From NCBI GenBank assembly GCA_033816765.1, contig CM066291.1:4340001-4404000 (forward strand): 64,000 nucleotides of DNA, in the 5' to 3' direction. Made by a program: the position numbers and the translations under genes. Below, in pieces: positions 1 to 64,000 of the stretch. How positions within the stretch are numbered: the first letter of the stretch is position 1; every line of letters begins with the position of its first letter. The notes beneath the pieces were generated by a model. That model was not told the DNA's origin. It made no database searches and was given only the letters and a program-made list of their open reading frames with translations. The DNA comes from Nothopassalora personata. Its lineage: Eukaryota; Ascomycota; Dothideomycetes; Mycosphaerellales; Mycosphaerellaceae.

Positions 1-709
1 ATGAGCAGCGTCAAAGCTTTAGAGCTATTTAGGAGCTTGGATCGTCGATTCGATTGGGGGAGCGGTCCGATACTTGTGCTCTGGCAGATGATGATGGTCG
101 TGGTTATTTAGGTCCAGATATTGATACACCGAACGCGAGAACATAGATCCACTGACAGCCACGTCTGCTGCAATCGAGCGAAGCTTGATTCACAAAACCC
201 GATATGCCTTGGCAAGGCACGTCACCCCTGGTCATATCGATACGAGCACATGTTACAACGCGGCACCGTGGCAAAGAAAACGTGAGGTGTCACGCAGCCA
301 AACAAGCGAGAAAGGGCGAACAGAACCGAGTCAAAATGATACAGCGCTTCCCCAACCTAGAATCTGTGCTATTGTCTTTCGAGACCACTGCTGTAAGGAA
401 CGCACGCGAATGCTGCCAAGCACAAAAGTCCATCAAACAAACCCCCTCTCTGTTCTATGCACCCATGAACCTGGGCGTCCTGTTGGTCTCCAGTTCGGCT
501 TGTTGAGGAAGTCTGTGTCGACAGCCAGCAAGTTGACAAGCAGTCTACGTGCACCATTGACTCGATCCGGCGTTGGTGAGAAGAAAGGGAGTCATGGAAG
601 ATGGTGTGCGTAAGCGATGGTGAATCGATTGGCGTGTTGCCGTATTGCTGTCGAGGTCGCGTCGCTAAGGGGTATCGATTCGTGATGGCACATTGAGTCG
701 TATCCTTCT
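1..709. other. intergenic, no gene seen
   Basis: Short overlapping reading frames on both strands show no recognisable family and no splice-compatible continuation. It would hold the 3' flank of the phosphatase gene that ends at 710. I see no RNA gene or repeat here. Confidence 0.5.
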
Positions 710-2613
710 TTACTTTGACCCACCCGCAGTCTGCAGCTTGGTCGTGTCTTTTTTGGGATTGGTCGTGTCGACGGGCACTGACGTCTTGGGATCCTCAGGC
801 TTGAGATCTGTGCCGGCCGAACGTTGCTTGGACGCTTCCACCTTTTGCGAGTCAATGCTCGACGGTGCTGGTGTAGATTCTCTCGCACTCCTCTCTTGCT
901 CCATCTCGCCGTTGGCTTTCTGCTCTGCCGCTTGATGTTTCCGTACCTGCTCCGTGTCCTTCTCTTCCAATGAGTCGTCCGAAGCCTCCTCTACATCACC
1001 TCCATCATCCATGTCGACATCGCCATCATGATCGTTTGCGTTGCCTGTCAGAATCTCAGTACCATCACCGAGAAGTATGATACGGCCACTCCGACCTAGT
1101 ATTCGTGTCCTCTGGTCCATGTCCATATCGTAGTCGTCGGACGGCGAGTCGTCGAAGCGGTGATGCATGCCGGGTCCCCTAAACTCAGCTGCGACATGGT
1201 CAGCCAAGTCCAGTGTGGGCTACACATAACCGCTCTGCCATTCTGTCCTCGTGCGGAATGTCAGGCACGCTCTGCATGCGCCAGCTACTCTTCATAGCCT
1301 GGAGGAGACACGTCAGACTGACCATATTCGGGTGGTGCACAAGGGCCGTCACCGTTCGCAACGCGATCGCCAACCATCTTGTACCACTCATCCTTGGTCT
1401 TGCCGTTGAGTAGTGCAATGACAGTCATGGTCATGTTATCGCAGCCAACGCCGCCGGTCTCTGAGTTGGACGCGAGGCAGTTATCCATCATGTTCTCACA
1501 GATTGAGTGGAGCTCCTGCTTGGCAGCAATTCCTCTTCGGACGAATTCGACGACAGCTTGCGATGATTGACAGTCCCAGATGCCTGTACACTGTCAGCAG
1601 AGGAAGGGAGCTCTGTTAGTTGATGGCGCATACCGTCACATGCAATGACGAGAAACTCATCATCGTCACTGAGTTCGTGGACGGTAACATCAGGGAACGC
1701 GGTCACGATCTGTTGCTCTGGGGGGAGGTCGGCGCTCTTCTTGAACTCGAAGTCACCTATGGCGCGACTGAGCGCCAGGTTGCCATTGACTCTGCCAAAG
1801 TCGACGAAGCCGCCAGCTGCGCATATCCGTGCCTTCTCGCCCTCGTTCTGTGGCTTGTGGTCGAAAGACAAGGGCTTGGCGCGGCCCTTGATCCCGAGGA
1901 CAGATCGTGAATCACCGGCATTGCCCTAGGACTGTCAGTATTGCCATGTCTGCTTTCTCACAGCTCTTGTACGTACGACGTAAACCTTGTCCTTTGTAAT
2001 GATGCCCACAGAAGCAGTGCATCCCGAGACTTCCTCCTCATACTTAGGGTCTATCGCGTTCGTTCGTTAGCAGCTGAGGAGCGTTTCCGCATGTTTGATG
2101 TTGAGACGTACCGCTCAATATTGCTCGGTCAATGGCTAGGAAGCCATCCTTCAGCGCTTGCTCGAAGTCCTTGTTCTTGAAAGATTCCTGCTTCGCGATG
2201 ATCTTGTGCAGGTGTTCGCCGGTGTAAAGGGCCACCTTGTCGCCACCGTGGCCATCGTACACGCCAAAAAACGATATCCGCACGTCGGAGGCTGCTGGCT
2301 TGAGCTCCTCGTCACCTTCGAGGGGTTGCAGGTCGAGGATTGTGGCGTGGGCGTCCTCCATACTTATTCTCCAGCCCTGCATGGCGCTGACGCCAAAGGC
2401 CACTCTGTCATCTTGTCCCTCATCTGATTTCTGTTGTGGACCAGCAGTGTCAGCAGGTGATTATGGTAGGCACAGCAGCCCGAGGGCCCGTTGTTTCCGG
2501 TCACGACAGCAGGAGCCACCAGCGTGTGCCGTCGCTGTCCACACATAGACGACGAGACAGTCGTCTTCAGTACTGACCTTGTCCACTACGGGCTCGGACA
2601 GTGTCTGACCCAT
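710..2613 (-). CDS. PP2C-type Ser/Thr protein phosphatase (Ptc2/Ptc3-like)
   Basis: Metal-dependent (Mg/Mn) protein phosphatase of the PPM family; yeast Ptc2/Ptc3 act on stress MAP-kinase and checkpoint signalling. Model, on the minus strand: exons 2613-2578, 2430-2112, 2050-1977, 1925-1634, 1583-1323 and 1188-710, 486 aa. The start gives the family N-terminus [14 protein letters not shown]2C motifs follow in order: [19 protein letters not shown] (metal-binding Asp and Gly), the GNAGDSR region, [13 protein letters not shown], and [11 protein letters not shown], whose last codons span the intron at 1584-1633. The metal-binding GCDNMT motif is in exon 5. The Ptc2-like extension PPEYAEFRGPG spans the last intron. 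The final ~150 residues are acidic and low-complexity, as in fungal Ptc2. All introns are GT-AG and 47-147 nt long. Function is by homology; the Ptc2 versus Ptc3 assignment is not resolved. Confidence 0.93.
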
Positions 2614-4024
2614 GCTTGCCTATGCTTGCCACGGCGGCAGCGCTGTGACTCTCTTTGAAATTTCGGCCGGGCGGTATGCGATTGTGACGACCGGGGGCGC
2701 GGGATGGAGCGGGCCAATGCGAGTCGGCGGGCAGTTACTGAGGGCGAGGTGAAGGTGAGTCGTGCTGCTGTGCAAATAGACCGAAGTGTTCGCGGAGTCG
2801 ACGGTATTGTTCCTTGTGCCGAGCGTGTTGTGCGTTGGTTGCGTGGGAGGTGGTCGTGCGACTCGGGAGGTGGTCGTGCGACTCGGGAGATGGGTGTGGC
2901 CCGCGCCCTCAAAGCGGACCCCAGTCGACAGAAATGACGTGCCAGCTTTTGACTGCAGCACAGCTATGTACATAGATGTATGTACGAATGTGACAGTGTC
3001 TCAGACAAAGACGTAGACCACTCGATGTTACCGTTCGAATAACCATCTCCTACTATACATGTGTGCAGCAGCTGTGAGTCGTTGCCAAGGTCGAACACAT
3101 CCTGGACCTATGTACTGTAGCTCCATACTGTACCTTAGGTCCTTGGCCCTTTCCAGGATTTGGCCAGGCCTAACGACAAGGATCTTGTACAGTAGGCGCT
3201 GCGAGGACCCTTCATATTTCGTCCCGAGGTCGTGCTATTAGTCTGTCTGTGTACCATCTCTCCATTAAGCCTCAAAAACCATTGCGAAGACTGACTGCCA
3301 GAGTAAAGTCTGGTCGCTCTAGCCAACATCTCCTGCAGGAGCATCCGAGCATGGACTCGATGGTATAGGAGGTAGCCTCTCTGGATCGTGCGCCACTGCA
3401 GTATCTAGTGACCTGTTAGTGCACACCAATACCTCAAGGACAGACACGTACCGCGACTCAAGCCCATCCATCATGAAGGGTGGCTAAGACGGTGAACAGT
3501 ATCTCAAAAGGGCAAAATACAGGTCAGTGGTCTTTTGACGAGTCTTTGACGCACGACCTCCTCAGGAAGGCGAACTGCGTCGACGGAGCGGAGAGTAATG
3601 TTCGTCTCGCTGCGAATCGGACGCAGTTCTTCCAAGCACACCAAAGTGCTAACAGACGAACGGCACTTGCGCCTACAACATTGCCTTCCTCAGGTGTGGC
3701 ATGTGCTAACCACTGCACCACGATACCCAAAAGTTCCAGAGAGTCGCGAGCTGCTCGTGCGGTCCCACCAATATCAAGGGTCTATTTACCTTCAGTATCC
3801 CAGAAAAGATCTCCATACGCAGGCCTATCATACAACTGGCAACACTTGTGCTCTACAGCTAACGTCTTCTCATAGCCGACCAGCCGACGACCTCGTCTCG
3901 GTCGAGCTAGGCACGCACGAACCTTGTCCGATGGCGTGCTCATGTACAGTACCTCTCGACTCCTCTCTACAGCAAGATGCAGTGAAAGATACACTAATAG
4001 CATACATCACCGCAAAGAGAAAGT
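2614..4024. other. intergenic, divergent promoter region
   Basis: This 1.4 kb separates the phosphatase (minus) from the monooxygenase (plus) and must hold both promoters. Reading frames here have no recognisable domain. A 20-bp tandem duplication lies at 2846-2885. Confidence 0.45.
2846..2885. repeat. 20-bp tandem duplication
   Basis: Two exact head-to-tail copies of a 20-bp G-rich unit beginning GGAGGTGGTCG, at 2846-2865 and 2866-2885, followed by a partial third. It lies about 230 bp upstream of the phosphatase start. Confidence 0.85.
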
Positions 4025-5633
4025 ATGACCATTCGACAGCACAATAAACCATTCTCAAGCTTGCATGGCTTGCCAAGCATCACAGCAATTAATGGCCATA
4101 CCAATGGCAGCCACAGCAGAAAAAAGCAGCTGATTTTGAATGCTTTCGTTGAGTCTTGTAAGCAAGATCCATTCACTTGTCGCTCAGTGACTGATACATG
4201 ATAGGCAGCGGTCATCAATCTCCAGGTCTTTGGCGTCATCCTCAAGACAAGTCTGCCAACTTCAACGATATCGAGCACTGGGTTGATCTTGCAAAGCTCC
4301 TTGAATCGGCGAAGATCCATGGCATATTCATCGCTGATGTCCTTGGGGGCTATGATGTATACCGCAACAGTCTGGACCCTGCCATCATATCTGCTGCACA
4401 ATGGCCAGTGAACGAGCCGTTGGCTGTCGTCGCTGCCGTGACCGCTGCAACGAAATCGATCGGTGTCGGTGTGACGGTCGCTACGACGTATGAGCAACCT
4501 TATCACCTTGCCAGACGCCTCTCAACAATCGATCATTTGTCGAAAGGACGTCTCGGCTGGAACATAGTCACTGGCTATCTCGACTCCGCAGCTCGCAACC
4601 TGATCAACGACGACCAGCCAAAGCATGACAATCGCTATGCCGTCGCCGAAGAGTACATTAAAGTCATGTACAAGCTCTTCCAGTCTTCTTGGCGCGACGA
4701 CGCCGTGATCCGGGATGCGAAGCGCGGCGTCTACACAGACCCTGAGCGCGTGCGTACCATCGACCACAAGGGACAATTCTACACAGTCCCAGGTCCTCAT
4801 ATCTGCCAACCCTCTCCTCAGCGTACTCCGCTTCTGCTTCAGGCTGGTACTTCCAAATCTGGCAAACTCTTCGCGGCACAACATGCCGAAGCCATCTTCG
4901 TTGCAGGACACAGCCCTTCTGTAGTCGCTGCCAGCGTCGCTGAGGTCCGCGAGGTCGCGAAGACGAGGTTCGGACGAGATCCGAATAGTCTCAAGTTTCT
5001 GGCTCTGTTCTGTCCCGTCCTCGGTAAGACCCAGGAAGAAGCTGCTGCCAAGTTCGAGGATTACATCCAGTACGGCTCTGTCGACGGTGCTCTCGCTCTG
5101 TTCGGCGGCTGGACAGGTATAGACCTGGAGCCTTATGGTGACGACGAAGAGCTCCGACAAGTCGGCAGCAATGCTATCCAGTCCGCGGTCGAAGCATGGT
5201 CAAAGTCCAGTCCTGGTATTGCAAAATGGACAAAGCATACTGTAGCACGGTAAGCCATTGAGCACCCCACTTCCACCATGGCTTCACTAAAGTCTCCAGT
5301 CACCTCCAAATCGGCGGCCTCGGCCCCACCGTCGTTGGTACACCCGCTCAAGTCGCGGATGAGATGCAGCGATGGGTCGACGAAGCAGATGTCGATGGCT
5401 TCAACCTGCCGTACGCTATCTTCCCAGGCTCTTTCGAAGATGTGGTGGAGTTGCTTGTGCCGGAGCTGAGAAGTCGGGGTATGTTTTGGGATGAGTATGC
5501 GGTGCCCGGAGGAACTTATAGGGAGAATTTTTATCAGACGAAGGGACAGAAGCAGCCGCTTGAGGAGCATGTGGCCAGCACATATCGCTGGAGGGCCGGC
5601 GTGAGGAAGGAGGATGCGATCGTACCAGAGTGA
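4025..5633 (+). CDS. FMN-dependent luciferase-like monooxygenase (NtaA/SnaA/DszA type)
   Basis: Flavin monooxygenase of the bacterial luciferase superfamily, nitrilotriacetate-monooxygenase branch. Family members use FMNH2 from a partner reductase and O2; the substrate cannot be read from sequence. Model: exons 4025-4157, 4205-5249 and 5300-5633, 503 aa. The start at 4025 is the first in-frame ATG and leads into KKQLILNAFVESC-SGHQSPGLWRHP, the family N-terminus, restored across intron 1. Visible family features are HGIFIADVLGGYDVY, the GVGVTVATTYEQPYHLARRLSTIDHLSKGRLGWNIVTGY core, and LLQAGTSKSGKLFAAQHAEAIF. Exon 3 restores HLQIGGLGPTVVGTPAQVADEMQRW. Length is somewhat above the usual ~450 because of a short N-terminal leader. 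In fungi such genes often take part in use of sulfur or nitrogen from unusual organic sources; nothing nearby shows that here. Confidence 0.9.
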
Positions 5634-6120
5634 TGAGGCGGCTCGACAGGCGTGATGCAGGCGTGGATGCTTTTTTCAAGTTTCTTCGTCCCCTCTCCAA
5701 CCATGTCTCATACTGCGCTACAAAGCAAACATGCCCGGCATGGCCATTAAGAATAAGTATCCGGCCGCCCGGCTGTCTTCTCCGTCGAAGTAGCTACTCT
5801 ACACAACACCAGTAAGTACATACGCAGAGCAATTATGCGATTGGTTTCAATGCCGAGACCTTTGCGTTGGGGAATTACACGGCCGATAGCCCGCCTTGCT
5901 TAGACAATGCGTAGCAGGTGAGATTAGAATCTCTGCTCGCCTAAGCCGATGCTTAACGGGACTAGGCTGGGTTTCACATGACAGACTGGTGGTCCGAAGT
6001 ATTCACCCAATGGTATTTCTCTAATGTTCTTCCAGATCCTTGACTTCACAATAATATTATCCGCAAGACACGGGTCGCATAAAAAGAGAGACTCGGGACT
6101 CTGCGACGCGGACCTATAGC
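5634..6120. other. intergenic
   Basis: No coding signal recognised. A missing first exon of the F-box-like locus that follows could lie here, because that locus has no in-frame ATG. Confidence 0.4.
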
Positions 6121-6681
6121 TTGACACGGGGACAGAACAACCGCTGCCGGCTCCTTGAGCTGCCCGGAGAGCTCAGGAACCGCATCTATCGCCGTGTACT
6201 CGTCCAGCAGTCGAAAATCCGAGTCCATCTTCAGGGTTCTGAAAGTCCTGGTCTCCTCCTTACATGCAGGGAGATTCGTCGCGAGGTCAGAAATACAGGC
6301 GTACGCGATCGCGGTTGAGCCAGTAACGTCTTGAGCTGGACGAGATGTCTCGGACAATTGTAATGCCGCACAGAAGTAGAGCCCATGGAGTTGCTATACG
6401 AGATCTTGCTTGCTTCGACGCGACAGCTTCAGTCCGCTCGTTCATTCGCGGCAATTCAATGGCTTGCTGATCTCCCATAGGCTTTGGCTATCTACATCCA
6501 CGAGAACACTATCTACGTCGACCAGGCAGGCTGCGACAGCACTACACTCCACAAGTTCACTCGCGCAGTCAAGAGCATGGGTTTGGCTGCGGAGAGGCTC
6601 GAGATCGATGCAAGGACGGACCTGAGTCAGCTCGACTGGAGCGGCTGTGCTATTGCGGTTTCGTCGTTTCCATGCAGGTGA
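6121..6681 (+). CDS. F-box-like protein of the LPxELRxxIY family, 5' end unresolved
   Basis: Fragment of a lineage-expanded fungal F-box-like family. Exon 6121-6285 encodes RLLELPGELRNRIYRRVL followed by GLLLTCREIRRE. A GT-AG intron at 6286-6480 joins in frame to exon 6481-6681, giving RREALAIYIHENTIYVDQAGC, the order expected in the family. About 120 residues are visible. The frame has no ATG upstream before a stop codon at 6052-6054, so either a first exon is missing from this model or the copy is dead. The 195-nt intron is longer than most others in the window. The family is probably involved in SCF-type substrate recognition, but partners and targets are unknown. Confidence 0.5.
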
Positions 6682-8463
6682 GATCCATGACAGACCAAAC
6701 CCACCATGTGATCTGGCGGAGACACAGACCAAGAACATGAAGCTGTAAACCACAGCTTGCATGGCAGCGGTGGTTGATGAGTTGGGCGATCTGCCATGGG
6801 CTCGCGTGGAGACGATACTCATCGACATGAGAGCAGCGCTCACCGTGCTGGTTGAGGGCTGGGGCCACGATTAAATACTGCTGGACTTCAGGCAAGAGGA
6901 AGAGCCGAGCCAGCAAGACTGCTCTTGTGGATGATGGACGCAGCAAATATACAGCAGCATCGACTACTACCGGCGCAGTGGCAGTATCGCCAACCTTGGG
7001 CAGTGATTCACTTCCTGAGGTATGAAGGACATTGTGCCGCAGCATCGACCATAATTCACCAAGGCGCTATTACGAGAGTTAAGAGCCATGCCTTGGAACC
7101 AAGTGTGGGAAGCCCTGAAGACAACCGGATCAGCTAGCGGTCAAGTCTATAGCCACAACTTCTGGAGTGCTTCAGGGCTTTCGAAGGGTGTGAAGGCGCT
7201 GAGAGAGCTCTGCTAGAGCGCTGAGTATCCTATAAGAATGGCTGTGGTGAGCAAATCTGAATAGACCTGGCAAAATGACATGAAATGGTAGACGTGCTCT
7301 CCAAACCCCTTTCCCGAAAGTCCAGAGTAGGTCAGGTAGAGAAAACAGAGATCGCATATTCTTGCATGCAAGAAGACTACAGCTCTGGTTTCAATTGCTG
7401 TAGAAAAGACGCCGGCGGTGCGAAGTCTAACGTCCCCCTAGTCGTCCGGAAGGCTGTCGAAGCAGCCGATATGGGCTTTGTGTGCATATCGGTCAAAGTT
7501 GTGCAGTCAGTGTCCTTCAGGCAAAGGACTTTGGTGACTCGTTGCAGAATGGACAAAATTCCATAACTTCAATTCAAATACCTACCATGAGCAGCAGCGT
7601 TGACAGGCGTTGATCAAATGACCCAAGACAAACATCCCGCGAACCGACGGAGCCAAAGCCTCAACCTGCACCGAGTCTTCCGTAGTTGCTGTTCTGTTGA
7701 TGAGGATCGCTTGATAAGATCTAGTCGCTGTCCTCTCCTCCATCATCAAGGTGCGTTGAAATAGCATCTTACAAGCCTTCGACATTGACCAGGAAAGGCA
7801 TATTCGTCCACGCGAAGACGGCTCGATGTGTTGTGCGCGTGCCCCATCGCCGCACGACGTACAATCATCGATACGGTATCTGTGCACGCGTATGTCGCAG
7901 GCCATTGTTCGTAAGCTCTGCAGTGCGGTACAGAAGTAAAAGGCGATGTCGTGAGAGGATAAGTCGTTCGAGGTCACACGGAGAAACGCTTTTCCAGGCC
8001 AATCGCTTGCTACTTCCCCTTTGGCCAGAATGGTCGCCGCACTGAACACTCAATGTCACCACCACCTGTCCCTGCTATCAACATCATCTTGGACAAAACT
8101 TCTTCCATCAACGTCAAAAACGTTCGCTTTTGATCTGCCAAAGTTCACGACATGCGATCGAACAGATCCCATTCCGGACATGACATGATGTCGACCGATG
8201 TCAACCACGCCAGCAACCTGTCACCTGTGTATCGGTTGAGTTGTTTCCTATGGACCTATGCCGCACTATTCCCCACCGCCCACATGGGCACTCCACAATC
8301 GTGTAACTGTGTTTCCAGATTGTCCCAGATGGCGACCGGGGTGGAAAAGTCTGCATGGGGCACTGGCGACGGCAACCCGAACGATGTCCGGTATAAGATG
8401 AAAGTGACTGCCCTGCCATGCCGATAACCTGCGAGTGTCTTTTTGCGACTTCAAAAGTTCAAC
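6682..8463. other. intergenic, 1.8 kb
   Basis: Reading frames on both strands are short and without recognisable domains. The promoter of the sugar transporter must lie in the last few hundred bases. No repeats or RNA genes seen. Confidence 0.4.
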
Positions 8464-10198
8464 ATGGAGCTTCGTGGACGTCCGCTCAATTGGGCCATCA
8501 CGGCTGTGGCTGGGTCTGGATTTTTGCTTTTTGGATATGGTAGGCCACGGCGTCATCCACAACACAAAACAAAGCAGCGATGCTGACATGATGTATAGAT
8601 CAAGGTGTGATGAGCGGCCTGCTCACAGGCCAGGCCTTCACAAGACAATTTCCTGAGATCGACACGACCGACACTGGTAACGGAAGCTCTTCGCTGCAGG
8701 GCACTGTGGTAGCCATTTACGAAATCGGTTGCTTCTTCGGCTCGCTTTTCTGTCTCTTCGCTGGCGAACGACTTGGACGACGTAAATGTATCTGGCTCGG
8801 ATGTGTCATTCTCAGTATTGGTGCTGCGCTCCAAGCAGCAGCCTATGGCATTCCTCAGATGATTGTTGGACGCATTGTGGCCGGCCTTGGCAACGGTATA
8901 AACACAAGTACGATACCCGTATGGCATTCCGAATTGATGAAGGCGCACAAGAGAGGCAAGGGGTTGAGTATTGAGCTGGCTATCAATATATTCGGTGTCA
9001 TGACTGCGTATTGGGTGAGCGTTTCGAGGTCTCGGCGCGGCATTGAGACTGACGATAATGACAACAGGTCGACTACGGCATGAGTTTCGTCGAGAACGAA
9101 TCTCAATTTAGGTTCCCGCTCGCTTTGCAGATCTTGTTCGCTGTGGTGACCTTTGTCGGACTGCTGTTCCTGCCGGAGTCGCCAAGATGGTACGTTTTAT
9201 GTCTCGAATCATTCACGGAGCTACAATGTTGATACCACATAGGCTCATCGCCCACGACCGCTTCGAAGAAGCACGCGCCATTCTTCAGCGTCTCCAGCTC
9301 AGGTCCGAGGCAGATACGACGGCACATGAGCTTGCAACCATACACCGTACCGTCGAAGAAGAGCGTACCGCTGCCGCCGGAAATAGCTTCAAAGTGATGC
9401 TCAAAGACGGAGGCCAGAGATTTAGATACCGGACACTGCTCGGTATTGGTGGACAATTCATGCAGCAGCTGAGGTAAGCTACATTATAAACCACAAAGTG
9501 ACCATATGGCTGACTTTTCGTCGAGTGGGATCAACCTCATAACTTACTACGCTCCCGTCATATTTCAATCATCCATCGGCCTGTCCCACAATCTCTCTCT
9601 CCTTCTCGCCGGATTCAACGGCGTTGCCTACTTCATCTCCTCCCTGGTCCCAATCTGGCTCCTTGATCGCCTCGGTCGTCGTAAACTTATGCTCTTTGCC
9701 GCCGCGGGCCAAGCCTGCTGTATGGCAATCCTCGCCGGCACAGTCTCCGATGGCTCCAAATCCGCTGGGTTGGCCGCAGCAGTAATGCTGTTCCTCTTCA
9801 ACTTCTTCTTTGCCGTTGGACTCCTGGCAATCCCCTGGCTGCTACCTGCAGAGTACGCGCCCCTCGCCATCAGGACTCGTGCAGCGGCGTTGAGTTCGGC
9901 GAGTAACTGGATTTTCACCTTCTTGGTCGTGGAGATTACGCCTGTGAGTATCTCGAGCATTGGGTGGAAGACGTACGTGTACTTTGCGGTCTTCAACGCG
10001 TGCTTCCTACCTTTGATCTATCTGTTCTACCCTGAAACGAGGAATTTGTCATTGGAGCAGATTGATCGTTTGTTCACGGGACCGAAGGTGGTGATGCATA
10101 TCAGGGACGTGGAGGGCAGTGTGGAGATGGCGGAGGAGGGCGAGATGATGGAGAGGGAGGAGAAGGAGATCAGGGTTGATAAGGTTGATCGTGTCTGA
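8464..10198 (+). CDS. MFS sugar transporter
   Basis: Twelve-helix plasma-membrane sugar:proton symporter of the fungal hexose/pentose family. Model: exons 8464-8539, 8599-9014, 9068-9189, 9243-9473 and 9526-10198, 505 aa. Intron 1 removal creates GYDQGVMSGLLT, the hallmark of TM1 in this family. Later landmarks are GERLGRRK (loop 2-3), VGRIVAGLGNGINTSTIPVW, LPESPRW (across intron 3), QQLSGINLITYYAP (across intron 4; the sugar-contacting TM7 motif), DRLGRRK (loop 8-9) and YPETRNLSLEQID at the end of TM12. The C-terminal tail is highly charged. All introns are GT-AG and 52-59 nt. Substrate is not predictable from what I can see. Confidence 0.93.
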
Positions 10199-10958
10199 GC
10201 GTTCACTTCGAGCAGGTCAGAGACAGCTATACGATTGCCCGCATCTCTGTGCCGCCGTTGGTGATTTTCAATCAGTGAGTATTCCCGCGCCGTCGGACTT
10301 CTTCGTGGTGCACCTTCAGTCCGAAGTATCAACTCTCTCGTCTTACTCGTCGACCTGCGGCCACAAAACCGCGCACTCGCCTTCCCACTCGTTACCTGAG
10401 AGCAGTCGCAAGTGCAATCGAACTACACGGGCTATATGCTGTCATATCTGTGAGAGGATTGCAGGGAGTCTCGTCAAGGTCATTTATATAGCTCCAATCG
10501 TCACCTCAGCTTCTACCGCGATGACATGAGTACCATAGTTAAGAGTGGTCAACTCATGGCTCTGTTATGAACGTGACTCTGAAGCCAGAGGCAATGTGAA
10601 GTGAAGGAAGGATCGCATGCATTTATGTATGCATGGATGTGAAGAGCAGCACGTGCCATCGTGAACCCATCCTAGCCGAATGCGTCAAGCTATTGGAATC
10701 TCGAGAGTCCCTTCGTCGCAACACAACATCTTCAACACTCTCCACACGCTGGACATTGCTCACTCACCGTAGCATTACTCAAATACATATCGCCGATAGT
10801 GCGCGACCATTTGTCATTTCACTTCACCTTCCAAATCCACGCCGTCTCAGGTACGTTGGTGGTACGCCCGAAAGGACATTTAACCTCGCGCAATGTCGGG
10901 AGCTGGCCTAACATGTGCAAGAACTGAATCGCCTGCCTCGGGCGCGTCATCTCACACA
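10199..10958. other. intergenic
   Basis: Separates the sugar transporter from the poly(A)-binding protein gene. An upstream in-frame ATG at 10893 could extend the next protein by 22 residues. Nothing else is recognised. Confidence 0.4.
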
Positions 10959-11665
10959 ATGGCCGACACCGAGACCAAGCGCGAAGATGAAAACCTCGAT
11001 CGCCAGCCAGAGGAGGACGATGTTGGCGACGAGGAAGAAATAGCAGCAATGAAGAAGCGCGTCGAAGAGATGGAGGCCGAGGCCGCGAAGCTCCGAGAGA
11101 TGCAGGCCAGCATAGACTCGCAGGCGGAGAACTTACGCGAGAGCAAGGAGGACATTGACGCGCGGAGCATCTTCGTCGGCAACGTCGACTACGGCGCGAG
11201 TCCCGAGGAGATCCAGGCGCACTTCCAGAGCGTCGGCTCGATCAACCGCGTCACCATTCTTCTTGATAAGTTCACGGGCCATCCCAAGGGCTACGCCTAC
11301 GTCGAGTTCTCCGAGCCTCAGCTCGTGACGCAGGCTCTCGTCCTGAATGAGAGCGTCTTTCGAAGCCGCAACATCAAGGTGCGTTACATGACCCTGCTGC
11401 ACAGAGCGCGATGCTGACGACAGTACAGGTCGTACCAAAACGGACGAACGTTCCTGGCATGAACAGAGGCGGTCGTGGCGGGCCACGAGGCGGTGGCGGT
11501 CCCCGCGGCGGCAGAGGAGGATTTGGTGGTGGAGGCTTCGGTGGACCACCACCATTCATGGGTGGTCGAGGCGGAGGCGGCTACGGTGGCGCATTCCCAC
11601 CACGCGGTGGTGGCTACCGCGGCGGAGGACGTGGCTTCCGTGGACGTGGCTACAACCCTTACTAG
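10959..11665 (+). CDS. nuclear poly(A)-binding protein (PABPN1/Pab2-like)
   Basis: RNA-binding protein of the nuclear poly(A)-binding class, which controls poly(A) tail length and nuclear RNA turnover in fission yeast and animals. Exons 10959-11378 and 11429-11665 give 218 aa. Order of parts: an acidic N-terminus, a coiled coil (residues ~25-60, [20 protein letters not shown]), a single RRM (~68-145) with RNP2 SIFVGNVDY and RNP1 KGYAYVEF, and an RGG/Gly-rich tail ending RGRGYNPY. The intron at 11379-11428 restores [14 protein letters not shown], the usual end of the RRM. Starting at 10959 ([10 protein letters not shown]) matches the family; the ATG at 10893 is an alternative. The 218-aa length is close to S. 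pombe Pab2. Confidence 0.92.
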
Positions 11666-14598
11666 ACGTGAAGGACCGTGGCCAATCTTTCACCGGATTA
11701 GATTCAACCCACCGTTTCCAGGATGCCCGCAGTCTTTGGTTCCCAGTCGCGACGTTGATTCCAGGCGATTGAGGTGCAAACCCGGCCTCTAGCAACGTCG
11801 CTCGCGCTCGAGCCAGGGTACTTACTCTCCCTTGAGGGACCTGGAGCGACGCTACTGGAATGTACTTGCAGCAGTCAAGCAAGACAGCTGCTTCTGCGTT
11901 GTTCAGTGATTTCAAGAGCTACAAGATTAGTATGAGTGCAAAATGGGCATCAGAAAGAAGCCAAAAGATCTCGTTGGAGCAAGAGACATCTGTACCATCT
12001 ATTGTGAAGCGGTAATTACGTTAAGGTTCAAGAGGTGTCATATCTTAAAGAGGTAGTCACCGTGAGGTTCGAAGGTCAACAACTCAAATCCTGAGACGCC
12101 GTCATGCTTGCGTGCAGAGCTTGCGACACAGACAATGCAGCTGGGTGATGCAGATTTGCGATGATTGAAACAGGTCCTGGCAACTCGTGGTGCTTGTCGT
12201 GAAAATGCACACACGAAGATGGCTCGGCAAGGCATGTGATCGGCGCAGGCCGCGTCGACAGGCACGCGACAGACTGAGAGCTTCTGACCTCAGCATGGGG
12301 ACTGACGCAGGTATGATCTGCCTGAGCTCATCTGCTCCTGCCTGAGCTCCAACCTGACATCACATTAGATACTTGATTACTGGGCAGTGATTTCATCACC
12401 ATCGCGCGAGATCAAAGAGCTTCGCCTCGGTTGAACGAGGGCACCATCACGCAGTGCGCAGTCATATGCACATGATCAACGATACTGAGCTTACTACTCA
12501 CTGCCTGGACGATGTTCCCTAGCAGACTGCAGCACGGCTACCAGCGCAGACATCAGCAGCGGATCCGGCTTGAGCGATGAGCACTCCCACATGATGTTAC
12601 GCTCTTCTCTGGTGCCATACCTGGGCACCGAGGCAGAGCACTTACAAGCTGCTCGAAGCGAAGCATTGGGCTGTCGGCCAGAATTGCTCACCAGTAACTC
12701 GACCCGATGGTGCACATATGCGGCACTCCTCCCGAACGTGTACGCCAATGGCTTTTACTCAGCCTCGAAGGATGCGCAGTGTTCGTCAAATAAGCTTAAG
12801 CCTCTGAAGTGCTTGGTCGAACTACTTACAAGATGGTGCGAAGACTGCATACTTGCGCTAGCTGGGAATATGAGGCTGTGCTTTGACTGGATATACAGCT
12901 GCCAAGCTATGTCACGTCGCCAAAATGCAGGATAGCTGCCCCAGCTGTGTCGCATGAGGAACATTGCTGGGAGAGACTGGATCGACCCTCCCTGCGACTA
13001 TGACGATCAGATCGTACAATATACTATTTCTGGATCATTCGTCGGAGTTCCTACAACCACAAGCTCATGCCACACTCCAAGAAGACATATCAAAAACACG
13101 GTAGACCATCTTATCGATGCTCGGTACCCGATCACACCAACCCCAGATTTAGTAATCCGCCTTGCGGTGGTTGTTTCCGGCTAGCAAACGTCGTACATGG
13201 CGGCGTGGAACCCGGGCGAAGAGATGAACACCTTTCCCACAAGTCTGGAGCTCACGTCAAATATAGCATAGACCACCACCATTCGATCCTCTGGCAAATA
13301 CAGGTCTACACATTGCTCTAGCTCAAGGCAGAAATGCGCCACATCGCCGCCATGGGAGCTTCTACGACTGTGGCTGCAGCTGCCGAGCTCTAGAGGACTA
13401 CCTTCGACCGGGGCATGAGGTGCATTTCATCGAGTACCACTGCGTATCCGCGCTCATAAGGCTTAACGAACTCGATCATAAGACGGCTTTGCTGGTGGTC
13501 TGTATGTGCTTAGGCCGAGGCGCAAGTAGCCTGGGCAAGCCACTGTGAGACCACGTGGCTGCTTGGACCTGCGGCAATGCCTGCCATATGGTCAGAGGTA
13601 GGGGCAAGTGGTCTTACTTTTGCATGGGGAAAGATTGCTACTGCTTGATGGGGAAAGCATTGCGAGCAATGCACCGCCTCGCCGCAAGGTGATCGTACGA
13701 GGTTTGCGGCGACTTCTGCGTTGTTGTTTCGTGACAGAATATCGGACATATACCTGCCAATGGCGTCGCAAGATAGACGAGAGAGTACGCCTAAGGCGCA
13801 TTCTTGCAGGCATCAGTCATAAGGTAGCCGCGGTACGTGGGGCTTGTAGGGCGCTGCACAGCGGGTATTGCAAGTCATGGTCACACTTGCCCAGGCACGA
13901 AGAATTTCCGGACGAAATGAAGTAGGAGAGTAGCAATCCTTGAAGGATTGTGGCCGTGTTTTTATCGGTACCGTCCAGAGATGGATCGGCTTGGTTTCGT
14001 CCGTACTACCGAACTCCGATTCGTTGCGATGAAGTTCTCGCGTTTGACAACTCTTGCTTTTGGAAGTGGAGGGGAGAAGCATAGTCGTCGACAAAGCAAA
14101 CGGATCAAGGACCAGCCGCAAGCCAGACATTGCTGCGATTGTAGACCAGACCTACTACGCCTGACGAGCCAGCCGGAGTTCAAACCCAGTGCCAAGAACG
14201 AGCTGAACGAGTCCCGCCTCCATCTTAAAGCCTGACTCCGAAGGTCTGATCCAAATATACCCTAGATGATCCTTCTTCCAGAACGAACGAAGTGCTTCCT
14301 CTCCTTATCCGTGATGCGAATGCGATTCGTTCGATTGAGCCCTTGCTAACTGCTCCCACTCCCCTACCGTAGTCTAGTGGGAACAATGCCCTCACAGACG
14401 AAACTCTGCTCACATGCATGGCGGCCGATGACTGGTGACGCAAGGCGCATGTATTAAGCTCCCTGCACGTTTTAACTGGCGTCGAATCATCCTGCGGAAA
14501 CGAGCAATATTGGGGTACATACTTGTACTCGCTACGGGCGGCGGCGCAGTTTCCGGAGAGTGACTGTGACTGCATAGCTGAACTTCACATTCGATACT
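11666..14598. other. intergenic desert, 2.9 kb
   Basis: No reading frame has a recognisable domain or a splice-compatible neighbour. I see no tandem repeats, tRNA or transposon termini. It may hold decayed sequence that I cannot place. Confidence 0.4.
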
Positions 14599-16101
14599 AT
14601 GGCCGGCAATGTCGCACAGGAAGGGGATCAGGCAGCAACTAATGTTGACGCAGGTGGAGAGTTAAATGGTACCAAGTAAGCAAGCCTACTTTCTGTACTT
14701 CTTTCCAGCCCTATGAGCTTGTGGATAATAAATGTTGTTATGGCTATGTCCTTTGCTTCTGCCTACAATGTGAACGGCTTTTGGACTGGAACTGATTGTG
14801 TCGTGATGGAAAGCAGGGCTCCCCGGATTGGACATAAGAAATCAAGGAAGGGATGCGCGCAGTGTAAACGAAGACATGTGAAGTGTAATGAAGAATCGCC
14901 ATGCTCGAATTGTGTGCGGCATGGGGTTGCATGTTCGCTTGCTGGGGGCCCGATCGTGCCACGCGAGGATGCGAAGACGAGGAGAAAGTCGACAAACTCG
15001 TCGCCAGGACTGGACATCGCGCAAACGACGTCGCTAGAGGCGGCGAATGTACCGAGTCCTGGCCATAGTCCGGCGGCGCCAAGTCCGTTCAGTATTCTGA
15101 CTGGGATGATCGAGAGACAAGAACAGAATTGGCAACTGGATCTGCAGCTGATGTATCATTACACCTCCAACGCAAAACAGATTCTGGCGGAACAGGACGA
15201 TGTCTTCATCCTCCGGATCTGGCAGGAGGAACTTCCCAGGGTGGCGTTCGCGAACGATTATGTTATGCATGCGCTGCTAGGGTTCACAGCGCTGCATAAG
15301 GCACATCTGGAACCGGTACAAGCGACGATGCTGCAAGCTGCTGCTGTCGACCATCTGGACCAAGCGCTGACGCTGTATCGGAGGGACGCTGGGAGTCTGA
15401 CGCCAGAATCAGCGAGCGCGAAGTTTGCGTTCACATGGCTGATCGCGTTGTTCTCATATGCAGTTCCGCCAAGTGTGCCGCCAGTGGATGCAATGGTGGA
15501 GCTGTTGCTGCTGGTGCAGGGCATCGATGCTGTTCTTTCAGAAACGTGGTACTGGGTGGCTCAGGGGCCTTTCTCCCCGATTCTGACGAGAGGTTTCCAA
15601 GAAGCTTGCGTCTCGCCGCTGGACGGGAGCACTTACCGTCCGCCTGATGGTATGGACTTCGGCCTGGCACACTTGGACTTCATGCTGGGTGTTGATGCGA
15701 TGATACCGAACGACAGACGCATAAGCGCTTCCGTGTTGCAGGAGCTGAAGACATTGTACGACAGTGTTCTGCGAGGCCAGAACGCGTGTAGTGTCGCATC
15801 GATTGTATGCTTTCCGAAGCAGGAATCGGCTGCCTTTGCGGAGTTGGTGAGGAGGAGGATACCTCAGGCTCTAATCATCTTGAGCTATTATTGCGTGCTT
15901 ATGGATGTTTTGAATGATAGGTGGTGGATCCATGGCCGGGCGTCTCAGGTCCTTACAGATGTCCTGGCGAACATGGATGCCACCTGGAAGCATTGGGTCG
16001 AGTGGCCGATAGAGTCGATCTTGATGAAGGACCCGGAAGTGCCATTAGGAGGACGAGCAGCGATAACGGCGGACCAGGCGATAGCGATGGTGCTTGGTTG
16101 A
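14599..16101 (+). CDS. Zn2Cys6 fungal transcription factor
   Basis: DNA-binding regulator of the GAL4-type zinc-cluster class. The cluster GCAQCKRRHVKC-NEESPC-SNC-VRHGVAC has the exact CX2CX6CX5CX2CX6C spacing, preceded by a basic KKSRKG stretch. A Pro/Ser/Thr-rich linker follows, then a helical C-terminal region (FANDYVMHALLGFTALHKAHL) of the kind seen in sterol-uptake-control (Upc2/Ecm22-like) relatives. Preferred model: exon 14599-14675 (MAGNVAQEGDQ...) and exon 14817-16101, 453 aa; the junction is in phase and places the cluster near residue 40. The alternative is translation straight from the ATG at 14713, which adds a hydrophobic stretch unlike this family and would be intronic in the preferred model. 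The target genes are unknown. Confidence 0.87.
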
Positions 16102-16954
16102 TGGTGTGGCAGTGAAGACTGCGTGAAGATGATCTGCCCTGGCATTCTGCTCAACCTCTGGCATAGAAGGAATATTGGTTTGATGGCATAGGAGGACACG
16201 TGGGAGTACCAGCATCCTGCTCAGAACCAACTCATACGACGAGGGGCCTGTTTCGGTGGTGTTGATTAAGGAGGATCCGTGGAAGGACGTGATATTCTGC
16301 TCAACACACACTGTATGACATAATGACACGTGGACGGACGATGAACAGGATGAACATGGTGGCGTTGGTCGGGACAAAGTCGGGGGGCGGGGTGTAGGTC
16401 TAGAACAATGCAAACTTCTCTCACGCTGTGCTGCTGGTGTGGGCACAGAAAGTGGTGGTCGATGTTGTCGGAGAGTTTGTGCTTGTGAAATCAGAAAGCA
16501 CCGCGATGCCATAAATACACTCTCTTGGCGTGATGATGCCGCGATAACGCCTCCGCCTAACCGTATCGTCCCAAGACTCGCTTTCCAGGGTCGGTCAGCC
16601 GCGACACTGCTACATTACTTGCGGCCCGTACGCAGAGCGCATCTCACAGACAGAGCATTTTGGCGCGCGCTGCTTAGACGCCTGCTGTGTGAGCATCAAC
16701 CCCGTCCACAAAGAGCGACCCGCAGGCGGGACATCACAACCGAACAACTTGCTGCGCCACATTGACCTCTATCTACGACATCGTCATCCTTCTCGAGGCC
16801 CTGCGACGTGCGCATTCACAACATCCACAGCGGACGACAACGCCCGCGGACCATCACTACCACCACCCCTTGGAATCGCGTGTCCAGGTGCATACAATAT
16901 ATCTACCGTTGGGCGGCGGCGGAATCGAGGCGGCGCTGAGTGCCGGAACCCAAC
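16102..16954. other. intergenic, promoter of the HECT ligase
   Basis: Pyrimidine- and CA-rich sequence before the RSP5 start, consistent with a long 5' leader. No gene recognised. Confidence 0.4.
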
Positions 16955-19730
<2,776 letters not shown>

Positions 19731-21054
19731 ACAGGTACAGATGCCATGCACACCAGGGGGTTGGGCGGACAACTTTTCTGCGCTCGGACTGGCATGGCAT
19801 GGGACGGGATGGAAGGTTAGGATCAGTCGAGGTGTATACGGTCGTTCGCAAGGGCCGGTTTGATATGAATCGAAAGCTGTATATATGTTTCCGGCGACGT
19901 TCGTGTGAGGGTGAAGTGGAGTGGAGGGGAAGCGAGAAGCTGCTGCGGCGCTAGACGAGAAACTTTGTTCCTGTGCTCTCTGTGCATATGGTATGAAGCG
20001 AATGACATGGAGATTGTTACGGCAACGCGTATTCTCAAGAGAGTCTGAAGCGAAGGAGAAGGGCTGCGAATGACATTACTGAGGAGTAGGTCGGTCCGAA
20101 TGTGCTCGGCATGTGGAGTCATGCTTTACCGGAAGTGTACTGTATGCTACAATCTGGTGTGAATGTATCTGGTACATGATTGAACACCCCTCATGTTGTT
20201 CAAGCCCAGTATGCAGCCACATGATAGAGCTGAGTGTGTTTTCCTCGGTGAAGAGCGTTGTCGGCCGTTGGGAGGCGTTGGACTGGGATGAAGCCTGTTG
20301 GGCTAGCAAATTCGTTTAATGGTGGTGGCGAGTCTCGTCCGAGATGCTACGATGCATTTTTCGAGCAGCCGGAAATGGCAGTGAGAGACTGCATAGTGGT
20401 GAACATGAACGATGTACAGTAGCATAGCAGGAGGTAATCAATAATGGGCACGAGCCACGCCGTCGGAAGCTCTTGATGCCGAGGTCTCGCCCCAAGAGTA
20501 GAGTGGCAATGTCTGAAGAAGATCTTGGCAGATGAAAAGCTACCAAAAACATCGTCATCTGCGTGGAGCGGAGAAAGGGTAAGAGCCACTCGCCTTTCGG
20601 CCATTCATGAGCCAGAGTTCAGCGAATTGTAAGTACCAAGTACCATTCTTCCCGTCACCATCTCTCTGGATACTTTGTCGCGTGGCTCTCTGGTACCAGT
20701 CAGTGTGCAGTAAATTCACCTCCGGAGGCACGAGGTCGAGGTCGTACCTCTTGCGTTCGTACTTGCCGCAAGCAGACCTAGATTGGTCTGACATAGAAGA
20801 AGACATTATCTGTCGCGTGGAGAAGCTCGGCCACGTTGGAAGAGCGGAGGGTGTACGATACGGCGGCGCGATCGATCAAGAGTCGAGACGAAGAACCCAT
20901 AGCTGGCATGAAGAGCTTCCTCGCGCAATGTCGATATTGAGAACACGGAGACCTCATCACATTACGAAGCGACGAAAGAGATTGAGCTGGAGTATGGGCC
21001 TGTATACCGTCGGCGATTGAAAGAAAAGCCAAGTCAAGGACAGCAACATTCAAC
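19731..21054. other. intergenic
   Basis: Frames here (for example a 137-codon one at 20607-21020) show no domain and no splice partners. Treated as 3' and 5' flanks. Confidence 0.4.
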
Positions 21055-23760
21055 ATGGCGACAAGCGCTGCCAACCCGCCTCACGGCGACTTTCAAGGTC
21101 GCAGCGAAGCGGTCCTGGCAGTCACCATCGTAATGATCGTCCTCTGCTCCATCTTCGTCTTCTTCCGGATGTTGTCACGGGTCATGATCGTGAGGAGGAT
21201 TACCATAGACGACTACTTCATGGTCATCGCGTGGGCTCTCGCAACAGGCCTCTCGATCGCGATCTGCTATGGATGCGCGTATGGCCTTGGACGACATGAA
21301 GTGGACGTTCCGGATAGCTGGCAGGGCGGTTTGAGGAAGAGCAATTACGCTTTCAGCGTATTGTACCAACCCTCGCTTATGGCGACGAAGACGTCCATTC
21401 TGGCGTTCTACCTCACATTTTCAAGGGCGAATCATATTTTCCGATGGGCTTGCTATGCGACGCTGTTCGTGGTCAACGCGGGTGGGTTCGCGTTGACTAT
21501 GTGTACGGTCTTTCAGTGCAACCCCATCTCCGCGGTCTTTGCGCTGGTCACGCCGGAGGGTGTGAAGTGTACGGATATTCTTACCATCTATTTGGCTTCG
21601 ATTCCGCTGAACATTATCACGGATCTGGCTATTTTGTTCTTGCCGATGCCGACTTTGACGTCGACGCGGTTGCCGAGGAAGCAGAAGATTATTTTAGTGG
21701 TGACTTTCAGCTTTGGTATTTTCGTGGCAGTGGTTGATATTGTTAGGGTTTCATACTTGCAATCAGCATCGGAAACACGATTAGCGGAGCTGGCATCATC
21801 ACTGGACAACAGCGACCTGACGCGGACGGCTGAACAGACAGACGAGTCGTTCTATCTGGCGTTTTCCTTCATGTGGAGCGCCATCGAGGTCAGCGTCGGT
21901 ATCATGTGCGCTTGCGTGCCAGGTCTCAAGCCGCTCGTCGCGCGGTTCATGCCAAACATGTTGCGAGATCCTGGAGATGCGCCATCACAATTCGGCTCGT
22001 TCTCTCTTCCGCAGAGGGACCACACTCACGCCGCTCCACTGCCAAGCCCAGAAGAGGCGCATCACCAAGATATGGGACGCGCGCCGGAGGCCGTTGGTGA
22101 GAACGAAGAGGAACGAGAAATGAACTTCAGGGAGTTTCTAACAATGCCAAAAGACTTTGCTCGTCCAGCTAGCAATGAGCAGCAAGCGCAGGGTGAAGCA
22201 GACATGGGCATGATGGACTTCCTCACAACCCCAGATATGGCGGGTCTACCGCCAATGGAACGCTCGCAGACAGCGTTGACGAACACGACACGGCATACTG
22301 CGCCTGATGCGCCAGCTTTCTTTGATTTTGTGGACATGCGGCAGAAGAAGAGTCTGGTACATCTGACGAATCGCGAATCAATATATCCTCTTACTCTGGT
22401 GACTGTACTGTTCTTCATATGGGGCTTCGAGTACGGATTGATTGACACGCTGAATAACCAATTCCAAACTGTGGCAAACACCACGACTGGCCAATCATTG
22501 GGTATCCGATGTGCATACTACGTTGGCTATTTCGTCGGTCCGCTCCTGGTGGGAAAATGGGCCCTGCAGAACTGGGGCTTCAAAGCGTGCTATCCAATCG
22601 GACTAGCGATATATGCCTCAGGCTGTCTCATCTTCTGGCCCGCAGCAGTACTCACCTCCTGGCCAACATTCGTGGTCACTAATTTCATCGTCGGCTTCGG
22701 CCTATCGATCCTTGAAGTTTCGGCAAACCCTTTCATCGCTCTCTGTGGCCCAGCTGAGTATGCTGAGATTCGGTTGAACCTCAGCCAAGGTGTGCAGGCC
22801 ATCGGCAGCATTATTGCACCTTTGATCGCAGACAAGGCTTTCTACCACAAGATGCAGAATGCTCCTTCGCTTGTCAACACGCAATGGGCGTATCTAGGCA
22901 TCTCACTTGCCACAGTAGTCATGGCTGTGATCTATTACTACGTCCCACTATCCGAAGCCACCGACGTCGAGCTCGAAGACGCGGCAGAGCGTATCGATGG
23001 CGCGAACAAGGCTAAAGTCGGCAAGATCAAAGTCATCTGGATCGTCCTCAGCCTGGGTGTCTTCTGCCAATTCTGCTACGTGGGCGCCCAGGAAGTTAAT
23101 GGGACGAGCTTTGGGCCATATCTCACAGCTGTGGCTCCGACCTACAATCGCGCCAACTACCTCGCCATCGCTCACACAGCCTTCGCCGTATCTCGCTTCC
23201 TCGCCGCGGCGCTGGGCTTCTGGGTAAAACCAAGGATCTTGCTGCTGGTCTTCCTCAGCGGTGCGATCTTGTTCAATGGCCTATGCACGCACTTCACAGG
23301 CGATACGGCGGTGGCGCTGATGATCATGGTCTTCTTCTGTGAGGGACCACTCTTCTCCCTGATCTATGCGCAAGCATTACGTGGCCAGGGACGACACACG
23401 AAGTTCGCAGCAGTGCTCATTACAGCTGCGATCAGTGGTGGCGCGGTTTTCTCACCAATATCGAGCACCATCGTCAACTCAGGGGGGAGTGTGCCATATA
23501 GTCTGGTCGTTGCCATTGCCGCGTTCGCCGGTGCAATCGTCTTCCCCCTCGCATTGAATGGCAATACCATGATCAGGAGACTCGTCGATCCTATCGATGG
23601 CGCTGCGGCTTCGGGGAGCAGGCCAACCTCGACAAATAGTCGTGCCAACAGAGCACTAAGCATTTTGAGCTTTGGCAAGAAGCAGAGGAATGGATCGAAC
23701 TCGAAGGAGGTGGAGTATAGGGAGCGGAAGGTGGAGAGTCCACCGCTGAATGAGACATGA
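21055..23760 (+). CDS. fused PTH11/rhodopsin-like domain and FucP-type MFS transporter
   Basis: One uninterrupted 901-codon frame. Residues ~15-310 are a seven-helix integral-membrane domain of the fungal PTH11/rhodopsin-like family: VMIVRRITIDDYFMVIAW, LVTPEGVKCTDILTIYLAS, DLAILFLPMPTL and FMWSAIEVSVGIMCACVPGLKPL. Residues ~320-435 are a hydrophilic linker with repeated FLTMPKDF/FLTTPDM-like motifs. Residues ~440-860 are a complete fucose-permease-like MFS unit: NRESIYPLTLVTVLFFIWGFEYGLIDTLN, then SILEVSANPFIALCGP and GAQEVNGTSFGPYL, and twelve hydrophobic segments. The tail is polar and basic. There is no GT-AG pair needed to join the parts, so the fusion is direct. The first half suggests ligand sensing, the second carbohydrate uptake. 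Whether both halves function, and on what ligand, is inference. Confidence 0.9.
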   Translation: MATSAANPPHGDFQGRSEAVLAVTIVMIVLCSIFVFFRMLSRVMIVRRITIDDYFMVIAWALATGLSIAICYGCAYGLGRHEVDVPDSWQGGLRKSNYAFSVLYQPSLMATKTSILAFYLTFSRANHIFRWACYATLFVVNAGGFALTMCTVFQCNPISAVFALVTPEGVKCTDILTIYLASIPLNIITDLAILFLPMPTLTSTRLPRKQKIILVVTFSFGIFVAVVDIVRVSYLQSASETRLAELASSLDNSDLTRTAEQTDESFYLAFSFMWSAIEVSVGIMCACVPGLKPLVARFMPNMLRDPGDAPSQFGSFSLPQRDHTHAAPLPSPEEAHHQDMGRAPEAVGENEEEREMNFREFLTMPKDFARPASNEQQAQGEADMGMMDFLTTPDMAGLPPMERSQTALTNTTRHTAPDAPAFFDFVDMRQKKSLVHLTNRESIYPLTLVTVLFFIWGFEYGLIDTLNNQFQTVANTTTGQSLGIRCAYYVGYFVGPLLVGKWALQNWGFKACYPIGLAIYASGCLIFWPAAVLTSWPTFVVTNFIVGFGLSILEVSANPFIALCGPAEYAEIRLNLSQGVQAIGSIIAPLIADKAFYHKMQNAPSLVNTQWAYLGISLATVVMAVIYYYVPLSEATDVELEDAAERIDGANKAKVGKIKVIWIVLSLGVFCQFCYVGAQEVNGTSFGPYLTAVAPTYNRANYLAIAHTAFAVSRFLAAALGFWVKPRILLLVFLSGAILFNGLCTHFTGDTAVALMIMVFFCEGPLFSLIYAQALRGQGRHTKFAAVLITAAISGGAVFSPISSTIVNSGGSVPYSLVVAIAAFAGAIVFPLALNGNTMIRRLVDPIDGAAASGSRPTSTNSRANRALSILSFGKKQRNGSNSKEVEYRERKVESPPLNET

Positions 23761-24160
23761 CTTTTGGTCCTTTGTGGGTGGCGTTGTGGCATGAAATCTC
23801 GACAGATGGCAGGCGGTATGGGATGTCTTTCGTGCATTGGGTGTTGTTCTGCTTCGTGGACGGGGATGGGAGACGGGGGAGGCTTGAATGATGTGATACC
23901 CAAGTGTTGAGTTGTATATTTCTTAGCGAGGGAGAGAAATGTACAAGATATCGATCTTCCAGTCGCCTTCATAATGAGTGATTCGCAGGGGAGGACGTTC
24001 AAAGACCTCGCATGTTCTCGCGGTCGCCATATCCAACCAGCGCAACTTGAACATGGCTGTCGGTGGCTTCAACCTCGCTTACAGACGTCCTATAGGTTTT
24101 ACAGAAGTCCTGAAAGGAGCGCCATGAACGCGTAAATCATCTGCCCTTCACTCTCATCGA
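23761..24160. other. intergenic
   Basis: 3' flank of the fusion gene. No gene recognised. Confidence 0.4.
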
Positions 24161-24725
24161 ATATGTCAACGTTGGACGAATCTGCAACAGCAGCCAGCAT
24201 CATCCTTCGCACTCGCCAATCCCTCGGAGCGGGTGTGGTTGGCGACGGATTCTTTCGCCTCGGAAGCCACGTTCGAGCAGCTATTCCTCTAGAGAGCACG
24301 AATCTTTGAATCTTCATGAAACGCCGTCAAAGCAACACGATGAACGAGAGGTTGCCACCCGCGAGACTACTGTAGCCACACGCGAAGTTGACGCCGTCCA
24401 GAAAGACGTAGAACGGGAAGAACGACTGGCTCAGCTCTAGGAGCACGAACGTCGGTTTTAACGAATGAGGCTGGCAGACTTAGTTGCATCGCACTAATGC
24501 AAAGCTGCCACAATGCATTAGATGCAGCTTCGCAAACGCTTGTACGGCCGCGGTCAAGCTCGTGAGCGAGGCCAAGGCTCGCCACGATGCCGACCAGCTT
24601 CGAGGTCGCGAGCTGGAAGTTCGCAAGGAGTCCGCAAAGCCAAATGTCTGTCAGGACAGATTCACCTGGACTGCACAGCTGTCATCGACCGACATATCAA
24701 TGCCAAAAGCGAATTGCAAGAGTAA
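24161..24725 (+). pseudogene. possible decayed charged, helical protein gene
   Basis: Coding-like stretches interrupted by stops. A 49-codon frame from 24161 (MSTLDESATAASIILRTRQS) ends near 24309. A second, from about 24361, reads ETTVATREVDAVQKDVEREE before a TAG and a TAA. Around 24540-24630 comes another charged, helix-prone stretch (SEAKARHDADQLRGRELEVR). Together they look like remains of a coiled-coil protein. No family is recognised and no intact start-to-stop model can be built. It could also be chance. Confidence 0.2.
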
Positions 24726-25029
24726 CGCAACCCTTAGATGATGCTGCATACTCCAATCAAGTCAAACACGTGGGGTGGCGATAACTAACAACAGCCTATT
24801 GCTGAAAAAAAAAACGCCTTTCACCATAAGTCTGCTCACGTGCCCTCCAACGGATACGACGAGCTCAAGTACTAAAGTGAACGGTCTGAGGATGAACTTG
24901 ATCAGCGCGATCACGAGATATTGAGCACGGACTCGACCGTTTACGGAAGCCCACAGTGCCCGTGTTTCCTTCTTGCTTCTGCTCTCAAGGCTGGATTCTA
25001 CTCACTACCACACACAGACTCTTCGGCAA

Positions 25030-25670
25030 TGGCTCCTCGCCGCTCGGTGCGGATTCACGGCCAGACTCGCGGTCGTCTCCTAGAGCTACCCGCAGGACTG
25101 CGCAACCAGATCTACGAACTCGTGCTTACGCAGAACCAGAGTTGTCGTCGCGATCCTCTCCCGAGTACTGCATTATCATTCTCAGGTCCTTCTATGCTTC
25201 GCACGTGCAAGATGGTTGACCAGGAGGCGCCTGTCCCTCACTAATGCTATACGATCTTCAAATTCGGCTCCGTTGGTGACCTGACCAAGTGGCTGTCAGC
25301 CATTCACCGCGACCATCTCAATCTGGTGAGTCAACGTTCATCTCCGGCATCAAATTTTCGCTGACAAACATAGATCAAGGACGTCCACCTGGCTCCATAC
25401 GGCGTGTATCGCTGGGCCCGCATTCTCGGGCTACCCTTAGATTACGGCATCAAGTCGGCCCGCTAATATTGATCAAGTGAGGAGACAGCTTCAGCTTGGC
25501 GAGAAGTGCTGGGTGGCGACGTGATCATTGTAGCACTCGGCGAACAGAGCCACCAATGGCGATGGCGACCATTGCCAAGCATCTCAGAAGAAGCAGTCCT
25601 AACGCGCTCTGACGATGCCTACATTGTAGTGGGCTCGAGACAGCAAGCTGCAGACACAAACGCGGCCTGA
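25030..25670 (+). pseudogene. decayed F-box-like gene (LPxELRxxIY family)
   Basis: Starts with a good ATG (MAPRRSVRIHGQTRGR) and the family core LLELPAGLRNQIYELVL, then MLRTCKMVDQEA. The frame hits a TAA just where the family continues with a Tyr/Asn-rich segment. Beyond it the expected sequence resumes (YTIFKFGSVGDLTKWLSAIHRDHLNL). It joins across a GT-AG gap (donor near 25325, acceptor near 25373) to IKDVHLAPYGVYRWARILGL. Further TAA and TGA codons follow near 25465-25475 before another coding-like stretch ends at 25670. Several lesions argue for a dead copy. A strongly spliced alternative cannot be excluded. Confidence 0.55.
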
Positions 25671-26351
25671 AAATCCAACCAAGACCGAGGCTGAGAGCGT
25701 TTATGTAAGTAGGAGGACAAGCGCAACCATGTTAATTTCCAGGATCGTGTCTGACAATGCTCTCAGTCTCCAACCAGCGGACGTGATCAGCACGCATGAT
25801 TATAGCAATGCGACCACATCACTATGCCAATGATTTGTTCTCAAGCAGCTTGCATGGCGTATGGGTGGCTGGCTGAGCAGTTAGGAATGTGTAAGAGTTG
25901 GGTGCACGAGGAGCGCGTAGCGGTGATGATGTAGCTGCACCAGGCCATATAGCCGCCAGGATAGCATAAGCGACATGTGCAGTCTCCGCTCGCCAAGACC
26001 CATTAGCTGATCTAGAAATGTCGTCCATGGCTTGCGTCGAGGTACTTTATCTTGTGTGATTGCTCGACCCAGAGCGCATCGGTCTATGATTTGCAAGCAC
26101 AGTACCATACAGTCCCAGCTGCTGAACAGCCTCCTTCTACGCCACTTCACATTCAGCTGGCACAAGATGTATAACGCCGCTTCATCTGGCTGAGAATGTC
26201 AGGCAGCTCTGGAGATACTCGCTCATCGTTCAGCATGCGTGTACGTCTCTGCCCGACGTACAGCAACATATAAAGCGATGCAGTGGGCGCAGTCCAAAAA
26301 AAGTATCGTCCACTTCTTCAAAGTCCAGTCCACAAGTTCAGAAGCCCAAAA
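25671..26351. other. intergenic
   Basis: No gene recognised; contains the promoter of the lectin-like gene. Confidence 0.4.
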
Positions 26352-26931
26352 ATGTCGGTCCCTGGCTATCACTTAGTCGCTTCTTACGACCACGAATCTA
26401 ATCAGTCTTTTGTGTACTACGTCGTGGACAAGACGTACCACGTCCAGTACCTCAAGGGACCTCTCAAGCAATCTGAAAAAGCCGCCGGCACGACCTTTTA
26501 CAAGGCGGCGCTGGACATCGTCATCAAGGATCAGGACACCGACAGGGATGGCGAGCACTTGACCGTGCAGTCAGGAGAACATAGATTCGCTGTTCTAGAC
26601 TATGCCTCCACAGCGGAGCACAGCGAGGTAAACCCCGGAACGATACTCAGTTGTGGTGGTGGCACTGTGCTGACGCGTCAAGACTCGCATCTACTACATC
26701 GCCACCGATGGAGTCCTAAGTGAGTGCTGCTGGACCGATGGTGTGCGCAACAGCTGGTACCATGGTAGCTTGCACAGCAAAGGCTTCAAGCCAGGTAAAG
26801 GATCCTTGGTGACTGCGCTGGTTGACAACGAATGGGTGAAGGTCTATTTCCAGAAGGCCAACGATTTGTGGGTGGCGTACACGAAGCGTGAGTCGACTGA
26901 CTGGTCTGAACGCCAGGTTGCTGCGTTCTGA
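26352..26931 (+). CDS. fucose-specific-lectin-like protein (AAL/FleA type)
   Basis: Exons 26352-26627 and 26683-26931 give 174 aa. Removing the 55-nt GT-AG intron joins codons exactly and creates TRIYYIATDGVLSECCWTDG, followed by NSWYHGSLHSKGFKPGKGS and VKVYFQKANDLWVAYTKRES. The pattern of RIYY/VKVYF strands, a Trp-Tyr turn and an acidic/Gly loop is that of blades in the Aleuria aurantia-type six-bladed lectin fold. The first half (YHLVASYDHESNQSFVYYVVDKTYHVQYLKGP) fits the same blade layout. At 174 aa it would supply only about three blades, half of a typical ~310-aa lectin. No signal peptide is present, as is usual for this family. Ligand specificity is not demonstrated. A longer start at 26283 is less likely. 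Confidence 0.65.
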
Positions 26932-27128
26932 GGATGGCCCAACAACGATGTATGCGGTCATCTAGTGTCAGGGGGCAAGCGCAGCAGAAATACAACTTCG
27001 GCTTTCTGAGAGACCTTTCAGGCTGGCGCGAAGTACCATGTTCCCCGGTACACAATCCAAGTTTCCTGATCAGTTTCGCTTTTACTTCGCCGTTGCAGGC
27101 GCTGCTTTGCTGTTGGAAAATCGGGTCT

Positions 27129-28682
27129 TTACCTTCGGTGTATGTAGGCTTCAAATTTCCGACCTTGACTAGTGATCGCATGCCGCCGAGGGCGACCACG
27201 CAACATCGTCCTCGTTCGAGGAAGACTCGCCGACCCAGCCTGGTGTTTTATCGAGTACGGAGATTTTGCCTGCATCCTCAGTACACAGAATGGCAAGGAC
27301 ACGGCGATTGCGGCGCCTACCCGCATCATCGCAAAGGAGTCCAGCTGATCCGTCCATCCAGGTGTAAGCCAGACATAGACCGACAGTAGTTCCAGAGCCA
27401 GCAGTGCGGCGGCCACCAGTAGAAAGATGGTCATTATGCCTGCGGTCGATATGATCGACACCAGTTTATCAGCACCCTCATCGTAATACACGTGCAGAGT
27501 TGCATCGATAGTCGGAGACATTATGCACGCCTCATTTGGGAGAAATGCCGCAGCATTGATTGCATTATTGATGCGTCCCGCCTTGCTCGCATCATCTTCT
27601 TCGTCGTGGTAGAATTTGTTGATGTACTGGGCGATCGGTTCTTGCAGGGAGGCTAGTCCACGAAGGCCATTGTGTACACAGACTCCAAGAACAGTACCAC
27701 TGAGGTCTTTGTTATGAGCAGTCCGCACGAGACCTTGTAAAGGCACCTGTTCACTGCATGTGCCATAGTCGGTAGCATCAAAGGCCACATCGCGGATTTA
27801 AAATTTGGCCTGGCTGACGCGATCAGAAATGAAGGAGCCTTCGCCAAAGAGAGCGATGGCGATAATGAGTAATGGGCCGCGGTTACCTGCATTTTCTAAC
27901 ACGAGACTCGAGTTGCTTGTAATGAGAGTGCCATTAGTCGAGACTTGACGCTTGCCTTCGACTCGGTCAGCGAATGAACCGTTACTATTCAGATCAGGAC
28001 ATACTGATATCGCGCGAGACTAGACGGGAGCTCGGTTTCTTGGCCGGTACAATGTCGCCCTGTTCAACGCAATCTTGACCGCCTAGCGGACCAGCATCGT
28101 GATCGAGTAGCGGTCCTGGGACACCGCCGTTCATATAGTTTGCAGCTCAAAGAGCCCGGCGCTCGTGTTCCTGGTGATCATGAAGAGCCCAGATGCTTGA
28201 TATCCGAATTGGAGGTAGTCGATGGAGACGTTCAGGTGCAGTGCCTTCTGAGAAGTCTTGCCGGCCACGCACAGGCTTCCAGGGCGAGAACGTTTGACTC
28301 GCGGGCATGCACACAACTACAATGCTATGGTAGAGGTCCGAACGATCGCCGAAGGGCATATAGAAAGCACCTGGCCAGTCGCCACAATTCGAATGGAACT
28401 CTCCTTCGCTGATTCTTTTATCAGTGGCCGAGGAGTTGAATCTCGGCAAGAATGGCTGAGCCCAGTATTGTGCTCAGAAGGAAGCTGAGCGGAGAAAGAA
28501 TCCGACAAGGATATGTTTCTTAAAGTAATGCCGCTATGATACACATGACCCAACGAGGCAAATATCGCCAGAAACGCATATGCACTACCAAGCTTCAGTA
28601 TGTATGAAGAGCTGATCAAGTGTGCTGAACGTAATTTCGTGTCCACTGCTGTATACTCCGAGTCGCCGTGTCGAGCTCGCAT
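27129..28682 (-). CDS. unrecognised membrane protein, exon borders unresolved
   Basis: Coding-like frames run through this minus-strand region but switch phase several times. The N-terminus (from 28682) has a hydrophobic segment LKLGSAYAFLAIFASLGHVY. A second frame near 28449 reads FNSSATDKRISEGEFHSNCGDWPGAFYMP, and a third near 28270 reads LHLNVSIDYLQFGYQASGLFMITRNTSAGLF. A fourth near 27960 reads NSNGSFADRVEGKRQVSTNGTL. The last long frame (27788-27129) ends with a strong transmembrane segment, STAGIMTIFLLVAAALLALELLSVYVWL, and a basic tail. Together this suggests a two-pass membrane protein with a glycosylated loop, in at least four exons, or a frameshifted copy. I do not recognise the family. 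Confidence 0.45.
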
Positions 28683-28986
28683 TTCGGGAGTAGATCTTGC
28701 TTCGTCCGCATCTTCGTGCAGATAGATGTCGATCTTGCTTCACGCGTCGCCATTGTATGCGATGTCTCAGTAGCATCGACTGCCATGAGCGGTCTGGAAT
28801 CCATCCTTTGCGCGAGCAAGAAGAGACATGGCAAGTTATTCAGTGAAGCAACAATCGGAGATGTATCAGACTAAGACCGGGCTGAGAAGAATGTATAGCC
28901 TCGAAGCGTACAGCCAAGGAATCCTTCGAGCTCGATTGCGGGCCAAAATTGATTGAGTCGGTCCCGAGATGCAGTGTCTCTTCGTA

Positions 28987-29457
28987 CTATCTTCGCTTCC
29001 AAGCATCTCCATCATCGCTGTCCAGACCGATACCTGCGCAGAAAGCAGCCCGAACAGCTGCAAGGACGAAGACGGCTCCGAAATGGATCAGATCTTCACT
29101 CCTCAGAAGCTCCAGACTTAGTCGACTTTGCTGCTTCCATGACCACAACATGCTGGCAAGGCTGGCGAAGTTGTAACATAGTATGCCAGCTTGCTGTGCC
29201 TTCCAAACAGAGATTTGATTCGTGCTCCTGAGCAGAAAGACATCCGTGAAAGCGCACATGACGCGGGCACCAGCAGATTGTTGTAATAAGAATGATGTGG
29301 GTGGAACGTTAGGAGTGGCCGAGGCAGGCGCGATTCCAGTCAACGCTCTCTCTGGCTTTGTGATGGTCGTCCAGGCACCAACAAGCCATAGGACAGGATC
29401 GATGGTAGTGAACCAGACGCGATAGAGGGGTGGAACGTTGCTTCGTGATGGAGACAT
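28987..29457 (-). CDS. small four-helix membrane protein (DUF7704-like)
   Basis: Single-exon frame of 156 aa beginning MSPSRSNVPPLYRVWFTTIDPV. The RVWFTTIDPxxxLxG start, a central TSFLLQQSAGARVMCAFTDVFLLRSTNQISVWKAQQ and a final FGAVFVLAAVRAAFCAGIGL match the layout of a common fungal family of small integral membrane proteins of unknown function. I place it in the DUF7704 group from memory, with moderate certainty. Four hydrophobic segments are visible. The membrane-protein gene at 27129-28682 lies downstream on the same strand. Confidence 0.7.
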   Translation of the reverse strand: MSPSRSNVPPLYRVWFTTIDPVLWLVGAWTTITKPERALTGIAPASATPNVPPTSFLLQQSAGARVMCAFTDVFLLRSTNQISVWKAQQAGILCYNFASLASMLWSWKQQSRLSLELLRSEDLIHFGAVFVLAAVRAAFCAGIGLDSDDGDAWKRR

Positions 29458-29749
29458 CGTCCAAAGCGTCCAAGCCAGCCCGATGGAGGTATGAAGGGAC
29501 GTGAATTCTGATCACTGAGCTCTGGCGTTGGAAGAAGACTTATGTATCGAAGAAGGAGACGTGTAGTTGATGGACTGGATAGAAAGAGAGAGTCCCTGAC
29601 GCGCTGGAACGCGCGGCGATTGGGAAGCAAAGCCATGGTGGCTAATTGTGATAAACACGAGGACAGCCACACCTTGGCTCAATGGCTCGTCGACTATTGT
29701 CTCTCTTTCCCATCAACATCAGTCATGTACATCGATATAATCAATCAAC

Positions 29750-30256
29750 ATGCAGCTTCCGAACGAGATATGGACCAACATAATCCAGATGTGTGAGGAC
29801 CAGAAGCACTTATGGCTGAATCTGCGCCGCGTCAACCAGCAGTTGGAAGCCTGTATGGAAAAGCACTTCTCCGACAATATCATCAAGGACATGGTCATCA
29901 GCTTGCCCATTAAGCTACCGACCTATGATGCCCGCAATCAAGTGGGTGGAAAGGCCGTATTTCGCTTCTACAAAGAGCACCTAGACGGCCTTGCGGAGGT
30001 TGAGGGCGACAGCGTGTTCTTCAATCTCACTGAGATGGAGCCGGAATATCAACTTGTACAGTTTTTGGGGAGGTGGCGTGGTATGTCAGGAGGTGGCCGC
30101 GTACGAGAAACAGTCAGATGGGACGTCAAGTTACCGGAAAGGCATTCAAGTGCCAGGCTGAAGGACTGTTGCGCCGTGACTGATAGAGAAATCGATGAAG
30201 GCCAGGCGTTGCTCAAATTTGTCTGGAAGCCAACCCTGGCCGACTTCTATCGATGA
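29750..30256 (+). CDS. F-box protein
   Basis: 168-aa single-exon frame that begins directly with an F-box: MQLPNEIWTNIIQMCEDQKHLWLNLRRVNQQLEACMEKHF. The Leu-Pro-x-Glu-Ile/Trp start and the spaced Leu and Trp residues are those that contact Skp1. The rest (VFRFYKEHLDGLAEVEGDSVFFNLTEME and onward) is not a recognised repeat. It ends KFVWKPTLADFYR. It likely acts as a substrate adaptor for an SCF ubiquitin ligase. It differs from the LPxELRxxIY loci elsewhere in the window. Confidence 0.7.
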   Translation: MQLPNEIWTNIIQMCEDQKHLWLNLRRVNQQLEACMEKHFSDNIIKDMVISLPIKLPTYDARNQVGGKAVFRFYKEHLDGLAEVEGDSVFFNLTEMEPEYQLVQFLGRWRGMSGGGRVRETVRWDVKLPERHSSARLKDCCAVTDREIDEGQALLKFVWKPTLADFYR

Positions 30257-31204
30257 GTTGAACTTCAATCTCTTCAGAAAGGATTATTCTCTTTCCACCA
30301 CATCGACACGCTTACCAGGCACGCAGGGCCTCGGATAGCTGAAGCTCCAGCTCTCCACTTTCCAAGCTGCTTCTTAAGTTTCCGACACTACGGCTGTCAG
30401 TTTCATCTCCTCCGAAACTACTTGAGCATACTCCACCATATTCAAAAACAATCATCAACTTGGCTCACGCCAAATCGCGGAGACTGCGTCAAAATACTTG
30501 CCATCATTGCTACTACAACATGACCATCGCAGAGGCCGATCGAGAACGGATGGGCACGAAAGATGTACTCCCACTCCCGCAACCCTGCCGTGCACGAAAC
30601 CTTTGACGCAAACCTGTATTGGCCATGTTCTGATACACTCAAGCTGGGTTCGCAGACATTGTGCAGACTACCTGTGCCAACGCAGGCGTGGCAGCCAAGG
30701 TCCGTGGCGAGCAGCATCAAGGCGCTGTCTGGAGTCTGCGCCCGAAAGCTGTGAACCTTTCCTGATGCACCAGGCTGCGATTGAGTTGGCACTCCGCGGA
30801 GGATTCCTTCGACCACGTTCAGCGTGCTGCTGATGAGTGTGTGACAAGTGCGCTTAAGAGGGAATGTCAATGGCAGGACCGAAATCATAACGATACTGAC
30901 CGTGCACCGGCCCGCACCGAACTTTTGCTCGGTTAGCTTAGCCGGCGTGGCGGGCGACATCGGTGATTGGTTGGAGAAAAGCCGGGCGGGGGTGTGGGCC
31001 TCGCGATACTCGAATACACGAGCCGGACACAGAATGCAGATCCGTTGGCGACTGTGAAGTAGCACCGATACGTGGCGAGTATGCAAAGTGACCTTTCTGG
31101 TGGTCTACAGCTTCTTTTCCCTTTGTCTTCATCCCCGCCCATCTCCTCTCGCAAACATCCCAACAGGACAGTCCGGCGTCACAGACACGACACGGCTGGC
31201 AACA
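30257..31204. other. intergenic, promoter of the permease
   Basis: Contains a 214-codon open frame on the minus strand (31086-30442) with no domain, and a short plus-strand frame at about 30520. Neither is convincing. The last 300 bases would be the permease promoter and leader. Confidence 0.4.
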
Positions 31205-32818
31205 ATGAAGCTTCCATGGCAGGACGAGAAGCAGCCATCGCTGGCGGCATCATCACTGGAACCAGCGCCAGGCAATGAATACGTGACTCACCCGGCGGAA
31301 AATGGCTACGACGAGGACCTTTACGTGCAATGCCCGCCACACACCACCGAGCGCAAGCTGGTGACCAAGATAGACTGTCGCGTCATTCCCTTCTTGTGCG
31401 TCCTTTACCTACTGGCCTTTTTGGATCGAGTCAACATCGCCAATGCGAATGTAGCTGGTCTCTCGAGGGAGCTTGGCCTGGAGAACCACGAGTACAATGT
31501 TGCGCTTGTGATTTTCTTCGTGCCATACATCCTCTTCGAGATCCCTAGCAACATCCTGCTCAAGAAGTTCAAGCCCAATGTCTGGCTTAGCTTGAACATG
31601 TTCTTGTTCGGCTTTACTACCATCATGCAGGTGAGTGCTTGGTATCTGTGCACTGTATTACATATGACCGACTCGTTTCACAGGGAGTCGTCAACAATTA
31701 CTCCGGTCTTCTTGCAACCAGATTTTTCCTCGGCCTCTTCGAGACCGGCATGTTTCCAGGTTGCTTCTACCTCATCGGCATGTGGTATCGGAGACATGAA
31801 GCACAGAAGCGCTACACCTTTTTCTTCAGCTCTACCACTCTGGCTGGCGCTTTTGGCGGTCTCCTCGCTGCAGCGATCACCAAGATGGATGGTGTGGCGA
31901 ACTATGCGGGCTGGAGATGGATGTGAGTCATCTCTCGTGAACTAATACGCAGGACACTGACGCCCATCCAGCTTCATACTCGAAGGCCTGTTAACAGTCG
32001 TGGTCTCGTTCGCCTTCTTCTTTCTAATCCCAAGCTTCCCTGAGGAGGCGAAGTGGCTCCGCCAGGACGAGAAAGCGTACGTCGCTGCTCGGCTACACAT
32101 AGACCAGGGCAAGTCAGCAGTCGAGCGCTCCATCGGCCTCAAAGACGTGGGTCAGGTCTTCAAGGACTACAAAGTCGTCGTTGCGGGCTTCATGTACTTC
32201 GGCCTCATTGTGCCAGCCTATGGCTACGCCTACTTCGCTCCGGGCATCATCCAGACTTACGGCTACAGCCCGGTTCAAACACAACTGCACTCCGTCCCAC
32301 CATGGGCCGCCGCGTTTGCGTGGGCGATGATACTGGCCGCAGTCTCGGATGCAGCAAGACATCGCTTCGCGTTTGCAGTGTTCAGCATTTGTGTGGGCAT
32401 CGCAGGCTTCGCCATTCTGATCTCGGTTCACGATAACAACACCGTACAGTATGCCGCGCTCTTTCTGGTCACCATGGGCACCTATGGAGCTATGCCGATT
32501 ATCGTCTGTTGGTTCAACATGAATCTGGGCGGGCATCATCGTCGGTCAGTTGGTAGCGCTTGGCAAGTCGGCTTTGGTAACATTGGCGGCATTATCGCTG
32601 TCTTCGCGTTTCTGCCAGATGACAAGCCGAAGTATATCCCTGGATACTCGATTTGCATTGCTTTCACGATTTTGAGCATTATCGCTTGCATTATCTACGG
32701 TTTTGCATGCTGGAATGAGAACAGGCAGCGGGAGAAGATGGCCCATGACATTGGCTTGACCGAGTCTGAGAAGACCGAGCTCGGCGATAAGTCTCCAGAC
32801 TATAGGTATCTGCTCTAG
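31205..32818 (+). CDS. MFS permease, Dal5/TNA1 (anion:cation symporter) family
   Basis: Plasma-membrane symporter of the family that imports allantoate, nicotinate, pantothenate and similar organic anions in yeasts. Exons 31205-31630, 31684-31922 and 31972-32818, 503 aa. Family landmarks: KLVTKIDCRVIPFLCVLYLLAFLDRVNIANANVAGL (TM1), YNVALVIFFVPYILFEIPSNILLKK (TM2), LGLFETGMFPGCFYLIGMWYRRHEAQKR, GWRWIFILEG (restored across intron 2) and FPEEAKWL. The C-terminus is short and charged. The introns are 53 and 49 nt. The exact substrate is not predictable. The next gene downstream, a HET-domain gene, is on the same strand. Confidence 0.93.
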
Positions 32819-33040
32819 ATGGCAGCTTTGGTTAGCATGAAAGTATGAAGGGGTGCCTTCTTCAGGCTCCGGCCATCACAGAACCACGAACAGCTCGACT
32901 GACACTCGGTTGCGACAAGGATCTGCTCGCCTACTACAATCCATGCAGCGATCTCAGTGTAACCCACGTCTGACTGTGCGGCTGAAGTTCGACCCGTCAA
33001 TATTCTCAAAGATGCGTATTTCGTACTGTCAGGTTCAAAA

Positions 33041-34909
33041 ATGGCGGACAAAAGCCCTTCGGTCAGCACAACACCGGACCAGCTATACCGCAGACTGGAT
33101 CCTGGCAAACATGAGATCCGCATCCTGAAAGTCGATACTTCAGACCTCAACGACGACGGCAGTCTGCGCTGCAGCCTGGAGATCGTGTCTCTCCTCGACA
33201 ATCCCACACCTTACTTCGAAGCACTATCCTGGACCTGGGGCAATCCGACGCAGAACAAGCACATTACAGTAGACGGCCATGCAATTGGCGTCTCTTCGAA
33301 TGCTGCTGAGGTGCTTCGTCATCTCTGCTACGACAGGAAGCATTACCGGGTGTGGCTCGATGCTGTGTGTATCAACCAGTCAGACCTAAATGAACGCGGG
33401 CGGCAGGTATCCATGATGGGTGAGATCTACTCCAAGACTGCTCGAGTCCTGGTCTGGCTTGGACAGGAAGACGACACGACAGCAACGGCGTTGCGAGATA
33501 TTGACCAGATTCTGGCACAGTGCCATGAGATGACCGATGGCTTTCAAGGACTCGAGGAAAGCCTCATACATAACAGGGGAAATAGGCCACACTCAGAGGT
33601 CCCCCTGCCGAAATGTGACTGGCCGGTTGTCCTCAAATTCTATTCAGCTCCATGGTTTTTCCGCGTGTGGGTCCACCAGGAAGTCATGCTATGCAAAGAT
33701 GCACTCGTCTTCCAAGGTAGACATTCGCGCCCCTGGTTCGACATCTCCGTGGCAGCACAATGGATGTCGCACTCCAACTTCCGTCAGTACAGCCGCCACA
33801 TGACCGATGATCCAGGAGTGGGTGTCGACAAGGCGAGCAGAATCTGGCGGTTCACGTGTCAGCCACCCGGTGTCACGGGATATCTTTCCATGACGATGTA
33901 TCTAGATGCGACAGATCCACGAGACAAGGTGTACGGCATTCTCGGGCTGCTTCAAAGTGTCGGGAATGAGACGTTCAAGCTGAAGCCTTCCTACGAAGTA
34001 AGCTTGGCAGATGTTTACACCCGAGCCACCAGACTCGCGATTCAAGCTGATGGTCTGGCTGCCATGGAGATGGCACCAGGTCTTGTGCCATACAGAGATG
34101 GGCAAGAGGTCGAGGCTCCCGAGACTGACTGGCCCTCCTGGGTACCACACTACGACTGGCGGGACTACAGACCTCGGGGATCTCCGGCCATGCCAGAGAT
34201 GCCGCTTCAACTTGGCGCGGCTGGTGGCGAATCATTACAGCTGAACGTCGCAGATAAGCGACTCAACATACTGTCCCTCAAAGGCTGCGTTGTCGACACA
34301 ATCACAGAGCTGGGAAGCGTCCTCGACATAGAAGTCCTCCTCAGCGCCTCTGGAATCGCGAGGGAGATCTCCATATGTCGGGCAATGGTGCCTCTGGTCT
34401 CTGATCTTGAGTTCGTCCTCACGATGGTACATGGCCTCGACTATAATCGGACGGGCTCGAAGGAGATCGTAATGAACCAGTATCACCAATTCGCTGCGGA
34501 ATGCAGAGCAAAATTGACAGGGCAATGTCACCAGGAACTCCTGCATGACGACAACTCGCTCACCTACTTCTCGAACACTGCATGGGACTTTGCCAACACG
34601 ATGAATGTCCATAGTCGGAACAGGAGATTCTTCGTTAGTCGGAAAGGCTACATGGGTACAGCATTCCCGAAGACCCAGGTTGGAGACAAGTTGTGCATCC
34701 TGTATGGCGGGGTCTTACCATTCGTGCTGCGCCCGGCAGGAAATGAGTGGAGACTGGTTGGCACAGCATATGTTCGCGACCTTATGGAGGTAAGTGTAGA
34801 CATGTAAAATTGAGGGACGGCATATTGACAATTACAGGGCGAGTATGTGCAGAAACTCCGAGCGGCGAATCGACTAAAGGAAGAGTCGCAGTATTTTGAC
34901 ATTTGCTGA
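33041..34909 (+). CDS. HET-domain protein (heterokaryon incompatibility)
   Basis: Intact HET-domain protein, 606 aa, in exons 33041-34789 and 34838-34909. HET domains trigger cell death when incompatible strains fuse and are also linked to non-self and stress responses in fungi. The three HET blocks are clear: YFEALSWTWGNP (~residue 60), VWLDAVCINQSDLNERGRQVSMMGEIYSKTARVLVWLG (~105-145), and the later FFRVWVHQEVML with DATDPRDKVYGILGLL. The C-terminal third carries the usual conserved tail KLCILYGGVLPFVLRPAGNEWRLVGTAYV. Splicing the 48-nt intron (donor GTAAGT) replaces a short readthrough end by RDLMEGEYVQKLRAANRLKEE and ends in FDIC, the more typical ending. Partner locus unknown. Confidence 0.9.
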
Positions 34910-35125
34910 TCTCACTCATACAGCTACCATAGAGCATTACATATGCACTCCCTTGCCGAGCACTCATGGTCGTCGGCCGGACCTGGGTCTTAGTCAATTA
35001 TCTCGTAGCGTTTCTTCCACGTGTACCACACCATCAGCCGAAAAGCGGCTGTCCAGTCTCCTAACGCTCCAGCTCGATAATGAGACTGGGCATGTACCCT
35101 CCCCACGCGCATCCCACAATTTCTC

Positions 35126-35556
35126 CTACTCCATCAGCATCTCCATCTTCTTCTCAAACGCGAAATCTTCACCAAGCTCCGCGCCCAATCTCAGCTTGCT
35201 GTACTCCGCCGCATACACCACCTCATGCTCCATGCCAACTCGAACACAAGCTTTGAGGACCTGGAGTAACTTGAACAGCTCGAGGAACGAAGTGGTGCCA
35301 AAGTGAGCGCGTAGGACCAAGTTGGAGGTAATGTTGAGCGTCATGCGATGGTGGCTCATGCAGCGGGTAAGGTGGGCTTCGTGACTGGCCAAGCCTCGCG
35401 GCGGGTCAGCTTGCACACTGTCAGCAGGGGTGGACTCTGTGGCGCGTTGGGGTCGAAGGGGGCGATGCGAAGCACTGCCTGGTAGATTTGGACTCGGAGC
35501 TCTGGCGGTAGCTTGAGAACGCCGCGGGAGTTGTTTGATGACGGAGCAGAGTCCAT
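35126..35556 (-). pseudogene. F-box-like gene (LPxELRxxIY family), probably frameshifted
   Basis: Begins MDSAPSSNNSRGVLKLPPELRVQIYQAVL and continues to LLTVCKLTRREAWP, where the family normally continues with a Tyr-rich segment. The frame then ends at 35356. A second frame, open from 35416 to 35126, carries MTLNITSNLVLRAHFGTTSF and KACVRVGMEHEVVYAAEYSKLRLGAELGEDFAFEKKMEM, the C-terminal part seen in the family. No GT-AG pair joins the two in the overlap, so a small frameshift is the simplest reading. A short functional protein is possible but less likely. Confidence 0.5.
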
Positions 35557-38500
35557 CCTGCGCGGCTATTGGGGGGGTCAGAGGTAGGTATTGGTGGCTT
35601 GCGGGAGGAAGGACTCACTTGCTTCGAGCTTGATGGAAGTCGAGGTCGTGTGGAGGATAAGGTCGAGGAGCATCGAGTTTGTCTCTCTCGGAGTGTTATC
35701 TCTGCCGAGTCAGGCTCGAGGTCGAGGAAAAGATCAGAAAAGCATTCACTTTGCGCAGCTGATAGTTGGAGCTTAATTCACGCTTTAGCTGCCATTCACC
35801 TTTGATTCGAGCGCTGGTCTGGAATAGTGGCTACAGGAGACTCAACACTGTTACTGCAACTTACCCATGACTTCGTCGCCATTAGGAGTACCGTAGGCTG
35901 CCTGACGAAATCTCGAATGGTGACAAGCCGTCAACGACTTACTATATCCCCCCTCCGCGAACCGGCCTTTGCCACCAGATCTATGGAGTCTTCCCGCTCA
36001 GCCAAAGGCTGCCTACGTTTGTACGACCCGCCTTTCTCGACATTCGTCGGCTGGTCTGCAATGAGACAATAGGTTTATACATTGATAGGACTGGTGAGCT
36101 TGTTTGCAGCTGTCAGCGGTACTTGAGGCTGTGCGAGAGACTTTCCCCGATCTCTCCCCGTTCTGAGAGGTATCGAGCATGGGCCAAGCACGCTATATAT
36201 AAAGCGCAGGACGTCAAAGACAGAGATAGGAAGGGATGTGGATTGAGAGTGCTGGGCATCTGGGAGTTTTTAAGCATCGCGATCGCGAATTGCTTTCACA
36301 TGCAGCGAGCGGGCTTTGAGACAGTCTTGGCGTGAGCTCTGCGCGTTTGCTAAGCTCAAAGAACTGAGCAGTACAAGCGAACCATATATACTTGGAAATT
36401 GAGATATATATAGCACTGCTCTACCCTGGATCTATCCCTTAGATGCTACACATAGCTCTGAGAAAGTGACAACGCCCAGCCCCTCGACAATCCCTTTCGA
36501 CCTCTCTGGCATCGGTCCACAGCTCAGTACTACCTTTGTCGATGTAGGCCAACACCATCAAGGTCACACTAGTGAAAGCCGTGAAGCAAGCCATCGACAT
36601 CTTCAGCGAGCAAGTTTCGGCAGGTTTAGATGCTCAGGATGAGAACCTCGACCTCTCGGCAGGCGCCGGCAGACTCTAGGTATTTTTCTCTTCATCGTGC
36701 CAATATGCGATTCACATCTCATCTCTTTCAGCGAATGTTGAGACACTGTAATCTATACTTGCCCAGACTCGTACGCAGTCCAACGGCGTGAAGCTCATAG
36801 AGGAGCCAAAATCCCATGTCATCAGCGGCGGCAGGGACACAGCGATATTCGGCTGTGTCGTCTATAGTCCTACTGCCCCGGGTGGGAAGTTCGACAGTTC
36901 AAGGACGTCTTGATGGATGACCAAGATGCCCAAAGTATCTTCCAGGCACGCCCTCGAGCGGCTTCTCGATCTAACTCGACAAATGCTCGAAGAGAATCGC
37001 GTAAGGTATGTCAAGGAAGCCGGAAGAATTGCGCCGTGGGAAGGACAGAGCGCCAGCGAGTATTACTACAAGCCATGATCGCGAGTGGCAGGGAAACAAG
37101 GGTTGAGATGTGCGATGTCAGCGCACGAAAGGTAACTGGAGGTGCCGAGGGTAGGTATAGTCTATCTCATCTAACCACAGGTGGCATAATGTCTTGAACA
37201 GCATGGATATTATTCCTTAGGTCGCTGTTCGTTCTTGCTTCTGGATTCTTCCGCTTGCCTCGACTTTCATTCACATGTCGGCTCCCAGTAAGCCGACCTG
37301 GCTCGTGCGCCCTGTATTCATCAAGTGCAGAATCATCCATTTTGTCACGTGAAACTTTCGTCTGTCCAACAAACAACAAGTCTAAGACGAAGTAAGTATA
37401 CACTGCCTTCACCCCCCCCCCCCCCCCCCCCCGCGGCTGACCACAAGCATAGCACAAACAACACATCGCCCATCATATCGACAGCATCAGGCATCGATAT
37501 CTCGGCATGCGCGAGCAGATCTTGGTCAAGTCCTCGACGCACCCCTTCACAGCTACCACCGGCACTGACGACCGTCCGGCGCAAACATCCAAGTATTCTG
37601 GCAAATTCAGCCGAGAACTCTGACCTGGCCGCCTTGCCCACACCTCATTTCGATCGACCTCATCACCAAGAGCTCAAGCGGTATCATGTAGTGCCAGAAT
37701 CTTATTAGCACCGCAGACTTCAATCTCCAGCAGCGACCGAAAAATATTCTGATTCACGGCGAGGCTGCGCCGGACACTGCCGTGGGCGTTGAACTATCTC
37801 CTCGACATCACCTGTGACGTTCTCCCGCGGGAGAGCTCGTAAGTCCTCCTTTGCCCTCGGAAATGGGATGGGAGCAAGTCGAGCTGTAGGATTCAAGCGT
37901 GTACTGCAAGATTCGAGGTTAGAGAGGAGGTATCATCAGAAGAAGGTGGAGAGATCATGGCGGGGACAGAGATTGCTGAAGAGCCGTTACGGTACTGCAC
38001 TCGAGGACAACGTCCGTATTGAAAATTCCCGGCTTGATGGGCTAGGAAGGGTGAAAAGTCTCCTTCCGCGTGACATTGTTATTCCTGAAGTCATCTCGGT
38101 GGCTGTCTTCAACGTCGTCATCAGACCATCCGACTTATTTGTGCCAACGACAGTATCTGCTACCAGCTTTCGAGGGCCGACCTTAATTTCCTTATGGCGC
38201 CCTGGAAGCGACTACACTCGAGTTCGCGAGCATATGTTTTGAGCGACGAGAGTGTGGCGATAAGAGTCTTGATATTATGAGTACGGTCCGCCTTGATCTA
38301 GATGAGGCAATTGAAGAAGGCGAGGACATCCACTAGAGTAGCTTCTTCGACCATTGCCCTTCGCTGACCTGCGGGCCACATTGAGCGGAACGTCGAAGAC
38401 CTGGATGGTTAGACTATAGGACGATGATGTCAAACGGTGGCGGAAAGTGCCCGAGTCTCATGTGCATTCCATTACCATATTCCCTATATACAATCTACTC

Positions 38501-38849
38501 GTCTCAGTAGTACTAATGCTATGTACTGCTTTCATATTGTCGACGTGACACTTCCTCCCACGGAAGTTCTATGGTACGCTAAATCGCAGGAAGTAAAATC
38601 AAGTATTTTCGCCACCATATCATGCTGCTCATGTCCGCAAAGAGGTGAGGGTAGTAGGCACTTTGCCATCCTGCATCGTGATGTGCTAACTCGTGGCCGC
38701 TCTGTGCAGCTGACGATATCTCGGGACAGAGCGGACGTCCAAGCAGTCTTCATGTCATATTGCTGAAGTTGCTTGTGGATGTCCATGGGTGGAGGGAGCC
38801 GCGCCATGTGGCGGGCGAGAGCACTAGTCCAGATGTCATGCATCAAGTT
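35557..38849. other. gene-poor region, 3.3 kb
   Basis: Only short frames without domains; a 142-codon one at 37814-38242 has basic composition but no recognisable family. A 21-base C run lies at 37412-37432. I cannot support any gene here. Confidence 0.4.
37412..37432. repeat. 21-base homopolymer C tract
   Basis: An uninterrupted run of 21 C on the plus strand (G on minus), flanked by CTTCA and GCGGCTGA. Such tracts slip in replication and sequencing, so the length is uncertain. Confidence 0.9.
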
Positions 38850-39860
38850 CTAAAAGTTGCTCGCGGTGTTGACATTACCACCATAGGTGTAGTTGTTCAA
38901 CCCACCACTCGCCGTCGACTCCTTCCTAATACTACCATCTTGCGAATCGAGCATATCATCCTTAAGGATCTGCTGTCCCTTCTTCTTGCACCACAGTCGC
39001 CACGCAAATATCGCCAAGGCACCGACAAAGATGGCTCCACCAATACCGCCAACAACACCACCGATGATGGCTTTCTTGGAGTTGCTAAGACCACCTCCTG
39101 ACCCATTGCCCTTGCCGCCTTGGAGGGAAGGTTCAATGGTTGCTGTGGCATAGCCGGTGGTTGAGGCGACGACTCTTTGGGTCGTGACGAGAGAGCTCAT
39201 CACGGTGCCGTCGACGGTCCAGAAGGATGTGTAGGTCGATGGGATTGTTTGTGATGCAACGAGCGCGTTTGTGACGACTGTCGCTTTGGAGAGAGTTGAG
39301 CGGTTGATGGTCGATGATCCGACAACGACCTCATTGCTTGCGGATCCTGTGCGGGTTGATACGCCGTTGATCGTGCCTCCTGCTACAGCTGCTGAGGTCG
39401 TGATCCGACTTGTGACTGCCGAGCCATGTGCATCCGTGGTCGTGACCTCGATCGTTGTTGGAACGGCCGACGCGGGAGCTTGCGATGTCTCTTCAGCTGA
39501 TATGGGTGTGGTTTGTGCAGCGTTCGACGTCGGCCTCGACTCATCGCTGGTGGGTGGTGCTGATGTGTCCTGTGGTGGTGCTGATGTGGCCTGTGGTGGT
39601 GCCGATGTCTCCTGTGGTGGTGCTGATGTCTCCTGCGGTGGTGCTGATGTCTCCTGCGGTGGTGCTGATGTCGGCGATGCAGCCGTCGGCGTCGTCTCCT
39701 GTGTGCGGCTCGTAGGCGTTGCCGACTGTGAGGTAGCGATGGCGATGCTGGTGCTTGAGGTCAATCCTGTTCCGACGGCCTGTCTCTTCCGTGGCATGAT
39801 GCCAGCGGGAATGTCTTCGGCACGAACTTGTGCAAAGCCCAGACTGAAGAGAGCGAGCAT
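38850..39860 (-). CDS. Ser/Thr-rich single-pass cell-surface protein (Mid2/WSC-sensor-like)
   Basis: Layout of a fungal wall-stress sensor. A signal peptide starts at Met 39860 (MLALFSLGFAQVRA), preferred over the upstream Met 39902, which adds 14 residues. A Ser/Thr/Pro-rich, likely O-mannosylated ectodomain follows, with about six copies of a seven-residue SAPPQET unit and a variable VVVGSSTINRSTLSKATVV region. Then come a Gly/Ser-rich stalk, one transmembrane helix (KKAIIGGVVGGIGGAIFVGALAIFAW) and a short cytoplasmic tail beginning RLWCKKKGQ. The GGVVGGxGG helix start and the KKK stop-transfer are typical of fungal Mid2-like proteins. About 336 aa in one exon. No WSC cysteine domain is present. 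The sensor role is inference. Confidence 0.75.
   Translation of the reverse strand: MLALFSLGFAQVRAEDIPAGIMPRKRQAVGTGLTSSTSIAIATSQSATPTSRTQETTPTAASPTSAPPQETSAPPQETSAPPQETSAPPQATSAPPQDTSAPPTSDESRPTSNAAQTTPISAEETSQAPASAVPTTIEVTTTDAHGSAVTSRITTSAAVAGGTINGVSTRTGSASNEVVVGSSTINRSTLSKATVVTNALVASQTIPSTYTSFWTVDGTVMSSLVTTQRVVASTTGYATATIEPSLQGGKGNGSGGGLSNSKKAIIGGVVGGIGGAIFVGALAIFAWRLWCKKKGQQILKDDMLDSQDGSIRKESTASGGLNNYTYGGNVNTASNF
39551..39672. repeat. 21-bp minisatellite coding SAPPQET repeats
   Basis: About six tandem 21-bp units (GGTGGTGCTGATGTCTCCTGT with single-base variants) inside the surface-protein gene. The period is a multiple of three, so copy-number change keeps the frame and alters ectodomain length. 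Confidence 0.88.
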
Positions 39861-40835
39861 GTTTGTGTGTGGCGACGGGTAGTAGTGGGAGCTTGTTGAC
39901 ATGTGGCGGCGCCCTCACCCAGTCGTAGTCGAGAAGAGCTCTGCGGATCGTAATCGGGGGCAAGGCTAATTACAAGTGCTTCTGTACAAAGTACGGCTAA
40001 GAAAGGGTGAACGATAGTGAAGAAGTCGTCGCCTGAGATGATTGTGCTGATGGTAGTTTCAACGAATGACAAAGCGAATGGTAAAGAAAGAAGTGGTTAG
40101 GAAGAAACACAGTTGAACGAAAGAGGCGCTCGCCGACAGCAAGGTTTAAGCGGCGACGCGTGCGCACGCAACGCCTATTCTCGGACGGCTGTAAGCGAGC
40201 TTCCAGACAGGCGCCAACCAAGTCATCGGATACGAACTTCTTCCTCTCGATTCTCGCCGTACACAGCACATTCTGTGCCTACTACTGTTGGGTGATCAAG
40301 TAGTAATGCCTGCCTGTCTGTCTTGGATGGCGCTTTTCTTCGGCTGCCATAACATCACTCTTCGCATGAGAATCCCGACACGCTGGGTAGAGCAACACGT
40401 GGCAAGGGTCCTTTTCGAAGCTCTTGGCGCTCTGACGCCAACAAATGTCTCGGGAACGACGGCAAGGTACAGGATAAACGACAACATCGAAGCCTCTCGT
40501 GCTGCTGTCGATGTTGTTACGTCTGGCCTTGATGCCATTGTCTTCATCTCGTGCCCATAGCTGATGATGGACAAAATTTGCAGCACAAGCACGACAAGCA
40601 CCAAGCAGGCCGCGTTCATGCTGCTGCAGCGGGCCGCCCAACGAAAATTCCTCCTGTGGAGCGAGGCGCTGATCTTTGGCGTGTTGCCAGTGGCAGGAAA
40701 ACGCTGGTGTGCTTTGAAAGCTGCTGTTGAGAGACATGCCACCAGTGTGTGTCACAACCCTGCATGTGAAGGGTCAACGCTTGGTTCTAATAGACGCTGT
40801 CTCTACTTGGCGCTGAGGAGTATGCGGGGCATCGC
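39861..40835. other. intergenic
   Basis: Promoter side of the surface-protein gene. A minus-strand frame at 40742-40296 carries two hydrophobic stretches (AACLVLVVLVLQILSIISYG; SMLSFILYLAVVPETFVGV) and might be part of a membrane protein, but start, splicing and family cannot be supported. Confidence 0.3.
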
Positions 40836-41171
40836 GAAAAGTCTATGGGCAGACCCCAATTATGACTATGGGCAGACCCCCATCTGACCAATTAATCAGA
40901 TCCCATCAAATGGTGAATAGAATCCCATCAAATGGTGAGTAACCCCTCCGCTGCACTTGGGTCCTCCCACTTGGGTCCTCCCTCCCTCCGGGGCCCCTTC
41001 TACCGTAGGCCCCTCCCAAGTGTGCTACGGCTACAGGAAAGATAGATGCTATCAGCCCTCGCTGGGCAGGCATGCGTATTTGAAGTGCTAGAGAGGAAAT
41101 CAAGTTTTGAGTGATGACTAAGATTGGGGTCTGCCCATAGTCGAAAATGGGGTCTGCCTATAGACTTTTAG
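40836..41171. mobile_element. MITE with ~44-bp inverted repeats and 10-bp target duplication
   Basis: A 336-bp non-coding element. The left end AAAAGTCTATGGGCAGACCC and the inverted right end AAAAGTCTATAGGCAGACCC match with one change. The match continues through a second copy of CTATGGGCAGACCCC inside each terminus, giving arms of about 44 bp. It is flanked by a perfect 10-bp direct repeat, GGGGCATCGC, at 40826-40835 and 41172-41181. A target duplication of 9-11 bp is characteristic of Mutator-like transposons, so it is probably a non-autonomous MULE derivative. Inside are two short tandem duplications, a 17-bp unit near 40906-40940 and a CACTTGGGTCCTCC pair near 40956-40981. No transposase is encoded. 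Confidence 0.8.
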
Positions 41172-41181
41172 GGGGCATCGC

Positions 41182-42297
41182 TGCATGCGATCATGCGTAA
41201 ATTTGAGCTATTATTAAGGTAGGTCTCCGGGTTGTATGCAGTGCGCTGTGTTTGGGCGAACATGGCATGGATATTGATTGCGAACAGCATCTTGTTTCCT
41301 GCCGCGGCACATTATTGCTGTTGTACCAGCACAGTCTCATCATTCTGCGAATAGGACTAACACCTAAAACTAGGCCCTTAAACCAGAGCTCACAGGCTGA
41401 AGTGCAATCTTATACAGCACATTATTCGACATCTCGTCTCGCAGTAACAAGCATCGCAGATGTCGGCTTATCAGGGTATGCTTGCTTGGAATCAGGCACA
41501 GGGTTCGGTTCTGTCATGGACGAGGTAAATGCACCGCCACAAGATCCCGTTTTCTCCTACCTCATATCGAGATACGTCTTCAGAGCTTCTTGTCGACTAC
41601 AAGGAAACTCTGTCAAAGTGGTCTGAGGCAGAGTGGCGCGGCAGCCCTTGTACTGCCGGGCGTGAATGCATCTGAGGAGTTGTAGAGGGGCTGGGACTGG
41701 ATTCGATGGGGCGAGAAAGCAGGTTGCGGGACTGGTCTTTCGTGTATCAGCCGAATGACAGGTATGGTTCCGATGGGGCTTTGTGTGATCAACCAACAAT
41801 GCTCGAGAACGGGTGACGCTGGCGGAGCTGCTCGGACTTGAGAAGCTTGCTGGAGCTGTCTTGCCGATGGAAGCTGACTTCGTCACGGGGTTGATAGTCG
41901 ATGATATTGCGCACTGTGAGGATGGGTTTGACGGTCGACGGTGTTGTGCGTCTTGATCAAGGCTGATGTAGTCCCAAGGCGATTCAGAATGTTGAAGTCT
42001 ACATCTGTAGCCGCCGCTTGCCGTCCTGTTGGTAATGGCTGTGGACAACCTTGCCCATCTGGTATTGTTTGGGTAGGCTCGTGGCATCTGCTTTGGGACG
42101 CTGCGCGCCGTGATGTTGTCGAATATCAGCGTGTGATTGCACTGGAGTCTCAAGCGTAACATGTACATACACACAGTGACAACACTGAAGTTGCCAAATT
42201 TGCGAGCATGTCAAGGTGACATCGAACGGTGCATCAGCAAGGCGGACATCGAGTTCTGATACACAGCCTCGGGGAGTTTTGCTATACTTCAATACGT
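41182..42297. other. intergenic
   Basis: No recognisable gene on either strand; includes the 3' flank of the DJ-1 gene. Confidence 0.4.
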
Positions 42298-43059
42298 CTA
42301 ATACGCCTTCGTCTCCTGCCTTCCCAACATCTCCACAAACTTATCCCCAAGCGCAGCCGCGGCGAGCGGGTTGCCTCCACTCACTACCTCCCTATCCGCC
42401 GTTATACTTCCCGCCTTCTCTCCAAGGCCCTCTATCATCTCAGCGCCGGCCTCTCTCAACTGACTCTCCACTTTCGGGATTGCACCACCCAGAGCCGTCT
42501 CCATAATTTTCTCCTCCTGGTCCGACCAGCTTGTGATCTTGTACCCTTTATACGCAAAGCCTCCACTTCCGGCCTTCGCAGTCGATAGGAAAGCGTAAGG
42601 GCCGTGACAGATCGCAGCAGTTGGCTTTTGCCTTTCGTGGAAATGCCATAGGATCTTGCCGAGCGCTGGGTTATCGCCTAGATCGTTGAGAGGTGCGTGC
42701 CCACCAGGTATCAACACACCGGAAAAGGTCTCAAGTTCGTCATCGTTGATCTCGCTGAACTTTCTGGGGCGGGAGAAGCCGTTCTCTTTCTTCATCCGCT
42801 CGACGACTTCGTTCTCACGGCGGCGCTCGTAGAAGTTGCCGGCAAATGCTAAGAGAGACTCGCTGATGGGATCTGGCTTTGGTTCTTTTCCCTCGGGGGA
42901 GGCGAAGGTTACTTCGTAGCCTGCGTCGAGGAGGCGATCGAGTGGTTTGACGAGTTCCATGAGGAAGTAGCCGGAGGGTTGCTGGACTGTTTGGCCGGCC
43001 TTTTCCATGGGGAAGGACTCTGCATCACTAAGAACGACGAGGACTTTCTTCGATGGCAT
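42298..43059 (-). CDS. DJ-1/PfpI family protein (HSP31-like)
   Basis: Class I glutamine-amidotransferase-like fold, 253 aa from Met 43059 (MPSKKVLVVLSDAESFPM). Family members are glyoxalase III-type or chaperone-like stress proteins. The nucleophile Cys is in the elbow TAAICHGPYAFL, preceded by the acidic-sheet motif GVLIPGGHAPLNDLGDNPALGKILWHFHE. The C-terminal part KIMETALGGAIPKVESQLREAGAEM with REVVSGGNPLAAAALGDKFVEML is the usual substrate-pocket edge. The frame stays open upstream for another 146 codons to 43497, with a basic Ser/Arg/Thr-rich stretch just before Met 43059 that resembles a mitochondrial presequence. I keep the short start because the fold begins there. Confidence 0.9.
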   Translation of the reverse strand: MPSKKVLVVLSDAESFPMEKAGQTVQQPSGYFLMELVKPLDRLLDAGYEVTFASPEGKEPKPDPISESLLAFAGNFYERRRENEVVERMKKENGFSRPRKFSEINDDELETFSGVLIPGGHAPLNDLGDNPALGKILWHFHERQKPTAAICHGPYAFLSTAKAGSGGFAYKGYKITSWSDQEEKIMETALGGAIPKVESQLREAGAEMIEGLGEKAGSITADREVVSGGNPLAAAALGDKFVEMLGRQETKAY

Positions 43060-43374
43060 TTTAGGCTGCGCTGAGGTGGAGAGCGAGTTTGCGGTGATCG
43101 CCAAATTGCGACTCCTCTGGTTTGATGAAGGTAGTGAGTTTCTGGTGCGGTAAGTGCGCGTGTGTGCTGAACGTGGCAACAAGGTTGTTGAGATGAATTG
43201 CCTGCGGTCTGATATTGTAATTTGCTGGACAAGAAACTTGGTTCTTCTTGTGGCGATGCGGCGAACATTCGTGGAATCATGAGCACATAATGCTGTTGGA
43301 TAGGTCTTACGTTGTGCGTGCAACATCCTGACGTAGCTCGGAATCAGTTCGGCTGTGCTCTGCAGCATTTCGGC

Positions 43375-43600
43375 AGCCTCCCCAAGAGCCATCGACAAAA
43401 GTGGTGTGCGCCTGTACATGAACACGACTGCTCCTTGATCACCAGGATAGCCGTAACGCTGCGCAGAGAGAGAGAGAGAGCTTGTCGAATTGAGCATTCA
43501 CTGTGTCGAAGGTGCTCGGGGCGCTTCACACAGCTTGAAGTCACTACCGTAATTCGTGGCGCTGATGGCCCTCTCTTCGGTCGTGAGCCCTCGCCCGATC
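43375..43600. repeat. diverged dispersed duplicate, copy 1
   Basis: Resembles 48365-48605. Shared stretches include CTCCTTGATCACCA/CTCTTGATCACCA and GTGCTCGGGGCGCTTCAC/GTGCTCGGAGCACTTCAC, and in translation LITRIAVTLR versus LITTIAAPQLR and LCRRCSGRFTQLE versus MCRRCSEHFTELE. Identity looks around two thirds by eye. The origin is unknown. Confidence 0.45.
43465..43480. repeat. (AG)8 microsatellite
   Basis: Eight uninterrupted AG dinucleotides inside the dispersed duplicate. It falls in the upstream open frame of the DJ-1 gene. Confidence 0.85.
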
Positions 43601-44983
43601 ATGCCTGGAGTATGGCGACCAGCTTCACCAGCTGTTAAGCTGCTGAATTGTACGCACCGACTATAATCGAGCGGCCTATCAAGGAACTGAAACGAAGTCG
43701 GCAAAACTATCAGGAGTGGTGGTCTAGCCCAGTGAGTCCACGACGAGGCATGGCATTAGCATGCAATTGCCGGCTGTAGATCGCGATACGCTTCTGCGTA
43801 CAAGGTCCTTGGAAATTCACATCTTGAACGGCAGGTCCTGTGATCCCAGCTCTCGCGGACATACCTACCACCTTTCGAGGTTTAGTCGGGTTGATGTTGG
43901 CAGTCGCGCAATCTGTGACTATCAGTATTATGAGGTAGTTTGTGCTGGGAGTGGGAGATTTGAAGGAATCGGCTGGAGATGATGACACTCGCGCAGTCTG
44001 TGAAAATCAGGCCATTGTCATTTGTGTTGTAAGCGAGAGGTTTGGAGGAGTCGTGTCGTCGCTGGAGCAGCAAATTTCCACGTCGCCTTGCAAATTCTGC
44101 AGACGCACCACGCATATACCACGAGCATACCATCCCGATAAGATACTGGATCCCCTACAGCACAGTCTCAGTCATGCTACTTCAAATTGCATGGTAGTAC
44201 CAACTCTGCTCACGCATGTGGTGCGCAGCATATGCCCTCGGTCTTCGCTCCTACGCCTACCAGATGTTATTTCCCTACCTTGTGATCTAGCCATGAGGCA
44301 TTGTTTGGTCTTGGTCTCCTTCACGCACCCACTACTGTCTGCTGCAGCTATCGCGGTGAGGTTGCAGTACGCCTTATGTGATTCGCGATGTGCATCGGGT
44401 GTGCATCGTCGGAGATCGGGCCGTGGGAGTGTGCCTTTATCGAAGCGCAGTTGAGTTGTCCGGTCTCAAGCAGTGGATGTACGATTGCTGCGTTCTTTGT
44501 GCCAGTTCGGTTAGTACCAGGCGAAAGCCTATGTTGTCTGCTTGTAGGCATCGTTGGTCTACCCCAACAACTCGTCGCGATCAAGTTGCAGAATTGCGCT
44601 GCGGATGTGCTCTTTGCGACTGCAAAGCACTACTGTGATGTGCTTTGTTGCTCGCCGAAGTCCAAAGGAGACAAATGGTCATTCGGTCGTTTCAATCAAA
44701 TGGCCCACGAGCTAGGACATTGACGAAAGAGGCCGAGCAAGATGAACTGCTGTTTGAGCGGTCAGAGCTTGGCCGGCATCGTTGTCGTCAACACTTTTGC
44801 CCATTCAGTCCCCAATATCATGTCCAATACTTCGTCTCGCCTTTCCAACTGTATCAGCACCTTTTAAGTGAATAGAAAGAATATTGACTAATGTTTGCCG
44901 TCCTAGGAACCGGCCGGAACGATCCTTGGCGCCGCATGGAAACCAAGAGCTTCGCACACAATGGTGGGGTATTATTTTGGAGC

Positions 44984-44990
44984 TATATAT
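44984..44990 (+). promoter_or_regulatory. TATA-like element upstream of the tRNA gene
   Basis: TATATAT, 31-37 bases before the first tRNA nucleotide. Upstream TATA elements support Pol III tRNA transcription in some fungi such as fission yeast, and could matter here because the internal B box is split. Confidence 0.5.
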
Positions 44991-45045
44991 TTGTTCAAAG
45001 GATCATTCATGCATCAATCCGGTGAGATGGCCGAGCGGTCTAAGG

Positions 45046-45099
45046 GTACGCTATCCATGACGGAACCTAGAGCTTGACATCATCTAACCCACATCATAG
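45046..45099 (+). other. GT-AG intron in the tRNA D stem
   Basis: 54 nt, donor GTACGC, branch site CTAAC at 45084-45088, acceptor CATAG. Removal joins GGTCTAAGG to CGCCACG, which is the normal fungal tRNA-Leu D-arm/anticodon-stem sequence. Confidence 0.8.
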
Positions 45100-45112
45100 C
45101 GCCACGTTAAGG

Positions 45113-45170
45113 CTCCCAGGTCTTGACAGGCAACTGTCGAATACCACGTCAGCTTCAAGCTGATTTATTG
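45113..45170 (+). other. canonical anticodon-loop (37/38) tRNA intron
   Basis: 58 nt, starts right after G37 and ends before C38, with no GT-AG ends. It contains TCTTGA, able to pair with the anticodon loop, as tRNA-endonuclease introns do. A CAGCTTCAAGCTG hairpin lies near its 3' end. Confidence 0.75.
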
Positions 45171-45193
45171 CCGTGGTCCGAAAGGGCGTGGGT

Positions 45194-45244
45194 GTATGTT
45201 CAACGACATGTTGATTCAAGTTTAACTTGACTGATCGATTCTAG
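45194..45244 (+). other. GT-AG intron in the tRNA T loop, splitting box B
   Basis: 51 nt, donor GTATGT (perfect consensus), branch site CTGAT at 45231-45235, acceptor TTCTAG. It interrupts the box B promoter GGGTTCGAATCC after GGGT. A weak box-B-like GATTCAAGTTT lies inside the intron at about 45213. Confidence 0.8.
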
Positions 45245-45257
45245 TCGAATCCCACTC

Positions 45258-45313
45258 GTAAGTCTTGTAGCTGTCGTACCAAATCTTGAACGATTTCTAA
45301 CATGTTACTCTAG
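45258..45313 (+). other. GT-AG intron in the tRNA acceptor stem
   Basis: 56 nt, donor GTAAGT (perfect consensus), branch site CTAAC at 45297-45301, acceptor CTCTAG. Removal joins CCCACTC to TCATCA, completing the acceptor stem and discriminator base. Confidence 0.78.
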
Positions 45314-45342
45314 TCATCAACATTCAGTTCATAAGAACTTTC

Positions 45343-45348
45343 TTTTTT
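45343..45348 (+). terminator. Pol III T6 terminator
   Basis: A run of six T, 24 bases downstream of the tRNA discriminator, the expected distance and form for RNA polymerase III termination. Confidence 0.65.
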
Positions 45349-46044
45349 GGTACAGCTATCCCTTTCGAATGGTGTCAAAATGTTCACTGCATCATGAGAT
45401 GACCGAACTCTGGCCGGGGACGCTCTTTTTGCACCTGCTGATCGCATAGAACGCTTCACTAGCTGTGCTAGTGTAATCATTGAGTGGGTCGTATGCAAGG
45501 CATTGGGCTGATAAGTAGTCGAAGCCGGGGCTGGATAAAGTCTCGGCGTGCACAGGCCATCACAGATCTGCCTCGGAATGCCAATACAAAGATGATCAGC
45601 ATGTGCATCCATTGCCGGACTCTGTACTGCATATGGATGATGCTCTGCAAAGATAAACTGTTATCAAGCCATTCGACCAAGTCAGGCTTCCCTGAGATTC
45701 TTTTCGGCTCCTTGAGGGCTAAGATAAGTCGAAGCACCCTGCTGTAATCGACGACATTGTCGCCTGATTCAAGCTCTGCGTATACTGAAGACTCAACTGG
45801 ACCTGGACATTGTTACGAGAGACTCTCGCTCCATGCTTGTGTCTTCAACCTTTTATGCAGCACACAGCAGCATAATTATGCACCGAGAGAGAGCTGGACT
45901 CGAAGAGGTTAAAAGGCTCACAGTTGTGACCAACTTCTGCTGGTCTTTACGCTCTGCAAGAGACTGAGCACCCGTTGGATGCAATCAACTCTCTTCGTAA
46001 CAGCAGCATGACGAGGATTGACTGATACTTCCTCGCCTAAATTC
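45349..46044. other. intergenic
   Basis: No gene recognised; 3' flank of the GST gene. Confidence 0.4.
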
Positions 46045-46701
46045 TTACACCACACTATCTGCCTTGATGTCAAACATGACCGGCCTAGTGCTCTTGAAAG
46101 ATTCCCTCTCGTCCAGCTTCATGAAGTACTTCTCCAACTCCGGATACTTCTGCCTCCACCCATCTATCGCACCATTGAAGTCGACGAGTCCCACCGCACA
46201 CACCACAGCAATATCCGCAATGGTCAGTTCATCGCCAAACAAGTAGTCCCCCTTCCTGGCTCTCGCAAGCTCATCGAATGCCTTGAACCCGCCCTGGTAC
46301 TTCCTCTCCTGCCTCTCCCTCCAACTCTGGCTCTGCTTCGCTTTCTCTCGCGCTTTCTCGAAGAATGCCAGCACCACTGCATCCATTACGCCCTCGCCGA
46401 GCACTTGAACTTGCTTCAATCGCAGGTCGGTGTCCAGGTCGCCCGTGATGAGCTTTGGACCTCGCGAGGCATACTTCTGCACGATGTAGTCTTGAATGTG
46501 TGCGCTGTCGTAGATGGGTTCGCGACCATCATCGAAGACAATCACTGGTAGCTTCTCGAGGGGATTGTATCTTGGCGTCTCCGTGTCGCTGTGCCAGGGA
46601 ATCTCGCTTGAGAGCTCGAACTCTATGCCTTTTTCAATCATCGCTACGCGGTTGATTCGTGCATAAGGCGATGGCGTCGCGCTGATCAGTCGAAGGCTCA
46701 T
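46045..46701 (-). CDS. glutathione S-transferase
   Basis: 218-aa single-exon cytosolic GST. The thioredoxin-like N-domain begins MSLRLISATPSPYARINRVAMIEKGIEFELSS, with the Ser/Tyr-Pro region where the catalytic residue sits. It includes the cis-Pro motif NPLEKLPVIVFDDG and the glutathione-binding PIYDSAHIQDYI (Asp-Ser pair). The all-helical C-domain shows GDELTIADIAVVCAVGLVDF, the N-capping/hydrophobic-staple motif. The start at 46701 is preferred over 46761, whose extra codons are a His/Thr run from the leader. It most resembles bacterial YibF-like and fungal GstB-type enzymes that detoxify electrophiles. The endogenous substrate is unknown. Confidence 0.9.
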   Translation of the reverse strand: MSLRLISATPSPYARINRVAMIEKGIEFELSSEIPWHSDTETPRYNPLEKLPVIVFDDGREPIYDSAHIQDYIVQKYASRGPKLITGDLDTDLRLKQVQVLGEGVMDAVVLAFFEKAREKAKQSQSWRERQERKYQGGFKAFDELARARKGDYLFGDELTIADIAVVCAVGLVDFNGAIDGWRQKYPELEKYFMKLDERESFKSTRPVMFDIKADSVV

Positions 46702-47773
46702 GATTGCCGTGTGTGTGTGTGTGTTCTTGGATGATAGTGTTGCGAAATGATGGGGACGCAAAGGTTCACGGAGATAACTTTCACAATATACATATGCCTA
46801 TCTTTTGCTGCAAATCGCAGACGTCAGAGGAAAGGTTCCAGCCTGGAGGGGTGAGTTAGTGGAGCAGGTACGCATGGTACGGTACCGCGTACACGGCTGT
46901 TCTGCCATTCCAGATCAGCGGCGTGATCTAGGAAGATAGGAACAGGTGGTAGCCACTCGAGGTGCTGCAGTCTCGCCCGGTCCAACATTGCAGGAAGATG
47001 AACGATGCTTCTTTATTAGGGCAAACGTATCGTGACATGGCATTCTACAAACCGGATGCGAGTCACGTTGATGCGAAGAGAGATAGGTAGACCGCAGGAC
47101 CTCGTACAAGCCTGAAAATCTGATCCGTGCGAAAGATGTCCTGGCATGTTCTTCAATGGAGGCCCTACAACTCCAAGGGGAGACGACAAGACAGATACAG
47201 TTCTACCCGGTCTGCAGCACTTTGCGCGCTTGATTCTGGTCCTGGACGGCGAAGAAGGCCCCTGAAACAAGCAGAACGAGGCGGTCGGGGATCCTGATAG
47301 GCGATGAAGTCTGTTGAAGCTCCTAATCATCGTTGTGGTTGGAACGTGATCAATAGAGCTAACCCATGTTGGCTTGCGACACCAGCGCCAACGGTAGCAT
47401 CCGAGACTCGACCATTCTCGAGATACGATCGGTCGCGACTTGGTCCAGCATCGTGCGCAAAGAAAACAAGCACATCGATGAGTCTTCATCAAGCATAACA
47501 TTTTCAGCGACGCGTTGATCAATACTCCTTGTCCACTGCCATGGCATTTTCGACTTCCTGCCGCCCGGCTGACGATCTTGGCTGTCAGCATGGGTGTTCC
47601 TGTGCAACTCGTCACGATAGCATAACAAACAATGCCACGTCGTGGGCGCTTGGTAGGTATACAGATTATCCATTAATATAGCCCTCAACGCCATTCATCG
47701 CCGTTGCAGTGCAATCATCAATTCCATGCGGAGCTAACCCTCTCAACCACACCATCATCTACGCGCCAACGAG
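46702..47773. other. intergenic with possible coding remnants on minus strand
   Basis: Short minus-strand stretches look coding (for example SSPIRIPDRLVLLVSGAFFAVQDQ near 47220-47300 and VMLDEDSSMCLFSLRTMLDQ near 47480), but they are separated by stops and no family is recognised. They could be a decayed gene. Confidence 0.25.
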
Positions 47774-48304
47774 ATGTGCATCTGGACTACCCATGGCAAC
47801 ACTCCTCACTGCAGTACCAACGACCACAACCTCAGGCATAGTCGGGACTGCTGGCGATCCTGGGAGCACAATCATCACACCGACTCCGAAATCCCGTCAC
47901 AGCGATCGGGACACCTGTACCGACTCCGAAATCCCGTCACAGCGATCGGGACACCTGTACCGACTTGCACACCGAGCTGTCAGCGCCTGAACTCAGACGG
48001 GACATGCGCGGAAAGGAGTGGTTGTGAATGTATCGTTGCGATTGGAGTTGGGGGCGCAGGACTGCAGGTTCAAGTGGTTCTCAGCCACTGCTCGTCTTCG
48101 CTCAGGCGCAGCGGCGGTTTCAGCAACCACCGCTTGGAGACGTTTACTTGCGGCGATCAGTGTTCTAGCCGTGGTCATGGTTTGTGCAGCTCGATGAGAT
48201 GCGGACGTACTCGCACGTCAATCCTTCCAAATGGTAACGCCTTCGGCATGTGCACAGCAGTGCCGTTCACGAACTTTGCCCTGGTTCGGAGCATCAAAGG
48301 GTGA
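47774..48304 (+). CDS. candidate Cys-rich small protein, weak
   Basis: A 176-codon frame with two Cys-rich stretches: CTPSCQRLNSDGTCAERSGCEC and TFTCGDQCSSRGHGLCSSMRCGR. Spacing is reminiscent of small secreted Cys-rich fungal proteins. There is no signal peptide in this frame, and an exact 40-bp tandem duplication lies within it (47881-47960), shifting the phase of the duplicate. No family is recognised. It may be part of a spliced gene or non-coding. Confidence 0.25.
   Translation: MCIWTTHGNTPHCSTNDHNLRHSRDCWRSWEHNHHTDSEIPSQRSGHLYRLRNPVTAIGTPVPTCTPSCQRLNSDGTCAERSGCECIVAIGVGGAGLQVQVVLSHCSSSLRRSGGFSNHRLETFTCGDQCSSRGHGLCSSMRCGRTRTSILPNGNAFGMCTAVPFTNFALVRSIKG
47881..47960. repeat. exact 40-bp tandem duplication
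   Basis: Two identical 40-bp units (starting CGACTCCGAAATCCCGTCAC), at 47881-47920 and 47921-47960. The perfect identity suggests a recent event. Confidence 0.93.
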
Positions 48305-48364
48305 TTCTTCGCCCTAGTGTTCAGCTGGCGCTAAGAGCAAGCGAGCCCGAGCTGAAAAAATCCG

Positions 48365-48605
48365 AAGGCTCTTGACAAAAGAGGTGACCGCCATACATGG
48401 ACACATCAGCCTCTTGATCACCACGATCGCCGCGCCGCAGCTGAGAGATAGCTCGTCGAAGGGAAGTGTCAACGCGCGCCTCGCCTCGCTTCGACTACAC
48501 TCGATGTGCCGCAGGTGCTCGGAGCACTTCACTGAGCTTGAAAATCGCTCTTGCTGTCTGGCGCGGTGGTGGCCACCTCTCTTGTCGGGAGTCCTTCGAT
48601 GATTG
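48365..48605. repeat. diverged dispersed duplicate, copy 2
   Basis: Partner of 43375-43600; see that entry. It lies just past the 3' end of the Alba gene. Confidence 0.45.
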
Positions 48606-48759
48606 TAGACGAGCTTTGCGCATTGTCATATGCCAGGCTGAAGGACGATGGGCAGGAAGTCTGTCTCTGGTCTCTTCTGAAGGTAGTCGTGAGCTTTACT
48701 CGGGAATGTCGAGTCTAGCTCGCACTCCCGCTCAGATCGACGAAAGTCCCGACCGTGCA

Positions 48760-49300
48760 TCATATCTGCTCTCTGCGATGGCGTTAGTACAGTCCGCAAG
48801 GCATGCACCAGAAATCCTTACCCGTAGGCCATCTTCAGCTCCCTTACTGGAGTGGTGGCAAGGTAGATGGTCATGACTGGCACACTTCGCTTCTTCTTCT
48901 CGGACAGAGGAACGGCGCCCATCGTCTCGAAGGCATCGTCGGACTCACTCTCATCATCGCCTCGCTTCTTTGACTTGCGTGCAATTTCCACAATCTCTGA
49001 GCTGAGGGCATTATATTGAAAGCACTTGATCTTCTTCGACGTCAAGTCACGCTTTGCAATCTCCACGATGCTGATGAGCTTGTTGGTAGCGTTCGCGTTG
49101 GCGGTCAAAGCAACGATGACCGGGTTGCCCTTGTCTGTGCCGCCGTCTGTGGTTGACGGGTCACTGTTTTCGATGCCGTCGCCAGGTGGTGAAAACTTAG
49201 CGATGACGGCGGAAGTGCGGCTTGATATTTGAGTTGAGGAGATGACGCTGAGTTTGACCAGGTGGTACTTGGCCTGTACAGAGCCTTCACGGGGAGTCAT
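48760..49300 (-). CDS. Alba-domain nucleic-acid-binding protein
   Basis: Exons 49300-48822 and 48772-48760 give 163 aa. The fold signature is PVIVALTANANATNKLISIVEIAKRDL followed by IKCFQYNALSS and, near the end, PVMTIYLATTPVRELKMAYGEQ. Fungal Alba-like proteins in this class are related to Rpp25/Pop6 of RNase P/MRP and to Alba chromatin/RNA-binding proteins. Splicing the 49-nt intron (donor GTAAGG) swaps a premature TAA for GEQI, the ending expected for the domain. An acidic/basic insert (KKRGDDESESDDAFETM) separates the third strand from the last, as in fungal members. The start at 49300 begins right before the fold; an ATG at 49381 would add an Arg/His-rich leader. Confidence 0.8.
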
Positions 49301-50519
49301 GGCAGCAGGTGAAGTCGGCCGTTCGGTTGTGTGTTGAGGCCGATGCAAGCGCGGGTGGCGAACGAGTCGCAGTCGCGTCAATGATGTCCGAAATTGGCAG
49401 TATCGAGTGACACGAGCGGTGGTGCCAGAGAGATTGGTGCTGGCGCCAAGCAGGCTCTAACCCGCGACCCCGGCTTTGCGGGCGTGATTGTGGCTTGACA
49501 TTGATGATGAATTGGGGAAAGGCGAGATTCAGGCGGCGGAAGCGGGCGGGGATTGATGGGCAGCGCATAAAGTGATACACAGATATAGCAGATAGAAGTA
49601 CCGGTTGTACAGTACAGTACAGTAGCTCTTCCCTGCCCTGCCCGATAAGCGGCTGGAATCGCATTTGATACGTAGCATTGCCACATGATTATGATTATGA
49701 TTATTATTCCTCAAGTGGTCTTCATCAACAACACCCCCCACGATACACTGTTTACTGATGAGCCTCCGAACGCGTCGCACAGTGGAAGCACAGAAGATTC
49801 CACGAGGCTTTTCCCAGGTTCAGGGGTGCAGAACAGGCAAGGCGTCATCGTTATACCTCCCGCGGATGCGAGGGCCGATCAGCTGCGACCAATAGGGCGG
49901 ACGACCGGGATGCGGCCAGTGCCGCGCTACTCGTCAGTCTTGACGCATCGAGCTAGACTCTCCACTGCTGTGGTCGTGGTCCGTGGTCGTGCATGTTCTG
50001 CCTCCCAACTTCTGCTGCGCTGTTTGTCGTCCGTCCTCCAAAGCACAAACCTCCCACCCTCACGCCCGGCCGCCGCGCTGCAGCTGCCTCTTGGGCCCCT
50101 TTTAGACTTGCTTCCTTCCTTGCCTTCTTCCTTCATAGACGAGGCCTGTGTGACTACAACCTAGTGCTAATACTGTACCTTTCGGCCTTCTCCCGACGCG
50201 CGATCCGGCTTAGCTCCGCCCACACGTCGCTCTCAGCACTTCTGAGCGGCGCAAACACGGCCACCAACGCCTGCCCTCACCACCAAAACACTGCAAGAGA
50301 GCGTCCTGCGAGGCTGTACAAGTCTTGCACGCCCTGCACCGCACTTGCCAACACCCGTCTCGACCCTCCACGACCCGTCATCGACATTGCGACAACGCAG
50401 ATGCGCTGCAGATAAGCGAAGCTTCATTCCTCGGCGCATTCACGATATCGATACGTTTGATGGAGGTGGCGAGCTGGAGGCTGCAGGACCAGGTTCGGTG
50501 AAGCCTGTTACACGGCACA
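49301..50519. other. intergenic, divergent promoter
   Basis: Promoter region shared by the Alba gene (minus) and the zinc-finger gene (plus). The last 500 bases are Cys/Pro-codon-rich pyrimidine sequence typical of a long fungal 5' leader. Confidence 0.45.
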
Positions 50520-52598
50520 ATGCAGAGCATGTTTCGTCTGCCGTGGTGCGGCGACAACCGTGACCAGTTCAAGCTGTCAGAGAAGGCTCGTTTGGACAAG
50601 ATGCGGCCTTCGCCTGTGGTAGAAATACCCAACATGCTGCAGCACATCAAGAGAAAACGCTCGAACGCAGATACAACGCTTCCACCGATTGCGCCTTCGC
50701 CCAAGAAGCTGCGGCCTGAGGTTGCAATTGCCCAACAGCTGCCTACCCCGACTTCGCCTTTCATGAACGGCCATGTTCGCAATCATCTTCAAGCGGACAC
50801 TCAACTACAAGCTCCACAGGCACACTCCACTTTACCTGCCGGGAACGGGTCGAATATTCTTAAGGATTCCCAAGCCCAAGCTGCACCCTCTGCACCGCAA
50901 AGCACAAACCAGGAAGACCATACTCCAAAGGCTGAGCCGACCGCAGCGGCACCATCTGACGACTACTTTGCGCCTCGGACTGCGCACGACATGGCTTCCA
51001 ACAACCTGCCGGACCAGTTGTCCGGACTTACGCCACTCCAACAGACCATCGAGAACGAGTTCAACATGCAGATTCTCATGAAGCATAACGAACTTCGACT
51101 TATCGAGCAGGAACTTGCCAAGTGCCAGATCGCCCTCGAGCAGCTCAGAAGGTGTGAGCTTCGACCCTACCCAGGCACCAGCCAGCCAGAGCTATCTGTC
51201 TCCGAAGGTCGTGGCGCTGCAGTTGCTCCTCCTCCCGGGTTCTCCCGGCCCAGTCATCCTGCGCCTTATGGTGTCACTGACGGGCCGTACGCTCGACACT
51301 ATCGCCAGTGGTTGCTTCATGATTCCCAGTTTGACTCCATCTCGGCGCAAAGCCTCGCTCAAGCTGAGTATTTGGCCAACACCGCCGGCCGTGCTACCCG
51401 CAACAATGGTCAACATCACTCTCGACCTGCAAGCAAGTCCTTCAAGGGCTCTACTCGAGGCTCGGATGCGCAGCTTGCCATTCCAAACTACCCTTCACCT
51501 GTGCCTGTCAAGGATAAGAATGCTCCTCTTGTCCTGAGGAGATCCACGGACAACAAGCTGGTCAAGCTTATCTGCAACGACTGCAAGCGTGGCAATTTTA
51601 GCAGCATCCAAGGCTTCCTCAATCACTGCCGTATAGCACACAAGGTGGACTACAAGTCGCACGACCAGGCTGCTTGTGGTTGCGGACAGGAATTGGATGA
51701 GCAAGAATTGGCGAACCTGCCTCCCGAGACGCACGCGACTCCGGTGTCTAAGCCTTCTCATGCACCAAGCAGATCAGTCAGCCACCCGACGATCACTGTG
51801 CCAAAAGCGTCTTCCACCTTCGTGCATCCACTCAATACGCCTGCTGCCACGCCGATCAACACGCCCAAGCCGACGCCGCCGTACAAGGCCAACAACCCAC
51901 GGCCTATCGCTCCGGCGTTGCCTGCCAAATCTGGATCGTTGTCCTCGAACTTCAAGCCTTCTGGCCAGGCGCCCCGACTGTCTGACCATTTTGCTAAGCA
52001 CAACCTTGGAGGCGACCTTGAGCAGGCCATTGCCAACGCTAAGGCCAAGGTTGACTTCAGCGCAGACGAGGATATGCAGACTCCGGATACGCCAGATATC
52101 ATGTCGCCTGCGTTGCCGTTCCAGGGCGGTGCCCGCATGCCATCAGGCACTACACACCTCGCTGCTGCAAACGGTACCGAACGGCCTGTCAGCCGTAAAG
52201 GCTTCAGGCAACCCACACAGCAGCGTCCACGTCCTGCTCCACTTGCACCTGCACTGCCACCTGGCATGCATATGCATGACAGTACTCTTTCATCACCACA
52301 GGATGCCACGATGAGTCCTCACAGTGCGGACAACGCCCCTGGCCTGGTTAGCGACCACGAGGACGACGATAATGGCTCGCCTTCTGATGATGAGGAGCAC
52401 TCTACTCTAGATGTCGCATCGCGGCCGCTGGCGCCTGTCGGAAGATCCTGTGGCGATGATCCGATGGACTTGGACGTACAGACTGATGACGAGATTGATC
52501 AGCATGGTGTGATCATTCGCCGGAATAGTATGATTGCGCAGGAGGCACGCGAGATCAGGTCCGCTGGGAGTCCTAGCAGGAAGTTGGCAGGGAAGTAA
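50520..52598 (+). CDS. AHC1-type C2H2 zinc-finger protein (chromatin-complex subunit)
   Basis: 692-aa single-exon protein. The only folded part is an AHC1-like zinc finger at about residues 344-392 (KLICNDCKRGNFSSIQGFLNHCRIAHKVDYKSH followed by ACGCG), with two Cys and two His in the usual places. A coiled-coil helix lies earlier (NEFNMQILMKHNELRLIEQELAKCQIALEQLRRCEL, ~180-215). The rest is low-complexity Pro/Ser/Thr and acidic near the end (DHEDDDNGSPSDDEEHS). Yeast Ahc1 links subunits of the ADA histone acetyltransferase complex; the role in moulds is inferred. A later Met at 50601 is an alternative start. Confidence 0.82.
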   Translation: MQSMFRLPWCGDNRDQFKLSEKARLDKMRPSPVVEIPNMLQHIKRKRSNADTTLPPIAPSPKKLRPEVAIAQQLPTPTSPFMNGHVRNHLQADTQLQAPQAHSTLPAGNGSNILKDSQAQAAPSAPQSTNQEDHTPKAEPTAAAPSDDYFAPRTAHDMASNNLPDQLSGLTPLQQTIENEFNMQILMKHNELRLIEQELAKCQIALEQLRRCELRPYPGTSQPELSVSEGRGAAVAPPPGFSRPSHPAPYGVTDGPYARHYRQWLLHDSQFDSISAQSLAQAEYLANTAGRATRNNGQHHSRPASKSFKGSTRGSDAQLAIPNYPSPVPVKDKNAPLVLRRSTDNKLVKLICNDCKRGNFSSIQGFLNHCRIAHKVDYKSHDQAACGCGQELDEQELANLPPETHATPVSKPSHAPSRSVSHPTITVPKASSTFVHPLNTPAATPINTPKPTPPYKANNPRPIAPALPAKSGSLSSNFKPSGQAPRLSDHFAKHNLGGDLEQAIANAKAKVDFSADEDMQTPDTPDIMSPALPFQGGARMPSGTTHLAAANGTERPVSRKGFRQPTQQRPRPAPLAPALPPGMHMHDSTLSSPQDATMSPHSADNAPGLVSDHEDDDNGSPSDDEEHSTLDVASRPLAPVGRSCGDDPMDLDVQTDDEIDQHGVIIRRNSMIAQEAREIRSAGSPSRKLAGK

Positions 52599-52841
52599 GC
52601 GAGGGCGCGTCGGCTGTGCGTCCATGGAACGAGATGTGATAAGATAGCGTGTAGGATGACGAACATGACGGACGGACGGTTACGGATGCTTGGCAGATGG
52701 CGACTTTGCTCAGAAGATTGAATGGCTACAGCTAGAATACCTGTGACAAGAACAAAGAATCTACTCTCTACAACGGCTTACTGTTTCACGCGTACTGGAA
52801 GACTTCGAATACCAGAGATGGTAATGTATTCGCTTGTACTA

Positions 52842-53979
52842 TCACGAAATAACTCGCCTCTGCGCCTGTGCCGCCGAATTCATCTCAGGTCCCAATACAG
52901 CATCTATAAAACTCTCAGCATCCCTCTCAGCCCTCACCGTATCCAATCTCCTCAAAGCATTCCTCTGCGCCTCCAAAACTTCAGGATCTTCCATGACATC
53001 CTTCATCACCTCACCCTCCTTGAACCAATAATCATCAACCTTCCTCCTCATCCCCCCATCCCTCAACGCCGCATTCCTCACCACTCCAATTCCCCTCGTC
53101 TTCGCAAACAGCTTCTCCAACGCCGCCCCAGTCTCCACAACCTTCTCCCCTGGAGTCGGAGGCGTAAGAAATGCCCGCCCAGTCGCCTGCAACCAAATCA
53201 CCCACCCCAGCACCCCATCCGTCGCTGCGATGGCGAGACCGCGATACACTGCCATCTTCCAGTACAAGAAGTCAACATCATTTACCCTCGTGGACCGCGC
53301 ATTCGCGCGATCGTCGTAGTTCGCCACCAAGTAGATCTCGACCACAGCGAGGAGCAAACCAGCGATAATCGCCATTGTCCTCCACCGCGCTCCTTCCTTT
53401 CCCGAGAGGACGCCTGACGTTGCGATCCCCAGCGCGACGAGGTGCAGCAGATGCGGCGTTAGGAGCGATGGCAAGGCGTAGAGCAGGAACGCCCGATCGC
53501 CACCGACGTCTCCCGCTTTCGCCAGCGTGCAATCCAGTAAGACGCTCGGTCCATACCGTGCGTACAGCAGTCTCGCCTCGAGACCCCCGGCGTCGAACAC
53601 TGCTCGAAGCTTCTCGTCGAGGGGGGTGATGTTCCGGATGGTGGCGAGACGTGTTAGGAGCACGCCGGAGGTGGTGGGGAGGCGGGATTGCGTTGCTCGG
53701 AAGATGTTCTCGGGGGCGAAGGCTGGGAGGGTGGATGTGAAGGCTAGAGTTCCGGAGAGGAAGAGGATGGCGAGGGCGTAGGAGGTCTTTGGGGGGAGAG
53801 GCCGGATTTGGGATGCTGGGCGGTTCTTGAGGGATTGGTAGAAGGCTAGGATTCGGGGTAGGAGCCATGGACCGAAGAGGAGGAGGAGGGATTGGATGCT
53901 GGAGTTTTGTTAGTGGTGTTCTGGGCGGTGAGGTGTGGGGAGTTTTTTTTACGCACGTTTCCCATGTGATTGTAGCCAT
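52842..53979 (-). CDS. conserved fungal multi-pass membrane protein
   Basis: Exons 53979-53957 and 53898-52842, 359 aa. The 58-nt intron joins MATIT-WET to IQSLLLLFGPWLLPRILAFYQSLKNRP, giving a membrane N-terminus. A second hydrophobic segment is YALAILFLSGTLAF, followed by the conserved-looking FAPENIFRATQSRLP and ARLLYARYGPSVLLDCTLAK. Further helices are FLLYALPSLLTPHLLHLVALGIA, MAIIAGLLLAVVEIYLVANY and LAIAATDGVLGWVIWLQATG. A charged soluble C-terminal helix (VMKDVMEDPEVLEAQRNALRRLDTVRAERDAESFIDAV) ends the protein. I recognise it as a family widely seen in filamentous ascomycetes, but know no assigned function. Confidence 0.8.
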
Positions 53980-54307
53980 GTCTGGCCAGTTTACTCCTTT
54001 GATGTTGTGATGTTGTTGGAGAGGCCAGCAATGTGGATTTGTTGTGGCTGCGCTGCGCGAATAGGTAGCCACTGAAACTTGATGGGGAATTGAAGAGCCC
54101 GCGGCAAGGGCGGGGCTAGCGTTCTGTGTGGCTGATTGGCTGGATCCTTCCCAAGCGGTCTCTCACCGTTCACGAGCTCTGCCGACCTTTCACACCTCCA
54201 TTGCGAGCTCACATAAGATCGATGGCGACGCCCGATGCTGTGAATATGCAAGCTTCCCCCACATCCTCTGCAACATCACAAGACCTGCCTATACTAGACT
54301 CGACAAC
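53980..54307. other. intergenic, divergent promoter
   Basis: 328 bases between the membrane protein (minus) and the small plus-strand frame. Nothing else seen. Confidence 0.4.
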
Positions 54308-54526
54308 ATGGCTCCTCTCACTATCGAACTGACACCCTTCCTGGCCACAAAAATTCACCACCATCGTACTCTCCCTTTCGATACGGAAAACATCCTCAGC
54401 TTCGCCGCATTGGTCACACTACTGGCATTCTTCTCTCTTGCACTACCGAGGATGATGGAGCGCGGCGGCGAGAAGCACGAGCCTAGAAGCAGTCGATTGT
54501 TGTACGGTGGCAAGCATGCGGTTTGA
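54308..54526 (+). CDS. candidate small single-pass membrane protein
   Basis: 72 codons from an ATG in good context (ACAACATGGC). The frame reads MAPLTIELTPFLATK, a transmembrane segment NILSFAALVTLLAFFSLAL, then the basic RMMERGGEKHEPRSSRLLYGG. The layout of a short lumenal start, one helix and a basic tail is plausible for a small ER or mitochondrial protein. No family is recognised. It starts about 330 bp from the divergent membrane-protein gene. Confidence 0.4.
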   Translation: MAPLTIELTPFLATKIHHHRTLPFDTENILSFAALVTLLAFFSLALPRMMERGGEKHEPRSSRLLYGGKHAV

Positions 54527-55005
54527 TGGAATGGACTCATTGCACCCCTATCGACTTCGCTGGCCACGAGGTCAAGGTTTCACGGCGCGCTATAGAACAT
54601 AAGACTTTGACTGGCTTTGACTTGGAGACGATCAGCGTCAATAGAAAACTTCGCGCATGGCTGCTATCTCGGGAGTTCATCGGGGCATCGGAAGGTCTAT
54701 GCTATGGACACAGGATGGCGTCGGGAGAGTTTGGGGCGCAGAGATAGTTGCAGATATCACGGGGACACGAGTTTATGGATGATGGGTGGGAAATGCTACG
54801 GGCTACGAAGCGATGATTGTTACAGCGATTAGACTTACGATTAAAAGACCACGATACCGTATCACGACCATGCACCGTACACCAGACCTCACATCACATT
54901 GGAGCACATGCCGTACTCTGTGCGTAGCTACAGAGCTTGTTTTTGGCGTGCCCACTGTCGACGCTAGATCTGCATCCGCACGGTAGACTGCATCCCATCT
55001 ACACA
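54527..55005. other. intergenic
   Basis: No gene recognised. Confidence 0.4.
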
Positions 55006-55994
55006 ATGTCGAGCATGCAAGCGAACGACGCGATATCGGATCGGAGCAACGAACGGTACGAATGGGATCCCTCCACAGAATACTGGAAGCTGCCTTTGCC
55101 AGATCTCGAGGACGTCAAAGATTATGCCGACAGGAGTGGATGTGCTTACACCATCGACCATCATCGCGAATTCGTTCGGCACTACTCCAACCGCAGACAT
55201 CTCAAGCTCTTCGCATACGAGGACTGCACTATGAGAGAGCTGACTCGCTTCTGTCAGCAGCGTGGTCTTGACATCACACGCCCTGTTCAAGAGACCATGA
55301 TGATGTATGAGTATGATGAGAATTCTGCCACAATGGTTGTAGTTTCTATCTTGGTCGAGATGTCACCAGTGTGCACTGCGACTTTGCTGCGTTGCTCAAT
55401 GCATTGGACAACGATGCTTCATTTCACGGCTTCCTCGACCTGCCCCCAGAGCTTCGCCCCCGAATCTACACCCATCTATTCGACTCATCGCGAGCCCGCT
55501 GACGCCCTGGAACTACCGGATCCGCCACCCATTACCAAAGCTTCGCGCCTACTGCGAACGGAAAGTCTTCCAGCCTTCTACCAGATCTGTCTCTTCGCCC
55601 GGCCGAACTTGTCCACAGGCAGCACCACGCACCCACTCTCCCGCGTTGCGTTCCTGCCAGGTCACAGTTCTTCTTCGAAACGCTCCCCTCGCAGCCCCTA
55701 GGCAGAATTCAATGCCTCTTGCTAGAATGTCATGGATACTACATCCTGGTGGATATGTCAGCACAACAGGAAGAGGACCGAGTGCAGAAGTATCCGCACG
55801 ATTGGTCGAACGCACGTCACGCCCGGGCATTGTGGAACGGGAAGACGGCTCTTTATCTGGAGCTCTAGAGGATTGTTGGAGAGGTGGTGAAGCGATCGCG
55901 ACAGAAGAAATGCCAGATGCAGGATCTGTACGCTATGATGGGAGCTTGTGTACAGTCGGACCCGACGTCTTTGCTGATTGGCGCATGCAAGTGA
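55006..55994 (+). pseudogene. F-box-like gene with SAP-like repeats, several lesions
   Basis: Starts intact (MSSMQANDAISDRSNERYEWDPSTEYWKLP) with a repeat-like CTMRELTRFCQQRGLDI motif. Near 55310 the coding phase shifts. The continuing sequence EFCHNGCSFYLGRDV, CDFAALLNALDNDASFHG and FLDLPPELRPRIYTHLF is in another frame and stops at a TGA. The first frame resumes with PPITKASRLLRTESLPAFYQICLFA. A further switch near 55650 leads to FFFETLPSQPLGRIQCLLLECHGYYILVDM and, after an in-frame TAG, RIVGEVVKRSRQKK up to 55994. No GT-AG pair joins these phases. Two or more frameshifts plus a nonsense codon make this a pseudogene. Confidence 0.6.
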
Positions 55995-56858
55995 TGCTTC
56001 GTGAACATGGGGGTAGGAAAGAGAAGTTGCTGGCACGGCGAGAGCAGTGCCGTATGTGTCCAGCACAGGATCTTTCCGATTGGTGGGGCTGAGCCTTTCC
56101 AAGACAGTGGATCTCATATCACGCAGACTCTTGGTATCAGCGGTAAGATCCGCCACATGGATCCAGGACGTGGTAACACTATCGCTTGCTAAAGACTTAT
56201 GGGAGCAAAATGAGAGGAAGCAAATTGATAGCAGGTCTATCCCATAACGTTACGCGCTGCTTCGAGTCTCTCGCTATGCCGCTCCACGGCTGTAACTCAT
56301 CGCGCCAGTCATATAGCTTGCACGCCTTCGACATTTCCGGTGGGCCCTTGCCCAGAAGTAGCACAACTTGCTCTCTCCCTCTCAGCCTCTCCTTCCCACT
56401 CACTCCCTCAGCCCGACTCCTCGCTCTCGTGATCGTGATCCAGAGCACCAAGGAGACTGACGATGTCTCTTCACGTCCGACTTCATTTCGGCCATGGAAA
56501 TCGTCTGAAAATTCTCGGTAGCTGAACATACTGGCGATATCTCGCGTGGCACTCTGGTATATGTGGTTATTACATCGGGGCGGTAGTTTGAGCTGATGAT
56601 GCGGGTGACGGTAAGTTGAGAAATTGCATGTCTGTCTGTGGTCTGACTCAAGTATGCTTTCTACAGATAGACCGAGACCAAGACTCAAGGCAAGTGAGCT
56701 TGTATAGTTCTACCTTATGACAGCAGGTCCGCAACTGAAGGAGCAGTGAAGCTTCCATTTCCTACCTCGACTCGTCGTACTCGGCAACTGGGCTGAAGAC
56801 GCAAAGATGAGCCAGTTCCATTTTCTCCTCGGGAATGAAGTTGTGTTCATTCTCAGAA
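55995..56858. other. intergenic
   Basis: No gene recognised. Confidence 0.35.
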
Positions 56859-57266
56859 CTACTCTCTGTCGCCGGCTGCCTGTTGCTCGCCACTACCGAA
56901 ATCATGGCAAGTGGCCATCCCGTCGAGACTGCCAAGGTGCCAATAGCCCTCCGCAGCAGCCATGAGTGACGTTCCTCCGTAGTAATCATCATGGCACTCG
57001 GTTTCCAGTCCTAGCCAATCAAAGTACAGCTCGTAGATCACGACTCGAAGCTCTGCTGGGAGGTCCACGAATTGATCGAACACAGCGGCATCGTCTGCTG
57101 CCTTTGAGGTTTTGATCAGCGCATCTTTGCTTGGACGGGAGTGTAAGTCGTCGCTGGGTGCAGAATGTACAAAGTTCCTTTCTGCTACAGTGACCGTAGT
57201 GGTAGAGTTTCGTAGCTCGAGCTCGTTCGGAGGAGAGTTCTCAGAGACTCGAACGTCGTGCAACAC
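56859..57266 (-). pseudogene. truncated F-box-like gene (LPAELRxxIY family)
   Basis: 135-codon frame holding the start of the family core: AERNFVHSAPSDDLHSRPSKDALIKTSKAADDAAVFDQF followed by VDLPAELRVVIYELYFDWLG. It then loses similarity and ends GSGEQQAAGDRE after only about 50 more residues, where intact members continue for 100 or more. An overlapping frame at 56992-56762 may be a shifted continuation. It has the same general layout as the pseudogene at 55006 but on the opposite strand. Confidence 0.45.
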
Positions 57267-57320
57267 GATGCAGAGGCCAAAGTGAAGCTCTGTTGTCTCT
57301 ATGCACTCGACGACATGATC

Positions 57321-57854
57321 TCAACCATCGGCACCACCACGAGCCCCTCTCCTGCCTCTCAGCGCCTTCAGTCTCTCGTCTTCCTCACTGACACTCCTTT
57401 CCACCGCCTCCGTCTTTGCGTCCCTGTCCTCCCGGCTCACCAACTGCCTGCCCAGTTCTTGCATGGTGCCTTGCTCCAGCTTGGGAGCCAGGCCGTGTCT
57501 CCGCCGATGCTCATTCAGCAAGCTCAATCCCTCGCCTCCCGTGTCCGCGTCTCTATGCCGCTGAGCGTTGGCTTTGGCAGCGCGGATCGATGTTCGCGCG
57601 TAGACGAAGAGGATGCACGCCATCGTGAAGGCCGCGGCGGGAGCAGCAATCATGCGCGAGTTGAAGCGCGGGGGGCGTTTCTGGCCGGAGGGAGATGTGG
57701 CGAGGGACGACTCTGTGGTGCCTCCTGGGCCTCGCGGTTGCGAGAGACGGGCGCCCATGATCTCGGATGTCTGTGGTGGTGTTGCAGATAGAGTTGTGCT
57801 GTTGTGAAAGTCGAGGTTGATGAACAGTGCAGGGTCCATGATGCCTGCAGCCAT
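57321..57854 (-). CDS. single-pass membrane protein of unknown function
   Basis: 177-aa single-exon frame, MAAGIMDPALFINLDFHN... (alternative Met at 57839). The N-terminal half is polar with GARLSQPRGPGG. One transmembrane segment follows (MIAAPAAAFTMACILFVYARTSIR), and then a highly charged C-terminal helix rich in Arg and Glu (NEHRRRHGLAPKLEQGTMQE). No domain is recognised. High GC at third codon positions and a divergent neighbour (the chitinase) favour a real gene. Confidence 0.55.
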   Translation of the reverse strand: MAAGIMDPALFINLDFHNSTTLSATPPQTSEIMGARLSQPRGPGGTTESSLATSPSGQKRPPRFNSRMIAAPAAAFTMACILFVYARTSIRAAKANAQRHRDADTGGEGLSLLNEHRRRHGLAPKLEQGTMQELGRQLVSREDRDAKTEAVERSVSEEDERLKALRGRRGARGGADG

Positions 57855-58390
57855 CGCTCACTCCCTCCTCCCTCGCTCACTCTTCCTCTTCCTCACAACA
57901 TCAACTACATGTTACATCCAGCACCTCATCACCACCGTCTCAATCGTGAAACAATAGCCGCCCGCCGCTCACGTTCCTCCCGACTGCGCAGTCAGCCACA
58001 TCAGGAATCTTCACAGCTGAAAAAAGAAACATCCCCCTATTCCATCTTGCCCTATACAACATGGCAGCAACGTGAATCCGGCACACTCGCCTACTCTCCT
58101 ACACAAAAAGTCGAAGTCGGCTCGTGGTCGAAATTAGACAACGCCACATCTCAAGTCCGCTCAACGCCATCAAATCCTCACAGGGGCCGCCAAGATCACC
58201 ATGTTCGACCGGCAACCGGTGGTATGTACAACGGCTCACATGGTCTATCGACATCTCGTATTCCTGTTACGCAAATGCTCCAACCCTTTTCGATCTTGCA
58301 TCTCTCGTACCTGTCGCTCGTTCCAGGCACTGCTTTGGGGCTCGTCCTCGTACCCAGTCTTTACCCACATATAGACTCCATTTCTTAGCC
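57855..58390. other. intergenic, divergent promoter of the chitinase
   Basis: 536 bases between the membrane protein (minus) and the chitinase. A longer frame open upstream of 58391 lacks a signal peptide, so the start at 58391 is preferred. Confidence 0.45.
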
Positions 58391-59536
58391 ATGAAGTTCT
58401 CAACACCCGTTGGCGCTGTTGCGTCTGCGGCCCTCCTCTACGCTCAACATGCAGCCGCACAACGCTTCAGCAGCGCACAGAACCTGGCCGTCTACTGGGG
58501 ACAGAACTCATATGGCGCAGCTTCTGGTGGCCTGGAGCAGATGAACATCTCCACTTACTGCCAAAACGCCAACATCGACATCATTCCCATGGGCTTCGTC
58601 GTCAACATCACCACCAGCCGCGGCGGCCAACCGCAGATCAACTTCGCCAACCAAGGCTACCAGTGTGGCATCTTCCCCGGCACAGACCTCTGGAACTGCC
58701 CAACCTACACCGGCGAGATCAACCAGTGCCAAAAGACCTACGGCAAGACCATCCTCCTCTCCATCGGCGGCGCGACCTACCGCGAAGGCGGCTTCAAATC
58801 CAAAGCCATCGCGGAAGCCTCCGCTCAACTCATCTGGAACACCTTCGGTCCTGTCAACTCCTCCTCCAACGCCCTCCGCCCCTTCGGCTCCGCGGTAGTC
58901 GATGGCTTTGACATCGACCTCGAATCCAGGGGCGACTACTTCCGCGCTTTTGCATTGAAGCTTCGCGCTCTCATGAACGCCGACAAATCGAAACAATACT
59001 ACCTCACAGCCGCACCACAATGTCCCTACCCAGACGCCAACCTGAACCCCCTCCTCAACGACCCCAACGGAGCCGTTCCCTTCGACGCCCTGTTCGTCCA
59101 GTACTACAACAACGCCGGCTGTGACCTCCGCGCCTACAATACCACCGCTGGTGCGCAACAGAAGAGCTTCAACTTCCAGACTTGGTCGCAGTACGCCTCA
59201 TCCACCGCATCCGCCAACAGGAACTGTAAAGTCTTCCTGGGCGTGCCTGGGAATGTCAGTGGTGCGCAGTCAGGAAGTTACAGGTCCGCTGCACAGCTGA
59301 AGCCTATCATCAACTACTGCAAGAGTTTCGGCAACTTTGGAGGCGTCATGGTGTGGGATGCGAGTCAGGCTTATTCCAATAAGCCTTTCCTTGCGGATAC
59401 GAAGACGAATCTTAAGGCTCCCAGGACGCGGCGGCGGGGGGAGACGCGACAGGTGCATGGACTTGCGCGCTCGAGGAGGCATTGGAGTGTGGAGAGGATT
59501 GCTAAGAGGGATCAGAGTTCGGGGAGAGGGATGTGA
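58391..59536 (+). CDS. GH18 chitinase (class III, plant/Cts1-type)
   Basis: Secreted endochitinase of glycoside hydrolase family 18, 381 aa. A signal peptide is clear (MKFSTPVGAVASAALLYAQHAAAQ). The barrel starts NLAVYWGQNSYGAASGGLEQMNISTYCQNANIDIIPMGF, includes the SIGGATYREGG strand (SxGG motif), and has the catalytic DGFDIDLE (DxxDxDxE, general acid Glu) at about residues 171-178. Later strands are YYLTAAPQCPYPDANL, FDALFVQYYNNAGCDL, VFLGVPGN and GGVMVWDASQA. There is no chitin-binding or Ser/Thr-rich domain, only a short basic tail (APRTRRRGETRQ). Single-domain enzymes of this subgroup usually remodel the fungal wall, as yeast Cts1 does in cell separation. Confidence 0.92.
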   Translation: MKFSTPVGAVASAALLYAQHAAAQRFSSAQNLAVYWGQNSYGAASGGLEQMNISTYCQNANIDIIPMGFVVNITTSRGGQPQINFANQGYQCGIFPGTDLWNCPTYTGEINQCQKTYGKTILLSIGGATYREGGFKSKAIAEASAQLIWNTFGPVNSSSNALRPFGSAVVDGFDIDLESRGDYFRAFALKLRALMNADKSKQYYLTAAPQCPYPDANLNPLLNDPNGAVPFDALFVQYYNNAGCDLRAYNTTAGAQQKSFNFQTWSQYASSTASANRNCKVFLGVPGNVSGAQSGSYRSAAQLKPIINYCKSFGNFGGVMVWDASQAYSNKPFLADTKTNLKAPRTRRRGETRQVHGLARSRRHWSVERIAKRDQSSGRGM

Positions 59537-60049
59537 CAGTGAGCATGTGTATAGATTGATGGAATGGCATGTGATGTGTTGCTCTAGGCCTTTCGGGCAG
59601 TATCATTCTTGTTAACGGCCACGTGCTGCACGAGATGCATTCGGGATTCGTCAGGGAAGTGGAACTTCGTTCGGCGGTCGTCGATGCTGCAGGATACGGT
59701 CCTTCTGTTTTGCCACTGCTGTATTAGGCCCTCTTGCTCAGCGTGGATCCTTATTATATCTCGCTGCGGCTGAAGAGAATGCTGAGAACCTTGAGAAAGC
59801 TGCTATTAACGGTTCCTGCCTTTCGCAGCGACGTTAGAGACTGGGGCCTTGGATATCTAGCATCCGCTAGCCGCAAAAGTCCACTCTGCATCTTTGTCCG
59901 ATCTTGCGACCTCCAGTGCTAAGAGACGTTCGAAGAGGCATTCTCATAGTGCATCGGAGCTTTTGTGCAACGCCATAGCCCAGCGATGGGAGTCTTCCAT
60001 GACGGACGCTGCAACTCGCTAACCTCGATTAACACCAGGCGAGCACTAC
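59537..60049. other. intergenic
   Basis: 3' flank of the chitinase; the last part may hold eroded upstream sequence of the HET pseudogene. Confidence 0.4.
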
Positions 60050-62147
60050 GGAGACATCTCACTAGAGATCCTGCCCGGCTCTTTGGAAAAGCCACATCAC
60101 TACCAGCAACTGACAAACGGAAACACTCATATTCGCCTGCTACATGCAGTGAACAGTGGCCACGAACACTAAGTCTGGAGCCTTGACGACTGGGCCACTT
60201 CAAGCATGCCCATCTTACTGCGTCATATCATACACATGGGGCAACGGGCCAGCTACCCGCCAAAATCTTTGTTAATCAAGGAACTTTCTTGGTGCGGCAG
60301 ACTTGCCTGTATGCACTTATTCAAGGCCATCTGCGGAAGCCACGTACGTACTTGTGGATTGATTCATTCTGCATAGATCAGGTTGATCCTACGGAGGAAT
60401 TAGCTCCATTGAGATTGATGTGGGACACATATCCAAAAGCACAAGAGGTGCTCGCCCGTCTCGGTCCTCACGAAGGTGAGAATCCACTTCTGGTCGATTT
60501 CGAAAGGATTCCCTCTTGGCTGAGGAACCTTGAAGGCCACCTCACTTTATCCCAAAACACGAAGTCGACCTTGGACAGTACTCTTACATGATCTCCCAGA
60601 GGATCGTGGTGACAAGATTTGGAACATCATGCGGGCGGGTAAACAATTCGGTGAATTACTCCCATGGGGACAATTATGTAAAAATTACTGCTATAGGGAC
60701 TTGTAGGGATGCCAAATTACTGCTATAAAGATACATTATAGCAGTCGCTCCTTACGACTTCTTTATGTACTACTGTTATTTAATATGCTCTACTAGCTTA
60801 TACGAGCATGTTAAATAACAGTAGTACATTTTAATCCCAACGACTCGCAGCTCGTAGCTTGTATAAGTTGCGAGTAGGTAAAGAGTAGCTCGGGGAGCAA
60901 GGCAACGGTTATTAGAGCAGGTTGATAGACATAAGAGCAGGTTAATAAGATAAATCACATACGCAGCTAAGAGTTTTGATTCAGCAAAAAAAAAGACAGC
61001 GACCAGCAGACCCAGACAGACACACCACCCAACTACTCGCAAGGCTTGCCTAAAAATTCACTTCTTGCACCTGCAGCCAACATACCCATCTTTTTGCACC
61101 CTGCAACATGTCCCAAGTTGAAGGCTAAAGATTGCTATAATGTGTCCTTATGGCAGTAATTTGGCATCCCCATAAGTCCCTATAGGAGTAATCTTTGCAC
61201 AATGATCCCTATAGCAGTAATTCCTGACATAATTGTCCCTATGGGAGTAATTCACCGAATTCGGATGCCTCGACCCCAGAGGTCGCGCCTATGCAATACT
61301 CCCTCTTATTGATCAAAATGATATCTCCCAGATCAGTCCAGATTCCACTACATCAAGGTTTGGTCTCGCTGTGTCTATCATCGAGGATTATTTCAACTTC
61401 GATCATATCTGGAGATTTTTAATGGCGCTCGAGCTCGACTGCCAAAGTAAAGAGATGAAGGCCGTCGTCGAGCTTCGAAGACGAAAGATATCATCTGCTG
61501 ACGTAAAGCTACCACGAAGCCCAATACCCGGCGGCAGCCAAAATCGAGAATGGTCTCACATCAGTGCGATTGCTCCTATTGCACTGAGCTCCACAGGCTC
61601 GTGGACCTCGGACATCGTCGCGGAATACCAGTCGGAGTGGCGATGGAAGATAAAGTACGGGCAGATGTGCACCAATATCCGCCAGCACGAGGAGCACGTA
61701 TCCCTCCGGTCTCACTATGGAAGAGCAGTCCGACTGTATGTAGACGGCAAGATCGCGTGCTTGACCTGCAGTCGTACTCGCCTTGGGGATTTGCTGATAC
61801 GATGTACAACAGCAAATTTTACCCACCCTATGGGATGGCTCCTCGTGCTCCGAACACGAAGTCGTGGAGGTTTCGATATCATCGGTCAAGCAATGATTCT
61901 TGCAGGTTGTAATCTCAAGGAAGGCGTTTTCCCGGTTGTGAGACTTCCTAGACATCTGGAGTACGAAGCCGATACAGTCTGGTGGAGTACGGGCATGAGT
62001 CTCGACATATCAGCGGCGGATGACTCCGTGCTTTACGGACAAGATATGAGGTTTATGGTAATTATCGTCCCGAGACCACATTCTTTCGCACTACCCATCG
62101 GCTCTGGACCAAAGTCACGGGCAACGAGCTTTGTTATGACGCTTTGA
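60050..62147 (+). pseudogene. HET-domain pseudogene split by a transposable element
   Basis: HET-domain blocks appear in order but not in one frame. NTHIRLLHAV (about 60120) is followed by a degraded SYTWG region near 60215. An open frame from 60220 then reads IFVNQGTFLVRQTCLYALIQG, LWIDSFCIDQVDPTEELAPLRLMWDTYPKAQEVLARLGPHEGE. A one-base shift near 60548 leads to LHDLPEDRGDKIWNIMRAGKQFG, which is cut by the inverted-repeat element. On the far side the same frame continues GCLDPRGRAYAILPLIDQND, the DPRxxxYAxLxL block, and stays open to 62147 through a C-terminal domain. The part normally found between the second and third blocks (with WxxRxWxxQE) is missing. An intact HET gene lies at 33041. 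Confidence 0.8.
60649..61257. mobile_element. 609-bp inverted-repeat element inserted in the HET pseudogene
   Basis: Non-autonomous inverted-repeat element. The left end CGGTGAATTACTCCCAT and the inverted right end agree over the first 17 bases, and similarity extends to about 95 bases. Each arm contains repeats of a core ATTACTGCTATAGGGAC. An AATT is duplicated at 60645-60648 and 61258-61261. Deleting the element and one AATT rejoins the HET reading frame exactly (GKQFGCLDPRG). Inside is a strong hairpin, arms 60766-60790 and 60803-60829 (ATGTACTACTGTTATTTAA and complement). No transposase frame is present. The superfamily is undetermined. Confidence 0.8.
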
Positions 62148-63003
62148 AGTCCAGAATTCTTCTAGAATGGCCTTTAGCGTGTATAAAGACCCTATTCCAG
62201 ACGTTAGGAGCCATTCCAAGGTGTTCCAAGCTGTTCCAGGCCGGACATAGAAGGAGACCTAAATCTGCCTATGCAAGGTGCAAGGTCCGACGCCGACAGT
62301 GAGGTGGACGATGCTGGACTAGGCACAAAACTTTTGTAATGATCTTCAGCGTGTATAAAGACCCTATTCCAGAAGTTAGGAGCCATTCCAAGCTATTCCA
62401 AGCTGTTCCAGGCCGGACATAGAAGGAGACCTAAATCTGCCTATACAAGGTCTGACGCCGACAGTAAGGATACTAGAATAGGCACAACCCTTTTAGAATA
62501 GCTTTTAGCGTGTATAAAGACCCTATTCTAGACGTTAGGAGCTATTCTAAGCTGTTCCAAGCTGTTCTAGGCCGGACATAGAATCTGCCTATACAAGGTC
62601 CGATGGCGACAGTGAGGTGTACGATGCTGGACTAGGCCCGAGACTTCTGGAATAGCTTTCAGCGTGTATAAAGACCCTATTCCAGACGTTAGGAGCTGTT
62701 CCAAGCTGTTCCAGGCCGGACATAGAAGGGTTCCACCTAAATCTGCCTATACAAGGTCCGACGCCGACATAGCCACGATGATGGATACCCCACAATGAAT
62801 TCAGCAGTAACATACCAGTGTGACGGTGACAGCTAGCGACAGCATAACTAGTTGATGTGGGACTCAAGGGGTCAAACGAGCATCTCTACGGCGCTGCATT
62901 ATTGTCTGGTTATATCTTCCACGATTCGTTTAGCACCGCTCATCCCCTCATCAAAGTGACGAACGAACAACTGTCAATCTACGAGGTAGCCCGTGTGAGC
63001 ACG
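62148..63003. other. intergenic with satellite
   Basis: Mostly the tandem satellite described next, then about 230 bases of flank before the F-box-like locus. Confidence 0.4.
62165..62772. repeat. four-copy tandem satellite (154-173 bp units)
   Basis: Head-to-tail units marked by AGCGTGTATAAAGACCCTAT, starting at 62175, 62348, 62507 and 62661. Each continues with AGGAGCYATTC, AAGCTGTTCCAGGCCGGACA, ATCTGCCTATRCAAGGT and CGACAGTRAGG. Lengths differ through small deletions. The third unit shows TA for CA at several sites. Confidence 0.9.
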
Positions 63004-63821
63004 ATGTCTGCATCTTTGCTCGATGATCTCTTGGAGGCAGCGATGTTGCCATCATTCTTCGAACCGAACCTGGCCAATCGAGTGTTCCAGATCACCGAGC
63101 TACTTGAGCTGATACTGCTCTCGCTACCCGTCCACGATCTACTTCTCAGCCAGCGTAGCTCTCGCGCCTTCCGTGAGACTGTCCAAGGCTCACCAAGCCT
63201 CAAGCGAAAGCTCTTTCTAGCCCCTGCGGCCCAGCAGATCAAGACACTGAAGCTCAATCCGCTATTGCTCTCCATGAATGAGGCTGGCGGGCCAGTATCT
63301 CACATTTCCAGACATTTCCATCCTGAAGACCTCCCGCGAGTTCAATTCCGTAGGGCCAAGCACCTAGCATTGCCCCACCGAGAAAAGTGGTATACAGCAT
63401 ATGTGAAGCCTTGCCGGCAGGCCCCCCGTTGCTCTCCAAAACACTGGACACAAAGGTGCCATACCTCACCTGAGACATCCGAGAAATCTGCACAGGCCAT
63501 GATTATAATGCAGACCCTGGGAAACATCGGTTTCAGCCCTTACAGCGCGAGAGGCTTCATTCGGACTCATCTGCTTGGAATATGCTCCCTTGCCAGGGTG
63601 AGGTTGATTTACGGGTCAACGTATGGCGGCGCGATCAAGTGGGCCCCATGAGTATATGTGTGAAGTATCGCTGTGAGCCATACAACTTGAAGCTCGGGAC
63701 CATGCGTGAGCTGTTCGAAGGGATTGATCGATGTATTGAGCAAGAGATACAGAAGAGGGCGAACGAAGAGGAGGCGAGGAGGCAAGAACGGGCTATTGCT
63801 GCAGAGGGTAAGCATGAATAG
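63004..63821 (+). pseudogene. F-box-like protein gene, probably frameshifted
   Basis: Starts MSASLLDDLLEAAMLPSFF, then an F-box-like core RVFQITELLELILLSLPVHDLLLSQRSSRAFRETV followed by QGSPSLKRKLFLAP and KTLKLNPLLLSMNEAGG. This frame ends at 63651 in sequence that has lost family character. An overlapping frame (63582-63821) resumes a plausible C-terminus: VNVWRRDQVGPMSICVKYRC, LKLGTMRELFEGIDRCIEQEI and a charged helix ending AAEGKHE. An intron might join them but I see no convincing pair, so a frameshifted copy is preferred. An ATG at 62857 would extend the N-terminus by 49 residues. Confidence 0.5.
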
Positions 63822-63924
63822 TCCTTGTTGGAACGTCGTCTAATGGAAAGCTAATAGGTACGTGCTGGGCGACTATCTTCTCTACAGAACATACGACAGA
63901 CTGGACAACTTACTAAGACTGAAA

Positions 63925-64000
63925 CGGTAGATTACTCCTATAGGGACAAGTATGTCATTTATTACTGCTATAGGGACTTGTTCAGATGCCAAATTACTGC
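63925..64000. mobile_element. edge of a second copy of the inverted-repeat element
   Basis: Begins CGGTAGATTACTCCTATAGG and follows the element at 60649 closely: a GTATGTCATTT analogue, then ATTACTGCTATAGGGACTTG and ATGCCAAATTACTGC. It runs off the window, so length and right end are unknown. Confidence 0.8.

Follow-up and report, generated by a model that had tools for sequence, protein, structure and literature searches.

Spliceosomal-type introns interrupt nuclear tRNA genes of Nothopassalora personata

Textbooks place the introns of eukaryotic nuclear tRNA genes at position 37/38 and assign their removal to a protein endonuclease. A locus in the stretch of 64,000 nucleotides analysed here (the window; positions 4340001–4404000 of contig C5, 6.0 Mb) raises the question of whether such a gene can also be interrupted by introns of the kind removed by the spliceosome. 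The first-pass annotation had read the locus as a tRNA-Leu(AAG) gene assembled from five exon pieces of 25, 13, 23, 13, and 6 nt, once one 37/38 intron and three GT-AG introns, 54, 51, and 56 nt long, are removed.

The locus was analysed with a parser that models the acceptor, D, anticodon, variable, and T arms of class I or class II tRNAs, and that may skip GT-AG introns having a plausible donor and branch site, plus one 37/38 intron. Within limits of 40–90 nt for the length of a GT-AG intron and 6–34 nt for the distance of the branch A from its 3′ end, length and branch distance are not imposed, and donor and branch consensus are partly demanded; the donor limit was loosened for one locus (L092, donor GTAGAG). 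For the window region the parser yields a single solution, a class II cloverleaf with anticodon AAG, comprising the following elements together with two candidate transcription signals:

44984..44990, plus strand: candidate TATA box, TATATAT, with the mature 5′ end 37–31 nt downstream
45021..45319, plus strand: Leu(AAG) tRNA gene with three GT-AG introns and a 58-nt 37/38 intron (parser)
45021..45045, plus strand: exon 1, 25 nt, acceptor 5′ strand and D arm, A box unbroken (parser)
45046..45099, plus strand: GT-AG intron 1, 54 nt, in the D stem; GTACGC, CTAAC, TAG (parser)
45100..45112, plus strand: exon 2, 13 nt, anticodon AAG and anticodon stem 5′ strand (parser)
45113..45170, plus strand: tRNA intron at the canonical 37/38 position, 58 nt (parser)
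45171..45193, plus strand: exon 3, 23 nt, anticodon stem 3′ strand, variable arm, T stem 5′ strand, and T-loop base 1 (parser)
45194..45244, plus strand: GT-AG intron 2, 51 nt, within the T loop; GTATGT, TAG (parser)
45245..45257, plus strand: exon 4, 13 nt, T loop, T stem 3′ strand, and first part of the acceptor 3′ strand (parser)
45258..45313, plus strand: GT-AG intron 3, 56 nt, in the acceptor 3′ strand; GTAAGT, CTAAC, TAG (parser)
45314..45319, plus strand: exon 5, 5 nt plus discriminator A (parser)
45343..45348, plus strand: candidate Pol III terminator, TTTTTT, with the discriminator 24 nt upstream

All five exon pieces of the first-pass annotation are present at the positions given, the parser's choice among GT-AG introns of 42–85 nt is identical to them, and the three GT-AG introns and the 37/38 intron are recovered as that single solution. 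ARAGORN, given the spliced sequence, likewise reports Leu(aag). On the unspliced DNA, ARAGORN in its bacterial setting finds no tRNA at the locus, and Rfam finds none at its gathering score and none between 44900 and 45450 even at E up to 10, so that the gene is invisible to both programs. The gene is flanked by long open reading frames (42298–43497 and 46045–46797). Elsewhere, the window encodes a DJ-1-type protein whose closest named relative, from Fulvia fulva, is 89% identical over 80% of the query, and whose top-ranked match is 78% identical over the full query.

At a score of at least 26, the gene at 45021–45319 is the sole parser match on both strands of the 64-kb window, and no match at this score occurs in ten Markov-1 imitations of it, of which a single strand was parsed in each case. 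Replacement of the splice dinucleotides by eight other pairs leaves none of 17 interrupted tRNA loci parsed, including those found elsewhere in the genome as described below; a tRNA-Tyr gene without GT-AG introns (L099) is parsed under all eight pairs, as expected. Applied to both strands of 68 genome loci (205,684 bases, with some overlap) at a score of at least 24, the parser matches tRNAs only, including two in L118, on the apparently mitochondrial contig C17.

The introns had also been likened to those of protein genes in the same window, and four introns located there by frame restoration provide a reference:

18697..18747, plus strand: intron of a HECT-type E3 ligase gene, 51 nt; GTACGT, CTAAC, CAG
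19406..19460, plus strand: second intron of the HECT-type E3 ligase gene, 55 nt, the best of several frame-keeping candidates; GTAAGC, CTAAC, CAG
31631..31683, plus strand: intron of a transporter gene, 53 nt; GTGAGT, a weaker branch word ATGAC, CAG
31923..31971, plus strand: second intron of the transporter gene, 49 nt; GTGAGT, CTGAC, CAG

The first of these was placed by restoring the frame toward words that we take to be characteristic of the protein family. The likeness holds: the four introns are 49–55 nt long and their signals resemble those of the tRNA-gene introns.

The interruption of tRNA genes by GT-AG introns occurs across the genome and extends beyond the single gene noted at first. 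In the genome (54.5 Mb, 40 contigs), tRNA genes were sought by short patterns, which do not amount to a census, with reversed patterns as controls:

TGGCCGAGYGGT, exact: 19 places (control 13), of which 4 parse
GGTTCGAATCC, exact: 15 places (control 8), of which 5 parse
TAGCTCAGNNGGTNGAGC, exact: none; with one mismatch: 16 places (control 6), comprising four Lys and two Tyr genes, one place on contig C17, three repeat copies, and six places without a parse
TRGTNTAGTGGTTANNA, exact: 1 place (control 1), a tRNA-Asp gene
GGTTCRAVYCC, exact: 261 places (control 235); among the matches listed (100 of 261), 20 further stretches picked by T-loop word, of which 3 parse
Interrupted T-loop pattern: 5 places (control 0), including both Leu(AAG) genes, a tRNA-Val(UAC) gene, and one place without a parse

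One of the two Tyr genes of the third list is also in the second. Altogether 19 nuclear tRNA genes were found (Leu AAG, two genes, and Leu CAG, UAA, and CAA; Lys CUU, four genes; Tyr, two genes; Val CAC and UAC; Gln UUG; Ser UGA; Pro CGG; Asp; Arg UCG; and Asn), and 18 of the 19 carry one to five GT-AG introns, the exception being the Tyr gene L099. Since patterns for intact boxes would be expected to favour intact genes, we think that the interrupted share is hardly overstated; the exception is Val(UAC), a gene detected by its intron. Two Leu genes (L035 and L100) were assigned to class II over alternative parses scoring 0.2 and 0.06 higher. Six tRNA-like or pattern-matching loci (L043, L126, L130, L131, L132, and L142) have no parse even at looser limits; four of them (L130, L131, L132, and L043) are tRNA-like and contain a B-box-like word, and L130 and L131 look mutually related.

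ARAGORN provides a separate view of the same set. In raw DNA it finds three of the 19 genes (the Tyr gene L099, an Asp gene, and a third under a wrong name); with the GT-AG introns removed it finds all 19, with the expected anticodon in 14; and with both kinds of intron removed it gives the expected anticodon in 19/19. The five genes for which the anticodon is wrong or absent while the 37/38 intron is retained are L009, L029, L112, L109, and L129. All 19 genes contain a 37/38 intron, of 8–58 nt; the presence of such introns in every nuclear tRNA gene found seems unusually complete.

The sequences flanking the genes suggest transcription by Pol III. A run of T residues is the usual Pol III stop; a run of at least four lies within 50 nt downstream of all 19 genes versus 8.2% of random window stretches, a run of at least five in 16/19 versus 1.5%, and a TATAW element lies within 90 nt upstream of 11/19 versus 5.5%, the controls in each case being random stretches of the whole window and not restricted to intergenic DNA. 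It is the downstream T runs and the upstream TATAW elements on which the suggestion rests. The window gene itself does not have the contiguous internal A and B boxes of a standard type 2 Pol III promoter, its B box being split by GT-AG intron 2, and 13/19 genes have a split A or B box. These split boxes, and the variable distance of TATAW, mostly −35 to −79, would fit RNA polymerase II making the precursors as capped RNAs, a variant that is compatible with spliceosomal removal of the introns. We consider it unlikely in view of the T runs and of the U6 RNA, a Pol III product that is spliced in some fungi. The preference for Pol III over Pol II is nevertheless a separate and weaker step than the claim for the spliceosome.

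The GT-AG introns of the tRNA genes, 45 in all, are 49–58 nt long (mean 53). GTNNG is present in 43, YAG in 40, and CTRAY in 41 (CTRAY being partly selected by the parser), and the branch A lies 9–13 nt from the 3′ end in 44/45, a distance that was not imposed. GT and AG ends in 45/45 follow from the construction of the parser, and the real test of them is the substitution of dinucleotides, which abolishes 17/17 interrupted parses. These features bear on the possibility that the tRNA splicing endonuclease cuts the extra introns at non-canonical sites, the GT-AG ends being coincidence. The enzyme has its normal substrate, the 37/38 intron, in 19/19 genes, and a review (PMC4090602) describes tRNA genes with multiple non-canonical introns from archaea, Cyanidioschyzon merolae, and nucleomorphs; but a GT-AG placement is possible for every one of the 45 introns, with lengths and branch A distances like those of the local protein-gene introns, none of the eight alternative dinucleotide pairs gives a parse of the interrupted genes, and the 37/38 introns differ in having a spread of 8 to 58 nt, so that we regard cutting by the endonuclease as very improbable.

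Exon size counts against removal by the spliceosome. The parses, if they hold, imply very short exons, namely 5 nt between two GT-AG introns in a Lys gene (L103), 3 nt comprising acceptor-stem bases 1–3 in a Val gene (L140), and 3 nt in the Leu(CAA) gene (L100), and exons of 3–5 nt would be hard for a spliceosome.

Bulk intron gain through introner-like elements is known in the Mycosphaerellaceae. The introns described here share with those elements the fungal family and the gain in bulk; unlike them, they form no near-identical family. Specifically, in an all-against-all comparison of 43 tRNA introns the mean identity is 56% and the best non-corresponding pair reaches 70.7%, and a single mobile intron family, or introner-like copies, was rejected as their source.

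Paralogous genes reveal what is conserved. With the window locus as nucleotide query, a single further region was recovered. It is a second Leu(AAG) gene, on contig C7, whose five GT-AG introns measure 54, 54, 54, 56, and 51 nt and whose 37/38 intron measures 32 nt. The mature sequences of the two genes are identical (80/80). Two intron sites are common to both, and four introns lie at private sites (one in the window gene and three in the C7 gene); window intron 2 is 80% identical to the C7 intron at the same site, and window intron 3 is 65% identical in alignment to its counterpart. The four Lys(CUU) genes (L103, L109, L110, and L114), on four contigs, likewise specify one identical 73-nt tRNA, with introns that differ in number, sequence, and position by one base. 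Their introns at corresponding sites are 48.5–65% identical in alignment, close to the 56 ± 3.7 between introns of different genes, and their junctions can lie one base apart (45/46, 50/51, 60/61) with the product unchanged. The paralogues, which have identical products and diverged introns, show that selection maintains the spliced product, whereas the sequence, the number, and the precise position of the introns are not kept.

Several further resemblances accompany these genes. A short palindromic stretch, AGTTCATNAGAACT, lies between the tRNA and the T run (window 45326–45339) and is common to both Leu(AAG) genes; AACAT is present from the discriminator onward in the Leu AAG, CAG, and UAA genes; and a G2-U71 acceptor wobble is common to the Leu AAG, CAG, and CAA genes (L009, L024, L035, and L100). 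In all four Lys(CUU) genes the anticodon stem contains a U-U mismatch and the discriminator is U, which is odd for tRNA-Lys. This oddity, and the choice of parse for L035 and L100, count against reading the genes as functional.

A contiguous Leu(AAG) copy, which could have supplied the cell in place of the window gene, was not found in searches of the genome with exon 1, the B box, and the mature sequence, the empty mature-sequence result by itself showing nothing. The other Leu(AAG) gene is itself interrupted, at partly different sites, with the same 80-nt product. Within the reach of a single genome, the condition for refutation set by the first-pass annotation thus turned out in favour of its reading. 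Besides these two, no AAG gene was found, and the Leu codons CTT and CTC make up 147 of 308 in eight open-reading-frame stretches of the window. That the loci are unused pseudogenes struck by introns or transposons, with intact tRNA genes elsewhere supplying the cell, could appeal to a pattern-based search of one genome (with GGTTCRAVYCC covered at 100 of its 261 places, among the matches listed) and to the supposition in PMC4090602 that short D- or T-arm insertions in eukaryotic tRNA genes mark pseudogenes, but is extremely unlikely given the two Leu and four Lys paralogues, whose identical products despite diverged introns do not fit relaxed selection, the result for contiguous Leu(AAG), and the single nuclear tRNA gene without GT-AG introns among the places examined from the A-box and B-box patterns.

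The introns do not extend to all Pol III genes. Seventeen 5S rRNA matches above the cut-off are contiguous. Of two U6 snRNA copies (L087 1472–1693, C6, match 4370284–4370383; L086, C3:3902167), one has a standard core and apparently contains about three GT-AG introns, of 51, 53, and 54 nt, and the other is more diverged and contiguous. Invasion of every Pol III gene is ruled out by the 5S matches and the contiguous U6 copy, and together with the Tyr gene L099 these show that the invasion is not total.

A genome search with the Rfam tRNA model (RF00005), in which 63 of 2063 candidates were scored, gave a different population of loci. None of the 19 tRNA genes is among the 63. Of 48 matches examined, three are on contig C17 and look mitochondrial, and 45 belong to one tRNA-like repeat family (GGCTAGGTAGCTYAGTGGTAGAGCG...; for example L049, L055, and L066), whose copies have flanks in common and of which L054 is the most diverged; these 45 nuclear matches were rejected as tRNA genes by a similarity check. 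The remaining 15 of the 63 have bit scores equal to those of examined copies. Such repeats could inflate the tRNA counts given by standard programs. For Passalora sequoiae, of the same family, 81 tRNAs predicted by MAKER are reported (PMC7640444); either the interrupted condition may be confined to one lineage, or counts such as this one may include tRNA-like repeats. As ARAGORN misses 16 of the 19 genes in raw DNA and 0/19 are among the 63 scored Rfam matches, other genomes with strangely few tRNA genes should be re-examined.

Taken together, the loci are very probably functional tRNA genes whose GT-AG introns are removed by the spliceosome, and the first reading of the window locus, as a real tRNA-Leu(AAG) gene in need of both spliceosome and tRNA endonuclease, is supported, with spliceosomal removal deduced from sequence. 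We propose that Pol III, probably aided by an upstream TATA element, would synthesize a precursor ending in the T run; help from the TATA element is proposed because so many A or B boxes are split. The spliceosome would excise the GT-AG introns in the nucleus, and the tRNA body would fold only after their removal. RNase P, RNase Z, the Sen endonuclease, and ligase would then complete the tRNA from the folded body, with removal of the 37/38 intron. These enzymes recognise the folded tRNA body, and we place removal of the GT-AG introns before that of the 37/38 intron because such a body would be absent before GT-AG splicing.

Some elements of this arrangement have precedents. Some fungal U6 snRNA and rRNA genes contain spliceosomal introns, U6 being a Pol III gene, and the tRNA genes resemble them in having mRNA-type GT-AG introns in non-coding transcripts. 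The difference is that the interrupted genes here specify nuclear tRNAs, that as many as five introns fall within one RNA of 72–82 nt, and that enzymatic splicing at 37/38 is needed in addition. Canonical eukaryotic 37/38 introns are likewise present in 19/19 genes here; unlike in canonical tRNA genes, the 37/38 intron is one of two kinds of intron per gene.

Non-canonical introns of eukaryotic tRNA genes are treated in PMC4090602 as rare, and outside nucleomorphs and a red alga D- and T-arm insertions are taken there as probable signs of a pseudogene; the introns of the red alga (C. merolae) are tied to the tRNA endonuclease, and the splicing of the 3–24-nt nucleomorph introns is called unknown. 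As in archaea, C. merolae, and nucleomorphs, going by the review, the genes described here contain several introns per gene, in the D and T arms, beside the canonical intron; unlike the C. merolae and nucleomorph introns as portrayed there, the introns are 49–58 nt long with GT, CTRAY, and AG signals. The string "spliceosom" is absent from this review, and the retrieved passages of seven further articles (PMC6461891, PMC4494063, PMC13130702, PMC10122357, PMC11782384, PMC12730881, and PMC13149111) do not describe a spliceosomal intron in a nuclear tRNA gene. Among the papers listed by our search of the full-text literature, outside which lie most subscription journals and all preprints, none reports a spliceosomal intron in a nuclear tRNA gene, in line with the first-pass annotation, which knew of none. 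Nor did we find a report of one tRNA for which the mRNA-splicing machine and the tRNA-splicing enzymes are both needed.

For the organism, we think it likely that spliceosomal introns have invaded almost all of the nuclear tRNA set, that translation depends on the spliceosome, that two unrelated splicing machines act in series on each precursor, and that the internal Pol III promoter has often been destroyed. If true, tRNA processing would depend obligatorily on the spliceosome. The finding bears on the spliceosomal definition of exons of 3–13 nt, on Pol III initiation with split internal boxes and the order of the steps of tRNA maturation, and on the spread of introns through essential genes.
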